Source: Pseudomonadales bacterium (GTDB lineage: Bacteria > Pseudomonadota > Gammaproteobacteria > Pseudomonadales > Azotimanducaceae). From it: a DNA stretch of 64,000 bases. Both the position numbers and the translations under genes were made by a program. The stretch lies in the NCBI GenBank assembly GCA_022448085.1, contig JAKUTH010000007.1:1-64000 (forward strand), in the 5' to 3' direction. Shown here piece after piece: positions 1-64,000 of this stretch. Below the pieces are notes generated by a model. That model was not told where the DNA came from. It searched no databases and saw only the letters and a list, made by a program, of their open reading frames with translations. Position 1 is the stretch's first letter; each line of letters opens with the position of its first letter.

Positions 1-667
1 GCGCGGGCACGCCCCAATGGTACGGATAGTCGGAATGCCAACCCTGAACGATGCGCTTGCCATCGTCCCTGTCAAGAATGGCCAACCCCGGAGTGTGTGC
101 AACACGAACATCGTCGATCTGCATGTACTGTCGAATGAGCCACAGCGAAACGGGCTCCGCCGTAGTCCTCGCGATTGCTGGGCTTTGGCTAAATGGATTG
201 CTCGACCGATCAATCTTTAGATGGGCGAATCGATCCGTACATGCCACCTTCTCTAGCGCTTCGACGAGATCTGGAGACAAGATGCTGGTCAAACAAACCC
301 AACCATTCTCGCGAAAAAACTTGAGGTATTCGGAAGGTAGTCTCTCGGGTCCGTGCGAAACGTTGTACGACGCGCTTTCGCTGATTGTCTGACCAAAGCA
401 ATCGAGTGTGTTCCCCTCCAAGGTTAACTGACAGACATTTGCATCAGGCGATTTCTTGACGATCTCAATGTCAGCGATCGTGTGCCGGAACGTCCCAGCG
501 TCCGTTTCATCCCACATGACTCGATCATTGGCGTACGGAAACGTGGCGGTGAAACCCTCTTGATCGACACCCAGATAATTACCGTCGGGCGCCACCAGTA
601 ACGTGTAATGGTGATCGGCTGTCGGAACTTTGATGACCCGTTCCTGAAATATCTCCGTATCAGTCAT
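1..667 (-). CDS. Phytanoyl-CoA dioxygenase-like protein (partial, C-terminus outside window)
   Basis: An open frame runs leftward from ATG at 667 to the window edge without a stop, giving about 222 residues of N-terminal sequence. Near the edge it reads QGWHSDYPYHWG, and the His-Ser-Asp there fits the HxD iron-binding motif of Fe(II)/2-oxoglutarate dioxygenases of the PhyH type. The distal iron-binding His and the 2OG-binding Arg would lie beyond position 1. It starts 80 nt after the crotonase gene on the same strand, so the two are probably co-transcribed. The family hydroxylates many small substrates (phytanoyl-CoA, ectoine, natural products), and nothing here fixes the substrate. The PhyH assignment rests on one motif and the general fold pattern. 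Confidence 0.6.
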   Translation of the reverse strand, partial: MTDTEIFQERVIKVPTADHHYTLLVAPDGNYLGVDQEGFTATFPYANDRVMWDETDAGTFRHTIADIEIVKKSPDANVCQLTLEGNTLDCFGQTISESASYNVSHGPERLPSEYLKFFRENGWVCLTSILSPDLVEALEKVACTDRFAHLKIDRSSNPFSQSPAIARTTAEPVSLWLIRQYMQIDDVRVAHTPGLAILDRDDGKRIVQGWHSDYPYHWGVPA

Positions 668-747
668 TGTTCTAGTTAGCACTCAACGGAAAGCTTCCCA
701 TTTATACCTCAGACACCTATCGAACCCGCATCGATCCATAATTCGAT

Positions 748-1683
748 TTAACGGCTGTAATCGCTGTCCCCTGGCTGCGCTTTTTTCTCTTCAGTTCCTG
801 CGATTGGGCGGTCTTTGGGTGCCGAATCATAGGCTCCCCGAAAATCACGGAAGGGACCATCGCGCCATTCCAAAGCTGCCTTAAGACCACCTTCTCTAAC
901 CCTACGACCAAATTCCCCTGCGGCGGGGCGATGCTTTGACATCGCCTCGACATCCGTTCCCGACATGAGACCCGTTCGAATTCCCATGATCTCAAGCTGA
1001 CGATTGACTGCACGCTTATTGTAATTCAGCAGATCGTTATCGATATGGCCGAGCCGTCGTGCAAACCGAATCACCGTCTCATCAAGTTCCTCCTTAGGAA
1101 GCGCATAGTTTGCCCAACCCAGTTCCGCCATCTCCTTCCCGCTAAACGAGTCGCCCGTATAAGCAAATTCGCGGGCTTTAGTCACTGGTAACAGCCATGG
1201 GGCCCACATCATGTCCATGGTCCCCATCGCACGAACGGGCGGATAACCAATCTGCGTGTCCTCGGCAACGAACCTGAAATCACACATGGATGCCAGTTCG
1301 GTTCCCCCGGCGAGGCAATATCCATGGATCTGACAAATGACGGGCTTCGCAAGTTCCCAAATCAGCCAGTGACCCATGACAGCGTGTCGTGACCAGTCGT
1401 AATGTTGCGGGTGCGTTGACCCGGTGTCGGGCATACCCGATCTGTCACTGACGTAGTCGCTCTCCTCATCAGGGTTTGGGGCGAGGTCATAGCCCGCTGA
1501 AAATGCACGACCAGCGCCTTTCAAGATAATGACGCCGATTTCCGTATCCGCCTCAGCATCTCGCAAAGCGTCGTATACCTCGCCGCGAAGAGCATGGCTC
1601 AGAGGGTTGAGTTTCTCCGGGCGGTTGAGCGTAATGAACGCGAGACGTTCGTCCTTCTCATAAATAATATTGTTGTAGCTCAT
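748..1683 (-). CDS. Enoyl-CoA hydratase/isomerase (crotonase) family protein
   Basis: 311 residues. The N-terminal ITLNRPEKLNPLS and the oxyanion-hole segments RAFSAGYDL (about residue 60) and HGYCLAGGTELASMCD (about 120-135) mark the crotonase superfamily, which acts on acyl-CoA thioesters. The first catalytic Glu of classical hydratases is present in GGTEL. The position of the second Glu is occupied by Pro in GYPPVRA, so simple beta-oxidation hydratase activity is doubtful and an isomerase or other crotonase reaction is possible. The start at 1683 is well supported by an AAGGAGG ribosome-binding site five bases upstream. An insertion of about 25 residues after the first oxyanion motif and a polar C-terminal tail of about 40 residues are unusual. 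It lies upstream of the dioxygenase-like gene on the same strand. Confidence 0.85.
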   Translation of the reverse strand: MSYNNIIYEKDERLAFITLNRPEKLNPLSHALRGEVYDALRDAEADTEIGVIILKGAGRAFSAGYDLAPNPDEESDYVSDRSGMPDTGSTHPQHYDWSRHAVMGHWLIWELAKPVICQIHGYCLAGGTELASMCDFRFVAEDTQIGYPPVRAMGTMDMMWAPWLLPVTKAREFAYTGDSFSGKEMAELGWANYALPKEELDETVIRFARRLGHIDNDLLNYNKRAVNRQLEIMGIRTGLMSGTDVEAMSKHRPAAGEFGRRVREGGLKAALEWRDGPFRDFRGAYDSAPKDRPIAGTEEKKAQPGDSDYSR

Positions 1684-1853
1684 CGCAACCTCCTTGGATT
1701 AGCAGCCACCAAATTGTATGAACCTATCGACCATGCATGTACACCATAATTTTCGCAATATACCCAGGCCGACTTTTATCTCTCCAAACTTTCCACCTCA
1801 ATGTGACCACTTGCGGTACATTTCATCTAACGAAACCGCGAAAAAAGATCACG

Positions 1854-2744
1854 ATGGTAGATTCTCTCGACTTTTGGCCACCCGCAACCGACCTAAGAAA
1901 GGCCGAAATTAGCTTTACATTTCGCGGCAACGATTACGTCGGACATTTGGTTGCTCCTTCGGAATCCACCGGACCACGACCTCTGGTGTTGGTGATTCAT
2001 AACTACCAGGGACTTAAGTTTTTCGACGTCGACGTCGCCGAATATCTAGCACGCGTCGGGTATGTGGGCTTGGCAATCGATTTATACGGCAATATCGTGC
2101 CTCCGGATCAACGTATTTTTCCTACCGACGAAAGCGAGGTTCATGCCTTCCAGACCAAGTGCTTCGAAGGAATGGTGGCATTGGATCACGATCCCGAATT
2201 GTTTCGATCCCTGCTGCAAGAATGGCTCGATCGCGGGCGATCGCACGAGACCGTTGATGCGAACTTGTCGCCGGCAGCTATCGGCTATTGTTTCGGTGGA
2301 GTCGCTGTCATCGAATGCGTTCGCGGCGGTCTCGACCTTGGAGGGGCGGTCTCTTTTCATGGACTGTTACAAACGGGCGAAGATCCGAACCCGGCGCGAT
2401 TTGGGATCCAACGGCCAACGGTCAAAACCTGCGCCAACGACTACAACACACGCACAGTCTTAATGATCGAAAATGGCGCCGACGACGGTCTCGTACCAGA
2501 CGAAAGTAAACAGCGTTTTTTTGAGGAGATGGACAAAGCCGGGGTCGATTGGATTTTCCATCACCACGCCCGTACCCCGCACGGTTTTGCGTTGCCTCCT
2601 ACGCTCGGCGGTCCCGGTCGTTTACACGCCGCAACGGATCGCCGTTCGACCATGAATATGTTGACTCTATTTCGCGAAATCTTTCCCGGAATTCCACAAA
2701 ATCTAGTCGAGCACAATGCGGCAGGGACACGTATTCCCAAGTAA
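1854..2744 (+). CDS. Dienelactone hydrolase family protein
   Basis: 296 residues from the ATG at 1854. An upstream in-frame ATG at 1737 would add 39 residues that look non-coding and lie in the divergent promoter region. It is an alpha/beta hydrolase with the Cys-nucleophile elbow GYCFGG (about residue 145), an acidic residue in ENGADDGLVP and a His in RTPHGFALP, matching the Cys-Asp-His triad of dienelactone hydrolases. The family opens lactone rings in aromatic catabolism, but many members act on other esters. It is divergent from the crotonase gene, which may mean shared regulation. No catechol-pathway genes are nearby, so the substrate is unknown. Confidence 0.85.
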   Translation: MVDSLDFWPPATDLRKAEISFTFRGNDYVGHLVAPSESTGPRPLVLVIHNYQGLKFFDVDVAEYLARVGYVGLAIDLYGNIVPPDQRIFPTDESEVHAFQTKCFEGMVALDHDPELFRSLLQEWLDRGRSHETVDANLSPAAIGYCFGGVAVIECVRGGLDLGGAVSFHGLLQTGEDPNPARFGIQRPTVKTCANDYNTRTVLMIENGADDGLVPDESKQRFFEEMDKAGVDWIFHHHARTPHGFALPPTLGGPGRLHAATDRRSTMNMLTLFREIFPGIPQNLVEHNAAGTRIPK

Positions 2745-2822
2745 CAAGTACGCTGTTAGGGTGATCGAAAGAAGCTTCTATGTGGTATCGGATGTCGCTG
2801 AACGCGTGGTCGACGTTATTTT

Positions 2823-4118
2823 ATGAGCAATCCTCGCGCGCAACCCGTTAGCGAAGCTGACCGAATCCTATCCCTCGACGTGCTTCGCGGTTTTGCGCTA
2901 CTCGGCATCCTACTGCTCAATATTGTGGGGATGGGTATGCATTCCGCGAGCTACTTTTCACCGGACCTACACGCCGCCGACGGAATCAGCGAACTGCCCA
3001 TCAACCTAGCCGTCTGGGCCACTGTCGATGTTCTCTTTGAAGGCGCCATGAGGGCGCTCTTTTCCATGCTGTTCGGCGCCTCGATCGTCCTCTTGGCAAC
3101 AGGACGGAGCGCGAGAGGAGCACCCATGTTTTACCGGCGCAATGCCTGGCTGTTAGCCTTCGGCTTGGTCGACGCATACGTACTCTTTTGGACCGGGGAC
3201 ATTCTCGTAACCTATGCGCTGGCCGGCTTTGTGCTCTTCCACTTCCGCAACGCATCGCCGAGAAAGTTGTTGATTTCGGCGTTAGTCGTTCTAGTTCTCC
3301 ATACCGGGTTTTTCGTGGGATGGAAGTATTCGCTCGAGATCGGCCAGCAAGCTGCCGTCGAGGTCGCGTCAAACCCGGAACTCGGCGGGCCAGGCGCGTT
3401 AGAAATGGCAGAGGTGTGGTACGACTTTGAATCCAATTTCGTGGTTCCACCCGGGACCGAAGCAGTCGAGCTGCAACAACGGCGCGCGAGTTATCCCGAC
3501 GCCTTTCTGTTCAATGCCGGAAAAGCCACCGAAATGATCCTGGTGTCAATTCCGACGCTGCTTCTTTGGGACGCTTTGATAATGATGCTCATTGGCATGG
3601 CGCTGTTTAAACAATCCATCCTCGATGCTTCGAAATCCACCGGGTTCTACATTAAGTTAATGGTGATTGGCTTCGGCACGGGACTCGCTATCAATAGCTG
3701 GGAAGTCTACCAAGCAGCGCGTTCTGGTTTTCAACTCCTCGAGACGTTCCCTTACCTGCACTGGACGTATCACCTTGGCAGGCTTGGTATGGCTTTCGGA
3801 TGGATGGGCTTGATCCTATTTATTTGCCGTAAAAGTTACTGGGCAAAGGCGCGCCATGCTTTAGCCGCTGTCGGCCGGATGGCCCTAAGCAATTATTTGA
3901 TGCACTCGGTGTTCGCCCTCGTTTTATTTTCCGGTGCAGGCTTTGCACTGGTTGGCGAATTAGAACGTTGGATGCTCTACCCCATCGTCGCAACGATATG
4001 GGTCATTCAACTGATTGTGTCGCCCTGGTGGCTGTCACGTTTTCAATTCGGGCCGTGCGAATGGTTATGGAGGAGCCTGAGCTACGGACGCATACCCGCC
4101 CTGCGCCGATCGCCCTAG
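2823..4118 (+). CDS. DUF418 family integral membrane protein
   Basis: 431 residues with about nine or ten hydrophobic segments. The N-terminal LSLDVLRGFALLGILLLN is typical of DUF418/YeiB-like proteins, and the C-terminal third carries the conserved region with VGRMALSNYLMHS and WWLSRFQFGPCEWLWRSL, where the GP.EWLWR pattern is diagnostic. These proteins sit in the cytoplasmic membrane and resemble membrane acyltransferases, but their biochemical role is not settled. It follows the hydrolase gene by 78 nt on the same strand and could be co-transcribed with it. Family assignment is firm; function is unknown. Confidence 0.85.
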   Translation: MSNPRAQPVSEADRILSLDVLRGFALLGILLLNIVGMGMHSASYFSPDLHAADGISELPINLAVWATVDVLFEGAMRALFSMLFGASIVLLATGRSARGAPMFYRRNAWLLAFGLVDAYVLFWTGDILVTYALAGFVLFHFRNASPRKLLISALVVLVLHTGFFVGWKYSLEIGQQAAVEVASNPELGGPGALEMAEVWYDFESNFVVPPGTEAVELQQRRASYPDAFLFNAGKATEMILVSIPTLLLWDALIMMLIGMALFKQSILDASKSTGFYIKLMVIGFGTGLAINSWEVYQAARSGFQLLETFPYLHWTYHLGRLGMAFGWMGLILFICRKSYWAKARHALAAVGRMALSNYLMHSVFALVLFSGAGFALVGELERWMLYPIVATIWVIQLIVSPWWLSRFQFGPCEWLWRSLSYGRIPALRRSP

Positions 4119-4203
4119 GCTCGTACTGGCGTTCAATACGCAACGCGTGACTAGAACGCTATCCGAGGGTGAATCTGATGGCGAAATTTTCACGTTTTAT
4201 TTT

Positions 4204-4230
4204 TTTAAGTAATTAAAACAATTACTTAAA
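4204..4230. repeat. AT-only inverted repeat downstream of tRNA-Ser
   Basis: Perfect 11-bp arms TTTAAGTAATT and AATTACTTAAA flank the 5-nt loop AAAAC. It lies between the end of the DUF418 gene and the 3' end of tRNA-Ser, which is transcribed toward it. Neither strand has the hairpin followed by a clean U-tract, so it is not a textbook intrinsic terminator, though it could act as a 3'-end or processing structure. Confidence 0.6.
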
Positions 4231-4238
4231 TACGTTAT

Positions 4239-4329
4239 TGGCGGAGAGGGAGGGATTCGAACCCTCGATACGCTATAAACGCATACTCCCTTAGCAGGGG
4301 AGCGCCTTCAGCCACTCGGCCACCTCTCC
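4239..4329 (-). tRNA. tRNA-Ser (anticodon GCT)
   Basis: A 91-nt tRNA with a long variable arm. The acceptor 5' GGAGAGG pairs with CCTCTCC, followed by discriminator G and an encoded CCA. The anticodon loop reads CTGCTAA, giving anticodon GCT, which reads AGC/AGU. The T-arm contains GGGTTCGAATCCC. It lies downstream of csrA on the same strand, the arrangement csrA-tRNA-Ser seen in many gammaproteobacteria. Confidence 0.97.
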
Positions 4330-4379
4330 GTGTCTTTGTACGACTTAGGTTTGTTGCTAAGTATCGACGCGTTCGACTG

Positions 4380-4589
4380 CTAACCGGTACCGTTTTCGCG
4401 CGAAATAGTCGACCCGGGTTGTTCCCCTTCTTGATGTATTCGCTGGTAAATTTCTTCGCGATGAACAGCCACTTCTTTTGGAGCATCAACACCGATCCGT
4501 ACCTGGTTTCCCTTTACCCCTAGTACCGTCACAGTGACTTCGTCGCCGATCATCAGCATCTCACCGACCCGCCGCGTCAGTATAAGCAT
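4380..4589 (-). CDS. csrA: Carbon storage regulator CsrA
   Basis: 69 residues beginning [16 protein letters not shown], the nearly invariant CsrA N-terminus. The second conserved block [19 protein letters not shown] contains the RNA-contacting region. CsrA homodimers bind GGA motifs in mRNA leaders and control translation and mRNA stability of carbon metabolism, motility and biofilm genes. The start is preceded by GGAGG at good spacing. About 200 nt separate it from lysC upstream, enough for its own promoter. Normal length and no anomalies. Confidence 0.97.
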
Positions 4590-4789
4590 ACGTTCCTCCC
4601 GATCCCGCTTTCACCCACCAAACGACTCCGTAATCCATCGAATCTGACTACCGGGGCTTTCGTTATTTTCTTAGCGCTGGGAACATTGTTACTCAGTTAT
4701 AAGCTTAAAGCACGCTCGAATAGGGGTTGCGATCACAGTAACTGTCGCGTTTGAATTAATCGCTATCTTCGTCAGGAAAATGGCGAACC

Positions 4790-6019
4790 CTACTCAGCTG
4801 TCTCGTTATTTCCCAGGTCAAATACATTATGGATCGACCGTACCGCTACCTCCAAATATCGTTCAGCAATGACGACCGATATCTTGATTTCAGATGTAGA
4901 AATCATTTGGATGTTGATGTTTTCCGCAGCCAGCGCGTTAAACATTCTTGTCGCCACACCCGCGTGCGAGCGCATGCCCACGCCAACCACTGAAACTTTA
5001 ACGATCGCATTGTCGCCAATCACGTCTCGGGCTCCTAGGTCCCCGATCAAACCGCTTAGTATTCCCTTTGCAGTGTCATAGTCTCGGCGTTTCACGGTGA
5101 AGGTGAAATCCGTGGTGCCATCCGACCCGATGTTCTGCACGATCATATCGACTTCGATTGAAGCATCTGCAATGGGACCCAAAATCGTCGAAGCCACACC
5201 CGGGACATCGGGAACCCCGACCACGGTCAATTTAGCTTCGTCGATCGCGTGGGCAATACCAGACACAACCGGTTGTTCCATATTCGCGTCCTCAAACGTG
5301 ATTAGGGTGCCTTGCCCCTCAGTAAAACTCGAGAGCACCCGCAGAGTAACACCTGAATTGGCCGCATATTCCACAGCACGAGGATGAAGGACCTTTGAGC
5401 CAAGGCTCGCCAATTCCAACATTTCTTCATAAGAAACAAGCTCCATCTTCTGCGCGTCATCGACGATCTTCGGATCCGCGGTGTAGACACCATCAACGTC
5501 AGTGTAGATCCGACATTCGTCCGCGTTTAATGCCGAAGCGATAGCGACAGCGCTCGTATCGGACCCTCCACGGCCAATAGTCGTGATGTCGCCTCCTACA
5601 TCGACGCCCTGAAAGCCCGCCACGACCGGTGTAATTCTCGCCGCCAAGTCATCCTTGAGTCGCTTTATTTCGATCGACTCGAAACGAGCTTTCGTATGAT
5701 TTGCATCGGTAATGATCGGCACCTGCCAACCTAGATACGATCGTGCTTTGTAACCCAATTGGTCCAATGCCATAGCCGTCAGAGCCGCCGAAACCTGTTC
5801 GCCCGCCGATAGCAGCACGTCCATTTCCCGGGTATTTGGTTTATCCGATAGTCCCTGCCCTAAACTTTCCAGCCGATTGGTGTCGCCGGCCATGGCCGAA
5901 ACGACTACGACAACATCGTCACCGGCGTCTCGTTGCTTGGACACGGTTTGCGCGACAGCCCGAATCCGATCCAGACTGCCGACCGACGTACCACCGTACT
6001 TGTGAATATGAAGCGCCAT
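4790..6019 (-). CDS. lysC: Aspartate kinase
   Basis: 409 residues. The N-terminal amino-acid kinase domain starts with HKYGGTSVGS and contains the substrate-binding block TTIGRGGSDTSAVA (about residue 150). The C-terminal third holds tandem ACT domains that normally mediate feedback inhibition by lysine and/or threonine. It catalyses the first step from aspartate to lysine, threonine and methionine. Length matches the Pseudomonas-type single-function enzyme, with no fused homoserine dehydrogenase. It follows alaS by only 8 nt, so it is in that operon, and precedes csrA as in relatives. Confidence 0.96.
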   Translation of the reverse strand: MALHIHKYGGTSVGSLDRIRAVAQTVSKQRDAGDDVVVVVSAMAGDTNRLESLGQGLSDKPNTREMDVLLSAGEQVSAALTAMALDQLGYKARSYLGWQVPIITDANHTKARFESIEIKRLKDDLAARITPVVAGFQGVDVGGDITTIGRGGSDTSAVAIASALNADECRIYTDVDGVYTADPKIVDDAQKMELVSYEEMLELASLGSKVLHPRAVEYAANSGVTLRVLSSFTEGQGTLITFEDANMEQPVVSGIAHAIDEAKLTVVGVPDVPGVASTILGPIADASIEVDMIVQNIGSDGTTDFTFTVKRRDYDTAKGILSGLIGDLGARDVIGDNAIVKVSVVGVGMRSHAGVATRMFNALAAENINIQMISTSEIKISVVIAERYLEVAVRSIHNVFDLGNNETAE

Positions 6020-6027
6020 CGATCCGA

Positions 6028-8643
6028 CTAAAGTTGCTCGGCAACCCAGGCCGCCACGGTTCCAAGCGCATCGTCTAGGGCTTCCGGATTGTCACCGCCC
6101 CCGGCTTTAGCCATATCGTCTCGACCGCCGCCTCGAGCACCCACCTGCGCACCTAGATGCCTTACCAAGTCGCCGGCTTTTAGTCGGTTCGTGAGTTCCT
6201 TAGAGACGCCGCAAACGAGGCCTACTTTGCCTCTATCAAGATATCCCAGAGCGACCACACACTTGTCCAACCGCTCTCGCAAACCATCGAACAGGGCCAT
6301 CACGGCCTCCGAATCACCCGTAACTTGCGTGCTTAATACCTTGATCCCTTCGACCTCGATCGCTCCCACCGCGAGGTCCACGCTTTCTGACTGTGCCGAA
6401 CTCGATCGCAACGACTGGATTTCTTTTTCAAGTCGACGGTTGCTTTCCGCAAGTAACTTCACTTTATCCGCAAGTTCTTCTCTGGAACCACGAACCACAT
6501 CGGATACAGCATTAAGTTCCCGTTCAATATCGTCGAGGCGAACGAGTGCACCACGGCCCGTGACTGCCTCGATACGTCGAATACCCGACGCGATACCCGA
6601 CTCTGAAACAAGGCGCAACAATCCAATATCGCCGGTCCGCCGAGTATGCGTACCTCCACAAAGCTCGACCGAAAAATCGCCGCCCATGGAGAGTACCCGA
6701 ACGTCGTCACCATACTTTTCACCAAAGAGGGCGAGCGCCCCGCGCGCTACGGCGTCGTCATACCCAAGTTGTTCAGTCATCACTTCGGAATTTTCGCGAA
6801 TGCGCTCGTTGACGATTCTTTCAATCGCCTTAACTTCTTCTTCCTCGAGCGGATCAATATGAGAAAAATCGAAGCGTAACCGCTCCGAGTCAACGAGGGA
6901 TCCCTTCTGCTGCACGTGTTCTCCAAGAACCTTCCGTAAAGCAGCGTGCAACAAGTGGGTGGCTGAATGATTTCGCGCAATATCGTTGCGACGGCCCGCC
7001 AAAACCTCGGTGTCTACTGCGTCCCCGACGGACAGCTGACCGTTTTCGACGGAGCCGTAATGGAGATGTTGGCCACCGCCCCGTGTGGTGTCGGTAACAA
7101 CAAACGATGCAACCGACGTTTGCATGGTGCCCGCGTCTCCGACCTGCCCACCAGATTCTGCATAGAACGGGGTCCGATTCAGGATGACCACACCGGTCTC
7201 ACCCGCCTTCAGCACTTCCACTTCATCGGTATCGTCATCGTTCTGCCGGTACAAGCCGACGATTTCGCTAGCTGCTGTCAAGCGCTCGTAACCTAAGAAT
7301 TCAACATTTCCCTCAATGTCTATCCGTTGTTCCAAGGTGCTGTCGAACCGACTCGCCGCACGACCCCGTTGACGTTGCGCCGTCATTAACTTTTCAAACC
7401 CCTCCTCATCAATTTCTAAGCCCCGTTCTCTCGCCACATCGGCAGTCAGATCGGCCGGAAAACCGAACGTATCGTATAGCTTAAAAACAACCTCGCCAGG
7501 GATCTTTTTTTCCGTCAATTCGTTAATCGCCGATTCGAGTATCGCCATACCCTGACCCAAGGTGTTGGCGAATCGCTCTTCCTCGGAAAGAAGTGTCTTT
7601 TCGATACGAACCTTCTCTTCAGAAAGTGTTGGATACGCTTCGCCCATCGAGTTCACAAGCGGTTCAACCAACAGGTGAAAGAACGGTTCGCGTATGTTTA
7701 GTTTGTTGCCGTGGCGTAATGCGCGCCGAATAATTCGACGCAACACATAGTTTCTATCCTCATTTCCTGGGATAACGCCGTCTGCGATCAGGAACGCGGC
7801 CGACCTAATGTGATCGGAAATCACACGCAGCGAAGGATTATGAAAAACGGTGCGTTCATCCGAAAGACCCGCGAATTCGCCAGCTCTCCGAATCACGTCG
7901 TGAAAAAGATCAATCTCGTAATTACTGCCTACGCCTTGTGTGAGGGCGGCTACACGCTCAAGGCCCATACCAGTATCAACGCCTGGTGTTGCCAGTGAAG
8001 ACAGTGAGCCGTCCACGGCACGATCAAATTGGGGGAAAACTAGATTCCAGAATTCAAGAAATCGATCGCCGTCTTCGTCCGCAGATCCTGGCGGTCCTCC
8101 AGCAAGTTCGGGACCTTGATCAAAAAATATTTCGGTGTCTGGTCCGCACGGCCCCGTCTCGCCCATCGCCCAGAAGTTGTCCTCTAGATCGATCACACGA
8201 CTCTCCGTCAAGCCGATTTTTTCGGTCCATATAGCTCGTGCATCCACGTCGGTTGGGTGGACGGTTACCCAGATTCGATCTTCCGGAAGCGTCAAAACCT
8301 CCGTGACGAATTGCCACGCCCAACTAATTGTTTCTTCTTTAAAGTAATCGCCGAAGCTGAAGTTCCCGAGCATTTCAAAAAGGGTGTGATGCCGCGCCGT
8401 ATACCCTACGTTCTCGAGGTCATTGTGCTTTCCCCCTGCGCGCACGCAACGCTGACACGATACCGCCCGCGAATAGTCCCTCGCTTCCCGCCCTAGCAGC
8501 GCGTCTTTAAATTGAACCATCCCGGCGTTGGTGAAGAGCATCGTTGGATCGTTCGTTGGGACGAGCGAGCTCGACGCAACAACGCGATGATTGCGTGCAC
8601 CAAAAAAGTCCAGGAACGCGGAACGTAGGTCAGCGGTTCGCAT
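6028..8643 (-). CDS. alaS: Alanyl-tRNA synthetase
   Basis: 871 residues from the ATG at 8643, beginning MRTADLRSAFLDFFGARNH, which matches the family start; a longer frame to 8709 has a non-homologous extension. The class II catalytic core lies at about 1-240. The editing domain carries zinc ligands in HSATHLLHAALR and CGGTH. The C-terminal DHHA1-type domain ends with GARGGGRDDMAKAGG. It charges tRNA-Ala and clears Ser/Gly mischarging. It sits between recX and lysC, the order known from Pseudomonas. Confidence 0.97.
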   Translation of the reverse strand: MRTADLRSAFLDFFGARNHRVVASSSLVPTNDPTMLFTNAGMVQFKDALLGREARDYSRAVSCQRCVRAGGKHNDLENVGYTARHHTLFEMLGNFSFGDYFKEETISWAWQFVTEVLTLPEDRIWVTVHPTDVDARAIWTEKIGLTESRVIDLEDNFWAMGETGPCGPDTEIFFDQGPELAGGPPGSADEDGDRFLEFWNLVFPQFDRAVDGSLSSLATPGVDTGMGLERVAALTQGVGSNYEIDLFHDVIRRAGEFAGLSDERTVFHNPSLRVISDHIRSAAFLIADGVIPGNEDRNYVLRRIIRRALRHGNKLNIREPFFHLLVEPLVNSMGEAYPTLSEEKVRIEKTLLSEEERFANTLGQGMAILESAINELTEKKIPGEVVFKLYDTFGFPADLTADVARERGLEIDEEGFEKLMTAQRQRGRAASRFDSTLEQRIDIEGNVEFLGYERLTAASEIVGLYRQNDDDTDEVEVLKAGETGVVILNRTPFYAESGGQVGDAGTMQTSVASFVVTDTTRGGGQHLHYGSVENGQLSVGDAVDTEVLAGRRNDIARNHSATHLLHAALRKVLGEHVQQKGSLVDSERLRFDFSHIDPLEEEEVKAIERIVNERIRENSEVMTEQLGYDDAVARGALALFGEKYGDDVRVLSMGGDFSVELCGGTHTRRTGDIGLLRLVSESGIASGIRRIEAVTGRGALVRLDDIERELNAVSDVVRGSREELADKVKLLAESNRRLEKEIQSLRSSSAQSESVDLAVGAIEVEGIKVLSTQVTGDSEAVMALFDGLRERLDKCVVALGYLDRGKVGLVCGVSKELTNRLKAGDLVRHLGAQVGARGGGRDDMAKAGGGDNPEALDDALGTVAAWVAEQL

Positions 8644-8724
8644 GAAAGCGGGAATCCGGTGTAAAACGGCGGGCAAGTATACGCCGATTGACCTGGGGCT
8701 GAAGACCAACCGTCGGTGTATGGA

Positions 8725-9195
8725 CTACCCGTGTTGCGGCCCTAAACTCCGGTAGATGATTTCCGCTGCAAAGCCCCTCCCTGCTAGAAACCTCGCGCGT
8801 TTACCCCAGTCGTCCGAACCCGTCTCCTCGCCAACTATTAAACGTCCCCCGAACTTCTTATCGAGGACACGTTCCGCGCGAGAAATCCAAAACGCGTCAT
8901 CATAATGGAGGAATTGGTCAATGAGTTCGTCATCGATCCCCCGCTCACGTAGCGACGCCAACACTTTCATTGGTCCGTCGCCTCGATTGATCCGACTACG
9001 AACGAAGACTTCCGTATAGCGAGCGTCCGAGACTAAATTCGATTCTTGAAGAGTGGAGACCACCGCATCGATACTGTCGCTCGAGAATTCCTTACGCGCA
9101 AGCTTCCGTCGCAGCTCTTGAATCGAATGCTCTCGCTGCGACAGCAGCTTCACGGCAACCTGATAGGCGTCTCGAGTCTCCTCGGCCAGTTTCAT
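8725..9195 (-). CDS. recX: Regulatory protein RecX
   Basis: 156 residues, slightly short for the family. The N-terminal block with LLSQREHSIQELRRKL and the following three-helix repeats including LRERGIDDELIDQFL match RecX. RecX binds RecA filaments and inhibits recombinase and coprotease activity. The gene begins 14 nt downstream of the recA stop on the same strand, so the two are almost certainly co-transcribed under the same LexA-controlled promoter. Confidence 0.92.
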   Translation of the reverse strand: MKLAEETRDAYQVAVKLLSQREHSIQELRRKLARKEFSSDSIDAVVSTLQESNLVSDARYTEVFVRSRINRGDGPMKVLASLRERGIDDELIDQFLHYDDAFWISRAERVLDKKFGGRLIVGEETGSDDWGKRARFLAGRGFAAEIIYRSLGPQHG

Positions 9196-9209
9196 ACGGG
9201 GTGATCGGG

Positions 9210-10295
9210 CTATCCGACGTTTTTTATGCCTGCCAATTCATCGTTATCGTCTATTGCACCATCCGCTACGTCGCGCTCTTCCGATTCAACGTTGATTTCC
9301 GTTTTTTGTGGGAGCAACTGCTCGGTAATCCGCTGTTCAATTTCCCGACGAGCGTCTACGTTCTCGGCAAGCCATTCAGCCGCATTCTTTCGACCTTGAC
9401 CAATACGATCTCCGTTGTACGAATACCAAGCCCCCGATTTTTCCAAAATCCCCTGTTCGACGCCGATTTCTATGATCTCCCCTTCACGAAAAATGCCTTT
9501 ACCATAAAGAATCTGAAACTCTGCTTGGCGAAAGGGTGGTGCCACTTTATTTTTAAGTACCTTCACCCGAGTTTCGTTACCTATGACTTCGTCGCCGTCC
9601 TTAACCGCTCCGATTCGACGAATATCCAGACGCACGGAAGAATAGAATTTAAGCGCATTGCCTCCTGTCGTGGTCTCAGGTGACCCAAACATGACCCCAA
9701 TTTTCATACGAATTTGGTTGATAAATACCACCAACGTATTGGAATTCTTGATATTCGCTGTCATTTTCCGCAGTGCTTGGCTCATTAGACGTGCCTGGAG
9801 GCCAATGTGAGAGTCACCCATCTCTCCTTCGATTTCCGCCTTGGGCGTTAACGCTGCGACTGAGTCGATAACCACGACATCGACTGCACCCGACCTGACG
9901 ACCATGTCGCAAATCTCAAGCGCTTGTTCCCCTGTATCGGGTTGGGAAACCAATAGATTGTCGGTGTCGACCCCAAGGGCCTCAGCATAAACGGGGTCCA
10001 AAGCATGCTCTGCATCGATGAACGCACAGGTACCGCCTGCTTTCTGAGCTTCCGCAATGACCTGAAGCGTCAGGGTTGTTTTACCCGACGACTCTGGGCC
10101 ATATATTTCCACCACTCTGCCCCTAGGCAACCCCCCAACACCCAATGCAATATCCAAACCCAAGGATCCCGTAGATATGGATGGCACTGCCGTCTGTTCG
10201 CGATCGCCAAGCCGCATCATGGAGCCTTTGCCGAACTGGCGTTCAATTTGGGACAGAGCTGCCGATAGCGCGCGGTCTTTATCTGAGTCAGCCAT
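9210..10295 (-). CDS. recA: Recombinase RecA
   Basis: 361 residues from the second of two adjacent ATG codons; GGAG six bases before it favours this start. The N-terminal [20 protein letters not shown], Walker [10 protein letters not shown] (about 66-74), and loop segments with [21 protein letters not shown] identify RecA, followed by an acidic C-terminal tail. It forms filaments on ssDNA, drives strand exchange and triggers LexA self-cleavage. In many relatives cinA lies just upstream; here recA is directly divergent from mutS. A strong SOS box lies 24 nt upstream. Confidence 0.98.
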
Positions 10296-10318
10296 CATTA
10301 TCTCCAGCGTTTTCAGAG

Positions 10319-10338
10319 TACTGTATATATAATCAGTA
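10319..10338. promoter_or_regulatory. LexA-binding SOS box of recA
   Basis: TACTGTATATATAATCAGTA matches 18 of 20 positions of the enterobacterial SOS consensus (CTGT-N8-ACAG core). It lies 24 bp upstream of the recA start and 76 bp from the divergent mutS start, so it most likely governs recA-recX. A TATATA stretch inside it could double as the -10 element. Confidence 0.85.
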
Positions 10339-10413
10339 CTACGCGCAAGCCGAAATACGTCAATTACAAATGAGATTTCAACGTTTTCGGTATCTGTCGT
10401 AGGCTAGACATCG

Positions 10414-12981
10414 ATGAATTTGTCTGACCACACACCAATGATGCAGCAGTATCTAGGGATAAAAGCTGACCATCCCAATGCACTGTTGTTCTACCGCATG
10501 GGAGACTTTTACGAACTCTTTTTCGACGACGCAAAGAAAGCGTCCGAACTCTTAGACATCACTCTAACCACACGAGGCCAGTCCGCGGGGCAGCCTATTC
10601 CTATGTGTGGCGTGCCGTTTCACGCCGTCGATTCTTATCTCGCAAAGTTGACCGCTGGAGGAAAGTCGGTCGCGATTTGTGAACAAATTGGCGACCCGGC
10701 GTCTAGTCGCGGTCCAGTCGAACGAAAAGTACAACGCATCGTTACGCCGGGAACGCTAACCGAAGACGCGCTCATTGATGACAATCGTGAAAGCATTCTC
10801 ATGGCGCTCGTGCCGGCGGTCGGCGATAGTCTGCCCGCTGGCGTCGCCTGGCTCAACTTGTCAACCAGTGAATATCGAATCGCGGAACCAAATTCCAACC
10901 GCGACCTCAAAACCCTGCTGGAGCGCATCCGACCATCCGAAATTCTTCTTCCTGAAGGACACGATGTCGACATGCCAGGTGTAACGCTAACGTCTCTCGA
11001 ACTAGAGCGTTTCGACAATAGACTCGGACAACGAGCACTGCTCGATCAGTTTTCCGTGTCCAGTCTCGACGGGTTTGGTATCGGCGCTTGCACCGTTGGT
11101 CTGGGTGCCGCAGCCGCCGTGCTCCGATACGCTCAGGAAGCCCAGTGTCAGTCGTTATCGTTTCTAACAACTGTCAGCCTTCACGCCGACGATCGCGTCA
11201 TCGTTATCGATGGACCAACCCGACGCAATCTAGAAATCGATACCCGACTCGATGGTAGCGGGACGAACAACACGCTATTCGGAGTCATTAATCACTGCAC
11301 GACACCAATGGGAACCAGGTTGCTGCGTGAATGGCTCCACGGACCCCTCACCGACCAAATAGAAATCGGACATCGCCATGACGTAATCGAAGCAATACTG
11401 GAAACAAGATCGAATGAACAATTTACAACGTACCTTCGTCCCGTCGGCGATATGCACCGCATCATCACGCGCACGGGGCTTGGCACCGCGAGCCCGCGAG
11501 ATCTGGCACGATTGCGCGACGGCCTTGCGTCACTCCCCCATCTCAAGAGTTTGGTAGAAGCACTTCAAGTCCCAGCGATACAAAATACCTTCCAATGCCT
11601 ACCCGATGAGACTAACTGGCAAACACGTCTCGCAAATTCGCTAATCGAAGCGCCTCCAGCGACCATTCGCGATGGCGGCTGTATTGCGCGGGGTTTCGAT
11701 GAACACCTCGATCAACTGCGAGATCTATCGGAAAATGCAACGGGATACCTCGAAGAACTCGAAACGCGAGAGAGAGAACGCACGGGGATAAATACCCTTA
11801 AGGTAGGTTATAACCGCGTCCACGGTTACTACATAGAAACCAGCCGGTCAGTTACCGGGGATTTACCCGTCGAATATGTACGGCGCCAAACCCTGAAAAA
11901 CGTCGAGCGGTACATTACCCCGGAACTGAAAACCTTCGAGGACGAGGTGCTCACCAGTAAGGCACGTGCGTTGCGACACGAAAAGCGTCTGTATCAGGAG
12001 CTCATCGAGTATCTTCAAGGTGACGTCGTAAGCTTGCGTTCAATCGCCGAAACGGTTGCTCGGATCGATGTATTACAAGCTCTTGCAACCGCTGCCGACA
12101 TTTTAGGTTTAACTCGCCCTCAATTTTGCGAGGCACCTTGTATCGAAATACGGGACGGCCGCCACCCAGTGCTTTCGGCGAGCTCGAACACTTTCGTTCC
12201 CAACTCCATCGAACTTAACGAGAGCCGGCACATGCTCATCATCACCGGACCTAATATGGGAGGCAAGTCGACTTATATGCGGCAAACGGCGCTGATCACC
12301 CTAATGGCGTATTCAGGCTCTTTCGTACCGTCGAGCTTTACTCGGTTAGGCCCTATCGATCGCATATTTACTCGTATCGGTGCGTCCGATGACCTGGCTG
12401 GCGGGCGTTCAACGTTTATGGTGGAGATGACCGAGGCTGCCAACATACTCCACAACGCGACGAGCCGAAGCTTGGTTTTGCTCGATGAAATCGGACGGGG
12501 AACAAGTACGTTCGATGGCCTTGCTCTGGCATGGGCGATCGCAGTCGAGATCGGTTCTCAGATTCGATCCTTTGCTCTCTTTGCTACCCATTATTTTGAA
12601 TTGACAGCGCTACCCGATGAATTGCCAGGAATTGTCAACGTCCACCTTGACGCCGTCGAACACGGTGGGGATGTGGTGTTTCTGCATGCTGTGCGTGAAG
12701 GCCCAGCATCTCAGAGTTATGGTTTGCAGGTTGCGAAACTCGCCGGGATTCCAGACACGGTATTAGCAGATGCCAGACAACGGCTACATTCCCTCGAAAC
12801 TGCAGCCGCGATTTCAGCAGACGAGCAAGGCGATCTTTTCGCTCGAACCTCGAGTCCACCGCCGATAGTTGATCCGATCATTGAGCGTATCCGGTCGATC
12901 GATGCTGACAACTACTCACCGCTCTCAGCGCTGGAGTTGCTCTACGAGCTTGTAGGGGACGCCAACTCCAAAAAAGATTGA
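10414..12981 (+). CDS. mutS: DNA mismatch repair protein MutS
   Basis: 855 residues. The N-terminal mismatch-recognition domain has [15 protein letters not shown] with the Phe-x-Glu wedge. Connector, core and clamp domains follow. The ATPase domain has Walker [10 protein letters not shown] (about 612-620) and [12 protein letters not shown]. The C-terminus keeps the short ALELLYELV helical segment used for dimer/tetramer contacts. MutS recognises mismatches and recruits MutL. It is divergent from recA and followed 80 nt later by fdxA, the neighbour order seen in Pseudomonas. Confidence 0.97.
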
Positions 12982-13060
12982 TCCCAAGTGCTTGATCGTT
13001 AGAATACGGCGCTCATCTCAATCAGCCGGCGTCCTGTGGCGCTGGAGCGGAACCGAATTT

Positions 13061-13384
13061 ATGACCTTCATCATTGGCGAGGCATGTATTAAGTGCAAAC
13101 TCACGGATTGTGTGGAGGTATGTCCAGTGGACTGTTTCTACGAAGGGCCTAACATGCTCGTCATTCACCCGGACGAATGCATTGACTGCGCCTTGTGTGA
13201 ACCGGAATGCCCCATCGACGCAATATTCTCTGAGGACGAAGTGCCAGAAGATCAGCAGGATTTCATGGAAATCAACGCCGAAATGGCTGAAATTTGGCCG
13301 AATATCAGTGAGGCGAAGGGCGCTCCCGACGACGAAGCCGAATGGCGCGAGGTCGCGAATAAACGCCAGTACCTCGAGCGCTGA
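13061..13384 (+). CDS. fdxA: 7Fe ferredoxin FdxA
   Basis: 107 residues from the ATG at 13061, starting [22 protein letters not shown]; a longer frame from 12992 adds unrelated residues. Two cysteine clusters are visible: [17 protein letters not shown] and [12 protein letters not shown], fitting a [3Fe-4S]/[4Fe-4S] ferredoxin of the Azotobacter FdI type, with the usual acidic C-terminal extension. It transfers electrons at low potential in the cytoplasm. It is adjacent to mutS as in Pseudomonas, where rpoS normally follows on the other side; no rpoS is present here. Confidence 0.95.
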
Positions 13385-13464
13385 CTATCAAGTTAAGTCA
13401 TAACCGACGCTGATGACAATGCGTCGCCAGCTAACGTATTCGACGCGATTGACCCCTAATAAGA

Positions 13465-14187
13465 TCACCTGGTCGACACTAGTTGGTGGGGATTCACGGG
13501 CTTGCCTTCGCGGCGTACCTCAAAGTGAAATTTTCCGCCGTTATTCGCCGAACTTAGCACGCGTGCTATGCCTTTATCCGGACCAACCGCATCACCCTCC
13601 GCGACTACGTAGTCTGTATTGATCCCGTAGGCTGAAAGATAGCTTGCGTCATGCTTGACGATTACCAAATTGCGGTAACCACCCAGACCCGGGCCGGTAT
13701 ATACCACCAGGCCCTTCGCTGCGGCATGAATCGTCTGACCACGAGCGAGCACGTAATCAATGCCTTTGTTACCCGATCCAAAAGGACGAGTCACGACAGC
13801 CTCCACAGGCCAACGCCACGCCCCTGTATACCTTTGAACTACCGGTTTAGGGGAGTCCCTACCCTGCGTTTCGGGCCTACGGATAGATTTCTTGACTTTG
13901 TTGTTGTGTTTTTTATCGCTAAGGCGAGTATTTTTGGACCAAAGAGAAAGACGCCAACCCGGTTGAATTAAGTACGGCGAATCAATTTCGTTATATTCGG
14001 CCAAGAGTTTTGCTTGCGTATCGAAACGCCAAGCTATCGAGTACAAGGAATCGCCTGGCGCCACCACATAGTAGTTCGTGTCCCGCAAGCTGATTGAAGA
14101 GCGCTCGACCACGACGGCTCTTGACTCAGTGGTGCAACCACTCAGGAAGACCAGACCATAAGACAGCAGTAAGGTTTTAGTCCACAC
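13465..14187 (-). CDS. nlpD: NlpD-like lipoprotein with LysM and degenerate LytM (M23) domains
   Basis: 240 residues. A lipoprotein signal peptide ends in the lipobox LSGC (Cys18). A LysM peptidoglycan-binding domain follows (YYVVAPGDSLYSIAWRF, about 39-85), then a low-complexity linker, then a C-terminal M23/LytM domain (about 120-238). The zinc-binding residues are lost: GNKGIDY has Asn where His is expected, and KFHFEVR lacks the first His of HxH. It is therefore an amidase activator of the NlpD/EnvC kind rather than a peptidase. Its start overlaps the upstream DUF368 gene by 11 nt. rpoS, usually next, is absent. Confidence 0.88.
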   Translation of the reverse strand: MWTKTLLLSYGLVFLSGCTTESRAVVVERSSISLRDTNYYVVAPGDSLYSIAWRFDTQAKLLAEYNEIDSPYLIQPGWRLSLWSKNTRLSDKKHNNKVKKSIRRPETQGRDSPKPVVQRYTGAWRWPVEAVVTRPFGSGNKGIDYVLARGQTIHAAAKGLVVYTGPGLGGYRNLVIVKHDASYLSAYGINTDYVVAEGDAVGPDKGIARVLSSANNGGKFHFEVRREGKPVNPHQLVSTR

Positions 14188-15049
14188 GCCGACTTGCGAA
14201 TACGAGCATAAAGACCGTCGCCATTCCGAGCGCCATCATGCCCGCAACTCCAACCCATGGAGGGCCCATCGTGTAATCCGTCGGCCATAGAAGATCTGTA
14301 CCGATGCGCCAAGGCCAGAGCACCATGAGGGATCCGGCCATTAGGCCCGTAAGGAAACCCAATATTACGTCGCGGTAATGGCGAAAGAGGTACCGAATAA
14401 ACCGTGCGAACACGACCAGGCCCACGACCAAACCCAGTCCAAAGGTCAGTAGCGGGATCAAATCCAGCGACGTAAGAGCCTCCAGCATTGGACCGTAAAG
14501 GCCCAAGATTACCAGCACGAGGCTCCCGGAAATCCCGGGTAGCATCCATGCGGTCACCGCGAGTATGCCGCCGACGAACACTAGCGGCAGCCAGAGTTCA
14601 GTCGTCTGTGCTGGAAGAAACGCAAATGTCCCACCGAGAAAAAGCCCAGAAATCCCAGCCACCGCGAGAATTCGCAGCTTTACTCTGGACCCAATTTGAA
14701 TGACGGCTGCAGCCACAAGCCCGAAGAAGAACCCCCACACGTATAGCGGTGCTGTGTCGAGAAGGAACCGAATCACATTAGCGAGTACCAGTTGACTAAG
14801 CATCATGCCCACTAATAAAACACACAAAAACCCGATGTCGTGATGCGCAGAAAACACACGCCAACCCTTGCGAAAAAGCATCGTTGCAGACGCTGCTGAA
14901 AAGGACGCCAGCGCCTTGATCATCCGGTCATAAATTCCAGTGATGAGGGCAATCGTGCTCCCAGAAATCCCCGGAACAATTTCCGCAATACCCATCGCCA
15001 CGCCGCGCGCCAATATGCCTAGCATTTCAACATCGTGTAGCTTCTTCAC
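14177..15049 (-). CDS. DUF368 / PopT-family undecaprenyl-phosphate translocase
   Basis: 290 residues with about eight to nine membrane segments. Two inverted-repeat halves each carry the signature PGISGS (EIVPGISGST near residue 24 and WMLPGISGSLV near 170). DUF368 proteins of the PopT type are known to return undecaprenyl phosphate across the cytoplasmic membrane for reuse in cell-wall and O-antigen synthesis. It overlaps pcm upstream by 4 nt and nlpD downstream by 11 nt, so all three are likely translated from one mRNA. Family identity is firm; the transport role is transferred from characterised homologues. Confidence 0.88.
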   Translation of the reverse strand: MKKLHDVEMLGILARGVAMGIAEIVPGISGSTIALITGIYDRMIKALASFSAASATMLFRKGWRVFSAHHDIGFLCVLLVGMMLSQLVLANVIRFLLDTAPLYVWGFFFGLVAAAVIQIGSRVKLRILAVAGISGLFLGGTFAFLPAQTTELWLPLVFVGGILAVTAWMLPGISGSLVLVILGLYGPMLEALTSLDLIPLLTFGLGLVVGLVVFARFIRYLFRHYRDVILGFLTGLMAGSLMVLWPWRIGTDLLWPTDYTMGPPWVGVAGMMALGMATVFMLVFASRRVD

Positions 15050-15678
15050 CGAACAGTGCCGCCCACCAGCGGAACAAACCGAACGTAGTCAACCGTGTCC
15101 TGCTGCCACGCATCCCCCATTCGATCGATCACTTTCAGCTCTTGCACATCGCCATCGCCGACGGGTATGACCATTCGCCCCTGCTCCACAAGTTGGTCGA
15201 GCAACGCTTCGGGTAACCCGCGTGACGCCGCAGTCACAAGAATCGCATCGAAAGGTCCTTCATCAGACCAACCCGAATTGCCATCGTCATGTTTTTGGCG
15301 GACGTTCGTAACATTCAGCAAACGGAATGTTTCCCTGGCCCGATCAGCTAGTCCACTGATCCGTTCAACGGTGTAAACCGTTTTCACGAGTTCGGAAAGA
15401 ATCGCTGTTTGATAGCCAGATCCAGTGCCAATTTCAAGTACGCGACTGGGATTGGACTCCAGGAGTAGCTGTGTCATTAGGCCCACCACCAGTGGCTGAG
15501 AAATCGTCTGATTAAATCCAATCGGAAGCGCAGAGTCCTCGTAAGCTCTATGCGCGAGCGCTTCATCAACAAATACGTGCCGAGGAATACTATCCATCGC
15601 GGCTAGTACACGGGTATTTGAGACACCATTTTTCTCCAGACGGTCGACGAACCGGCGCCGGGTCCGCTCCGACGTCAT
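15046..15678 (-). CDS. pcm: Protein-L-isoaspartate O-methyltransferase
   Basis: 210 residues from the ATG at 15678 (MTSERTRRRFVDRL), which matches the family start and has AAGGA upstream; a longer frame from 15708 overlaps the truD remnant. The SAM-binding motif LEIGTGSGYQTA (about residue 83) and the substrate region FNQTISQPLVV are clear. It methylates damaged isoaspartyl residues to start their repair. In relatives surE lies directly upstream; here the truD remnant abuts pcm instead. Confidence 0.95.
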   Translation of the reverse strand: MTSERTRRRFVDRLEKNGVSNTRVLAAMDSIPRHVFVDEALAHRAYEDSALPIGFNQTISQPLVVGLMTQLLLESNPSRVLEIGTGSGYQTAILSELVKTVYTVERISGLADRARETFRLLNVTNVRQKHDDGNSGWSDEGPFDAILVTAASRGLPEALLDQLVEQGRMVIPVGDGDVQELKVIDRMGDAWQQDTVDYVRFVPLVGGTVR

Positions 15679-15697
15679 CCCTATTCCTTGTAAGTTT

Positions 15698-16102
15698 TTA
15701 GCGCCCACTCGCTATCACCTCAAGGTCGAGCGTTTCCCCATGAACGGCAGTCGCGTATGCGCCCTTGGGTAGAAAAAAACGTAAACCCAATCGATTTCCG
15801 TTCAACCGAAAAGTCAGATTGGATGGCTGCACTGTCAATGCTCTTCGATCCTGTTTCAAGCCACCCCACTCAAGCGCATCGCGTATACAATCTTCGTTTG
15901 CGATCGCTGCTATCTCGAGATCCCGAATCGCACCCGTCGTCGGCAGTGACCTCCGACCCCGCTTTTCAATTTCAAGAAAGACATGGCCTCCCTCGCCTGT
16001 CGGCGCGAAAACCAACTGTTCGAATACCCTAAAATCGTCCAGTCGCTCGCGAATCCTTCCGTGACCCGCCGCGACGGTCGCACAGGGCCAACGCGCAGGA
16101 CC
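15698..16102 (-). pseudogene. truD: truD remnant: N- and C-terminal ends joined, catalytic centre deleted
   Basis: In one frame the sequence first gives GPARWP...GRIRERLDDFRV, then FAPTGEGGHVFLEIEKRGR, matching the first 55 or so residues of tRNA pseudouridine synthase D. It then continues directly into DALEWGGLKQDRRAL, RLGLRFFLPKGAYATAV and the stop, matching the last 75 or so residues. Roughly 200 central residues are missing, including the catalytic Asp motif (G-x-KD-x-x-A) and the TRUD insertion domain. The only in-frame start in the preserved frame is TTG at 16015, inside the conserved N-terminus. It lies immediately after ftsB, where ispD, ispF and truD normally stand. Non-function as a pseudouridine synthase is near certain; expression as a short peptide is possible. 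Confidence 0.8.
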
Positions 16103-16125
16103 CTCGAAGAGGTTCGCTCGACCAC

Positions 16126-16410
16126 CTACCTGCCGCTTGCCGGCTCTAAAACAAGATAGAACGTCTCCCCTTTCGCGACCATCCCTAGATCCGAGCGGGC
16201 ATGCGCTTCCACAGCCTCTAAACCGTCCCGAAACCCATCAACTTCTGTGCGAAGGATACGATTCCGCTCGCGAAGACGATGATTAAGTTGCGCTTGTTGT
16301 TCAACCTGATCGGCAAGTATCTGCACTTCAAAGTACCCGCTCTTCCCGAACCAATAGTTGTATTGGAGGGCTAAAAATAGAACGGCGCTGATAATCGCAA
16401 AGAAACGCAT
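16126..16410 (-). CDS. ftsB: Cell division protein FtsB
   Basis: 94 residues. One N-terminal transmembrane helix (about 4-20) is followed by a periplasmic coiled coil (about 25-65) and a C-terminal segment EAHARSDLGMVAKGETFYLV, which is conserved in FtsB. It bridges FtsL and FtsQ in the divisome. It starts directly after the eno stop codon, the standard eno-ftsB arrangement. Normally ispD follows; here the truD remnant follows within about 25 nt. Confidence 0.94.
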   Translation of the reverse strand: MRFFAIISAVLFLALQYNYWFGKSGYFEVQILADQVEQQAQLNHRLRERNRILRTEVDGFRDGLEAVEAHARSDLGMVAKGETFYLVLEPASGR

Positions 16411-17703
16411 CTACGTTTCCATACCTTGGAATTCAGCCAGGCCCAGATAGCGACTGTCATGGAGGGACGACTCGATACGTAACAAGCGGTTATATTTCGC
16501 CACGCGTTCGGACCGAGATAAAGATCCCGTTTTGATTTGCCCTGCCCCAGTTGCAACCGCCAAGTCCGCGATGAATGTATCCTCGGTATCGCCTGAACGA
16601 TGAGAAACGATCACCGAATATCCGCTGTCATGCGCCATACGGATCGCTGCGAGCGTCTCTGTAAGCGTGCCGATTTGATTCAATTTAATGAGGATCGCGT
16701 TGGCAATTCCTTCTCTGATACCACGTGCTAAGATTTCGGTGTTGGTGACAAAAAGGTCGTCGCCAACTAACTGAATCCGATTTCCAAGAGAATCTGTTAG
16801 AAGGCGCCAACCGTGCCAATCATTTTCGTCCATACCGTCTTCAATAGAAGCAATCGGAAATTGATTGGTAAGTTCTTCGAGGTACCTACAGAAATTCTTG
16901 CTGGTAAATATACGATCGTCGCCCGCCAGGTGATAAGCCCCATCGTGAAAGAATTCACTCGCGGCGCAATCGACTGCCAGCAACACGTCCTTTCCCACCT
17001 GGTACCCCGAGCGTGTGATTGCCTTCTCGATCAATTCGAACCCCGCAATATTTGACTCCAAATCAGGCGCGAACCCGCCCTCGTCTCCAACGCTCGTAGC
17101 AAGCCCTTTTTCGGCAAGTAGTATTTTCAATGCATTAAATATTTCGACTCCTGCACAAAGCGCGTCGCGAAACGTTGTCATCGATACCGGTTGGATCATG
17201 AACTCTTGTATATCAACGTTGTTATCTGCGTGAGCCCCTCCGTTGAGAATGTTCATCATCGGTACCGGCATACGCACGTCCGCGGGGCCATACAATTCCG
17301 TAAGATATTGATGCAATTCAAGATTGCGGGAACAAGCCGCTGCTCGAGCGGCAGCGAGAGACACTCCAAGAATCGCATTCGCTCCAAGCCGCTCTTTATT
17401 CTTGGTTCCGTCGAGCTCGATCATTACGCCATCAATCCGTGTCTGATCATTCACGTCGAGGTCTAGGAGCGCTGTTGAAATTTCCCCTTCAATCCGTTCG
17501 ATAGCTCGAAGTACGCCCCTACCCCCCAATCGGTCTGCATCACCGTCGCGCAACTCAAGTGCCTCACGGGATCCTGTCGAGGCCCCCGAAGGTACCATTG
17601 AGTAGCCAGAATCACCGCTGTCGAGTATCACGTCGACTGCGACCGTAGGGCTACCCCGTGAATCAAATACCTCCCAAGCGCGGATCGCACTGATCCGGCT
17701 CAT
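16411..17703 (-). CDS. eno: Enolase
   Basis: 430 residues from the ATG at 17703 ([21 protein letters not shown]); a longer frame upstream lies inside kdsA. Conserved pieces include [16 protein letters not shown], the metal-binding region of [14 protein letters not shown], and the C-terminal [18 protein letters not shown] and [15 protein letters not shown]. It interconverts 2-phosphoglycerate and phosphoenolpyruvate and scaffolds the RNA degradosome in many gammaproteobacteria. Its start overlaps the kdsA stop (ATGA). Confidence 0.98.
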
Positions 17704-18536
17704 GAAATCTGCTGTTCTATGTACCCACGCGACTTGATAACCGCGTCTATTTCTCGAAGTTCTTCGAGCAATGGCTTCATGAGGTCTAACGGCCACGAGT
17801 TAGGGCCGTCTGAGAGGGCCTCATCCGGTCGAGGATGCGTCTCCATGAACAACCCTGCAACCCCGGCTCCTATTGCAGCACGGGCTAATACAGGAACCAT
17901 TTCTCGTTGACCGCCCGACTTGTCGCCGAGACCACCGGGCATCTGAGCCGAATGCGTGGCATCGTAAACGACGGGACAACCGGTTTGTCTCATCAGGGCG
18001 AGCGAACGCATATCGGATACCAGATTGTTATACCCAAAACTCGCACCGCGTTCGCACACCATCACCTGCTCGTTGCCTCCCGCTTTTGCTTTGTTGACCA
18101 CGTTGCACATATCGAGTGGCGCTAAGAACTGTCCCTTCTTGATATTCACCGGCAAACCCTGGGCACACACACTTTGTATGAAGTTAGTTTGCCTGCAGAG
18201 AAATGCCGGTGTCTGAAGAACAGAAACGACGCTGGCGACTTCGTCGAGAGGCGTATCCTCATGTACATCCGTGAGTACCGGAACCTCAATTTCATCCCGC
18301 ACCCGTTGAAGAATACGCAGTCCTTCTTCGAGGCCCGGGCCCCGATAACTTTCATGGGAGGAACGATTGGCTTTATCGAACGAGCTTTTATAGATGAAAT
18401 GTACCCCGAGCGAACTCGCGATCTCCCGAAGTTGCTCGGACGTTTCTAGAGCAGACGCTTCATTTTCGATGACACATGGGCCAGCGATCAGGAAGAAAGG
18501 ATCGTTATTGCCCACATCAAATGAACAAAGTTCCAT
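17700..18536 (-). CDS. kdsA: 3-deoxy-8-phosphooctulonate synthase
   Basis: 278 residues. The motifs [42 protein letters not shown] and [16 protein letters not shown] identify KdsA. It condenses arabinose-5-phosphate with phosphoenolpyruvate to make Kdo-8-phosphate for the lipopolysaccharide inner core. It lies between pyrG and eno as in Pseudomonas. Its presence implies that the organism makes Kdo-containing LPS, which bears on the missing lpxA. Confidence 0.97.
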
Positions 18537-18576
18537 ACACAGACCTTCGTTGTTTTATCCGGCTCCGGATCACAGG

Positions 18577-20241
<1,665 letters not shown>

Positions 20242-20312
20242 CTAGAGCCCATCGGACGGGTTAGTACTCCCAGAACCCTTCCCCGAGATGGTTGAACACA
20301 ATAGCAAAAGGG

Positions 20313-21536
20313 TTACTTGACCTCAATCGAGCAATGCCATTCAGGCCACCATCCGGATGGAATTGTTGCATTATCAGCTAATGCTAGCCCGGGTATCGCA
20401 ACCAGTTCTTGGCGGTCAAACAACAGCGGCAAACTTTCGCGCAGCCAAGGTGCGACGCCACGAGATCGATATAGCTCCGCTAGCGAACGATTTTTTCCGC
20501 CGAACGTTATTCGTTCTCCGCCTTGTCGCGATCGCAACCGAAGACCATAACCTAGGGCAATTCCGGTTTCTTGCCGAACCCACGTTAAGGTCCCATTGGA
20601 ATCACCCCATCCCATTCCAACGGAAATAGCAGCATTGTCTGGACGTTCATAATCGCGAACTATATAGAGCCGTCGTCGATACGCTCTAATCGAGATCTGA
20701 TCCCTGATTCGAACGCGGACTGAACGAGTCCCTGGGCTCTCAATTTGTCGAAATACCTCGGTAAGCTGTCCCTTCGTCGGGACGATACCGTATGCCCATA
20801 GCCATCCACGCAGCGTCCTTTCATCTAACCCTATGCAGTCTAGATCTAAGGGCTCGGCTTCTCGTAACGGCAATTCCGGCCAGTCCAACCTCGTTAGATG
20901 TTGCACAGCATCACTAAAGCGCGACCCCACGAAGGGTAAAAGCTTGTGTCGAATCCAATTGCGGTCGTATGTCTCGTCCAAATTACTGTCGTCCTCAATC
21001 CAGGAAAGATGGTGCCTTCTTGCAAACAACGCCAACTCTTTCCTTTCTAGATCAAGGAACGGCCTTACTAACATGCCCTCCCCAAGCGGCCTATTGGCAG
21101 GGATTCCGATCGGGCTACGACCCGAAAACAATTGCCAAAGACGAGTTTCGGCGACATCGTCCGCGTGATGCGCTGTGGCAAGCACATCTCCATCCTTAAT
21201 CAATTGACTCCAAATTCCATATCGTGAACGACGACCCGCAAGCTCTTCATTACCTACCTCAAGTTCAGCTCGAAAAACTTCGATCGGAAGATCCATTTCG
21301 GACGCAACTTTTTGGCAATGAGACTGCCAATCGTCCGCCTTTTCACTCAGCCCATGATTAACGTGAACTGCCTTGCATCTCGTAGGACCAAAAACTTCCA
21401 AAGCCGCCTTCAACAGTACGGTGGAGTCGAGCCCCCCAGAATATGCGACCCAAAAGCAACTGTCGGACTGCATATCCACCGAGGCAGCCACTTCAGAGAC
21501 CGAGGCATACACGGAACGCTTCAGCTTCGACATCAA
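20313..21536 (-). CDS. tilS: tRNA(Ile)-lysidine synthase
   Basis: 407 residues. The PP-loop motif AYSGGLDSTVLL (about 33-44) and ATAHHADDVAETRLWQLFSG are characteristic, followed by the substrate-binding and C-terminal TilS domains. It converts C34 of the AUA-reading tRNA-Ile to lysidine, an essential step. It follows dnaE by 63 nt. In most relatives accA sits between dnaE and tilS, and it is absent here. Confidence 0.94.
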   Translation of the reverse strand: MMSKLKRSVYASVSEVAASVDMQSDSCFWVAYSGGLDSTVLLKAALEVFGPTRCKAVHVNHGLSEKADDWQSHCQKVASEMDLPIEVFRAELEVGNEELAGRRSRYGIWSQLIKDGDVLATAHHADDVAETRLWQLFSGRSPIGIPANRPLGEGMLVRPFLDLERKELALFARRHHLSWIEDDSNLDETYDRNWIRHKLLPFVGSRFSDAVQHLTRLDWPELPLREAEPLDLDCIGLDERTLRGWLWAYGIVPTKGQLTEVFRQIESPGTRSVRVRIRDQISIRAYRRRLYIVRDYERPDNAAISVGMGWGDSNGTLTWVRQETGIALGYGLRLRSRQGGERITFGGKNRSLAELYRSRGVAPWLRESLPLLFDRQELVAIPGLALADNATIPSGWWPEWHCSIEVK

Positions 21537-21599
21537 GATCTACCGCTCAGCCACGTGCAACATATTCAAACCCATTCGCCTATTACGGGTACAAAGAGG

Positions 21600-24500
21600 T
21601 TAAGTGGAATAACGAAAGTGGACAGCAGATACACCGAATTCCTCCCGCAAAGAAGTGAGCAGTTGATCAGATGGTTGAACCCGCCAGTCTTCTCCAAGTA
21701 CTACGCGTCCGGTCGCTTCTTCATTCCGATACGCAATCGTGACCTCACAACCTTGCGACGAATCAATCTGTGCACGGTAAACTTCGAGTTTCTCGCGCAG
21801 TCGACCGGGGAAATCGCCGCCCATCTCTTGCTCGCATGTCGAGATTTCAATTCGACCACGGAACCGTCGCCGGGCCTCCTCCACCGTGTAAACGGCTACG
21901 GCACGGATCTTTAAATCACCAGAATACTCGTCCGGTTGGACGGTTCCTTCGACGATAAGAACCGCGTCCTTCGTTAGCTTTTGATGGTGTTCGGCATACG
22001 TGTCGCCAAACACGCTTACTTCGACACGACCGCTTTGATCATCGAGAACCACGAAGGCCATACCTTCGCCACGCTTACTGCGCCTCGATCGATTCGAAAC
22101 GACCAGTCCAGTAATAGTTCGAGTACCCTGTCCCGCTTGCAAATGAGCAATTTTTGTAGGGCAAAACGTGCGAATTTCATCGATGTAATCATCTATTGGA
22201 TGCCCAGTCAGATAGAGTCCCAGCGTCTCTTTTTCACCTTCAAGTCTTGTCTTTGTTTCCATCGCCCGAACACGCCGCGACGTTATGTCTGCAGCAGGGG
22301 CTTCTATACCGCCAAACATGTCGTGTATTCCAAGGGAACGGTCCCTAGCGCTTTGTTCCGCCCCTTGTATCGACTCATGAATCCCAGTCAAAAGTTCAGC
22401 CCGAATTTGATCCAGCCCAGAATCTAACGAGGCGAGGCTATCCATGGAGCCAGACCGAACTAGCGCCTCGATGACTTTCTTATTGGCTCGACGTACGTCA
22501 ACACGATTGCAAAAGTCTTGTAAGTCGACAAAGTTGCCCCGTTTTCGTTCGCTGGTGATGGCCGCGACTGGACCCTCCCCTATACCCCTTACCGCGCCCA
22601 GTCCGTACACGATCGACCCTTCGACGGCTCTAAACTTGAACTCGCTTTGATTCACGTCCGGCGGGTTGACGGGAATTCCCATTCGTGATGCCTCGTCAAC
22701 GAGCGTTACCACCTTATCGATATTCTGCATATCTGCTGACAAAACGGCGGCCATGAACTCTGCGGGATAGTGAGTTTTGAGCCACGCGGTTTGAAATGAA
22801 AGCATGGCGTAGGCAGCTGAGTGGGCTTTGTTGAATGCATAACCTGCAAACTTCTCCATTTGATCAAAAATGTTATTTGCCAAAGTTTCATCCACTGCGT
22901 TCGCCGCAGTGCCTTCCAAGAAAGTAGCCCGCATTTTCGCCATTTCTTCAGGGATCTTTTTACCCATTGCTTTGCGCAGCAGATCAGCCTGACCCAGGCT
23001 AAAGCCGGCCAGTTCTTGTGAAACGTTCATAACGTCTTCCTGATAAAGCATGACGCCATAGGTGGTACTCAAAACTGATTCCAACCGTGCGTGAGGATAG
23101 GTAACAGGGGCATTACCGTGTTTTCGAGAAATGTAGTCATCGACGGCTCCGGACTGCAACGGCCCCGGACGGAACAACGCCACGAGCGCGATCACGTCAT
23201 TGATGTTGTCCGGTAACAGCCGACGAATCAGATCCTTCATCCCCTCCGACTCAAGTTGGAATATCGCCGTCGTTTCCGCCGATCGCAAGAACTCAAAGGT
23301 GGGTTCGTCGTCTAGCGGAATCGTTCGAATATCGATGGGTTCGTCACCACACCGCCGCCGAGAGTGATTAATATCCGTTACCGCCCAATCGATTATCGTC
23401 AACGTTTTAAGTCCTAGAAAATCGAACTTGACCAAGCCTGCTTCTTCAACATCGTCTTTATCGAACTGGGAGACCGTCGCCGCTCCCATCGTTTCTGTGT
23501 AGAGTGGAACGTAGGATTCAAGGGCTGAAGGTGCAATTACGACACCCCCAGCGTGTCTGCCCACGTTACGTACGAGACCTTCTAACCGGTACGCCATGTC
23601 CATGATTTCAGCCACGTCATCGCTTTCGTCGATGAATTCACGAAGCTCCTCTTCCTGGGCCACTGCCTTATCAAGCGTCATGCCCACTTCAAATGGGATC
23701 ATTTTGGACAGTCGATCGGCAAGTCCGTAGGGCTTTCCTTGTACCCTGGCAACATCCCTGACCACAGCTTTAGCAGCCATGGTGCCAAACGTAGCTATTT
23801 GACTAACGGCCTCAGCCCCGTACAACTCAGCAACGTGATTGATAACTTCGTCGCGTCGCACCATACAAAAATCAATGTCGAGATCCGGCATCGAAACACG
23901 TTCTGGATTCAACAATCGTTCAAACAGAAGATCGTATTGCAAAGGATCAATGTCAGTGATGCCCAGGCAGAACGACACCAACGATGCCGCACCCGAACCG
24001 CGACCTGGACCCACAGGAATTTTACGTTGTTTCGCCCAGTTGACGAACTCCATTACGATCAAGAAATAGCCCGCGAAACCCATTTCGTTGATAACGCCGA
24101 GTTCGTAATCTAAGCGATCGATATATTTGGCGCGATCCACCTCGTCCGATCCCGAACTCGCGTGCCGAAAATAATCTTCAAGCGCCTCGTGAGCTGTAGA
24201 AGTCAGGAGTTCTTCACGCGTTGTGTCCTCGGGTACCGGATAAATCGGCAAGTGATAGGTATCGAGATCGACGAGCAAATTACAACGGCGACTTATTTCA
24301 TACGAGTTTTCTAGTGCTTCAGGAATATCGGCAAACAGCGCGGCCATCTCGTGGCCGGAGCGGAGGTATTGTTGATCGGAAAAACGTCGTTCGCGACGAG
24401 GATCATTGAGCGTTCGGCCTTCTTGTATACATACCCGAGCCTCGTGAGCTTCGAAATCTTGAGCATCTAGAAAGCGGACGTTATTAGTCGCCACCAAGGG

Positions 24501-25058
24501 AATCCCCATAGATTCCGCTAACGCAACCGCGGCGCCAATGTACTCGTCTTCGTCGGAGTGCCCGGTTCGAGACAACTCGATGTAATAACGGTTCGTGAAG
24601 ACATTCCTCCATTGCTCTGCCCGTTCGATCGCCTCGGACATTTCACTATTTATCAGCGCCATGCCTACGTCGCCGCGATGCCCGCCCGATAGGAGAATCA
24701 GGCCCTCATTCAACTCTTCGAGCCACTCCTTTTGAAACGTCCCTCGATCCTGAGACCGAATGTAGGAACGAGATGCGAGCTTGAGCAGATTGTGGTAACC
24801 CCTTTGATTAGTAGCTAAGACGATTAGCCGGTACGACCTCGCTTCCTCACGCACCTCCAATTCCAGCCCCACGATGGGTTTGACGCCCTCGGCCCTACAT
24901 GCCTTATAGAACTTCAACATGCCAAAAAGATTGCCGAGATCAGTGACCGCCACCGCCGGAAAGCCCATTTCCCTGGCTCGTTCTGCGAGAGCTTCAACGC
25001 GAACAAGCCCGTCGGTTATCGAGAATTCGGTGTGCAACGAGAGGTGAACAAATGCCAT
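21600..25058 (-). CDS. dnaE: DNA polymerase III subunit alpha
   Basis: 1152 residues from ATG at 25058; a GTG one codon upstream overlaps the rnhB stop. The order is PHP domain (FVHLSLHTEFSITDG onward), polymerase domain with the catalytic PDLDIDFC (about 398) and GRGSGAASLV, then helix-hairpin-helix, then the OB fold (ITGLVVSNRSRRSKRGEGMAFV, about 985) and C-terminal tau-binding domain. The internal clamp-binding region reads IHDMFGG. It is the replicative polymerase. It is normally followed by accA; here tilS follows directly. Confidence 0.97.
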   Translation of the reverse strand: MAFVHLSLHTEFSITDGLVRVEALAERAREMGFPAVAVTDLGNLFGMLKFYKACRAEGVKPIVGLELEVREEARSYRLIVLATNQRGYHNLLKLASRSYIRSQDRGTFQKEWLEELNEGLILLSGGHRGDVGMALINSEMSEAIERAEQWRNVFTNRYYIELSRTGHSDEDEYIGAAVALAESMGIPLVATNNVRFLDAQDFEAHEARVCIQEGRTLNDPRRERRFSDQQYLRSGHEMAALFADIPEALENSYEISRRCNLLVDLDTYHLPIYPVPEDTTREELLTSTAHEALEDYFRHASSGSDEVDRAKYIDRLDYELGVINEMGFAGYFLIVMEFVNWAKQRKIPVGPGRGSGAASLVSFCLGITDIDPLQYDLLFERLLNPERVSMPDLDIDFCMVRRDEVINHVAELYGAEAVSQIATFGTMAAKAVVRDVARVQGKPYGLADRLSKMIPFEVGMTLDKAVAQEEELREFIDESDDVAEIMDMAYRLEGLVRNVGRHAGGVVIAPSALESYVPLYTETMGAATVSQFDKDDVEEAGLVKFDFLGLKTLTIIDWAVTDINHSRRRCGDEPIDIRTIPLDDEPTFEFLRSAETTAIFQLESEGMKDLIRRLLPDNINDVIALVALFRPGPLQSGAVDDYISRKHGNAPVTYPHARLESVLSTTYGVMLYQEDVMNVSQELAGFSLGQADLLRKAMGKKIPEEMAKMRATFLEGTAANAVDETLANNIFDQMEKFAGYAFNKAHSAAYAMLSFQTAWLKTHYPAEFMAAVLSADMQNIDKVVTLVDEASRMGIPVNPPDVNQSEFKFRAVEGSIVYGLGAVRGIGEGPVAAITSERKRGNFVDLQDFCNRVDVRRANKKVIEALVRSGSMDSLASLDSGLDQIRAELLTGIHESIQGAEQSARDRSLGIHDMFGGIEAPAADITSRRVRAMETKTRLEGEKETLGLYLTGHPIDDYIDEIRTFCPTKIAHLQAGQGTRTITGLVVSNRSRRSKRGEGMAFVVLDDQSGRVEVSVFGDTYAEHHQKLTKDAVLIVEGTVQPDEYSGDLKIRAVAVYTVEEARRRFRGRIEISTCEQEMGGDFPGRLREKLEVYRAQIDSSQGCEVTIAYRNEEATGRVVLGEDWRVQPSDQLLTSLREEFGVSAVHFRYST

Positions 25059-25060
25059 CA

Positions 25061-25690
25061 CTAAGATCGCTTACGGGATGTTTCGTCATTCATCAATAGA
25101 TTCCGGACAGGCGCAAAAGTTTTTCGGTGAATTGTGCTCGGGCCGTGCAGTTTCAGAGCGAACAAGTGCTCGCGCGTTCCGTATCCTTTATGCCGATCGA
25201 AACCGTATTCCGGATAATCCTTAGACGCAGATACCATTACGTTGTCACGGAAGACTTTGGCTAGGATTGATGCAGCACTAATCGCTGCCACCTTGGTATC
25301 CCCCCGCACGATAGTGTTTGTCGGGCAGGCGAGGCCTGGATCCACGTTTCCGTCGACCAAGGCCATGTCTATCGATATACCTAGGTTGGATACGGCACGG
25401 CGCATCGCTAACAACGTGGCTTGCAATATATTTAATCGGTCGATTTCTTCAACATTGGCGCAGCCCAACGCCCAGCCGATCGACCGTGCCTGGATTTCGT
25501 CTTTGAGGGCTAGTCGAACTTTGTGTTTAAGTGCTTTCGAATCGTCAAGCCCATTAATGGGTTTGTCGGGGTCCAAAACAACTGCCGCCGCCACCACGGG
25601 TCCGGCCAGCGGACCTCGACCTGCCTCATCAATCCCAGCTGTTTTGCTTAGGAGTGGATAGGAACCACTCCACTCTGCTTGTGTATTCAT
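25061..25690 (-). CDS. rnhB: Ribonuclease HII
   Basis: 209 residues from the ATG at 25690, which overlaps the lpxB stop as ATGA; a longer frame to 25747 lies inside lpxB. The motif [19 protein letters not shown] carries the catalytic Asp-Glu, and further acidic residues are in LDDSK and ALVDGN. It cleaves RNA in RNA-DNA hybrids, including single misincorporated ribonucleotides. Sits in the conserved lpxB-rnhB-dnaE order. Confidence 0.96.
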
Positions 25691-26865
25691 ATTTGATCGG
25701 AAACTAATGACATAACAACATCCGCAGCACGCTCGGACGCTCCACATCTCAGTTTGCCATGGATCTCCTTAAAGGCATGTCTAAGACCTTCGTCGTTCTC
25801 AAATCGTTTGATCTCTTCCGCTAGAGCGTTCGCTAGACGATCGGGAGTCGCGTCGTTTTGAAGCAACTCGGGCACTATGCTGTAACCAGCCAAAATATTA
25901 GGGAGTGCAACGAATTCCGATCGAATCAATCTTTTAGCGATCCAATAACTGAACCCTCCCAAACGATAGCTCACTACCATAGGTCGACCTAAAAGCAGTG
26001 CTTCTAATGTGCTTGTTCCGGCCTTAGTTAGAACAACGTCGGACGCGGCGATAGCGCGCTCGGAATTGCCTTCGATTAACCGCACGTCGACCTGCGTCTT
26101 TTTTGCAACAATTTCTGTCAAAAGAGCTTGTATTTTTGCACTAACACAAGGGATAACCAGGACGGCTGAAGGATAGTGCCGACCCTCAGGGTTGATTCTA
26201 GCCACAGCCCGCTCGGCTGCGTCGATGAACAAGTCGCCGAGAAATCGGACTTCGGAAAGACGACTGCCAGGCAACAGCCCCACTACGAGGGCATCAGCTG
26301 GTAGCCCCAGATCGGCGCGCGCGCGCGCGCTTCTTTCGCCCGGTTCTATATTCGGATCTATGTCGTCCGCAAGCGGATGTCCAACAAATTCTGCTCGAAC
26401 GCCGGAATCGCGATACAAGGGCGGCTCGAAAGGAAATAGTGCCATCACCACATCAGTGGAGCGGCCGATCTTACGAATCCTACCCCGTCTCCATGCATAT
26501 ACTGCGGGGCTGACATAGTGGGCCGTCGGTACGCCCCGACGCTTTAGCAGCCGTTCGAGCAACAGGTTAAACACGTTGAAATCAATTCCCACAACCACAT
26601 CGGCTTCCCTAAAACATCGATACAAGCAGCGGATGATCCGCACTAACGTGGGTAACCTCTTAAGCGGATCTATAAATCCATTAACGGACAGCTCCTCGAT
26701 ATTTGCGAGCGATTCGAGACCTTGCTTAACCATTTGATCCCCACCCACGCCTATAAATCGAAGGCTCGTGGCTCGCCTAGCCAACGCGCGCATGAGTCCC
26801 GATCCTAGAATATCCCCGGATTCTTCACCGGCGACGATGCCAATCGTCAAGGTTGGTTTAGCCAT
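25687..26865 (-). CDS. lpxB: Lipid-A-disaccharide synthase
   Basis: 392 residues. The N-terminal [17 protein letters not shown], central [18 protein letters not shown] and [14 protein letters not shown], and C-terminal [21 protein letters not shown] are diagnostic for this GT19 family. It joins two UDP-diacylglucosamine derivatives at the inner membrane to give the lipid A disaccharide. Overlaps rnhB by 4 nt. Upstream the usual partner lpxA is missing, and a 110-nt spacer separates it from fabZ. A run of eight GC dinucleotides lies inside the gene. Confidence 0.97.
26315..26330. repeat. (GC)8 dinucleotide repeat inside lpxB
   Basis: Sixteen bases of uninterrupted alternating GC encode Ala-Arg-Ala-Arg-Ala in the LpxB segment [10 protein letters not shown] gain or loss of one unit would shift the reading frame. 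Alternating GC can also adopt Z-DNA. Confidence 0.9.
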
Positions 26866-26871
26866 GTTTTA

Positions 26872-26930
26872 GTGGTCCGATCGCACCATGGCTCGCGCCT
26901 AACTCATCTCAAGTTTCACGGTCGGACCAC
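26872..26930. repeat. Inverted repeat in the fabZ-lpxB spacer (lpxA gap)
   Basis: Perfect 9-bp arms GTGGTCCGA (26872-26880) and TCGGACCAC (26922-26930) are separated by 41 nt. They lie in the 110-nt spacer where lpxA is expected. No lpxA-like peptide is readable in this spacer. The long loop makes a strong hairpin doubtful; it may be a site left by rearrangement or a chance repeat. Confidence 0.5.
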
Positions 26931-26975
26931 CGATCTCTCACGATTCAATCAAAGGCCCTTTTCGGGATCCCTGCA

Positions 26976-27410
26976 TTAGATTTTGCGTTCCGCGCATAGC
27001 AACTCCGTTGTACAAGCAAGTTCGTCATCGACATAGGCGTTGCAATTAAATTTCATCATTGTGCGACGATGCGTCAGAATGGTGGCTTCAAGCAACAGTC
27101 GATCACCCGGCACGACCGGGCGCTTGAAACGGGTCTTATCGGTTCCCGCCAAGTAGTGCAGGTAACCTTCAGCCGGACTGTTGTCTCGGGTTTTGAATGC
27201 AAGGATCCCCGCTAACTGCGCCATGGCTTCAATGAGAAGAACGCCCGGCATAATGGGGTGGTCCGGGAAATGACCTTGAAAAAAAGGTTCGCCAACACTT
27301 ACGTTTTTATACCCGCGAATATCTTTTCCCGGATGGATTTCTGTCACCCGATCAACGAGAAGGAATGGGTACCGGTGTGGGAGATATTCGAATATCTCGT
27401 CTATGTCCAT
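26976..27410 (-). CDS. fabZ: 3-hydroxyacyl-[ACP] dehydratase FabZ
   Basis: 144 residues. [11 protein letters not shown] carries the catalytic His, and [22 protein letters not shown] carries the hot-dog fold motif with the catalytic acid. It dehydrates beta-hydroxyacyl-ACP in fatty-acid synthesis and competes with LpxA/LpxD for hydroxymyristoyl-ACP. It lies 33 nt after lpxD, the conserved lpxD-fabZ pair; the third member lpxA is missing. Confidence 0.97.
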
Positions 27411-27443
27411 AGTACTGTGAGTCGATTCGACAACGTCCGAACC

Positions 27444-28478
27444 TTAATCGTTTTGCCGTCCCGGGTCTGTCTTTTTTTCGAGTCGGGCTAGCCGTTTCGC
27501 GAGTTGGTCGATTTCGCCGAACCGCAATGCATTACGCTTCCAACGAGCCGACTTATCGTGCAGTACACCTCCCGAGTACAACCCTGGTTCTTCAATGGAC
27601 CGCGAGACATGGGTCATCGCGCTAACCATTACCCCATCCGTTAAGCGGATGGGACCATCTCCTGCCATTCCGACAGCACCGCCAATCATGCAGTTACGGC
27701 CGACCACGGTGCTCCCCACCATCCCGACGCACCCGCAAATTACAGTGTGGTCTCCAATTTGGCAGTTGTGACCGATCTGCACCTGGTTATCAATCTTCAC
27801 CCCATCACCCACTACGGTATCTTCGATAGTCCCCCTATCTATCGTGGTGCACGAACCCACGTTGACGTCATCTCCAAGACGAACTCCTCCGATCTGCGCG
27901 ATTGGCTGCAGGTGACCTTTTGCGTCCGGCGCGAACCCAAATCCATCAGCGCCTATTACCGCACCACTATGGATCATGCAACGAGCCCCAACGCGCACTC
28001 CGTGATACAAAACCGCGCCCGGCATAACGACTGTATCGGTCCCGATCACACATCCTTCTCCGACATATGCACCGGACCCGATCTCAACCCCATCGGCAAG
28101 GATTACTTCTGACTCAATTTTGGCGAAGGCTCCAATTCTGACGCCATCCCCAAGTGTTGCGGAGCCATCGACCAGCGCGGGTTCTTGAATTCCGACCGGC
28201 AGCCTCGGACGTTTCTCAAACAACATCGAAGCGACGGCAAACGCATGGTACGGATTTTCAACAACGAGTGAGTTGGTAGGACAGCTCGCTAAATCGTTTG
28301 CCTGCAAGATGACGGCGGATGCGGATGTATCAGCAAGGTATTTGCGGTAAGCGCGGCTTGAAAGATGCGTGAGTTCCCCCAGGGCGGCAGTTTCTATCGG
28401 ACCAAGGCCGGTAATTTTCGTATCACCATTGCCTACAAGTTCCGCATCAACGAGCACGGCGATTTCAGCAAGCTTCAC
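27444..28478 (-). CDS. lpxD: UDP-3-O-acylglucosamine N-acyltransferase
   Basis: 344 residues. An N-terminal uridine-binding domain (about 1-95) is followed by many left-handed beta-helix hexapeptide repeats (IGAFAKIESEVILADGVEIGSG type, about 100-300) with the catalytic-His region QIGHNCQIGDH. A C-terminal helix ends the protein. It adds the second hydroxyacyl chain in lipid A synthesis. It stands between skp and fabZ as usual. Confidence 0.97.
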   Translation of the reverse strand: MKLAEIAVLVDAELVGNGDTKITGLGPIETAALGELTHLSSRAYRKYLADTSASAVILQANDLASCPTNSLVVENPYHAFAVASMLFEKRPRLPVGIQEPALVDGSATLGDGVRIGAFAKIESEVILADGVEIGSGAYVGEGCVIGTDTVVMPGAVLYHGVRVGARCMIHSGAVIGADGFGFAPDAKGHLQPIAQIGGVRLGDDVNVGSCTTIDRGTIEDTVVGDGVKIDNQVQIGHNCQIGDHTVICGCVGMVGSTVVGRNCMIGGAVGMAGDGPIRLTDGVMVSAMTHVSRSIEEPGLYSGGVLHDKSARWKRNALRFGEIDQLAKRLARLEKKTDPGRQND

Positions 28479-28500
28479 AGGCGCTGGTCGGCCTATTCCA

Positions 28501-29010
28501 TCACTGTTTTTCGTTTAACTTCTCAGTAACTTTACGGGTTATGTTGTGTTTCGCGTTCGTGTAGAGGAGCCCTGCTCTCGGCATAACGAGATCGTACCCC
28601 TCGACCTCAATTAAATCCTGAAGCACGGCCTGAAGTTTCGGGGTCATTTCTCGCATAAGATCTTGCTGAAGTTCATTGCCCTTCTTTTGGTATTTTTGGA
28701 GCTCGAACTGCGCGTCGATATTCAAATTCTCGATATCCTTTTGGAGTTTCTGTTTCTCTCCATCGGAGATAACTTCCGCGTCCTTTGCCAACTGTTCCTG
28801 AAGCGACTTGATTTGATCGCTAAGGGATTGGATCTTGAGTTCATCGGCTTCGACCGCTGTTCGAATAGCCTCAATCTTTGCTTTGCCTTCTTCACTCTGA
28901 AGAATCGCCTGTTCTGCATTAATTACCACGATCTTCAATTCAGCTTGAGAACTAAGAGACGAAAGCAAAACCGCCGGTAAAAGCCACTTCTTCCATTTAT
29001 TACGCACCAT
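28501..29010 (-). CDS. skp: OmpH/Skp family periplasmic chaperone
   Basis: 169 residues from the ATG at 29010, which gives a signal peptide (KWKKWLLPAVLLSSLSSQA) cleaved near AQAEL-like SQA/EL; a longer frame from 29091 hides it. The mature protein starts KIVVINAEQAILQSEEGK and continues as long coiled-coil helices, as in the tentacles of trimeric Skp. It holds unfolded outer-membrane proteins for delivery to BAM. It is directly downstream of bamA in the conserved order. Confidence 0.93.
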   Translation of the reverse strand: MVRNKWKKWLLPAVLLSSLSSQAELKIVVINAEQAILQSEEGKAKIEAIRTAVEADELKIQSLSDQIKSLQEQLAKDAEVISDGEKQKLQKDIENLNIDAQFELQKYQKKGNELQQDLMREMTPKLQAVLQDLIEVEGYDLVMPRAGLLYTNAKHNITRKVTEKLNEKQ

Positions 29011-29091
29011 ACTTCTCCTTCTGGTTCTTGGGATCTGCCACAACAGCCATGGACGTTCTAGACGCGGAGTATAGGCCTGAAAGCAACGCAA

Positions 29092-31437
29092 TTAGAACGT
29101 TTTGCCGAGTTCGAACGAAAATCGTTCGACCTCATCAAACGGACCGGTATTGAGCGGGAACGTCAACGCAAACGACATCGGTCCCATCGCCGTAAGCCAC
29201 GTAATCGCGAGTCCAGTGGAGTAGCGCAATTCCTCCAACGACAAGTCGAAACAATTTACCGTACCCGGAGGACAATCAGTGTTAAAGACATTACCAATAT
29301 CGACGAAAAAGAGAGAACGTATCTGACCGATCTGCTCGACTAACGGAAGGGGAAAAATCAATTCCCCACTTAACTCCACAAGGGCGTTGCCGCCAAACGG
29401 GTCACCCCTTGCATCCCGATAGTAGAGCCCTTCGATCGGTTGCGTGCGGGGGCCGAGTGTACTGTTTTCAAAGCCGCGTACCGAGCCAAAGCCACCTGCA
29501 AAAAAGTGTTCATAAAACGGATAGGTATTAGTGGAGCCAAATGCTGCGCCGTAGCCCAATTTGGCTCTTAACCGGAGTGCCCATAGATGGGATTGCGGAA
29601 CAAGCGGTACTGGAAAATAAAAATCGCCTTTGTAACTCACGCGGTAAAACTCTAGATCACTACTCGGAATCGCGACTTCTAGAGTTCCAACGTGAGACTT
29701 GCCACGGGTAGGAAACATGCCGCGATTCAATGTCACACTACGCCACGAGCTTTCAAGCTTGTAATTGAGGAACTCGTTTCCTTCAGCATTGACGAAAGAA
29801 GAAATTTCCTGAGCCGTAAGAAATCCCTGTGTAATGTCGGTCTGTTCCACGGTAAGAGAGAACTGCAAGCGTTGGGTCTCACTCAACGGGAAACCAAAAT
29901 TAACGCCCCCCCCAAGGGAGTCGGTGGAATAGCGAGCCAAATTACGGGCACCGTAATCCGTCTCTCGAAAAGACAGGTTATAACCGCGACTAATGCCGTC
30001 TGCCGTGAAGTACGGGTCAAAGAAATTGTAGTTGATCGACTTCATGTATTTACTCCAGCTCACTCCGAGGCCAAAGCTGTTGCCGGTTCCACCTACATTT
30101 GTCTCCTGAAAACTAGCCCCGAGTATTAAGCCAGAATATTCTGAGTAACCTAACGTTCCCGAGAGACTCCCTGTAGGCTGTTCCTTCACCGAGAACTCAA
30201 CATCGATCTGATCATCCCGACCCGGGACCGCCGGGGTTTCCACGTTCACTTCCTGAAAATAACCTAATCGCTCCAACCGGATTTTAGAGAGGTCAATAGC
30301 TCGTGTTGACGCCCACGCGCCCTCCAATTGACGCATCTCACGCCGTAATACTGCATCCTGCGTCGTCGCGTTTCCCGCATAAGAAATCCGTCGCACATAC
30401 GCTCGCTGACCCGTATTCACCATGAACTTCACGTCCACACTTCCATCATCGTGAACTTCTGGAATTCCAGTTGCTTCGGCGAAGGTATATCCCGAGTTGC
30501 CCAGTACTCCTTTGATCCGCTCTTCGGTTGCAGTAACCAGTGCGCGGGAGAATATTTGTCCTGGTTGCACGACAAAAAGTGCCTCCAGCTGTTCGGGTTT
30601 CACCTCCCCGAGCTCCCCCACCAGGTCAACCTCGTTAACGGTATATTTCGCACCCTCCTCAACATTAATCGTTAAATAGACCTGGCGGCGGTCTGGCGCC
30701 ACGCTAACTTGTGTGGATGCGGCCCGAAATTCGACATAGCCCCGATCTTGGTAATACGACTCAAGCGTTTCGATATCGCCTTGAAGCTTTTCTCTCGAAT
30801 ATTTGTCCTTTCCACGTATAAACCCGAGTAGCGTTGGATGCTTAAGCTCAAGTTCGTCGAGCAATTCGTCTTGCTCGAATACAGTCGCTCCTACAATGTT
30901 AATGTGCCGAATGCCCGAACTTTTTCCTTCTACAATATCGATTGAAATGGCGACACGGTTACGAGGCAATTTGTCGACCTTCGTCTCAATTCCCGATCCG
31001 TAACGTCCCTGGGCGACGTATTGGCGCTCGAGTTCTATCGCAACTCGTTCAAGCGTCGACTGTTTAAATATCTCACCTTCCCGCAATCCTTGCTCAGCAA
31101 GACCTTCGAACAAAGACTCGTCTTTAATCGCTTTATTGCCTTCGATCTGGATTGCTTCAATCGCTGGCCGCTCTTGCAGAGTGATGATCAAGGCGTCGCC
31201 ATCACGGGCCATAGTGATGTCATCAAAGTAACCCGTGCGAAATAAACCGCGAATAAGTTGACGGACGGTCACGCCATCGATGGAGTCTCCGACGTTCACC
31301 GGCAATTCGTTAAAGACCGTACCGGCAGACACACGCTGTAATCCTTGCAATCGGATATCCGAAAGTTCAAAGCTTGCGATCTCGGCCCTCAATGGCAATG
31401 AGAGCAGGAAAAGGCTAATGACCAGTACCGTCCGCAT
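29092..31437 (-). CDS. bamA: Outer membrane assembly factor BamA
   Basis: 781 residues. A signal peptide (LVISLFLLSLPLRA) is followed by five POTRA domains (about 25-425) and a 16-stranded beta barrel with the conserved VRGFENSTLGPR motif (about 640). The C-terminus FSFELGKTF ends in Phe, as expected for an outer-membrane beta barrel. It inserts beta-barrel proteins into the outer membrane. It lies 4 nt after rseP and is followed by skp. Confidence 0.97.
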   Translation of the reverse strand: MRTVLVISLFLLSLPLRAEIASFELSDIRLQGLQRVSAGTVFNELPVNVGDSIDGVTVRQLIRGLFRTGYFDDITMARDGDALIITLQERPAIEAIQIEGNKAIKDESLFEGLAEQGLREGEIFKQSTLERVAIELERQYVAQGRYGSGIETKVDKLPRNRVAISIDIVEGKSSGIRHINIVGATVFEQDELLDELELKHPTLLGFIRGKDKYSREKLQGDIETLESYYQDRGYVEFRAASTQVSVAPDRRQVYLTINVEEGAKYTVNEVDLVGELGEVKPEQLEALFVVQPGQIFSRALVTATEERIKGVLGNSGYTFAEATGIPEVHDDGSVDVKFMVNTGQRAYVRRISYAGNATTQDAVLRREMRQLEGAWASTRAIDLSKIRLERLGYFQEVNVETPAVPGRDDQIDVEFSVKEQPTGSLSGTLGYSEYSGLILGASFQETNVGGTGNSFGLGVSWSKYMKSINYNFFDPYFTADGISRGYNLSFRETDYGARNLARYSTDSLGGGVNFGFPLSETQRLQFSLTVEQTDITQGFLTAQEISSFVNAEGNEFLNYKLESSWRSVTLNRGMFPTRGKSHVGTLEVAIPSSDLEFYRVSYKGDFYFPVPLVPQSHLWALRLRAKLGYGAAFGSTNTYPFYEHFFAGGFGSVRGFENSTLGPRTQPIEGLYYRDARGDPFGGNALVELSGELIFPLPLVEQIGQIRSLFFVDIGNVFNTDCPPGTVNCFDLSLEELRYSTGLAITWLTAMGPMSFALTFPLNTGPFDEVERFSFELGKTF

Positions 31438-31441
31438 TGAC

Positions 31442-32770
31442 TTACCCTAGCAACCTCGCGAAGTCGTTATAGAAGGCGAGCGCGATCATACCGGCTACAG
31501 CGACAATACCAATCTGTACTCCAAGGGTCTGCACGCGCGTTGGAACCGGTCTTCCGATGACGACCTCAATCCCGCAAAACAGCACGTGGCCACCATCCAG
31601 TAGCGGTATTGGAAGCAAGTTGATGACCCCTAAACTGATTGAGAGAAGTGCAAGTACATTAAAAAAGGCCTGCCAGCCAGCTTGTGCCGAATCACCCGCC
31701 ACTTTGGCAATCGTGATGGGCCCAGAAAGATTGCGAGTCGATACAAGACCCAGCACCATTTTTTTCAATAGCCCCAATGTTAACGTCGTCTTCGACTGCA
31801 CTTCCTCGATTCCCCGCCATAGTGCCTCGCTGACAGAAAACTGTACTACCCGAGTGGGTACGACCGGTGCCACACCAACAAAACCAAAATCTCTCCCGTC
31901 AATGTCTCGGCGCTTTTCTGGCATAACCGACAAGAAGACGTCCCCCGTTTGTCGTCGGACATGCAGCACTATTTCAGTCTCGGGCCCCTGTCGCACGTGA
32001 TCAACAAAATCCGTCCAGCTTGTCACCACGTCATCGTTGATCGATAGGATCCGATCTCCTGACAACAACCCTCCCTCTTCCGCGACACTGCCCACCTCCA
32101 CTCGTGCAATGACGGGTTCGAAGCTCATCGTCAAACCAAGCGAATCCATCAGGTTCGGGTCATCAACTCCCGCATGCCAGCGATCAATGGGTAACCAATA
32201 ATCGGCTCTCCCTCCACGTCGACTCGTGGTTACTTTGATCTTGCCCGAATCTCCCAACCGCGCCGCTAATTGCATGTTTACTTGCGACCACGACGGCGTA
32301 AGCGCATCGTCAACTTGAATAATTTCCTCGCCACCTCGAATACCTGCAACGTGAGCTACCGTATCTGAATCAGGCGATCCCAGAACCGGCACGACCACGG
32401 TCGTGCCAACTGCAAAAAGGACCCAGTAGACCATCCATGCAAAAAAGAAATTGGCGGCCGGGCCCCCTAACGCAATAGCAATTCGCCAGCCGACTGACAG
32501 ATTAGGGAATGTTCGGCCGGCTTGATCACGGCCCTCCTCATCAGGCTCATCCTCGCGCATTTGGACATAGCCCCCTAAGGGGATCGTTGCTAGTACAAAT
32601 TCAGTCCCTTTCGAATCGGTGTAGCTCAGCAGCGGACGACCAAATCCAATAGAGAAACGAACCACGTCCACCCCGGACATTCGCGCGACAAAGAAGTGTC
32701 CAAATTCATGGACCGTCACCAGAATGCCAAGCGTCAGCAGCAAGTAAAGTAAGTATTGAAGAAATTCCAT
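31442..32770 (-). CDS. rseP: RIP metalloprotease RseP
   Basis: 442 residues. The zinc motif VHEFGHFF (HExxH, about 21-25) lies in the first membrane helix, with two central PDZ domains (about 110-320) and the second active-site segment INLLPIPLLDGGH (about 383). It performs the second cut of anti-sigma factor RseA and clears signal-peptide remnants. In relatives dxr stands between cdsA and rseP. Here only a 101-nt spacer remains. Confidence 0.96.
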   Translation of the reverse strand: MEFLQYLLYLLLTLGILVTVHEFGHFFVARMSGVDVVRFSIGFGRPLLSYTDSKGTEFVLATIPLGGYVQMREDEPDEEGRDQAGRTFPNLSVGWRIAIALGGPAANFFFAWMVYWVLFAVGTTVVVPVLGSPDSDTVAHVAGIRGGEEIIQVDDALTPSWSQVNMQLAARLGDSGKIKVTTSRRGGRADYWLPIDRWHAGVDDPNLMDSLGLTMSFEPVIARVEVGSVAEEGGLLSGDRILSINDDVVTSWTDFVDHVRQGPETEIVLHVRRQTGDVFLSVMPEKRRDIDGRDFGFVGVAPVVPTRVVQFSVSEALWRGIEEVQSKTTLTLGLLKKMVLGLVSTRNLSGPITIAKVAGDSAQAGWQAFFNVLALLSISLGVINLLPIPLLDGGHVLFCGIEVVIGRPVPTRVQTLGVQIGIVAVAGMIALAFYNDFARLLG

Positions 32771-32812
32771 ACCGTTGGATCTGGAACCTTTTGACCGTCT
32801 TCAGGTAGCGCT

Positions 32813-32843
32813 GTTGCCTATCGGGGATTCCGAAAAAGGCAAC
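32813..32843. repeat. Two-tier stem-loop in the cdsA-rseP spacer (dxr gap)
   Basis: GTTGCC (32813-32818) pairs with GGCAAC (32838-32843), and inside it TCGG (32821-32824) pairs with CCGA (32830-32833) around a 5-nt loop. It lies in the 101-nt spacer where dxr is expected. It could be an intercistronic mRNA structure or the scar of a deletion. No dxr-like reading frame is visible. Confidence 0.5.
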
Positions 32844-32871
32844 CTCAAGCCGGAATCATAGCAGCACAGAG

Positions 32872-33675
32872 TCATGACAGCATCGTCAAAAGCGCATAAA
32901 GCGGTGCCGCAGCAAGCAAAGAGTCGATTCGATCGAGAATGCCACCATGCCCCGGAAGCACACTGCCCGAGTCCTTTGTGTCGGAAATTCGTTTCACGAC
33001 ACTCTCAAAGAGATCACCCACGATCGAAACAGCCACAACAAATACGGTCAAAATCAACCAACCGAACGACCCAAACAGATCAAGAAGACCGCACATTGTT
33101 ACCAAGACTTGGCCTGTCAAAATCCCCAAGACTAATCCACCCCAAACGCCTTCCCAGGTTTTTCCTGGGCTGACGCTCGGAAGCAGCTTGGCGTTACCAA
33201 ATCGACGACCGGCGAAATACGCCCCGGTATCCGCGGCTGCTATGACCACGATTAACCACAGAACCAGCCAACGACCGTTCGGTTGTTGGCGAATTAAGCT
33301 CACGGCGAGCCAACCGCCAATGCACACTACCCAACCTAGAGATCCCATCACCACGGGCGCTTTAATGCGTGGTGCAAAACGCGGATAACTGACAACAACA
33401 ACGACTGCGGCTAGCCAAACCACGCTGACAGCAATCACAACCTCATACCAGATATCAGGTGAGAGCCAGAGGAAAAGCGCCATCAACCCACCAGAAAACA
33501 CGTAAACGAACCGTAACAACGGAGTCGGCATTCCCGAAAATCCAGCCCACTCGTATAAACCAAGGCTAATAAATAGAAGAAAAAATAGAGCTAATTGCCA
33601 AGGTTCACAAAAGACGATCGCGGCGACCACCGTGGGCCCGAGAACGAGACCCGTGATCACGCGGAGCCTGAGCAC
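32872..33675 (-). CDS. cdsA: Phosphatidate cytidylyltransferase
   Basis: 267 residues with about eight membrane helices. The CDP-diglyceride synthase signature near the C-terminus, SDTKDSGSVLPGHGGILDRIDSL, is present with its conserved Asp residues, and ADTGAYFAGRRFG precedes it. It makes CDP-diacylglycerol from CTP and phosphatidate for all membrane phospholipids. It overlaps uppS by one base, as in the conserved uppS-cdsA pair. Confidence 0.96.
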   Translation of the reverse strand: MLRLRVITGLVLGPTVVAAIVFCEPWQLALFFLLFISLGLYEWAGFSGMPTPLLRFVYVFSGGLMALFLWLSPDIWYEVVIAVSVVWLAAVVVVVSYPRFAPRIKAPVVMGSLGWVVCIGGWLAVSLIRQQPNGRWLVLWLIVVIAAADTGAYFAGRRFGNAKLLPSVSPGKTWEGVWGGLVLGILTGQVLVTMCGLLDLFGSFGWLILTVFVVAVSIVGDLFESVVKRISDTKDSGSVLPGHGGILDRIDSLLAAAPLYALLTMLS

Positions 33676-34415
33676 TACTTGTTACGCCTACCGTAGCGCC
33701 GCTGCCGCCCCTGATAGTCGCTGAATGCAGATTCAAGATGTACTTCGTCGAATTCTGGCCAATAGGCGTCAGTAAAATAAAGCTCTGTGTACGCCAGATC
33801 CCATAACAAGAAGTTACTAATACGGCGATCGCCACCGGTGCGGATGCACAGATCTGGCTGCGGTAAATCCCGCATCGACAGGTAATTTTCAAACGTATTT
33901 TCATCGACCGAATCAGGATCGAGCTCACCACGTTTAACCGCCAAGGCCATCTCACGCGCTGCACCGGCAATATCCCACCGACCACCGTAGTTAGCTGCAA
34001 TCGTTAAATACAAACGGTCATTTAACCGGGTTATTTGTTCGGCTCGCGCCATGAGCAACTGAATTTTTGCGGAGAATCTGCTCCGATCGCCAATGATGCG
34101 CATTCGTACGCCCTTCGCGTGTAACTCCTCGACATCGTTCTCGAGCATTCCGCCCATTAGGCGCATCAACAGATCAATCTCTTTTTGCGGCCGATTCCAA
34201 TTTTCTGTGCTGAACGCAAATAATGTGAGGTATTCGACCCCCAATTCGGCGCATAACTCCGCGACATATCTTACGTTCCGAGCGCCCGCTTGATGTCCCG
34301 CTGCGCCCGGCAACAGCCTCCGTTTCGCCCAGCGATGATTTCCGTCCATGATGATGGCGACGTGCCTTGGCACAACGGAGGGACTTTGAGTTAATCTAAT
34401 TTGAGGTTCGGACAT
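33675..34415 (-). CDS. uppS: Di-trans,poly-cis-undecaprenyl-diphosphate synthase
   Basis: 246 residues. VAIIMDGNHRWAKRR carries the catalytic Asp and phosphate-binding motif, TLFAFSTENWNRP follows, and the C-terminus has DLCIRTGGDRRISNFLLWDLAYTELYF. It extends farnesyl diphosphate with isopentenyl diphosphate to make the C55 carrier. It is first in the long leftward cluster; frr, pyrH, tsf and rpsB, which often precede it, are not here. Its need for isopentenyl diphosphate matters because dxr, ispD and ispF are missing nearby. Confidence 0.97.
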   Translation of the reverse strand: MSEPQIRLTQSPSVVPRHVAIIMDGNHRWAKRRLLPGAAGHQAGARNVRYVAELCAELGVEYLTLFAFSTENWNRPQKEIDLLMRLMGGMLENDVEELHAKGVRMRIIGDRSRFSAKIQLLMARAEQITRLNDRLYLTIAANYGGRWDIAGAAREMALAVKRGELDPDSVDENTFENYLSMRDLPQPDLCIRTGGDRRISNFLLWDLAYTELYFTDAYWPEFDEVHLESAFSDYQGRQRRYGRRNK

Positions 34416-34675
34416 AAAACCACAAGTCTTTTAAATCAAGAACTCTCGTCGGGTCGCATACCTTCGTCAGCAGAGCCAATCGCCACGAAAGGGACTCGTT
34501 CGAGGCCTGTATAGTACCCTGTCAACGGATTTTATATGTGACGTAAATGTGCAACGCGACATCTTCACCATGAAGGCAACTTCGAACGTCTGCCCTCGCA
34601 AAAGTCGGAATTGGCGTACGTTACAACCGATAAGACAAGCGAGTGCTTAGTCAAAATCGAACATACGATTGGTCG

Positions 34676-35296
34676 ATGGGGCGCTTAATCTTAATCGGCA
34701 GCGTTACCATGATGGCTTACGGCAATACCACGGCTAGCGTCGAGCAGCCGCAAGTTGTCATTAATACATCTGTCGGAACCATGATCGCAACGCTGGACAG
34801 GGAACGAGCTCCTCACACCGTTGCCAACTTCCTCGAATTAGTCGATGCGGGTTTTTATGACGGGCTGATTTTCCACAGAGTGATAGCTGGATTCGTCATC
34901 CAAACCGGAGGTTACGATGTACAGATGCAGCGTCGCGAAGGCCCCCGCGAAATCCCCAACGAGTCATTTAATGGCCTGAGAAATCAGAAAGGAACGTTGT
35001 CGATGGCTCGCCTAGAAGAACCCGATTCGGCCAGCAGTCAATTTTTCATTAACTTAAGCGCGAATACGCACCTGGATGCTCTGCCCGGAAAACCAGGTTA
35101 TACCGTATTCGGCCACCTGGTCGCCGGTACTCATGTCGCCGAGATCATTGAATTTGCGGAAACTGGGATTCTCCATGAAATGGCCGGTGTGCCGTTAGAA
35201 CCGATAGTGATTCTTAGCGCCCGTCGACGAGCCGAACTGCCGCGTCCAGGCACCGCCGCATCCCGACGTCTTTCGGATGATCTCTGGGCCCCTTGA
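34676..35296 (+). CDS. Cyclophilin-type peptidyl-prolyl cis-trans isomerase (probably exported)
   Basis: 206 residues from the ATG at 34676; a start at 34643 would add 11 residues. The N-terminus MGRLILIGSVTMMAYGNTTAS resembles a short signal peptide, suggesting a periplasmic enzyme of the PpiA type. Cyclophilin motifs are FHRVIAGFVIQTGGYD, LSMARLEEPDSASSQFFIN and YTVFGHLV. A C-terminal tail of about 25 residues rich in Arg and Pro follows the domain. It catalyses proline isomerisation during folding. It is divergent from uppS across a spacer of about 260 nt in which nothing else was recognised. Confidence 0.88.
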   Translation: MGRLILIGSVTMMAYGNTTASVEQPQVVINTSVGTMIATLDRERAPHTVANFLELVDAGFYDGLIFHRVIAGFVIQTGGYDVQMQRREGPREIPNESFNGLRNQKGTLSMARLEEPDSASSQFFINLSANTHLDALPGKPGYTVFGHLVAGTHVAEIIEFAETGILHEMAGVPLEPIVILSARRRAELPRPGTAASRRLSDDLWAP

Positions 35297-35406
35297 TCTT
35301 CACATGGTTTGTTGAAGTTCCCCTCGGCCGCGGCCTTCGATTACTCAAACTTCCTGAAGGATCCGCCTCCCCTAGGGTATGATCGCCTCTTTTACGGATC
35401 AGTCTC

Positions 35407-35874
35407 ATGAAGGTCCTCGTCACCGCGGTCTCCGCTTCCCTCTTTTTCATAGGCGTTGCCACCCAAATCTACGATCGACTACTCCCCGAGAATTCGTGGT
35501 ACCTGTTGGTATCAATGTCGATCGCTGCGGTCTTTGCCACGTTAATTACCATCCGAGTCAACGCGCGGCTTGCCGGTGTGCGCCCGAGTTCGCGTAGACC
35601 ACAAGCATCCCCACGGCCGGGTCGAAGTGGCCGAGACCAGAGCCAACTCATACCATCCGACGCGCCACGCGAAGAAGGCATCGTTAAATGGTTCAATCGC
35701 ACCAAAGGTTTTGGTTTCATCATTCGCGAAAACGGCGACGAAATATTTGTTCATCACCGGTCCGTCGGCGCTCGCGGTGGCCAGCGAGCCAACCTAAGCG
35801 ACGGTCAGAGGGTGACTTTCACTGCGGTCGAGCGTTCCAAGGGCTGGCAGGCTGAAGACGTAGATCCCGCCTGA
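35407..35874 (+). CDS. Membrane-anchored cold-shock-domain protein
   Basis: 155 residues. Two hydrophobic helices (about 3-22 and 32-51) form an N-terminal hairpin. A basic, Pro/Ser-rich linker follows, then a cold-shock domain (about 88-152) with RNP1 KGFGFI and RNP2-like EIFVHH. Cold-shock domains bind single-stranded nucleic acids. The predicted topology places the domain in the cytoplasm at the membrane surface. The more familiar CSD/DUF1294 fusions have the domain at the N-terminus, the reverse of this order. It ends 4 nt before argS, so the two are probably co-transcribed. Confidence 0.8.
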   Translation: MKVLVTAVSASLFFIGVATQIYDRLLPENSWYLLVSMSIAAVFATLITIRVNARLAGVRPSSRRPQASPRPGRSGRDQSQLIPSDAPREEGIVKWFNRTKGFGFIIRENGDEIFVHHRSVGARGGQRANLSDGQRVTFTAVERSKGWQAEDVDPA

Positions 35875-35878
35875 GTCC

Positions 35879-37582
35879 ATGAACGTACGGCAACTTCTCG
35901 ACGATCGCCTCGGAGAGGCATTCGAACAGGTTACCAAAGAATGCGCACCCGCCTTAGTGTCTCCGGCTAGCCGTCCCGAATATGGGGATTATCAAGCCAA
36001 CGGTGCCATGGCGGTCGCCAAGCGTTTAAAGACCAATCCGCGGAAGTTGGCAGAAGACGTCGTCGGTGCCTCCGACTTGACCGGGATAGTTGCGGAAACC
36101 GAGATTGCTGGCCCAGGCTTCATCAATCTCACGTTAAGTCAGGAATTTCTTAAAGGAACCCTCGCCCGCGCCGACCTGGTAACAAAAGTGCCCCGACGAG
36201 AGTCCATCGTCATCGACTATTCCTCACCCAATCTCGCGAAAACACTTCACGTAGGACATCTACGGAGCACCATCATTGGGGATGCCACCGCTAGGACTCT
36301 AGAGATACTCGGCCATAACGTCTGGCGGCAAAACCACATTGGTGACTGGGGAACACCGTTCGGCATGCTGGTGACCTATTTGGACGAGCAAGGACAATCG
36401 AGCGATGACTTAGGAAACCTGGACCATTTCTATGCTCTGGCGAGCGAGAGGTTTGAAAAAGACCCCACTTTCGCCAAAGCCGCGCGTAAGTTCGTCGTCG
36501 ATTTGCAGTCCGGAAAGGAGGGCGCGATAACTCGATGGAAACAGTTCATCGAACTTTCGACTTCGCACATGCAACGCATCTATGAACAACTCAACATCTC
36601 CCTCAATCCAGACCATACCCGAGGAGAAAGTGCCTACAACAACGACCTTGCTCAGGTCGTGACTGACCTGGACGAGGCGGGACTTCTTAGTCTCTCGGAT
36701 GGCGCTAAGTGCGTGTTTCTTAAAGAGTTTACTGGTAAGGAAGGCAAGCCGTTGCCCATGCTCGTACAAAAGTCCGACGGCGGGTACCTGTATCACACAA
36801 CAGACCTGGCAGCCCTGAGGTACCGACACAAGGTACTTAATGCGGATCGGATACTTTATTTCACCGACGGTAGACAAAATCTGCATTTTCGAATGTTATT
36901 TGCTGTCGCCCATGCTAGTGAATTCGTTCCTAAATCCACGAAACTAGAACACCATCCGTTCGGCAAATTACTCGATAGCAACGGTCGACCCTTCCGATCA
37001 CGAGACGGCTCAACTATCCCCCTTGACCATCTGGTGGAAGAAGCGTTCGAGAGGGCACGAGCCATCGTTCAATCGAAAAACTCGAATCTTGGCGACCGTG
37101 AATTCGATGAGGTAGTACGTGCGATAGCTATCGGCGCGATTAAGTACGCCGATCTATCAAAAAACCGTCTTCACGACTACACGTTCGATTGGGACAGCAT
37201 GCTTGCGTTTGAAGGCAACACGGCTCCTTACCTTCAATACGCATTCGCACGTATTCAAAGTTTATTCAGTCGCGGGAATTTGAGCTCTAAGTCGTATCGA
37301 GCAGATATCGTTCCAGAAAACGAAAACGAACGGAACCTCGCCATCCAACTTTGCCGTTTCCAGGAAACTCTTGAATTGGTCGGGCGGGAAGGGATGCCGC
37401 ACCATCTTTGTGCGTATCTATACGAACTCACGTCCCGCTTCATGCGGTTCTACGAAACTTGCCCCGTTCTCGATGCCCCTGAGAAAGATCGCAAGAGCCG
37501 ACTAGCTCTTTGTGCACGCACAGCTAAAACGCTTGAAACCGGACTCAACTGCCTAGGAATAGCGGTGGTTACTAGAATGTAG
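35879..37582 (+). CDS. argS: Arginyl-tRNA synthetase
   Basis: 567 residues. An N-terminal Add-1 domain (about 1-110) precedes the class I catalytic core with DYSSPNLAKTLHVGHLRST (HVGH is the HIGH signature) and NHIGDWGTPFGML. The C-terminal anticodon-binding DALR domain starts near NTAPYLQYAFARIQS. It charges tRNA-Arg. Its 3' end overlaps the convergent desaturase gene by 11 nt. Confidence 0.97.
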   Translation: MNVRQLLDDRLGEAFEQVTKECAPALVSPASRPEYGDYQANGAMAVAKRLKTNPRKLAEDVVGASDLTGIVAETEIAGPGFINLTLSQEFLKGTLARADLVTKVPRRESIVIDYSSPNLAKTLHVGHLRSTIIGDATARTLEILGHNVWRQNHIGDWGTPFGMLVTYLDEQGQSSDDLGNLDHFYALASERFEKDPTFAKAARKFVVDLQSGKEGAITRWKQFIELSTSHMQRIYEQLNISLNPDHTRGESAYNNDLAQVVTDLDEAGLLSLSDGAKCVFLKEFTGKEGKPLPMLVQKSDGGYLYHTTDLAALRYRHKVLNADRILYFTDGRQNLHFRMLFAVAHASEFVPKSTKLEHHPFGKLLDSNGRPFRSRDGSTIPLDHLVEEAFERARAIVQSKNSNLGDREFDEVVRAIAIGAIKYADLSKNRLHDYTFDWDSMLAFEGNTAPYLQYAFARIQSLFSRGNLSSKSYRADIVPENENERNLAIQLCRFQETLELVGREGMPHHLCAYLYELTSRFMRFYETCPVLDAPEKDRKSRLALCARTAKTLETGLNCLGIAVVTRM

Positions 37583-38774
37583 CGGCAGCAAGCCTCGGCA
37601 CAGAGTACGACTTGAGCTCTTCCACAAATTCCCGCAATGCCTGAATGCCCGTAGCCTCTGCGGTACTGCACCACTCTCTGAACGCAATTAACAGTTCTTC
37701 GCCGTTGCCGCCCCTTTTCGACCAAACCGCCTGCAGCTCAATGCGCATTTCATAGATGGTCGCCAACACGGGGATGTTGTCCACAATACGTGCTATGCGT
37801 TGTCGTTCTACTTCCTTAATTAGCATCTCCTCACGACAAAGAATGGACTTTGCTCTTTTCAACATTTGTCTCGTGGCTCGATCAGCCCGACGATACTCCT
37901 CCTCCACGAGAGGCCCCACCACCTCTTCCGCATAACGAGCCATAACCTCAAAACGATCGTTTAACACTCCCCAAGTGGTGTCCATATCAATCTGGTTCTT
38001 ACCATTTACTCTTTCAACCACCGGACCCGTATACAGCGGTTTAGCAAGACCCAACGACTGAAAACAACGTATCCAGAACCAACCCAGATCAAATTCCCAA
38101 GGTCGAACGGATAGCTTGGCTGAATTCGGGTAGGTGTGATGATTATTGTGCAGTTCCTCGCCACCTATAAGGATCCCCCAGGGAACAATGTTCGTCGCTG
38201 CGTCCGGACACTCGAAATTCCGATAACCCCAGAAATGACCAACGCCATTGATTACCCCCGCTGCGAAGAACGGTATCCACAACATTTGTACTCCGAAGAC
38301 CACAATTCCAATGCTTCCGAAGAGAACGATGTCGGCGACGGCAACAATGACAATGCCGGTGAACAAGAATCTCGAATAGACGTTTCTCTCTAACCAATCC
38401 TCCGGCGTTCCCTTGCCGTAGCGATCGATGGTGTCGGCCGTTACTCCCGCTCGATAGAACTCTACACCGCGGAACAAAATAGCTCGCAACCCATGTATTC
38501 GTGGACTATGAGGGTCCTCTTCTGTCTCCGTGGTAGCGTGGTGTTTACGGTGAATCGCTGTCCACTCAACCGTCACCATTCCCGTCGTTAACCAGAGCCA
38601 GAACCGAAAAAAATGTTGCAAACTAGGATGCAACTCCAACGCTCGATGAGCCGAGAACCGATGCAGATACACGGTTACTGAAACGATGGTAACGTGGGTC
38701 ACAACGAGGGTGTAAAGAATTGCCACCCAAGGGTTCAATCCCACAATCCCATACCACCAATCGGGAAGACTCAT
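37572..38774 (-). CDS. Acyl-CoA/acyl-lipid delta-9 type fatty acid desaturase
   Basis: 400 residues. Membrane helices flank the three His boxes HRFSAHRA (HxxxxH), HRKHHATT (HxxHH) and HNNHHTYP (HxxHH), the di-iron ligands of membrane desaturases of the DesA/stearoyl type. The C-terminal 130 or so residues are a polar, probably helical extension beyond the core. It introduces a double bond into acyl chains to adjust membrane fluidity. It stands alone: argS converges from one side and a sulfurtransferase diverges on the other. Confidence 0.9.
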   Translation of the reverse strand: MSLPDWWYGIVGLNPWVAILYTLVVTHVTIVSVTVYLHRFSAHRALELHPSLQHFFRFWLWLTTGMVTVEWTAIHRKHHATTETEEDPHSPRIHGLRAILFRGVEFYRAGVTADTIDRYGKGTPEDWLERNVYSRFLFTGIVIVAVADIVLFGSIGIVVFGVQMLWIPFFAAGVINGVGHFWGYRNFECPDAATNIVPWGILIGGEELHNNHHTYPNSAKLSVRPWEFDLGWFWIRCFQSLGLAKPLYTGPVVERVNGKNQIDMDTTWGVLNDRFEVMARYAEEVVGPLVEEEYRRADRATRQMLKRAKSILCREEMLIKEVERQRIARIVDNIPVLATIYEMRIELQAVWSKRGGNGEELLIAFREWCSTAEATGIQALREFVEELKSYSVPRLAAATF

Positions 38775-38896
38775 TCAGGGCTCCTGCGGAAACGATCCAT
38801 CCGGCGCATTTTGACAATTTGAACCACCAATTACTACTACGCACAGAATGAGTCACTATCCGGTATTCCTAACCATGTCGCGGTTAGGAACAACCA

Positions 38897-39739
38897 ATGG
38901 TCCGCTTTTCTTGCCAGGTATTGTCCATGCGTGAAAACGAACTACTCATCGAAGTGAAGGAACTAACGCGAATAATCGGAATCGAAAACTGCGTACTCAT
39001 CGACTGTCGCGCCAAGCTTGATGATCCTTACTGGGGGCAAGAGGAATATTCTCGCGGTCACTTACCTGGTGCCATTTTTGCGAATCTAAACACCCATCTC
39101 TCTGCTCCACCCGGTACGCACGGTCGGCATCCACTACCTGCACGCCAAACATTCGTGGACCTTTTAAGGTGCTGGGGTATCACCCACGACACGTTGCTCG
39201 TTCCCTACGACTCAAACGACAATGTCTACGCCTGTCGATTCTGGTGGATGGCTCGTTGGGTGGGGATTAAGCAAGTCAAAGTATTAAATGGCGGTTTGGG
39301 TAGTTGGCTTAGCTTTGGCAAGAATTTGTCTACAGACGTTCCGAAGCAAAAGAGATCCCAATTCGTCGCCAAATCTGCGCTCACTCGTACCGTTTCAGCG
39401 GAGGACATACATAATCATAGCTACACACTGATCGATGCGCGGTCAGTCGAGAGATTTCGCGGCGAAGCCGAGCCTATCGACGCCAAAGCCGGACACATTC
39501 CCGGTGCTCTATGTCGACCTTACGAGGACAATTTATCCACCGACGGGAAGTTCGACACGCGGAGCACCCGATTCAACGCGCTTAGCGGCGATCTGGATAT
39601 CGTTTGTTATTGCGGTTCGGGGGTTTCGGCAACCCAAAACATCATGGCTATCCTACTCGCTGGTCTGCCGGAGCCAGCCTTGTATCCCGGATCGTGGAGC
39701 GAATGGATTCAAAATCCCATGCGACCTATATCGCCATAA
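38897..39739 (+). CDS. Rhodanese-like sulfurtransferase (two domains)
   Basis: 280 residues. AGGA seven bases before 38897 supports this start, with ATG 38927 as an alternative. Two rhodanese domains are seen: an N-terminal inactive one (about 15-145, ending VKVLNGGLGSWL) and a C-terminal one with the active-site loop CYCGSGVSA. The CGSGV loop points to 3-mercaptopyruvate or thiosulfate sulfurtransferase of the SseA group. Its last 37 nt overlap the start of mnmC in another frame, suggesting translational coupling and perhaps a role in supplying sulfur for tRNA thiolation, which is an inference. Confidence 0.88.
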   Translation: MVRFSCQVLSMRENELLIEVKELTRIIGIENCVLIDCRAKLDDPYWGQEEYSRGHLPGAIFANLNTHLSAPPGTHGRHPLPARQTFVDLLRCWGITHDTLLVPYDSNDNVYACRFWWMARWVGIKQVKVLNGGLGSWLSFGKNLSTDVPKQKRSQFVAKSALTRTVSAEDIHNHSYTLIDARSVERFRGEAEPIDAKAGHIPGALCRPYEDNLSTDGKFDTRSTRFNALSGDLDIVCYCGSGVSATQNIMAILLAGLPEPALYPGSWSEWIQNPMRPISP

Positions 39740-41517
39740 TCGAACCAGCCTCAGTTGAAATTCGCGATGGGCGAGTATTTTCGCCACGCTATGAGGACAT
39801 CTACTTCTCGACAGGTGGCTCCGTCGACAGCTGCCGCGTTTTCTTGGAACCAGCAAAACTAGTCGAACGGATGGGGCAGGGGCCGGTTTTTACGGTGGTT
39901 GAATTCGGCTTCGGAACGGGCTTGAACTTCGTGGTCACTGCAACGGAATTCCTTAGACAACGCTGCAAGCCGACCCGACTTCGGTTCGTGAGTTTCGAAA
40001 AACACCCGTTGACACTACATGATCTTAAACAGATCGGGCAATCTTGGAGAAAATCCCTACCGTTCGTCGACCAACTATGGAACCAATATCCTCCCGCAGT
40101 TACCGGTTGGCATCGTCGCTTCTTCAAGGGCGGGAATATCGAACTTTCGCTATACGTAGGAGAGGTGGCTACGGGCCTTAGAGATTTTTTCGAGCGAGAC
40201 CAACGAGGTGTAGACGCTTGGTTCTTGGATGGGTTCTCCCCGGACCGCAATCCAGCCATGTGGCAAGAATCGCTGCTCTCGAGATTGCATACCCGCACAC
40301 GTGCAGGCGGGACCGTTACTACTTTCTCTTCCGCAGGAAGCATCCGACGAATCTTACAAAGGAGCGGTTTCCATGTAGAGCGCATAAACAGTTTGCCTGA
40401 TAAACGCCACACTCTATGCGGCTGGTTAACAACACCCCGGTTCAAACCGCGCCTTCCTCCATCGGAGGCCGTGGTCGCGGGCGCTGGCCTCGCCGGATGC
40501 GCGGCAGCAAACGCGCTCGCGAAAAAAGGAATCAATGTCACCATGCTGGATCCGACTGGCCAGGTCGCCCAATCAACCTCAAGCGTTCCATCTGCCATCA
40601 CTCACGTGCGTCTGTCCGACCCTCGATCTCCAGACGCGAACCGCCGCGTACAAGGGTATACGTTCTCAGTACCTCTGATTGCCTCGATCCTAAGCTCCGA
40701 GTCCAACGGCTTACTTCAGCTTCAAGGCCCAAACACGACACACGCCCAACTGCTGTCGATGACAGAAATGCTTGGCGATTGGGTCCGATTTGTCCGGGCA
40801 GACCAGGCATCAGATATAGCAGGCACCACCTTGCCCGGGCCCGCGATTTATTTCTCAAAATCAACCGTCGTTAGTGTTCCGGACCTTTGTAGAAAACTAA
40901 TTAGCCACCCGCGGATCGAACTGATCAAGGGCGTACTAAGCCAAGATTTATCTCTACCAACCGTAATTGCAACGGGGACAACAATTCCCCAGCGGTTACG
41001 ACTACCTCCACTCGAGGTTATGGCGGTGCCTGGACAAATCGATCTCTTTAGATCGCTATCCGGGTTCGATCTGTTAAAAACTACCGTTGTCGACGATGGA
41101 TACGTGATCCCATCAACTCCTTCAATGTTGACGTCAGGATCTACCTACGAACACGTTAGATGCGACCCAAGCGTCGCCACTCATATCAATCGCACGCGAT
41201 TAAGGAAGTTGTTCGGACACGCGCTATTTCGGTGGGTGCAACGTTATCGGGGATCGCGTTGCGTTACGTCTGACCGAGCCCCGATCATTGGTCAGGCGGC
41301 GGAGACATCATGGCTCAGCCTCGGTTATGGGAGCTCCGCCACCACAAGTTCCTTACTGGCGGCCGAAACTATCGCCAGTAGTATCGTTGGAGAACTCCCT
41401 CCCATAGATAAGCAGGCGTTAGAAATGATGGAACCAGGACGATTTGTGGAACGTCAAAAGAGGCGCCCAAATCCCTTCACTAGGCAATCTCATTTGCGAT
41501 CGCGCGTACACCAATGA
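39703..41517 (+). CDS. mnmC: Bifunctional tRNA mnm5s2U biosynthesis protein MnmC
   Basis: 604 residues from the ATG at 39703; the longer frame from 39604 lies inside the sulfurtransferase gene. The N-terminal SAM-dependent methyltransferase domain has EFGFGTGLNF and DAWFLDGFSPDRNPAMW. The C-terminal FAD-dependent oxidoreductase domain starts at VVAGAGLAGCAAANALAKKG (about 260). The two domains convert cmnm5s2U via nm5s2U to mnm5s2U at the wobble position. The 3' end overlaps convergent serA by 38 nt. Confidence 0.93.
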   Translation: MDSKSHATYIAIIEPASVEIRDGRVFSPRYEDIYFSTGGSVDSCRVFLEPAKLVERMGQGPVFTVVEFGFGTGLNFVVTATEFLRQRCKPTRLRFVSFEKHPLTLHDLKQIGQSWRKSLPFVDQLWNQYPPAVTGWHRRFFKGGNIELSLYVGEVATGLRDFFERDQRGVDAWFLDGFSPDRNPAMWQESLLSRLHTRTRAGGTVTTFSSAGSIRRILQRSGFHVERINSLPDKRHTLCGWLTTPRFKPRLPPSEAVVAGAGLAGCAAANALAKKGINVTMLDPTGQVAQSTSSVPSAITHVRLSDPRSPDANRRVQGYTFSVPLIASILSSESNGLLQLQGPNTTHAQLLSMTEMLGDWVRFVRADQASDIAGTTLPGPAIYFSKSTVVSVPDLCRKLISHPRIELIKGVLSQDLSLPTVIATGTTIPQRLRLPPLEVMAVPGQIDLFRSLSGFDLLKTTVVDDGYVIPSTPSMLTSGSTYEHVRCDPSVATHINRTRLRKLFGHALFRWVQRYRGSRCVTSDRAPIIGQAAETSWLSLGYGSSATTSSLLAAETIASSIVGELPPIDKQALEMMEPGRFVERQKRRPNPFTRQSHLRSRVHQ

Positions 41518-42664
41518 CCGTGTCAATGGCTAAAAGGTCGGCAAGAATTTGATCGCTCGGTGGATCCGCGATGTCGATCAAGTTGTAGGCAATCTCGCCG
41601 CGACTTTTATTGATCAAATCGATGACATTAATCTCACGATCAGCGAGCACGGATAACAACCCCCCAAGTGAACCGGCGACATTCTTATTCGAGATTCCGA
41701 TTCGGTGTCCTTCACTCGGCTCCATTGAAATTGTGGGAAAATTGACCGAATTCTCGATATTTCCATATTGTAAAAACGTAGCGAGTTGACGCGCTGCCAT
41801 CACCGCACAATTTTCTTCGGCTTCGGTTGTCGATGCGCCTAGGTGCGGCATTGCGTGCGCCCGGTCGTGCCCACTTAGAAGTGAATTTGGGAAATCAGTA
41901 AAGTAGTACGACAGAATTCCCCTATCGAGCGCATTGACAACGGCCGGAACGTCAACAATTTCTTCGCGAGCAAAGTTCAACAACGCAGTGCCCGGCCGAA
42001 AGCTCGCCAACGTCTCGGCATCGATCATCGAGCTTGTCTCTGGATTTGCCGGCACATGCAAAGAAACAAGCTCCGAGCGAGAAAAAAGACTCGATAAATT
42101 TTCCATGCGTACAACCTGGCTTGGAAGACGCCAAGCCGCGTCGATGGATAGCGCTGGGTCGTAACCAACAACATCCATACCAAGGTCAAGCGCAGCCTTA
42201 GCCACAAGAGAACCAACTGATCCAAGACCTATGACCCCTAACGTCCGACCAGTCAGTTCCCTACCCCTGAACCGTTTTTTTTCCGATTCCACTTTGGCGC
42301 CGACGTCAATTTCTTCTTTGACATCTTGGAGCGCTCGAACGAATCGCATACCTCCAACGATATCCCGGACGGAAAGTAACAGAGCAGCAAGAACTATCTC
42401 TTTAACCGAATTGGCATTGGCCCCGGGCGTGTTGAAGACCACGATGCCACGTTCGGTACAAACATCAACGGGGATGTTGTTTACTCCCGCGCCAGCTCTA
42501 GCAACTGCGGCGACGTGCTTGTCCAATTCGTCAATTTTCAAATTGTGACTTCGCAATAAGATCGCATGAGGACTCTTTAAATCCTCAGCCACCTGAAACT
42601 TGTCCGCGGCGAACGCGGCAATGCCTCGCTCAGCGATATTATCGAAGGTGCGTATTCGATACAT
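41480..42664 (-). CDS. serA: D-3-phosphoglycerate dehydrogenase
   Basis: 394 residues. The N-terminal segment with ARAGAGVNNIPVDVCTERGIVVFNTPGANANSVKE and the Rossmann motif GVIGLGSVGSLVAKAA (about 143-158) are followed by the catalytic region MPHLGASTTEAEENCA. The C-terminal 75 or so residues are an ACT domain (SLGGLLSVLADREINVIDL) for serine feedback. It starts serine synthesis from 3-phosphoglycerate. It follows the MurG gene by 68 nt on the same strand; serC, a common neighbour of this type, is not adjacent. Confidence 0.92.
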   Translation of the reverse strand: MYRIRTFDNIAERGIAAFAADKFQVAEDLKSPHAILLRSHNLKIDELDKHVAAVARAGAGVNNIPVDVCTERGIVVFNTPGANANSVKEIVLAALLLSVRDIVGGMRFVRALQDVKEEIDVGAKVESEKKRFRGRELTGRTLGVIGLGSVGSLVAKAALDLGMDVVGYDPALSIDAAWRLPSQVVRMENLSSLFSRSELVSLHVPANPETSSMIDAETLASFRPGTALLNFAREEIVDVPAVVNALDRGILSYYFTDFPNSLLSGHDRAHAMPHLGASTTEAEENCAVMAARQLATFLQYGNIENSVNFPTISMEPSEGHRIGISNKNVAGSLGGLLSVLADREINVIDLINKSRGEIAYNLIDIADPPSDQILADLLAIDTVIGVRAIANEIA

Positions 42665-42732
42665 CGGAAGTTGGGTTTCCTCTCTACCGTGTGGCGCAAG
42701 CGCGCGATTTGATCACCGTTCCCATCCGAATA

Positions 42733-43800
42733 TCAATCGACATTAGCTATTGCCCTTTCGATTTCGGAGATAATTAACGCCAGCGAATCCTTCGATCTGA
42801 ATTTCGAGAGACGTTTACGCCAAAAACTACGACCGGAGAAAACCTCCCGAATGGTCCGTGTCAACATTTCGACATTGAGTTCATCTTCCTGGAGGACCGT
42901 ACTGTAGCCTTCGGAGCGGGCAACCTCCGCGTTTTCGATTTGGTCTCCGCGACTGACTGTCGCCGGGATCGGCACAAGAATATTCGGTTTATTGAGGCTT
43001 AGTAGTTCAACTACGCTGTTGGCCCCTGCGCGAGAAACGACTACATCTGCGCATGCCAGGACGTCACCCCAACCATCATCAACGTATTCGAGTTGGCGAT
43101 AGCGGCTATCATTTAGGCGGGTTGCGTCTACGTTTCCAGGTCCACATACATGTACGACATTAAATTCGATCGTTAGTTGATCCAGCGTTTCACGGATCAA
43201 CCGATTCAACCGCAACGCGCCAAGACTGCCACCAACCACCAGAATTATGGGTAGTTTCTCTCGGAAACCTAGACGCTCACGACCACTTTCGGCGTTTCCT
43301 TCCAACAGCGCTTTACGGATTGGTGTGCCGGTAACAACTAGCCGGCGAACAGATGCCCGAGTCGAATCAAAATTGACACACAAAGAATCGACGAACCAAA
43401 AACATAGACGATTGGCTAACCCCGGTGATACATCGGATTCGTGTGCGACCACTGGAATCCTAAAAAGCCAGGCCGCAACAACAATTGGAAATGCAACGTA
43501 CCCGCCCTTCGAAAAAACGACATCCGGGTCTTCTTTGCGCAAGATGCGAATAGCTTGAACAACACCGACCGGAACACGAAAACAATCGAACAGGTTGTCT
43601 ATCGACCAATAACGGCGAAGCTTTCCGGTCGTAATCGAGTGAAACGCAACACCAAGGGGTTCTACCAATCGCTCCTCTAAGCCGCTCCTCGATCCGATGT
43701 ATACGACTTGCCAACTCCGAGCAATCAAGTACTCCATGACAGGGAGCGTAGGAACAACGTGTCCCGCACTCCCACCACCCGTGCATACCACCTTGCTCAA
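42733..43800 (-). CDS. murG: MurG-type N-acetylglucosaminyltransferase, Firmicutes-like
   Basis: 355 residues with the MurG G-loops GGGSAGHVVPTLPV (about 8-21) and GGSLGALRLN (about 187) and the C-terminal SRAGANSVVELLSLNKPNILVP. MurG adds GlcNAc to lipid I to give lipid II. The sequence KGGYVAFPIVVAA, HESDVSPGLANR and TGKLRRYWS follows the pattern of Firmicutes MurG, whereas gammaproteobacterial MurG has FGGYVSGP and HEQN at these places. It is not in a dcw cluster: it overlaps hda by 4 nt and is followed by serA. It could be a transferred replacement or a second copy with a different substrate. Confidence 0.8.
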   Translation of the reverse strand: MSKVVCTGGGSAGHVVPTLPVMEYLIARSWQVVYIGSRSGLEERLVEPLGVAFHSITTGKLRRYWSIDNLFDCFRVPVGVVQAIRILRKEDPDVVFSKGGYVAFPIVVAAWLFRIPVVAHESDVSPGLANRLCFWFVDSLCVNFDSTRASVRRLVVTGTPIRKALLEGNAESGRERLGFREKLPIILVVGGSLGALRLNRLIRETLDQLTIEFNVVHVCGPGNVDATRLNDSRYRQLEYVDDGWGDVLACADVVVSRAGANSVVELLSLNKPNILVPIPATVSRGDQIENAEVARSEGYSTVLQEDELNVEMLTRTIREVFSGRSFWRKRLSKFRSKDSLALIISEIERAIANVD

Positions 43801-44456
43801 AGTTTCAAAACCTCACGAACAAATGGAATGGTCAACTTTCTGGATTGAGCTAAAGATTCAAAATCCAACTTTTCGATAACGTCTACGAGATCTGCTTGCG
43901 AACGCCCTACCCGCGCAAATAGATATTCAAGAACATCGACCGGCAACTCAAGTCCTCGTTCCTTAACTTCATCGACCAGCCACTGCCGTTTTTCACTGTC
44001 TGGTAAAGCTTTGAGTTCCATGCAATGAAACGACCGTACCCTCGACCCCAAATCCTCGACCGAGAAACTCAACTGATGCGGTGTACCCGAGCCGGTCATT
44101 AAAAACCCAAGACCAGCTGCAAGCCGAGTTTCTGTTAGGGCTAAGAGCTGTTCCTCAACATCCCGACGTCCTAACCAACAGTCGATATCGTCGATAACCA
44201 GGTGTCGGTACCCACCATAATTGCCTAAATCAACGTCATAAGGCGATGTAGTTTTCCCAGGAACAAAAGCGGAGTGCTCGTTCTGCCCACAGATCGCCTG
44301 GGCTAAATGCGTCTTCCCGACACGAGCTCCTCCATAAATCCAAACACGCTCATTTGAAGCGGCGGTTTCGATCAATTCTCGATTGAGCCCCACACGAAAT
44401 CGATCCAAAGTAAATTCTTCACGAAGAGGAAATTTCAGAGGGAGCTGGTCCGACAC
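43797..44456 (-). CDS. hda: DnaA regulatory inactivator Hda
   Basis: 219 residues. The N-terminal QLPLKF is a clamp-binding motif, as required for Hda to sit on DNA-loaded DnaN. The AAA+ domain has a Walker A variant GGARVGKTH and Walker B VIDDIDC, and the Arg-finger region GSRVRSFHCMEL. It lacks a DnaA domain IV. It stimulates ATP hydrolysis by DnaA after initiation. It lies between the phosphatidyltransferase gene and murG, all on one strand with short or no gaps. Confidence 0.9.
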   Translation of the reverse strand: MSDQLPLKFPLREEFTLDRFRVGLNRELIETAASNERVWIYGGARVGKTHLAQAICGQNEHSAFVPGKTTSPYDVDLGNYGGYRHLVIDDIDCWLGRRDVEEQLLALTETRLAAGLGFLMTGSGTPHQLSFSVEDLGSRVRSFHCMELKALPDSEKRQWLVDEVKERGLELPVDVLEYLFARVGRSQADLVDVIEKLDFESLAQSRKLTIPFVREVLKL

Positions 44457-44474
44457 TCCACGCTCCTTCCTGTC

Positions 44475-45065
44475 TTAACTGCCATCGGGGCTTCGCCAGT
44501 CGCGGATCGCGCGACGACTCCAAGTAATTACGTAGTCAAATCCCGACACGAGAGAAAAGCCCGCCACCAACCACATGCCCGCTGGCTCAACCAATAGTCC
44601 CGCAAGGTCGGCCAGATACTCCATGTCCGAAAGATCGATCAACGTTAGGACCAAGACAATGACCTGAAGCCCTGTGTTGATTTTGCTTATAAGCGTCGGG
44701 TCAATTTCTAAGGCGCCAAACAGTTGCCGGAACGTCAAAGCGCCGCACACTATCACCAGGTCACGTCCGATCACTATCACGGCAACCCAGAACGGTATAT
44801 GCCCCTGAATTGTGAGCAAAACAAACACCACCCCCACTAGCAATTTATCCGCTAACGGATCGGCCATCTCGCCAAACTTACTGGTCCACCGGTACCCCCG
44901 AGCCAGCGCACCATCCAGTCCATCCGATAAGCCGGCTATCAACATGAGGATCAAGGCTTCGGCGTAGTTCCCGTTCCATATAAACCATGCAGTCGGGAAA
45001 ATTAGCGCGAACCGTACCAACGTGATGATATTTGGTAAGTGATGGATCACTGTTCGCCTCGCCAT
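44475..45065 (-). CDS. CDP-alcohol phosphatidyltransferase (PgsA-like)
   Basis: 196 residues with about five membrane helices. The family motif D-G-x2-A-R-x8-G-x3-D-x3-D is complete in DGALARGYRWTSKFGEMADPLAD. This class makes phosphatidylglycerophosphate or related lipids from CDP-diacylglycerol. In many gammaproteobacteria the pgsA used for phosphatidylglycerol lies beside uvrC, while a second gene like this one lies beside hda, so the exact acceptor is unclear. It overlaps the DUF2066 gene by 19 nt. Confidence 0.87.
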   Translation of the reverse strand: MARRTVIHHLPNIITLVRFALIFPTAWFIWNGNYAEALILMLIAGLSDGLDGALARGYRWTSKFGEMADPLADKLLVGVVFVLLTIQGHIPFWVAVIVIGRDLVIVCGALTFRQLFGALEIDPTLISKINTGLQVIVLVLTLIDLSDMEYLADLAGLLVEPAGMWLVAGFSLVSGFDYVITWSRRAIRDWRSPDGS

Positions 45066-46114
45066 ACGTATTGGTTCGAGTCGAATTCAGAATTCTTACT
45101 GGCGTCTCTGGTAATTACGCCATCAGAGTAGAGCAGTTCAGACAGTCGACTTAATGTAGACCGTGTATGTACAACGATTCGAATTTGATTGATTGAAACC
45201 TCAGCTACGTCAACCCGGTCAATGAACTCGAGCGATTGCAAATATCTCAACAACGAGCCGTACTCACTGACCGACCTTACCCCGGAAACCCAAATACTTA
45301 TGCCTTCCGTATGCAAGCCAAAAACGACGAAACGTTGTACTAGTTCGTCCGCGACGGCGTCTAGTAGCTTTTCGCATACCTGGTCCCTTGTTTCGCCCTC
45401 ATGCGCGAAGTTCGTTTGCCTTCCCTCAAACATCAACCCACCGGCACCGTGCCAAAGCCCTCCACGATCCATCCATATTCTCGCAGTCAGAACGTATTGA
45501 GCACCATATCGTTCGCTCGCTCCTAGTATTTGCTCCGAAAAACCCCCTGAAACAGTTGAGCCCGAAATGCGCTCGCGATCTGCAAGGTCCATGAGGGGCA
45601 ATTGTACGAGCAGTCCCCGATCACGGCTCCGAGCTTTAATTGTTCGCACCCACGGAGCGGTATCGTCGCTGGCCGCAAGGATAGGAACGTCTTCCTCTAA
45701 AACGATCCAAGCTAAAACCCTGGGTCTATTTGCGCTCCAAATAGGCAGGGCCGCACTCCGAACAAGATCCTGAACAGTGCGAGGGTCGAAACCGACTTCG
45801 AGTACGGTTTGCTGATCCACAGCATCCTTTGCTCCGCCCGCTTTCCGCACAAATCGGTACCTCGCGTAAAAGCGCCCTGGATTTCTTAGCGCAGCTGTAA
45901 CCATTGGGTTGCGCGGTATCACTTTTAGGCCCGTTACCCGGGTCAACACGGTAGCAAACGCCCTCGCGGCTGCAGCTCGCGTATCCGAAGAGGATTGTGT
46001 TGCTACCGGAACTTCGACATCGTAAAGCCAATCGATTACGTCAGCTCCTGTCTCAAAACACGAACACATCAAGACCAATAAAGAAGGAAGCGTCTTCACA
46101 AATAACCGCTCCAT
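45047..46114 (-). CDS. DUF2066 domain protein, probably exported
   Basis: 355 residues. The N-terminal hydrophobic stretch FVKTLPSLLVLMCSCFETGAD looks like a signal peptide, possibly a lipoprotein signal. The body with VEVPVATQSSSDTRAAAARAFATVLTRVTG is typical of DUF2066, a family found beside purM in many gammaproteobacteria. The function is not known. It is first in a leftward set with the phosphatidyltransferase, hda, murG and serA, and diverges from purM across 80 nt. Confidence 0.82.
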   Translation of the reverse strand: MERLFVKTLPSLLVLMCSCFETGADVIDWLYDVEVPVATQSSSDTRAAAARAFATVLTRVTGLKVIPRNPMVTAALRNPGRFYARYRFVRKAGGAKDAVDQQTVLEVGFDPRTVQDLVRSAALPIWSANRPRVLAWIVLEEDVPILAASDDTAPWVRTIKARSRDRGLLVQLPLMDLADRERISGSTVSGGFSEQILGASERYGAQYVLTARIWMDRGGLWHGAGGLMFEGRQTNFAHEGETRDQVCEKLLDAVADELVQRFVVFGLHTEGISIWVSGVRSVSEYGSLLRYLQSLEFIDRVDVAEVSINQIRIVVHTRSTLSRLSELLYSDGVITRDASKNSEFDSNQYVWRGEQ

Positions 46115-46194
46115 CGGGGGCCAAACGGAGGCAGTGTAGCGAAAATGTCTGGTAAACTCGCCGATCTTTCCACGCTTGCGCGAGAGGTGACGCG

Positions 46195-47214
46195 TTGGGT
46201 CTCACATACCTAGAAGCAGGCGTCGATATCGACGCTGGAAACGAACTAGTGCAACGAATTAAGGATGCTGCAAAGCGGACTCATCGACCTGAACTATTGG
46301 GCGGCATCGGCGGTTTCGCAGCCCTCGCAAGCCTCCCGGAGAAATATCAGGAACCCCTGCTCGTAACCGGCACAGACGGTGTCGGGACAAAACTTGCTCT
46401 CGCAGTAACCCACAATATGCATGACGGTGTAGGTCAGGACTTGGTAGCTATGTGCGTTAACGATGTTCTCGCTGTCGGTGCAGAAGCATTTCTATTTCTT
46501 GACTATTTTGCCAGCGGCAAACTAGACGTTCACGTCGCTGAACGAGTCATCAATGGCATCGCGCGTGGCTGCGAAATCGCCGGATGCGCGTTGGTTGGCG
46601 GTGAAACCGCAGAAATGCCAGGTTTCTACCAGGGTCACGATTACGACTTAGCCGGGTTTTGCGTGGGCGTCGTGGAACGGAGCGAAGTCGTTACCGGTGA
46701 TTCTGTTGCGCCTGAAGACGTTCTCATCGGCGTTGCTTCTTCAGGTCCACATGCCAACGGTTTCTCTCTCATTCGACGCGTTATGGCCGATTTTGGTCCG
46801 TTAAACGACGACTTGCTCAATCAATTGATGGCGCCGACTCGTATATACGTGCCTTCTGTATTGCCCATCGCGTCCTTAGTTACGGGGCTCTCCCATATAA
46901 CTGGTGGCGGACTGATCGAGAACATCCCAAGAATGTTTTCAAGCACCCTGGTGGCCGACATCGACCTTGGCGCTTGGGAACGGCCACGTGTCTTCGACTG
47001 GCTACAACAGCAAGGGGGAATTGATGAGCTGGAGATGCTTCGAACTTTTAATTGTGGCATCGGTTTCGTTATCGCTTGCCGCCCTGGTAACGTCGATCAA
47101 ATACTCGAACAACTAAACGATGACGCCGTTGTTATAGGACGAATCGAATCGTTAGGTGCCCACGTACAGAAAGGCCATTTAGTCATCGGACTTGCAAACG
47201 TAGAGCTTGGATAG
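46195..47214 (+). CDS. purM: Phosphoribosylformylglycinamidine cyclo-ligase
   Basis: 339 residues starting at a TTG codon at 46195; no in-frame ATG or GTG lies upstream of the conserved YLEAGVDIDAGNELV, and GAGAGG seven bases before the TTG supports it. Motifs include LLGGIGGFAAL, LVTGTDGVGTKLALA, the VNDVLAVGAEAFLFLDYFA segment and ALVGGETAEMPGFY. It performs the fifth step of purine synthesis. The usual partner purN is not downstream; dcd converges instead. Confidence 0.96.
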   Translation: MGLTYLEAGVDIDAGNELVQRIKDAAKRTHRPELLGGIGGFAALASLPEKYQEPLLVTGTDGVGTKLALAVTHNMHDGVGQDLVAMCVNDVLAVGAEAFLFLDYFASGKLDVHVAERVINGIARGCEIAGCALVGGETAEMPGFYQGHDYDLAGFCVGVVERSEVVTGDSVAPEDVLIGVASSGPHANGFSLIRRVMADFGPLNDDLLNQLMAPTRIYVPSVLPIASLVTGLSHITGGGLIENIPRMFSSTLVADIDLGAWERPRVFDWLQQQGGIDELEMLRTFNCGIGFVIACRPGNVDQILEQLNDDAVVIGRIESLGAHVQKGHLVIGLANVELG

Positions 47215-47246
47215 ACTTTCAGAGGCTAGTCGCAAAAAGGCTTAAA

Positions 47247-47813
47247 TCAAGTTTTCGGCATCGTGACGCCGGTTTGGCCCTGGTATTTACCGGCGCGATC
47301 TTTGTATGTAGTTTCGCACTGTTCGTCCGACTGGATAAAGAGCATCTGGGCGACCCCTTCGTTGGCGTATATTCTTGCCGGCAACGTCGTCGTATTCGAA
47401 AACTCAAGTGTCACGTTCCCTTCCCACTCCGGTTCAAGCGGGGTCACATTGACGATAATTCCGCACCTAGCGTACGTCGATTTTCCGAGACAAATTGTCA
47501 AAACGTCCGACGGTATCCGGAAATACTCCACCGTACTCGCTAACGCAAACGAGTTCGGTGGAATAATGCAGGAATCTTCTCGTACATCGACGAAACTGCG
47601 ATCGTCAAAAGCCTTGGGATCAACCGTCGCGGAGAAAATATTCGTAAAAACCTTAAACTCAGGCGCGCACCTAACGTCGTATCCGTAACTCGACGTGCCG
47701 AAGGAAATCACTGGTCGGCCATCGACTCGGCGTACTTGAGTCGGTTCAAATGGCTCGATCATTCCCCGAGACTCTGCCATTTCCCGTATCCATCGATCAG
47801 ATTTGATGGTCAT
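47247..47813 (-). CDS. dcd: dCTP deaminase
   Basis: 188 residues of the longer Pseudomonas-type form. [12 protein letters not shown] near residue 40, [12 protein letters not shown] and [18 protein letters not shown] (containing the catalytic Glu), and the C-terminal [15 protein letters not shown] identify it. It converts dCTP to dUTP for thymidylate synthesis. Its start overlaps the apbC stop by 4 nt. Confidence 0.96.
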
Positions 47814-48847
47814 TGATCGTCCATAGATAGAGTTGGCGTTGGCGCTTTATCTCGACTAATCAGCCAAAGTGCGGCGGCGGTTCGCCGCGCACAGTCCATA
47901 TAGAGGATGGACATCGGCGAAGCATTGTCGACTGCGACTATCGGCACGCCCGCATCGGTCTGTTCTCGAATCGCCGGATCTAACGGGAACTCTCCGAGCA
48001 ACGACGTTCCGTACTCCGCCGCTACCCGCTCGCCTCCTCCGTCGCCAAACAGTGCGTGTTTACGATCGCAGCCGTCGCACACAAAGTAACTCAAATTTTC
48101 GACTACCCCGATTATCGGTACCGAAACTTTACGAAACATCTCGATACCCTTGCGTGCGTCCGCCAACGCGATCTCCTGAGGCGTTGTTACGATAACCGCA
48201 CCGCCAACCGAAACTTGTTGTGACAGGGTCAGCTGAATATCTCCAGTTCCTGGTGGCATGTCGACGATGAGATAGTCCAGATCACTCCACGCAGTTTGTT
48301 GCAACAATTGCTGCAGCGCGCCCGACGCCATTGGTCCACGCCAAACCATCGGGGTTTTGTCCGTTACGAGCATGCTCATGGATATCGCTTCAATACCGTG
48401 GCATCGAATCGGCACAAACTCGTTCTCATTTCGTATTTCTGGGCGCTGACCTTCTCGAATCCCCAGCATGATTCCCTGACTGGGCCCATAAATATCCGCA
48501 TCCAAAATACCCACCTTTGCTCCGGCTCGATCTAAAGCCACAGCCAAGTTAACGGCCGTAGTTGATTTGCCAACACCACCCTTTCCCGAAGCGACGGCAA
48601 TTACATTGCTCGCCCCAGGCAAAGCATGAGAAGGAGGCGCCCTGAATTTCAATTCCAGAACGATTTCGTCTTCCATCCAATTTTCGAGCGCACCAGCGTA
48701 CGCCTTCGTCAGGCCTTCCACCGGGTATCCAAGCTCAATCAGGACATGCCATTTCCCATCCAATTTCGCGGCACGCTGGATCGCCCCAAGCTCGCGCCAA
48801 CTGACATTCACGATTGGATCTAGAAATGTCTCTAGTGGTTTCCCCAT
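47810..48847 (-). CDS. apbC: Iron-sulfur cluster carrier protein ApbC (Mrp)
   Basis: 345 residues from the ATG at 48847 ([11 protein letters not shown]); the longer frame to 48949 overlaps the metG promoter region. An N-terminal DUF59-like segment (about 1-75) is followed by the deviant Walker [11 protein letters not shown] (about 92), DADIYGPS, and the CxxC pair in [11 protein letters not shown] used to hold a bridging [4Fe-4S] cluster. It delivers Fe-S clusters to target proteins. Lies upstream of dcd and divergent from metG, as in Pseudomonas. Confidence 0.94.
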
Positions 48848-48951
48848 ATAAGTTACTCGCCCCAATCGACTCAGCATTATATAGTGCGCCGCCAACAACC
48901 GTGCCTTTGTTAGCACGGAAACGCACACCATAAGAGTCGGATCTCTCAATC

Positions 48952-50931
48952 ATGCGGCGAATTCTTGTAACAAGCGCGCTGCCTAACGCCAACGGCGCAA
49001 TACATCTCGGTCATTTGCTCGAACACATCCAAACGGACATTTGGGTCCGTTATCAGCGGTTACAAGGCAACGAGTGCCTCTACGTATGTGCCGACGACAC
49101 CCACGGTACAGGGACGATGCTGAAAGCCGAGGAACTCGGGATCTCTGCTGAGGAACTCATTGACCAAGTTCGGATAGATCACATAGAAGACTTTAAAGAT
49201 TTTCTCGTACAGCACGACAATTACCATTCCACACATTCTCCAGAAAACGAACACTACTCGGCATTGATCTACGAACGGTTAAAGGACGCGGGGTACATCT
49301 TTACCAAGGAAGTAGAACAACTTTATGACCCAGAAAAGCAGCTGTTTTTAGCGGATCGCTACGTCAAAGGGACCTGCCCCCAATGCGGGATTGACGATCA
49401 GTACGGTGACAACTGCGAAGCCTGCGGTGCGACTTACGATGCAACCGAACTTGGCGAACCGCGGTCCCTTCTTTCGGGTGCTGGGCCAACGCTGCAATCT
49501 TCGACGCATCATTTTTTTGATCTAGCTCAATTTACGGATTTCCTCGACGGGTGGATCTCGACTGAAACAGTCCAATCTGAAGTCGCTAACAAACTTAGGG
49601 AATGGTTGGACGCGGGCCTAAAAGCTTGGGATATAAGTCGCGACGCTCCCTATTTCGGATTTCTTATTCCGGGCACGGACAAATACTTCTATGTCTGGAT
49701 GGATGCACCTATTGGGTACATGGCCAGTTTCAGCAACTACTGTGACGAAAACGATCTCGACTTCGAAGAATTCTGGGCCAGCGACAGCGTGACTGAAGTC
49801 CACCACTTTATCGGTAAGGATATAATCAATTTTCATGCTCTCTTTTGGCCAGCGGTATTAAGCGCTTCGGGCTTTCGTTTACCCACCCGTATCCATTCGC
49901 ACGGATTTATAACGGTCGAAGGTAGGAAAATGTCGAAGTCGCGCGGGACGTTCATTAACGCAAGAACGTATCTGGCTCATCTCGAACCCGAGTATCTGCG
50001 GTACTACTACGCGACAAAACTGTCCCCCAACAACGATGATATCGATGTTAATTGGGAAGATTTCGTGCAGCGAGTAAATTCCGACCTCGTCGGCAAAATC
50101 GTAAACATTGCCTCGCGCTGCGCAGGCTTCATCAATCAAACCACCGAATCCAGGCTTGCGCCAACTATTCACGACACACAACTGCTGCAAGTATTCGTTG
50201 ACGCTCAGGAGACCATAGGGCAGCTATATGAGACGAGTGATACAAATCGAGTCGTGCGGGAAGTCGCCGCACTGGCAGACCGAGCGAATCAATACATTGC
50301 AAACCACGCCCCATGGGAACTCGCTAAAACGACCGGACAAGAGAAACAAATTCAAGCCATTTGTTCTCTCGGCATCAACATGTACCGAATCCTGGTGATC
50401 TACTTGAAGCCCATTTTGCCTCGCCTGGCCAAACAGTCAGAAAAATTTCTAGCATGCGACGAGCTGGGCTGGTCCGATATCGGTACGCCTCTAGTCAATC
50501 ATCGGATTAATGTTTTTGAACCTCTTTTCACCCGTATCGACAAACGAGCCGTCGATGCGATGGTCGACGCATCGCGCGAAGATCGCGTTGAAACTGAGGA
50601 CAACCCTATGATTACGATCAACGACTTCGAGCAAATCGATTTAAGAGTAGCAAGAATCGTATCTGCTGAATCCGTCGATGGGGCCGATAAGTTACTTCGC
50701 CTAACGCTCGACGTGGGCGACCACCACCGAACCGTGTTTTCCGGCATCAAGTTAGCTTACGCTCCAGAGGATCTAGTGGGGAGGCTAACCGTCGTTGTTG
50801 CCAACCTCGAGCCGCGTGAGATGCGCTTTGGGACATCAGAAGGCATGGTGCTCGCGGCTGCAAACGGAAACAGCGAAATCTTTTTGATTTCTGTTGACAC
50901 AGGGGCCGAACCAGGAACCCGAATAACCTGA
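48952..50931 (+). CDS. metG: Methionyl-tRNA synthetase
   Basis: 659 residues. The class I signature HLGH is at residues 18-21 and KMSKS near 327. A four-Cys zinc knuckle lies in [19 protein letters not shown]. The C-terminal 110 or so residues are a tRNA-binding EMAP/Trbp111-like domain ([14 protein letters not shown]), which mediates dimerisation. It charges initiator and elongator tRNA-Met. It is divergent from apbC by 104 nt and followed by nth. Confidence 0.97.
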
Positions 50932-51027
50932 GAGATCGTGCCGACTGTTCGTTTTACGCGCAATCATGTCGCCGGAGGGACTTACGATCGAATTTCTCAG
51001 CCTGATAAACCGCATGGATGGCGCGAT

Positions 51028-51666
51028 ATGAACAAGGCGAAACGCATCGCTATTTTCGAACGGCTTAAAGAAGCGACCCCGAAACCAGAGACTGAGCTGC
51101 AATATCAAACGCCCTTCGAACTACTGATCGCGGTGATTCTTTCGGCACAAGCCACGGACGTTAGCGTCAACTTAGCAACCAAAAAACTGTTCGCTGCAGC
51201 CAATAATCCCGAGGCATTACGCGATCTCGGAATCCGGCGATTAAAGAGCTTTATCAAGTCGATCGGGTTGTTCAACACGAAGGCCGAGAACATACTAAAG
51301 ACCTGTCAAATCCTGATCGACGAACATAGTGGTCTGGTTCCGAAGGATCGCCCTTCACTTGAAGCGCTATCCGGGGTCGGTCGAAAAACGGCCAACGTCA
51401 TTCTCAATACGGCGTTCGGCGAACCCACGATCGCGGTCGACACCCACATTTTCCGGATTTCCAACCGCATCAATCTCGCGCCGGGAAAAAATGTTCGCGA
51501 AGTCGAAGATCGCCTCATGCGCGTCGTCCCGAACGACTACAAACAGGGCGCGCACCACTGGCTAATCTTGCACGGTCGTTACGTTTGTGTCGCTCGCAAA
51601 CCGCGATGTGGTGCGTGCGTTATCGAAGATCTGTGCGAATTCAAAGACAAAACCGAGTACGAGTGA
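51028..51666 (+). CDS. nth: Endonuclease III
   Basis: 212 residues from the ATG at 51028 (MNKAKRIAIFERLKEA). The helix-hairpin-helix LEALSGVGRKTANVIL includes the catalytic Lys, VDTHIFRISNRI has the catalytic Asp, and the C-terminal four-Cys [4Fe-4S] loop is CVARKPRCGACVIEDLC. It removes oxidised pyrimidines and nicks AP sites. In Pseudomonas the rnf electron-transport genes lie between metG and nth; here the gap is 96 nt and empty. Confidence 0.97.
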   Translation: MNKAKRIAIFERLKEATPKPETELQYQTPFELLIAVILSAQATDVSVNLATKKLFAAANNPEALRDLGIRRLKSFIKSIGLFNTKAENILKTCQILIDEHSGLVPKDRPSLEALSGVGRKTANVILNTAFGEPTIAVDTHIFRISNRINLAPGKNVREVEDRLMRVVPNDYKQGAHHWLILHGRYVCVARKPRCGACVIEDLCEFKDKTEYE

Positions 51667-51743
51667 CCGCGTACGGCTTTCGAGTCGTCCAAGCGGCGCC
51701 TCATTGAGTTCACCCGCCCTATTCCTTATGCCATTCTTTACTT

Positions 51744-52955
51744 CTATCGGTTTCGCCCGCGTCGCGCGGCAATGCGAAGTCGGAGCGCGTTCAAGCGAAT
51801 AAATCCCGTGGCATCGGATTGCTCGTAAGCGCCCGCATCCTCGTCAAACGTCACGATATCGACGTCATAAAGGCTGTCCGTCGTCGATGAGCGCCCAATG
51901 ACGTAAACACCGCCTTTGTACAACTTCAGTTTGACAGAACCACTAACAGCATTTTGTGACGCATCAATCAGGGCCTGCATGACGCGGCGCTCAGGCGACC
52001 ACCAAAATCCGTTGTAGATCATTCGCGCATAACGCGGCATCAATTCATCGCGTAGATGCGTGACCTCGCGATCCATCGTGATCGACTCCATGGCACGATG
52101 CGCTTTCAACAGAATCGTACCGCCTGGCGTCTCATAACATCCCCTGGATTTCATGCCGACATAACGATTTTCGACAATGTCGCTCCGTCCCACACCATGG
52201 CGCCCGCCTATCTCATTGAGCAGCCGAATTACACCTGCAGGTGTCAGCGACTCTCCGTTGACTGCAACCGCATCTCCGTTTTGATACGCGATCTCGATAG
52301 ACTGGGGTTCATCGGGAGCGTCCTCGGGCGAAACCGTCCATCGCCACATGTCGTCATTGGGCGCGGTGCCCGGGTCTTCTAAAATCCCTCCTTCGTATGA
52401 AATGTGCAAGAGATTAGCGTCCATCGAGTATGGCGCTTCACCTGACTGCTCGTAATCGACTGGAATTGCATGTTTTCTACAATATTCCATCAGTGCTTCA
52501 CGGGAATTGATTTCCCACTCTCGATGCGGCGCGATAACGCGAATGTCAGGATCTAGTGCATACGCGCCAAACTCGAACCGCACTTGATCGTTCCCTTTGC
52601 CTGTTGCTCCGTGCGCCACGGCCTCCGCGCCCGTTTCGCGCGCGATCTCGACTAATCTTTTTGCAATCAATGGACGGGCAATACTGGTTCCGAGCAAGTA
52701 TTCCCCCTCATAAATTGTATTTGCTCGGAACATAGGAAAAACGTAATCCCGAGCAAAGGTTTCGGTAAGGTCTTCAACGAAGATCTTGTCAACACCCATG
52801 GCCTCGGCCTTGGCGCGTGCGGCTTCTAACTCTTCGCCCTGGCCTATGTCGGCGGTGAACGTGATCACTTCAGCATCGTATGTCTCCTGTAGCCATCGGC
52901 AAATCACAGATGTGTCGAGCCCACCGGAATACGAGAGAACTATTTTTTCTTTCAT
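51744..52955 (-). CDS. argG: Argininosuccinate synthase
   Basis: 403 residues. The N-terminal ATP-binding [17 protein letters not shown], then [10 protein letters not shown], and the substrate-binding [12 protein letters not shown] and [20 protein letters not shown] are diagnostic. It joins citrulline and aspartate in arginine synthesis. argD and argF are nearby at 55356-57466, and the set argG-rnt-grxD-argF follows Pseudomonas order. Confidence 0.97.
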
Positions 52956-53110
52956 CGTCTCTTCCGCGAAAAAAGACGCGGAGTTTACCTCTCTAGGCCC
53001 CTATACGTGCAACTAACCAGCAAACGCCCGTGTTCACCACTTCTAAAAGATCGCGCCCCAAACGTGCGTTAGATGCCATACGCAACTCGTCAAACTGGTA
53101 GTCTTGGCCG

Positions 53111-53725
53111 ATGGAGTTGAATGCGCGTTTTCGCGGCTACCTACCCGTTGTCATTGATGTCGAAACCGGAGGATTCGATCGGTCACGCCATGCTTTGCTC
53201 CAAATCGCTATCGTTTTACTTGGCTGGGAGGACGATCAACTTCATCCGGCGAGTACTCACGTCTGGGATCTAATCCCTCATGCCGACATGGACGTGGAAG
53301 AAGTTTCTTTGCAGGTCACGGGAATCGACTTGAACGACCCAGATCGCGACGCGATAAGCGAGGGCGAGGCGCTACAAGAATGTTTTCGCGTCATACGGCG
53401 TGCCGTTCGCGACGCCCATTGCCAGCGGGCCATTGTGACCGCTCACAATGGACACTTCGACCATGGCTTCATCGCGACAGGCAGCGAACGCAACAACATC
53501 AAACGTAATCCGTTCCATCCGTTCAGCGTCATCGACACGGCCTCTCTTGCTGCAGTCGCCTTCGGTCACACGGTCCTCAGTGAAGCATGTGCCCGCGCCG
53601 GCATCGACTTTGACGAAGAAAATGCCCACGACGCCGTATACGACGCCGAAGTCACGGCGGCTCTATTTTGCCGCATTGTCAATGCTTCCGGATTTGAACT
53701 CCCAATTGAATGGGGTGAGGATTAG
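53111..53725 (+). CDS. rnt: Ribonuclease T
   Basis: 204 residues. The DEDDh exonuclease motifs are VIDVETGGFD (Exo I), AHNGHFDHGF (Exo II) and HDAVYDAE (Exo III with His and Asp). It trims tRNA CCA ends and matures other stable RNAs. Its stop overlaps the stop of convergent grxD by 4 nt. Confidence 0.95.
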   Translation: MELNARFRGYLPVVIDVETGGFDRSRHALLQIAIVLLGWEDDQLHPASTHVWDLIPHADMDVEEVSLQVTGIDLNDPDRDAISEGEALQECFRVIRRAVRDAHCQRAIVTAHNGHFDHGFIATGSERNNIKRNPFHPFSVIDTASLAAVAFGHTVLSEACARAGIDFDEENAHDAVYDAEVTAALFCRIVNASGFELPIEWGED

Positions 53726-54066
53726 GCGTTGGTTGAATCAGATTCCAAGGCGGCAGCCTCTCGAACCAGCGACTCGAGTTCTCCAGCTTCGTGCATTTCG
53801 GTCACAATATCGCACCCGCCGATCAGCTCCCCATTCACATATAGCTGAGGGAACGTCGGCCAATCCGCGTACTGGGGCAACGTTGCTCTGATCTCCGGAT
53901 TACTGAGTATGTCGACGTACGCAAAACGTTGCCCGCACGACATCAAACACTGTACCGTCTGCGCAGAAAAACCACACTGCGGCGCTTGCGGCGAGCCCTT
54001 CATATAAAGAAGGATTCGATTGCTATCAATTTGTTCGCGGATCGTTGTTAATACATCTTCGCTCAT
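53722..54066 (-). CDS. grxD: Monothiol glutaredoxin GrxD
   Basis: 114 residues from the ATG at 54066 (MSEDVLTTIREQI); a much longer frame upstream has no homology. The CGFS active site lies in APQCGFSAQ, followed by WPTFPQLYVNGELIGGCDI for glutathione binding. It binds a [2Fe-2S] cluster with glutathione and transfers it to target proteins. It is adjacent to rnt as in Pseudomonas. Confidence 0.95.
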   Translation of the reverse strand: MSEDVLTTIREQIDSNRILLYMKGSPQAPQCGFSAQTVQCLMSCGQRFAYVDILSNPEIRATLPQYADWPTFPQLYVNGELIGGCDIVTEMHEAGELESLVREAAALESDSTNA

Positions 54067-54132
54067 TGGACACCCAACTCTGCGCACTCGTGGCTTCGAA
54101 CAATATTGTAGGGTTAACTCAATTAAACCGCC

Positions 54133-55281
54133 ATGCCCGACTTCAGCATAAGGATTGATCGCGCTAGCAGCGACAGCACAAAATGGAACAAGTACCAAGA
54201 CCATGACGTGATCCCGTTTTGGGTCGCAGACATGGATTTCGCGGCACCTGATTTCGTTTTGGAGGCACTTCACGAACGGATTGATCACGGCATCCTCGGC
54301 TACGCGGAGCCCCAGTCGGAACTTGTCGACGCCGCGTGTAAATGGTTTTGGCACCGTTTCAACTGGAAGGTGGATCCTGATTGGTTAATCTGGATTCCCG
54401 GCGTAGTGCCTGGTTTAAACATCGCAAGTCGGGCGATCGGCTCCGACAACGATGCTCTCATCATAATGACGCCCGTCTATCCGCCATTCTTGTCAGTGCC
54501 TGAGACCTCGGACAAACAGATTCTTCGTTCCCCGTTACTTTACGATGGCGAAAAGTGGATCATGGATTTCGCCGACATCGGGGACAAAGCTCGTTTGGCG
54601 AGCGGGCTGCTTCTCTCAAACCCCCAAAACCCAACCGGTCGTGTCTATTCTGAAAACGAGCTCTCGAAGCTCGCGAATATCTGCCTGGCCAACGACGTAG
54701 TCGTTGTGAGCGATGAAATTCACTGGGGTATCGTGCTTGATGAACATCGCAGCCACATCCCTATAGCAAGTATCAGCGAAGAATTCGCGCACACGACAAT
54801 AACGCTCATCGCTTCAACTAAAACGTACAACATAGCCGGCGTTAACTGTGCTCTCGGAGTAATTCCCGATCCCACGTTGCGCGAACGCTTCGTCGACGCG
54901 ACGACCGGCCTGGTGTCCCACATATCGCCGCTTGCATACACTGCCACTTTCGCGACGTTTCTCGACCAATCGTCGTGGGTTAATGATCTCCTCGCATACC
55001 TTCGAGTCAACCGGGATTTACTCGAACGTTGTGTGGAGGAAATACCGGGCATTGCAATGGCTCACGTGGAAGGTACCTACCTCGGTTGGATCGACGCTAG
55101 ATCACTGCAGATAGACGATCCCGCCACGTTCTTCGAAAACCACGGGCTCGGCTTTTCGAACGGTGTCGATTTCAATGGTGAGGGGTTCGTACGATTTAAT
55201 TTTGCCTGTCCCCGCGACCTACTATTGGAAGGCATCGAGCGATTAAAAAAAGCCGCTTCGTCCTGCAATATGAGGCCTTGA
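54133..55281 (+). CDS. PatB/MalY-family pyridoxal-phosphate C-S lyase
   Basis: 382 residues of fold-type I aminotransferase type. VIPFWVADMDFAAPDFVLEAL at the N-terminus is typical of the PatB/MalY (cystathionine beta-lyase) group. LLLSNPQNPTGRVYS binds the cofactor, and the PLP Lys lies in IASTKTYNIAG (about 235). These enzymes cleave cystathionine or cysteine S-conjugates. It overlaps the extended argD frame by 4 nt but the true argD start lies 75 nt downstream. Confidence 0.88.
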   Translation: MPDFSIRIDRASSDSTKWNKYQDHDVIPFWVADMDFAAPDFVLEALHERIDHGILGYAEPQSELVDAACKWFWHRFNWKVDPDWLIWIPGVVPGLNIASRAIGSDNDALIIMTPVYPPFLSVPETSDKQILRSPLLYDGEKWIMDFADIGDKARLASGLLLSNPQNPTGRVYSENELSKLANICLANDVVVVSDEIHWGIVLDEHRSHIPIASISEEFAHTTITLIASTKTYNIAGVNCALGVIPDPTLRERFVDATTGLVSHISPLAYTATFATFLDQSSWVNDLLAYLRVNRDLLERCVEEIPGIAMAHVEGTYLGWIDARSLQIDDPATFFENHGLGFSNGVDFNGEGFVRFNFACPRDLLLEGIERLKKAASSCNMRP

Positions 55282-55355
55282 CAGGAAAGCCCCCTCGATT
55301 AATATCGTTCGTTTCCCGGGCAGCAAGCGCTGCCCGCGTTTGTTTTGGAGGCAAG

Positions 55356-56537
55356 ATGATGTCAAGCGTACCCACAATAATGCCCACCTATGGGCGCTTA
55401 CCGGTATCTTTCGAACGTGGTAAGGGCGCATGCCTGTTCGATGCCGATGGGAACCGTTATCTCGATGCGCTCGCTGGTATCGCGGTTTGTGGACTGGGCC
55501 ATGCTCATCCGGCAGTCACTGATGCGATCCAACGGCAAGCTGAAACCTTATTACATACGTCGAATCTCTACGAGATCCCTCTACAAACACAACTTGCCGC
55601 TCGTCTATGCGAAATTTCTGGCATGGACAACGTTTTTTTCGCCAATTCGGGTGCGGAGGCGAACGAAGCAGCGTTGAAAATTGCGCGTCGCTACGGCAAT
55701 GAACGCGGGATCGACAACCCCCAGGTGATCGCGATGGAAGGCAGTTTTCATGGACGCACCATGGCAACGCTCACGGCAACGGGTAATCGAAAGGTCCAAG
55801 CGAGTTTCGAACCGTTGCTTGGAGGCTTTCTACGGGCGCCCTACAACGACATACCAGCGATCACCAATATCGCCGCAAACAATAGTGGCGTTGTCGCCAT
55901 TTTTGTGGAACCCGTATTGGGAGAGGGGGGAGTACAAATTCCTGCCGACGATTACCTTCCAAAGTTGCGCGAAATCTGTGACGACCGGGACTGGCTGCTA
56001 ATCCTTGATGAAGTCCAGACCGGAAACGGAAGGACAGGTCGCTACTTCGCGTATCAACATACGAATATATTGCCCGACGTCGTAACGACGGCCAAAGGGC
56101 TAGGGAACGGTGTTCCTATCGGGGCTTGTTTGGCTCGCGGTACCGCGGCTGAAACACTCGTTGCCGGAACACATGGCTCCACATTTGGTGGTAACCCACT
56201 CTCCTGCGCGGCCGCTCTAGCCGTAATCACTGAACTCACGGATGGCGGCGTAATAGAACGTGCGGCCGAACTCGGTGAACGCATTAAAAACGCGCTCGTC
56301 GAACAACTTGAAGGCCTCAACCACGTTCGCGATATCCGAGGAAAGGGCATGATGATCGCCGTCGAGCTCGATAACCCCTGCACCGATCTAATCCAAAAGG
56401 CGTTAGCAAAAAGACTGCTGTTGAACGTTACCACCGATACTGTTCTGCGGTTACTCCCACCCTTAAATCTAACGGATGACGAAGCTGACGAAATCGTCGA
56501 AATAGTGACGTCGCTCGTTCAGGCAGCCGGTTCGTAA
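55356..56537 (+). CDS. argD: Acetylornithine aminotransferase
   Basis: 393 residues from the first of two adjacent ATG codons (55356, 55359); GGAGG lies 4 and 7 bases upstream of them, so the second may be the real one. TYGRLPVSFERGKGACLFDADGN at the start, FFANSGAEANEAALKIAR, LILDEVQTGNGRTG and THGSTFGGNPLSCA mark the enzyme. It transaminates N-acetylglutamate semialdehyde in arginine synthesis. argF follows 29 nt later. Confidence 0.93.
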   Translation: MMSSVPTIMPTYGRLPVSFERGKGACLFDADGNRYLDALAGIAVCGLGHAHPAVTDAIQRQAETLLHTSNLYEIPLQTQLAARLCEISGMDNVFFANSGAEANEAALKIARRYGNERGIDNPQVIAMEGSFHGRTMATLTATGNRKVQASFEPLLGGFLRAPYNDIPAITNIAANNSGVVAIFVEPVLGEGGVQIPADDYLPKLREICDDRDWLLILDEVQTGNGRTGRYFAYQHTNILPDVVTTAKGLGNGVPIGACLARGTAAETLVAGTHGSTFGGNPLSCAAALAVITELTDGGVIERAAELGERIKNALVEQLEGLNHVRDIRGKGMMIAVELDNPCTDLIQKALAKRLLLNVTTDTVLRLLPPLNLTDDEADEIVEIVTSLVQAAGS

Positions 56538-56566
56538 AGAGCCCATCGAACCACGGCTGCATACAG

Positions 56567-57466
56567 ATGTCGGTTAAGAATTTCCTCTCCCTAACGGACT
56601 TTTCTCGCGGGGACCTCGAACAAATCATTGAACGCGCCGCCGAACTCAAGCGTTTGCACGAGTCAGGGATTCAACACCGACCCCTCGAAGGAAAAACCAT
56701 GGCCATGATCTTCGAACTCAAATCTACTCGGACACGGGTGGCTTTTGAAACCGGCATGCATCAACTTGGCGGCCACGCCATTTTTTTGCGGCCCGATGAA
56801 ACTCAATTGGGTCGTGGGGAGCCGATAGAGGACACCGCGCGCGTACTCTCGTCGTTGGTCGATATCGTCATGCTGCGAGTCCAGGATCACGTCAATATCA
56901 GCCGTTTTGCAGCAGCATCTTCAGTACCGGTAATCAATGGTATGAGCGATCGTTTCCATCCGTGTCAACTCCTCGCGGACATGCAAACGTTCGCCGAAAA
57001 ACGAGGGTCTATTCGGGATCAATCGGTTGCTTTTATCGGCGACGGTTACAATATGTGCAACTCTTACATTCTTGCGTCAAATCAATTCGAATTCGACTTG
57101 GCGATTTCGACGCCTGCGGAATTTCGGCCGGACGAAGATGTTATCGACGGCAATAATCGTGCACGTTGGGTCGCTACCCCCGAAGAAGCAGTATCTGGCG
57201 CCAACCTAGTCGTGACGGACGTATGGTCGTCGATGGGTCGAGAAAACGAGCGCTCTGAGCGTCGCGAGGCTTTTCGAGGTTTCCAGGTCAACTCCGATTT
57301 ACTCGACAACGCGGATGCCAACGCTCTTTTTATGCACTGCCTTCCCGCGCATCGGGGCGAAGAAATCAGTGACGACTTACTCGACGATCCACGTTCCGTT
57401 GTTTGGGAGGAGGCGGGCAATAGACTGCACTCTCAAAAAGCCCTACTCGAGTTCATGCTGGGCTAA
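56567..57466 (+). CDS. argF: Ornithine carbamoyltransferase
   Basis: 299 residues. The carbamoyl-phosphate motif is in FELKSTRTRVAFE (STRTR), with RVQDHVNISRFA, the ornithine-binding VTDVWSSMG, and MHCLPAHRGEE with the catalytic Cys. It makes citrulline from ornithine. It is directly after argD in an argD-argF unit, with argG on the other side of rnt and grxD. Confidence 0.97.
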   Translation: MSVKNFLSLTDFSRGDLEQIIERAAELKRLHESGIQHRPLEGKTMAMIFELKSTRTRVAFETGMHQLGGHAIFLRPDETQLGRGEPIEDTARVLSSLVDIVMLRVQDHVNISRFAAASSVPVINGMSDRFHPCQLLADMQTFAEKRGSIRDQSVAFIGDGYNMCNSYILASNQFEFDLAISTPAEFRPDEDVIDGNNRARWVATPEEAVSGANLVVTDVWSSMGRENERSERREAFRGFQVNSDLLDNADANALFMHCLPAHRGEEISDDLLDDPRSVVWEEAGNRLHSQKALLEFMLG

Positions 57467-57510
57467 CTTCAACGATTCAAGCATAGATTATCCGAGGGCT
57501 AGAAAGATCT

Positions 57511-58995
57511 TCAGGGCTTAATAGCAAGCGCTTGCGATACTGCGCGTCGCCATCCGGCTACGCGTGCGGAACGAACGTCGTCTTCCAAAACGGGCGAAAA
57601 TCGTCGGTCAATGGTCCAGTGGTGGCTCGCGTCCTCTAGATGATTAATGAGCCCCGCCCCTATTGCAGCCAGGACGCCGGCGCCCCAGGCCGTGGTTTCC
57701 GTGAGCTTAGGTCGTTCCAAGGCCGATTCGGTTACGTCGGATAGGAACTGACAAAACCAATCGTTTTGGACCATACCACCGTCAATCCTCACCCGTTGCA
57801 GCTCTACCCCATCGGATCGAAAAGCGTTAAATAAGTCCATCGTCTGAAATGCTATGCTCGACAGCGTCGCCGTCACAATCTCATCCACACCTGAATCCAG
57901 AGTTAATCCCGATATGACTCCTCGTGCATCCGGTCGCCAATACGGGGCGCCAAGGCCTGTAAAGGCTGGCACGACGTAGACACCGTTGGTATTACCATCC
58001 GTTTTACTTGCGATTTCCGCCGTTTCAGCTGCGTTTTCAATAAAACCTAACTTGTCGCGTAACCATTTGACGGCGACCCCGGCTGAAAAAATGCTGCCTT
58101 CCGTCGCAAACGTAGTCCGACCATTAATCCTATAACCGATGGTGGTCAACAACCCCGTTGTCGAGTCCACCCGCTTTGTTCCGGTATTTACCATGACAAA
58201 ACAACCCGTGCCATACGTACTTTTCACCATACCCGGCGAAATACAACCCTGGCCGATTAGCGCCGCTTGTTGATCTCCGGCGATGCCAAAAATGGGTATT
58301 TCGGCACCAAACCATTGCGCTTCCGCCCTCCCGTAGTCTGCGACACTGTCCTTGACCTCCGGGAGCAAACTGGCTGGAATCCCGAAATAGTCCAACAAGA
58401 TATCGCTCCAAACGTGACGTGTAATGTCGAATAGCTGGGTACGAGCGGCATTGGTGGCGTCCGTGGCATGGCTTCGCCCTCCCGTAAGTCGCCACACGAG
58501 AAACGTGTCGACGGTACCGAACCGCAACCTATCTGACCTAGCTAAGCGCTGCGCTTCGGGGTCACGAAGCAACCATTCAACTTTTGTACTTGAAAAATAT
58601 GGATCGATGACGAGGCCCGTCACGTCGTTGACAGTAGTCTCCATCCCATCTGATTGCATTTGAACGCACCGTTCTGCCGTGCGGCGATCTTGCCAAACGA
58701 TCGCGTTGTGGACGGCTTGTCCCGACTCTGCGTCCCAAAGCACTGTTGTTTCCCTTTGGTTCGCAATGCCTATCGCAGCAATTCCCGCTGCCTCCACCGG
58801 TGAGGACGCGATGGCATTGCGTGCTGCTTTCAATGTTGTGTTCCAAATAACCTCGGGATCTTGTTCGACCCAGCCATCGCGCGGAAAAATTTGATCAAAG
58901 GGGCAACTGCCTTCGCCAACAGGATTACCAACGTCGTCGAAAACAATTGCTCGCGAACTCGACGTGCCCTGATCTATAGCCAATATGTAGTTCAT
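57511..58995 (-). CDS. glpK: Glycerol kinase
   Basis: 494 residues. AIDQGTSSSRAIVFD at the N-terminus, DGWVEQDPEVIW, WQDRRTAERC and the second ATPase block YGTGCFVMVNTG identify the FGGY-family glycerol kinase. It phosphorylates glycerol to glycerol-3-phosphate. The gene is alone; no glpF or glpD is adjacent. Its promoter lies in the 341-nt region shared with nrdA, next to a palindrome at 59029-59055. Confidence 0.96.
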   Translation of the reverse strand: MNYILAIDQGTSSSRAIVFDDVGNPVGEGSCPFDQIFPRDGWVEQDPEVIWNTTLKAARNAIASSPVEAAGIAAIGIANQRETTVLWDAESGQAVHNAIVWQDRRTAERCVQMQSDGMETTVNDVTGLVIDPYFSSTKVEWLLRDPEAQRLARSDRLRFGTVDTFLVWRLTGGRSHATDATNAARTQLFDITRHVWSDILLDYFGIPASLLPEVKDSVADYGRAEAQWFGAEIPIFGIAGDQQAALIGQGCISPGMVKSTYGTGCFVMVNTGTKRVDSTTGLLTTIGYRINGRTTFATEGSIFSAGVAVKWLRDKLGFIENAAETAEIASKTDGNTNGVYVVPAFTGLGAPYWRPDARGVISGLTLDSGVDEIVTATLSSIAFQTMDLFNAFRSDGVELQRVRIDGGMVQNDWFCQFLSDVTESALERPKLTETTAWGAGVLAAIGAGLINHLEDASHHWTIDRRFSPVLEDDVRSARVAGWRRAVSQALAIKP

Positions 58996-59028
58996 AGCTG
59001 GTTTTTCGCTCCTCTATTCTTAGTTACG

Positions 59029-59055
59029 CGACTACTACATGTAGTGGTAGTCGCT
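59029..59055. promoter_or_regulatory. Palindrome near glpK (candidate operator, contains NrdR-box-like core)
   Basis: Perfect 8-bp arms GCGACTAC and GTAGTCGC flank 11 nt. Overlapping its centre is a perfect 12-bp palindrome ACTACATGTAGT at 59035-59046, 11 of 16 positions of which fit the NrdR consensus ACACTATATATAGTGT. It lies 34 bp upstream of the glpK start. It may bind a dimeric regulator; a role in nrdA or glpK control is an inference. Confidence 0.5.
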
Positions 59056-59151
59056 TTACCTTGTAACTCACAGGCAACCCACAGGTTTTCCCCAAGGAGT
59101 TTCTTGCATTCCCGTTATTATCCCTTTATGTTGTGCCGCTCGTATAAAAAA

Positions 59152-59167
59152 AAACTACATATGGTGT
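59152..59167. promoter_or_regulatory. Candidate NrdR box upstream of nrdA
   Basis: AAACTACATATGGTGT agrees with 13 of 16 positions of the NrdR consensus ACACTATATATAGTGT. It is 170 bp upstream of nrdA. NrdR represses ribonucleotide reductase genes in response to nucleotides. The usual second box about 31 bp away is not seen. Confidence 0.45.
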
Positions 59168-59241
59168 GTTTCTGAAGTTGTGGTCTCGGAACAAACAACG
59201 TTTGAAGCCCCCGGATCAGCGACATAAGCTAAAGACAGGCA

Positions 59242-59257
59242 CCACCACATATAGTAT
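59242..59257. promoter_or_regulatory. Second candidate NrdR box upstream of nrdA
   Basis: CCACCACATATAGTAT matches 12 of 16 NrdR consensus positions and overlaps the odd-centred palindrome ACATATAGTATATGT (59247-59261). It is 80 bp upstream of nrdA and 90 bp from the first candidate, an atypical spacing for paired NrdR boxes. Confidence 0.4.
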
Positions 59258-59336
59258 ATGTCCAGGAAGCCCGATTTTGTCTGGTTAGTGGCGCTCGAAA
59301 ACGTAGCCGAGAAGCCGAAAAGGGGACCAATCTTTA

Positions 59337-62288
59337 ATGCAAGCAGAGTCGGTCAGCCCAAATGACCAAACCCAAGAATCGCCCGAAAACAGTCCAACCA
59401 AAGTGACTGCTCCAACCTCAGGTCCAATTAGCCCATCGATCGCAGCGACCGCACCCGGTCAGATTAGAGTCATTAAACGTAATGGCACCGTTGTGCCGTA
59501 CACCGAGGACAAAATCGCGGTCGCTATCACCAAAGCGTTCCTAGCAGTCGAGGGAGGCACCGCGGCAGCATCGCCGCGTATTCGCGAACTCGTCGCTGGT
59601 CTAGCTCGGCGGGTATCGTCGATATTTATGCGCCGATTGCCGTCCGGTGGAACGATTCACATCGAGGATGTGCAGGATCAGGTAGAGCTGGCGCTGATGC
59701 GTTCTGGAGAGCATAAAGCTGCGAGAACTTACGTTCTGTACCGTGAAGAACGGGCTCGTGCGCGGGAAGGCGAAGACGTCAACCCGTCAACAGAAAAACC
59801 GATAGCGATTAATGTCGTGCGACGGGACGGCGATCGCGCCGCTCTCGACATGGGCCGAATCCGAACGCTAGTTACCGAGGCGTGCGAAGGACTCGAAGAC
59901 GTCGATGCACATCGCATCCTGACTGAATCGTTATCCAATATGTATGACGGAATATCCGAAGAGGACGTCGCCACGTCTTTGCTAATTACGGCACGAACAT
60001 TGGTCGAGGAGGAGCCCAACTACACATTTGTCACCGCCCGACTTTTGCTAGATCAACTCCGTACCGAGGCACTCGAATTTCTCGACGTACGCAGTCAAGG
60101 ACAATTAGATTATCAAGCCACGCACTCGCAGATGCTGGATACTTATGGCAAAGCGTTTCAGGCATTTATCCATCGAGGCATTGAATTAGAGTTACTCGCA
60201 CCCGAACTCGAACGGTATGATCTCGTACGGTTGGGCTCATCGCTAATCCCGGAACGCGACCTTCAATTCAATTATCTCGGTTTGCAGACCTTATACGACC
60301 GATATTTTTTGCACTCGAACGAAGTTCGGTTCGAGCTGCCGCAGATCTTCTTCATGCGGGTCGCGATGGGTTTAGCCATTCAGGAAGAGGAACCCGAAGA
60401 ACGAGCCGTTGAATTTTACGAGCTCCTCTCATCGTTCGATTTTATGAGTTCAACACCTACGTTGTTTAATTCGGGAACATTACGGTCGCAATTGTCGTCT
60501 TGTTTTCTGACGACTGTCTCCGATGATTTGGACGGTATCTATAGCGCTATTCATGACAACGCCATGTTGTCCAAGTGGGCGGGTGGCCTTGGCAATGACT
60601 GGACGCCGGTACGAGCACTTGGTGCGTACATCAAGGGAACGAATGGTAAATCGCAGGGAGTCGTACCCTTCCTCAAAGTTGTGAACGATACCGCTGTCGC
60701 AGTGAACCAAGGGGGCAAACGTAAAGGCGCCGTGTGTTCGTATCTGGAAACCTGGCACCTGGACATCGAAGAATTTTTAGAGCTCCGCAAAAACACTGGC
60801 GATGATCGTCGTCGAACGCATGACATGAACACGGCCAATTGGATACCGGATCTGTTCATGAAACGCGTATTCGAAGACGGTGATTGGACCCTCTTTTCTC
60901 CCAACGACGTATCCGATTTACACGATTTACACGGCAGAGCCTTCGAAACTCGTTATCTTAACTATGAAGCGTTGACGCAGACGGGCGAGTTAGAACTCTA
61001 CAAGCGAATTAAGGCACAGGATTTGTGGCGAAAGATGCTGTCGATGCTCTACGAGACAGGGCACCCGTGGATCACCTTTAAAGACTCCTGCAACACGCGA
61101 TCCCCACAACAGCATATCGGCGTTGTGCACTCGTCGAACTTATGCACCGAGATCACCTTAAATACGTCAGCGGACGAAATTGCGGTTTGTAACCTCGGCT
61201 CCATTAATCTCGCGCAACATGTCACCGAATCGGGACATTTTGATACCGAAAAACTCAAGAAAACGGTGCGTACAGCCATCCGAATGCTCGATAACGTCAT
61301 CGACATAAACTACTACGCGGTACCAGCAGCTCGAACTTCAAACATGCGCCACCGGCCAGTGGGATTGGGAATCATGGGATTTCAAGACGCGCTGTACCGA
61401 AAACGAATCGGTTATGCATCGGATGCGGCGGTTGAATTCGCCGACGAATCTATGGAAGCGATTTCTTATTACGCTATCGAATCATCCAGCGAGCTCGCCG
61501 AGGAACGAGGAAGTTACACAAGCTTTGAAGGGTCTCTGTGGAGCCAAGGAATATTGCCTATCGACTCGTTGGAGCGGCTCCAAAACGAAAGAGGCAAGGA
61601 GTATCTGGATGTTAATTTAGACATGCGATTTGACTGGGACGACTTACGCACAAGGGTCAAGACCCACGGAATGCGAAATTCGAATGTGATGGCGATTGCA
61701 CCCACTGCAACCATCGCCAACATTACGGGCGTTACTCAATCGATCGAACCGACCTATCAAAACCTGTTCGTTAAATCGAATCTTTCCGGCGAGTTTACAG
61801 TCGTTAATCCCCACATGGTTCACGATCTAAAACGTCAGGGGCTCTGGGATAGTGTGATGGTCAACGACCTCAAGTATTACGACGGCAGCCTCCAATCCAT
61901 TGATCGAATACCGGCCGATCTTAGGCAACTTTACGTGACAGCTTTTGAAGTCGAACCGAGGTGGCTCGTGGATGCCGCGAGCCGACGACAAAAATGGATT
62001 GATCAAGCTCAGTCCCTCAATCTTTACATTGCTAATGCGTCGGGCAAAAAACTCGACATCATGTACCGCATGGCTTGGATGCGCGGTTTAAAAACCACGT
62101 ATTACTTGCGCGCACTCAGTGCCACCAGTACTGAGAAATCAACGGTTATCGGTGATGGCGCGCTTAACGCGGTCGCTTCAGACATCTCTTCTGCTACCGG
62201 AATAAACCAAGGTGAGCCCATGGGCGAACCCGCCGAAGTACCGCAAGCGTGCACAATCGATGACCCGGATTGCGAAGCCTGCCAATAG
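59337..62288 (+). CDS. nrdA: Ribonucleoside-diphosphate reductase subunit alpha (class Ia, two ATP-cones)
   Basis: 983 residues. A Pro/Ser/Thr-rich N-terminus (1-40) precedes two ATP-cone domains (about 42-145 and 153-245), then the catalytic barrel. Redox Cys residues lie in SSCFLT (about 387) and AVCNLGS (about 618), the thiyl-radical Cys in NLCTEI (about 601), and the C-terminal CxxC at 979-982. It reduces ribonucleoside diphosphates to deoxy forms. Length and the double ATP-cone are like Pseudomonas NrdA, in which the N-terminal cone is the working allosteric site. nrdB follows 11 nt later. Confidence 0.97.
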
Positions 62289-62293
62289 GAGGT
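62287..62293 (+). promoter_or_regulatory. Strong ribosome-binding site of nrdB
   Basis: AGGAGGT lies 6 nt before the nrdB ATG at 62300 and overlaps the nrdA stop codon (62286-62288). It fixes the nrdB start and suggests translational coupling. Confidence 0.8.
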
Positions 62294-62299
62294 CCTTAC

Positions 62300-63574
62300 A
62301 TGCTCAGTTGGGATGAATATAGAGAAGAAGGTGTTGCCGACCACAATGTTGGACGATCGGCTGTTCCGCTCGTCGAACAACTCGACAACCCTGAAATATT
62401 ACGACCAGACCATAACGCCAGCCATTCTGCCGCGGCACTCACCACCGACATCGATGCGAAAACAATGCCCGCACCAAACGAATCCCAGTCAGGTGACCCG
62501 GCTCGTCCTGTCGCATCGAACGACGACATCGCACCGACGATTTATCAAGAAAATACCGAGCGAGTCACTGTCGATCAGAAGCGGATGATCAACTGCCGCG
62601 CCGATCTTAATCAACTCGTACCTTTTAAATATGATTGGGCATGGCAAAAATATCTCGATGGATGCGCGAATCACTGGATGCCCCAAGAAGTCAATATGAC
62701 GGCGGATGTCGCGCTATGGAAGTCTGAGGATGGCCTGAGCGAAGACGAACGAATTGTCGTTAAAAGAAGTCTAGGATTCTTTTCCACAGCAGATTCGCTG
62801 GTAGCCAATAACTTAGTACTTGCCATTTATCGGCTAATCACCAACCCGGAGTGTCGACAATATCTGCTTCGACAGGCCTTCGAAGAGGCAATACACACCC
62901 ACGCGTACCAGTACTGCATCGAATCGTTAGGAATGGATGAAGGTGAGATATTCAACATGTACCACGAGGTGCCGTCGGTCGCACGCAAAGCGTCTTGGGC
63001 GCTTAAATACACCCAAGAGCTGTCCGACCCTCAATTCACCACCGGCACGCAAGAAGACGATCAAACCTTGCTAAAAAACCTCATTGCTTATTACTGCGTC
63101 CTCGAAGGTATTTTCTTTTACTGCGGATTCTCACAGATCCTTTCGATGGGGCGACGCAACAAAATGACCGGCACCTCCGAACAGTTTCAATACATTCTTC
63201 GTGATGAGTCGATGCACGTAAACTTTGGGATCGACGTGATCAATCAGATCAAACTTGAAAACCCACAATTGTGGGATTCGTCAATGCAAGAGTTAGCGGC
63301 TCAAATGATATTGGAGGGGACCGAACTAGAAACTCAATACGCTCTCGATACGATGCCCCGCGGTATTCTCGGGATGAATGGCAACATGATGGCGGAGTAC
63401 TTACAGTTCATTGCCAACCGCCGGCTCGCTCAAATTGGATTGCCCGAACGCTTTCAGGCTGTGAAAAATCCATTCCCTTGGATGTCCGAAATCATGGACC
63501 TGAAAAAGGAAAAAAACTTTTTTGAAACGAGAGTCACCGAATATCAGACTGGAGGGGCTTTGTCATGGGATTGA
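62300..63574 (+). CDS. nrdB: Ribonucleoside-diphosphate reductase subunit beta
   Basis: 424 residues from the ATG at 62300. The di-iron ligands are in FFSTADS (Asp), EEAIHTHAY (Glu, His and the radical Tyr four residues after His), [10 protein letters not shown] (Glu) and [10 protein letters not shown] (Glu, His), so it is a tyrosyl-radical class Ia enzyme. It generates the radical for NrdA. An N-terminal segment of about 75-80 residues before the conserved core is polar, acidic and probably disordered, which is longer than in most relatives. Forms an operon with nrdA. Confidence 0.96.
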
Positions 63575-63623
63575 CGAGAAGTACCCTCATCAACAAAGAG
63601 ATCAACGCATAAGATCGACCAAC

Positions 63624-64000
63624 TCAATGGGCCCGCAGTCGTATGATCATGTCGCCCAATTCATGGGCGAACTCTAGCGGTTGATCCAAAAACACATGGT
63701 GCTGTGCGTCTTCGATTGCACACACTTCCACATCAACTGGAATGAGTGAAAGCATGTAGTCAAGTGTTTCCTTGGAAAAAAGTTCGCTGTCAGATCCATA
63801 AATGATTCCAACGGGGAGCGATAAACCCGCGTATTCCTCTGGATATCGCTCTCCACCTTTCAAAGTGCCGGGTAGATCTTCATCAAATTTCCACGCCCAG
63901 CCACCGCCATCAATTCGCATGACCGACTGTTTCGCGATGTACTTCAACACAAACTCATTCGCGCACGCCTGCGGTGGGTAAAGACGAAAACGTGCTTCCG
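63624..64000 (-). CDS. Alpha/beta hydrolase (partial, N-terminus outside window)
   Basis: The frame is open to the window edge and ends at 63624, giving about 125 C-terminal residues. LPVGIIYGSDSELFS carries the likely catalytic Asp and EDAQHHVFLDQPLEF the catalytic His of the alpha/beta hydrolase fold. The nucleophile elbow must lie outside the window. It converges on nrdB. Substrate unknown. Confidence 0.7.
   Translation of the reverse strand, partial: EARFRLYPPQACANEFVLKYIAKQSVMRIDGGGWAWKFDEDLPGTLKGGERYPEEYAGLSLPVGIIYGSDSELFSKETLDYMLSLIPVDVEVCAIEDAQHHVFLDQPLEFAHELGDMIIRLRAH

Follow-up and report, generated by a model that had tools for sequence, protein, structure and literature searches.

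Remains of a very probably decaying truD pseudogene, and a second deletion allele, in one genus of the Azotimanducaceae

The window analysed here is a 64,000-nucleotide stretch of contig JAKUTH010000007.1 from a Pseudomonadales bacterium of the family Azotimanducaceae. In the genus set of seven genomes compared below (G000 to G006) this genome is G000, and the locus lies on its contig C105. Between an ftsB-like and a pcm-like gene, on the minus strand, sits a remnant of truD, the gene for tRNA-Glu pseudouridine-13 synthase. Its open reading frames and coordinates delimit the pseudogene at 15698..16125, from an old GTG start (16125-16123) to a TAA codon ending at 15698; a sequence-only reading of the same DNA gave 15698-16102, a slightly narrower span. 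The upstream ftsB-like gene (16126..16410, minus strand), whose name we assume from operon order, is intact, with a 94-aa ORF in five genomes and a dN/dS of 0.22 between G000 and G004. The downstream pcm-like gene (15046..15708, minus strand) is intact as well; its 220-aa ORF occurs in all seven genus genomes, cut by a contig end in two, and dN/dS is 0.18 for the same pair. The true pcm start is likely the ATG at 15678, behind GGAATAGGG. Another pcm-like frame, with 48% identity to the copy next to truD, was seen at G000:C91:10801-11367 (L045) and also on contig C26 of G004.

In some family members (L004, L008 and L009, read by eye, with motifs that we take to be those of ispD and ispF) these two isoprenoid genes lie between ftsB and truD; they are absent here (window positions 15046-18536). 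Profile matches to IspF, IspH and the C-terminal domain of HMG-CoA synthase were found in none of the seven genus genomes, and IspH matched in 3/9 other family members and 7/7 others of the order. IspD gave weak matches only, in six of the seven genus genomes and mostly in frames of 463-483 residues, which perhaps represent GlmU.

The identity of the remnant rests on both of its ends. PF01142 (TruD) matches at G000:C105:15827-16063 (model positions 15-89) and 15737-15850 (model positions 373-410), both on the minus strand, with a combined score of 45.2 bits at a cut-off of 27; these are the only parts of the 412-position model that are covered, and the match is thus not full-length. Both pieces lie within one stop-free open frame of 179 residues. 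Against E. coli TruD (1sb7), the phmmer alignment of the remnant is confined to chain residues 35-74 and 293-357, with weak single stretches and a whole-sequence E of 4.8e-7. Alignment to the nearest full-length homologue, that of G002, divides the remnant into a 5' piece still in the TruD frame (15961..16114, minus strand, from NLFEG to EK), which overlaps the first profile match, and a 3' piece (15698..15960, minus strand) with the second match, which holds the C-terminus and its LPKGAYATAV motif. At the junction between them (15960..15961, minus strand) 546 bp are gone relative to G002, a multiple of three corresponding to 182 codons. The GxKDK motif, which presumably holds the catalytic Asp80 of TruD, is present in G002 and G003, and its region falls into the deleted part. 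Because the G002 protein aligns to E. coli TruD through the GxKDK region (PDB search) and the remnant only at the two segments named above, the predicted catalytic core of TruD is gone from the remnant. The profile matches at both ends, the single open frame and the alignments to G002 and 1sb7 therefore bear out the earlier claim of two truD ends joined in frame by a deletion. Its estimate of about 200 missing central residues, including the catalytic Asp, comes close to the 182 codons measured, and its description of an in-frame junction, an intact LPKGAYATAV and a TTG (at 16015) as the only in-frame start holds in every point.

A second lesion lies near the start of the reading frame. A few codons behind the GTG, at 16113..16115 (minus strand) in the alignment, our genome and G004 share a 1-bp deletion that is absent from G005 and G002; in G001 the stretch itself is deleted. 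A product begun at the GTG consequently runs outside the TruD frame and reaches a stop codon after 71 codons in our genome and after 38 in G004, and for this reason only an internal TTG is left in frame. The GTG of G005 has kept its frame up to the contig end. The remnant thus carries two disabling mutations, the 546-bp deletion and the 1-bp frameshift, and it shares homology and position with the long truD of relatives, both of which are features of a pseudogene.

These relatives are G002, with a frame of 325 residues, and G003, with 330 residues in a record that contains some ambiguous bases; in both, a long truD occupies this position. G004 and G005, two other species assembled separately, have the same junction as our genome, and the flanking blocks measured differ by 2.6-7.3% among the three. 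The scar is therefore older than the split of these species, and the sequence-only suggestion of a recent deletion has to be given up. The G005 contig stops just past the junction and another begins inside pcm, leaving the 3' part of its truD unseen. The contig of G006 ends inside pcm and gives no information on the locus, and the rest of that genome yielded no remnant.

G001 lacks this junction and has a different allele with larger deletions, in which the start and the N-terminus of truD are missing. It retains a central 59-bp stretch from the span deleted in the other three, identical to G002 at 49 of the 59 positions (the best of 500 shuffled copies reached 30), and the C-terminus of truD follows 406 bp further along in G002 coordinates. 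Neither deletion allele is derivable from the other. A tree of 12,633 flanking columns unites G001, G000 and G004 to the exclusion of G005 (support 0.98). Single-block trees disagree, and the adjacent pcm weakly puts G001 outside (0.84, 573 columns). The presence of two alleles in this clade reflects either recombination of the locus, or segregating alleles, or a common ancestor whose truD was already dead, though still long. Elsewhere in the window, at 22000-26000, G001 and G004 differ by 0.68-1.28%, against about 4-6% in the majority of the other blocks, which points to recent interspecies recombination.

Selection on the remnant was assessed by pairwise Nei-Gojobori dN/dS with bootstrap 95% intervals and a codon-permutation p, with the flanking genes pooled for comparison. 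For G000-G004 the ratio was 1.58 (138 codons, 0.78-4.33) against 0.20 in the flanks, for G000-G005 1.13 (61 codons, 0.48-3.95) against 0.14, and for G004-G005 1.30 (62 codons, 0.60-4.31) against 0.15. The pairs with G001 gave 1.40 for G000 (60 codons of the C-terminal piece, 0.53-10.15; flanks 0.11) and 2.46 for G004 (60 codons, 0.94-20.68; flanks 0.13). G005-G001 was left out, as the two have no overlapping part of truD. Permutation p for remnant versus flanks ranged from 0.002 to 0.009, the five pairs not being independent of each other, and all five remnant intervals include 1. The remnant dN of 0.127 between G000 and G004 is close to the flank dS of 0.092. There is no sign of purifying selection on the remnant, with intervals wide enough (lower ends 0.48-0.94) for weak constraint to be possible. 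Against G002 the remnant has a dN/dS of 0.17-0.32 in all four pairs, as expected if most of the divergence from G002 dates from the time when the gene was alive.

The remnant is thus very probably a decaying truD pseudogene and a case of ordinary gene loss. A deletion of some 546 bp that kept the frame would have taken out the catalytic core in an ancestor common to three or more species of the genus; next, the loss of 1 bp just past the start codon would have put the start out of frame in our genome and G004, and the leftover sequence would now be drifting at about the neutral rate. On this account truD would be dispensable in the lineage and lost repeatedly, the sister species G001 having presumably lost it by different deletions, and we infer that pseudouridine 13 is absent from tRNA-Glu. 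In a variant of this explanation the common ancestor of G000, G001, G004 and G005 already had an inactive, still long truD, and both deletion alleles arose later. Two mutually exclusive deletion alleles in one tight clade would fit this order of events, as would the C-terminal dN/dS of 1.40 (60 codons, 0.53-10.15) for G000 and G001, whose alleles differ. However, none of the inactivating changes can be identified as predating the deletions, and independent losses combined with recombination fit equally well, given that the average tree and pcm place G001 and G005 differently. We regard the variant as a tentative possibility, with the odds somewhat against it.

Alternatively, the fused TruD ends might form a mini-protein that has been retained, with translation beginning at the TTG at 16015. 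In its favour, the deleted length is divisible by three, our genome and G004 have an open frame, and so does G005 up to the contig end. However, a simulated neutral copy shows no stop after 44 substitutions with a probability of about 0.29, and the open frame is therefore to be expected by chance and no sign of function. In addition, the remnant evolves at a dN/dS of 1.1-2.5 in five pairs versus 0.11-0.20 in the flanks, the old start is frameshifted in our genome and G004, and the N-terminal half is missing from G001. Retention of the mini-protein is thus very improbable, and the earlier proposal that the short peptide had been kept for another reason fails on the dN/dS contrast, the frameshift behind the start and the further loss in G001. 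Even less credit is due to the idea of a small new TTG-started protein that diverges under positive selection in the clade, to which the point estimates of dN/dS, all above 1, might seem to lend themselves. An artefact, in which assembly collapse produced the scar while the living population carries truD at full length, is the least credible explanation of all: the sequence-only reading had taken a full-length truD in relatives as a mark of such a collapse, and a long truD does occupy this place in G002 and G003 and the G005 assembly does break right after the junction, as may occur where strains differ, but the same junction in the separately assembled G004 and G005 and the lost purifying selection, which is not an outcome of a collapse, speak against it.

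Our own assembly (2.66 Mb in 137 contigs, 94.6% complete) contains no PF01142 match other than the two remnant pieces. The second truD that the earlier reading had proposed to look for is thereby rejected for the assembly searched, though a copy might lie in the part that the assembly lacks. Across a wider sample, PF01142 matches occur in 50 of 58 relatives, our genome included, and in 113 of 142 family genomes with a completeness of at least 90%, counts that include the G000 and G004 remnants, thus overstate intact truD, and may contain absences due to assembly gaps. The family genomes with no match spread over several genera, and TruD is patchily lost in the family.

The substrate position appears unaltered in those sampled genomes that lack a TruD match. 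In a scan of 26 of 30 loci (L214-L217 were left out, and L209, L210 and L211 gave no tRNA-Glu), 23 tRNA-Glu genes were read by eye, none from the genus of the remnant: 11 genomes lacking a TruD match contributed 12 genes, and 10 genomes with a match contributed 11. All 23 have T at position 13. A compensating change of U13 where truD is absent was thus not seen in this sample, which the genus itself lies outside. With an E. coli query no full tRNA-Glu was found in the seven genus genomes, and none was found at the 26 tRNA matches of our own genome; the tRNA-Glu of the genus is probably unassembled, a divergent tRNA-Glu being the alternative. Isolated copies of the final 25 or so bases of a tRNA-Glu gene, with the rest of the tRNA missing, lie at G000:C4:81-105 (L210) and G002:C312:10712-10736 (L211), and resemble the ends that elements leave behind when they integrate at tRNA genes.

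In Vibrio, according to PMC12588516, TruD is the enzyme behind the single pseudouridine 13 of tRNA-Glu, and deleting its gene raised stop-codon readthrough; of the mutants tested there, those with a growth defect in the absence of stress do not include the truD deletion. Among the literature matches listed, no title concerned a truD pseudogene. The locus described here offers a clean example of the loss of a tRNA-modification gene in uncultured gammaproteobacteria, with two deletion alleles within one genus, and adds to the evidence for a dispensable pseudouridine 13; existing views of how TruD or tRNA-Glu work are unchanged.

Compared with TruD as defined by PF01142 and the E. coli structures (1sb7, 1si7 and 1szw), the remnant has ends that are TruD by profile and phmmer and lies at the place of the long truD of G002 and G003; it differs in that the predicted catalytic core is deleted, the start is out of frame and purifying selection is lost. 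Absence of TruD as such is shared with Alphaproteobacteria and Mollicutes, which are reported without the enzyme in PMC10965804 and PMC4014445, respectively. The absences described in these two papers are old, whereas the genus studied here is midway through the loss, with a recognisable scar and two deletion alleles.
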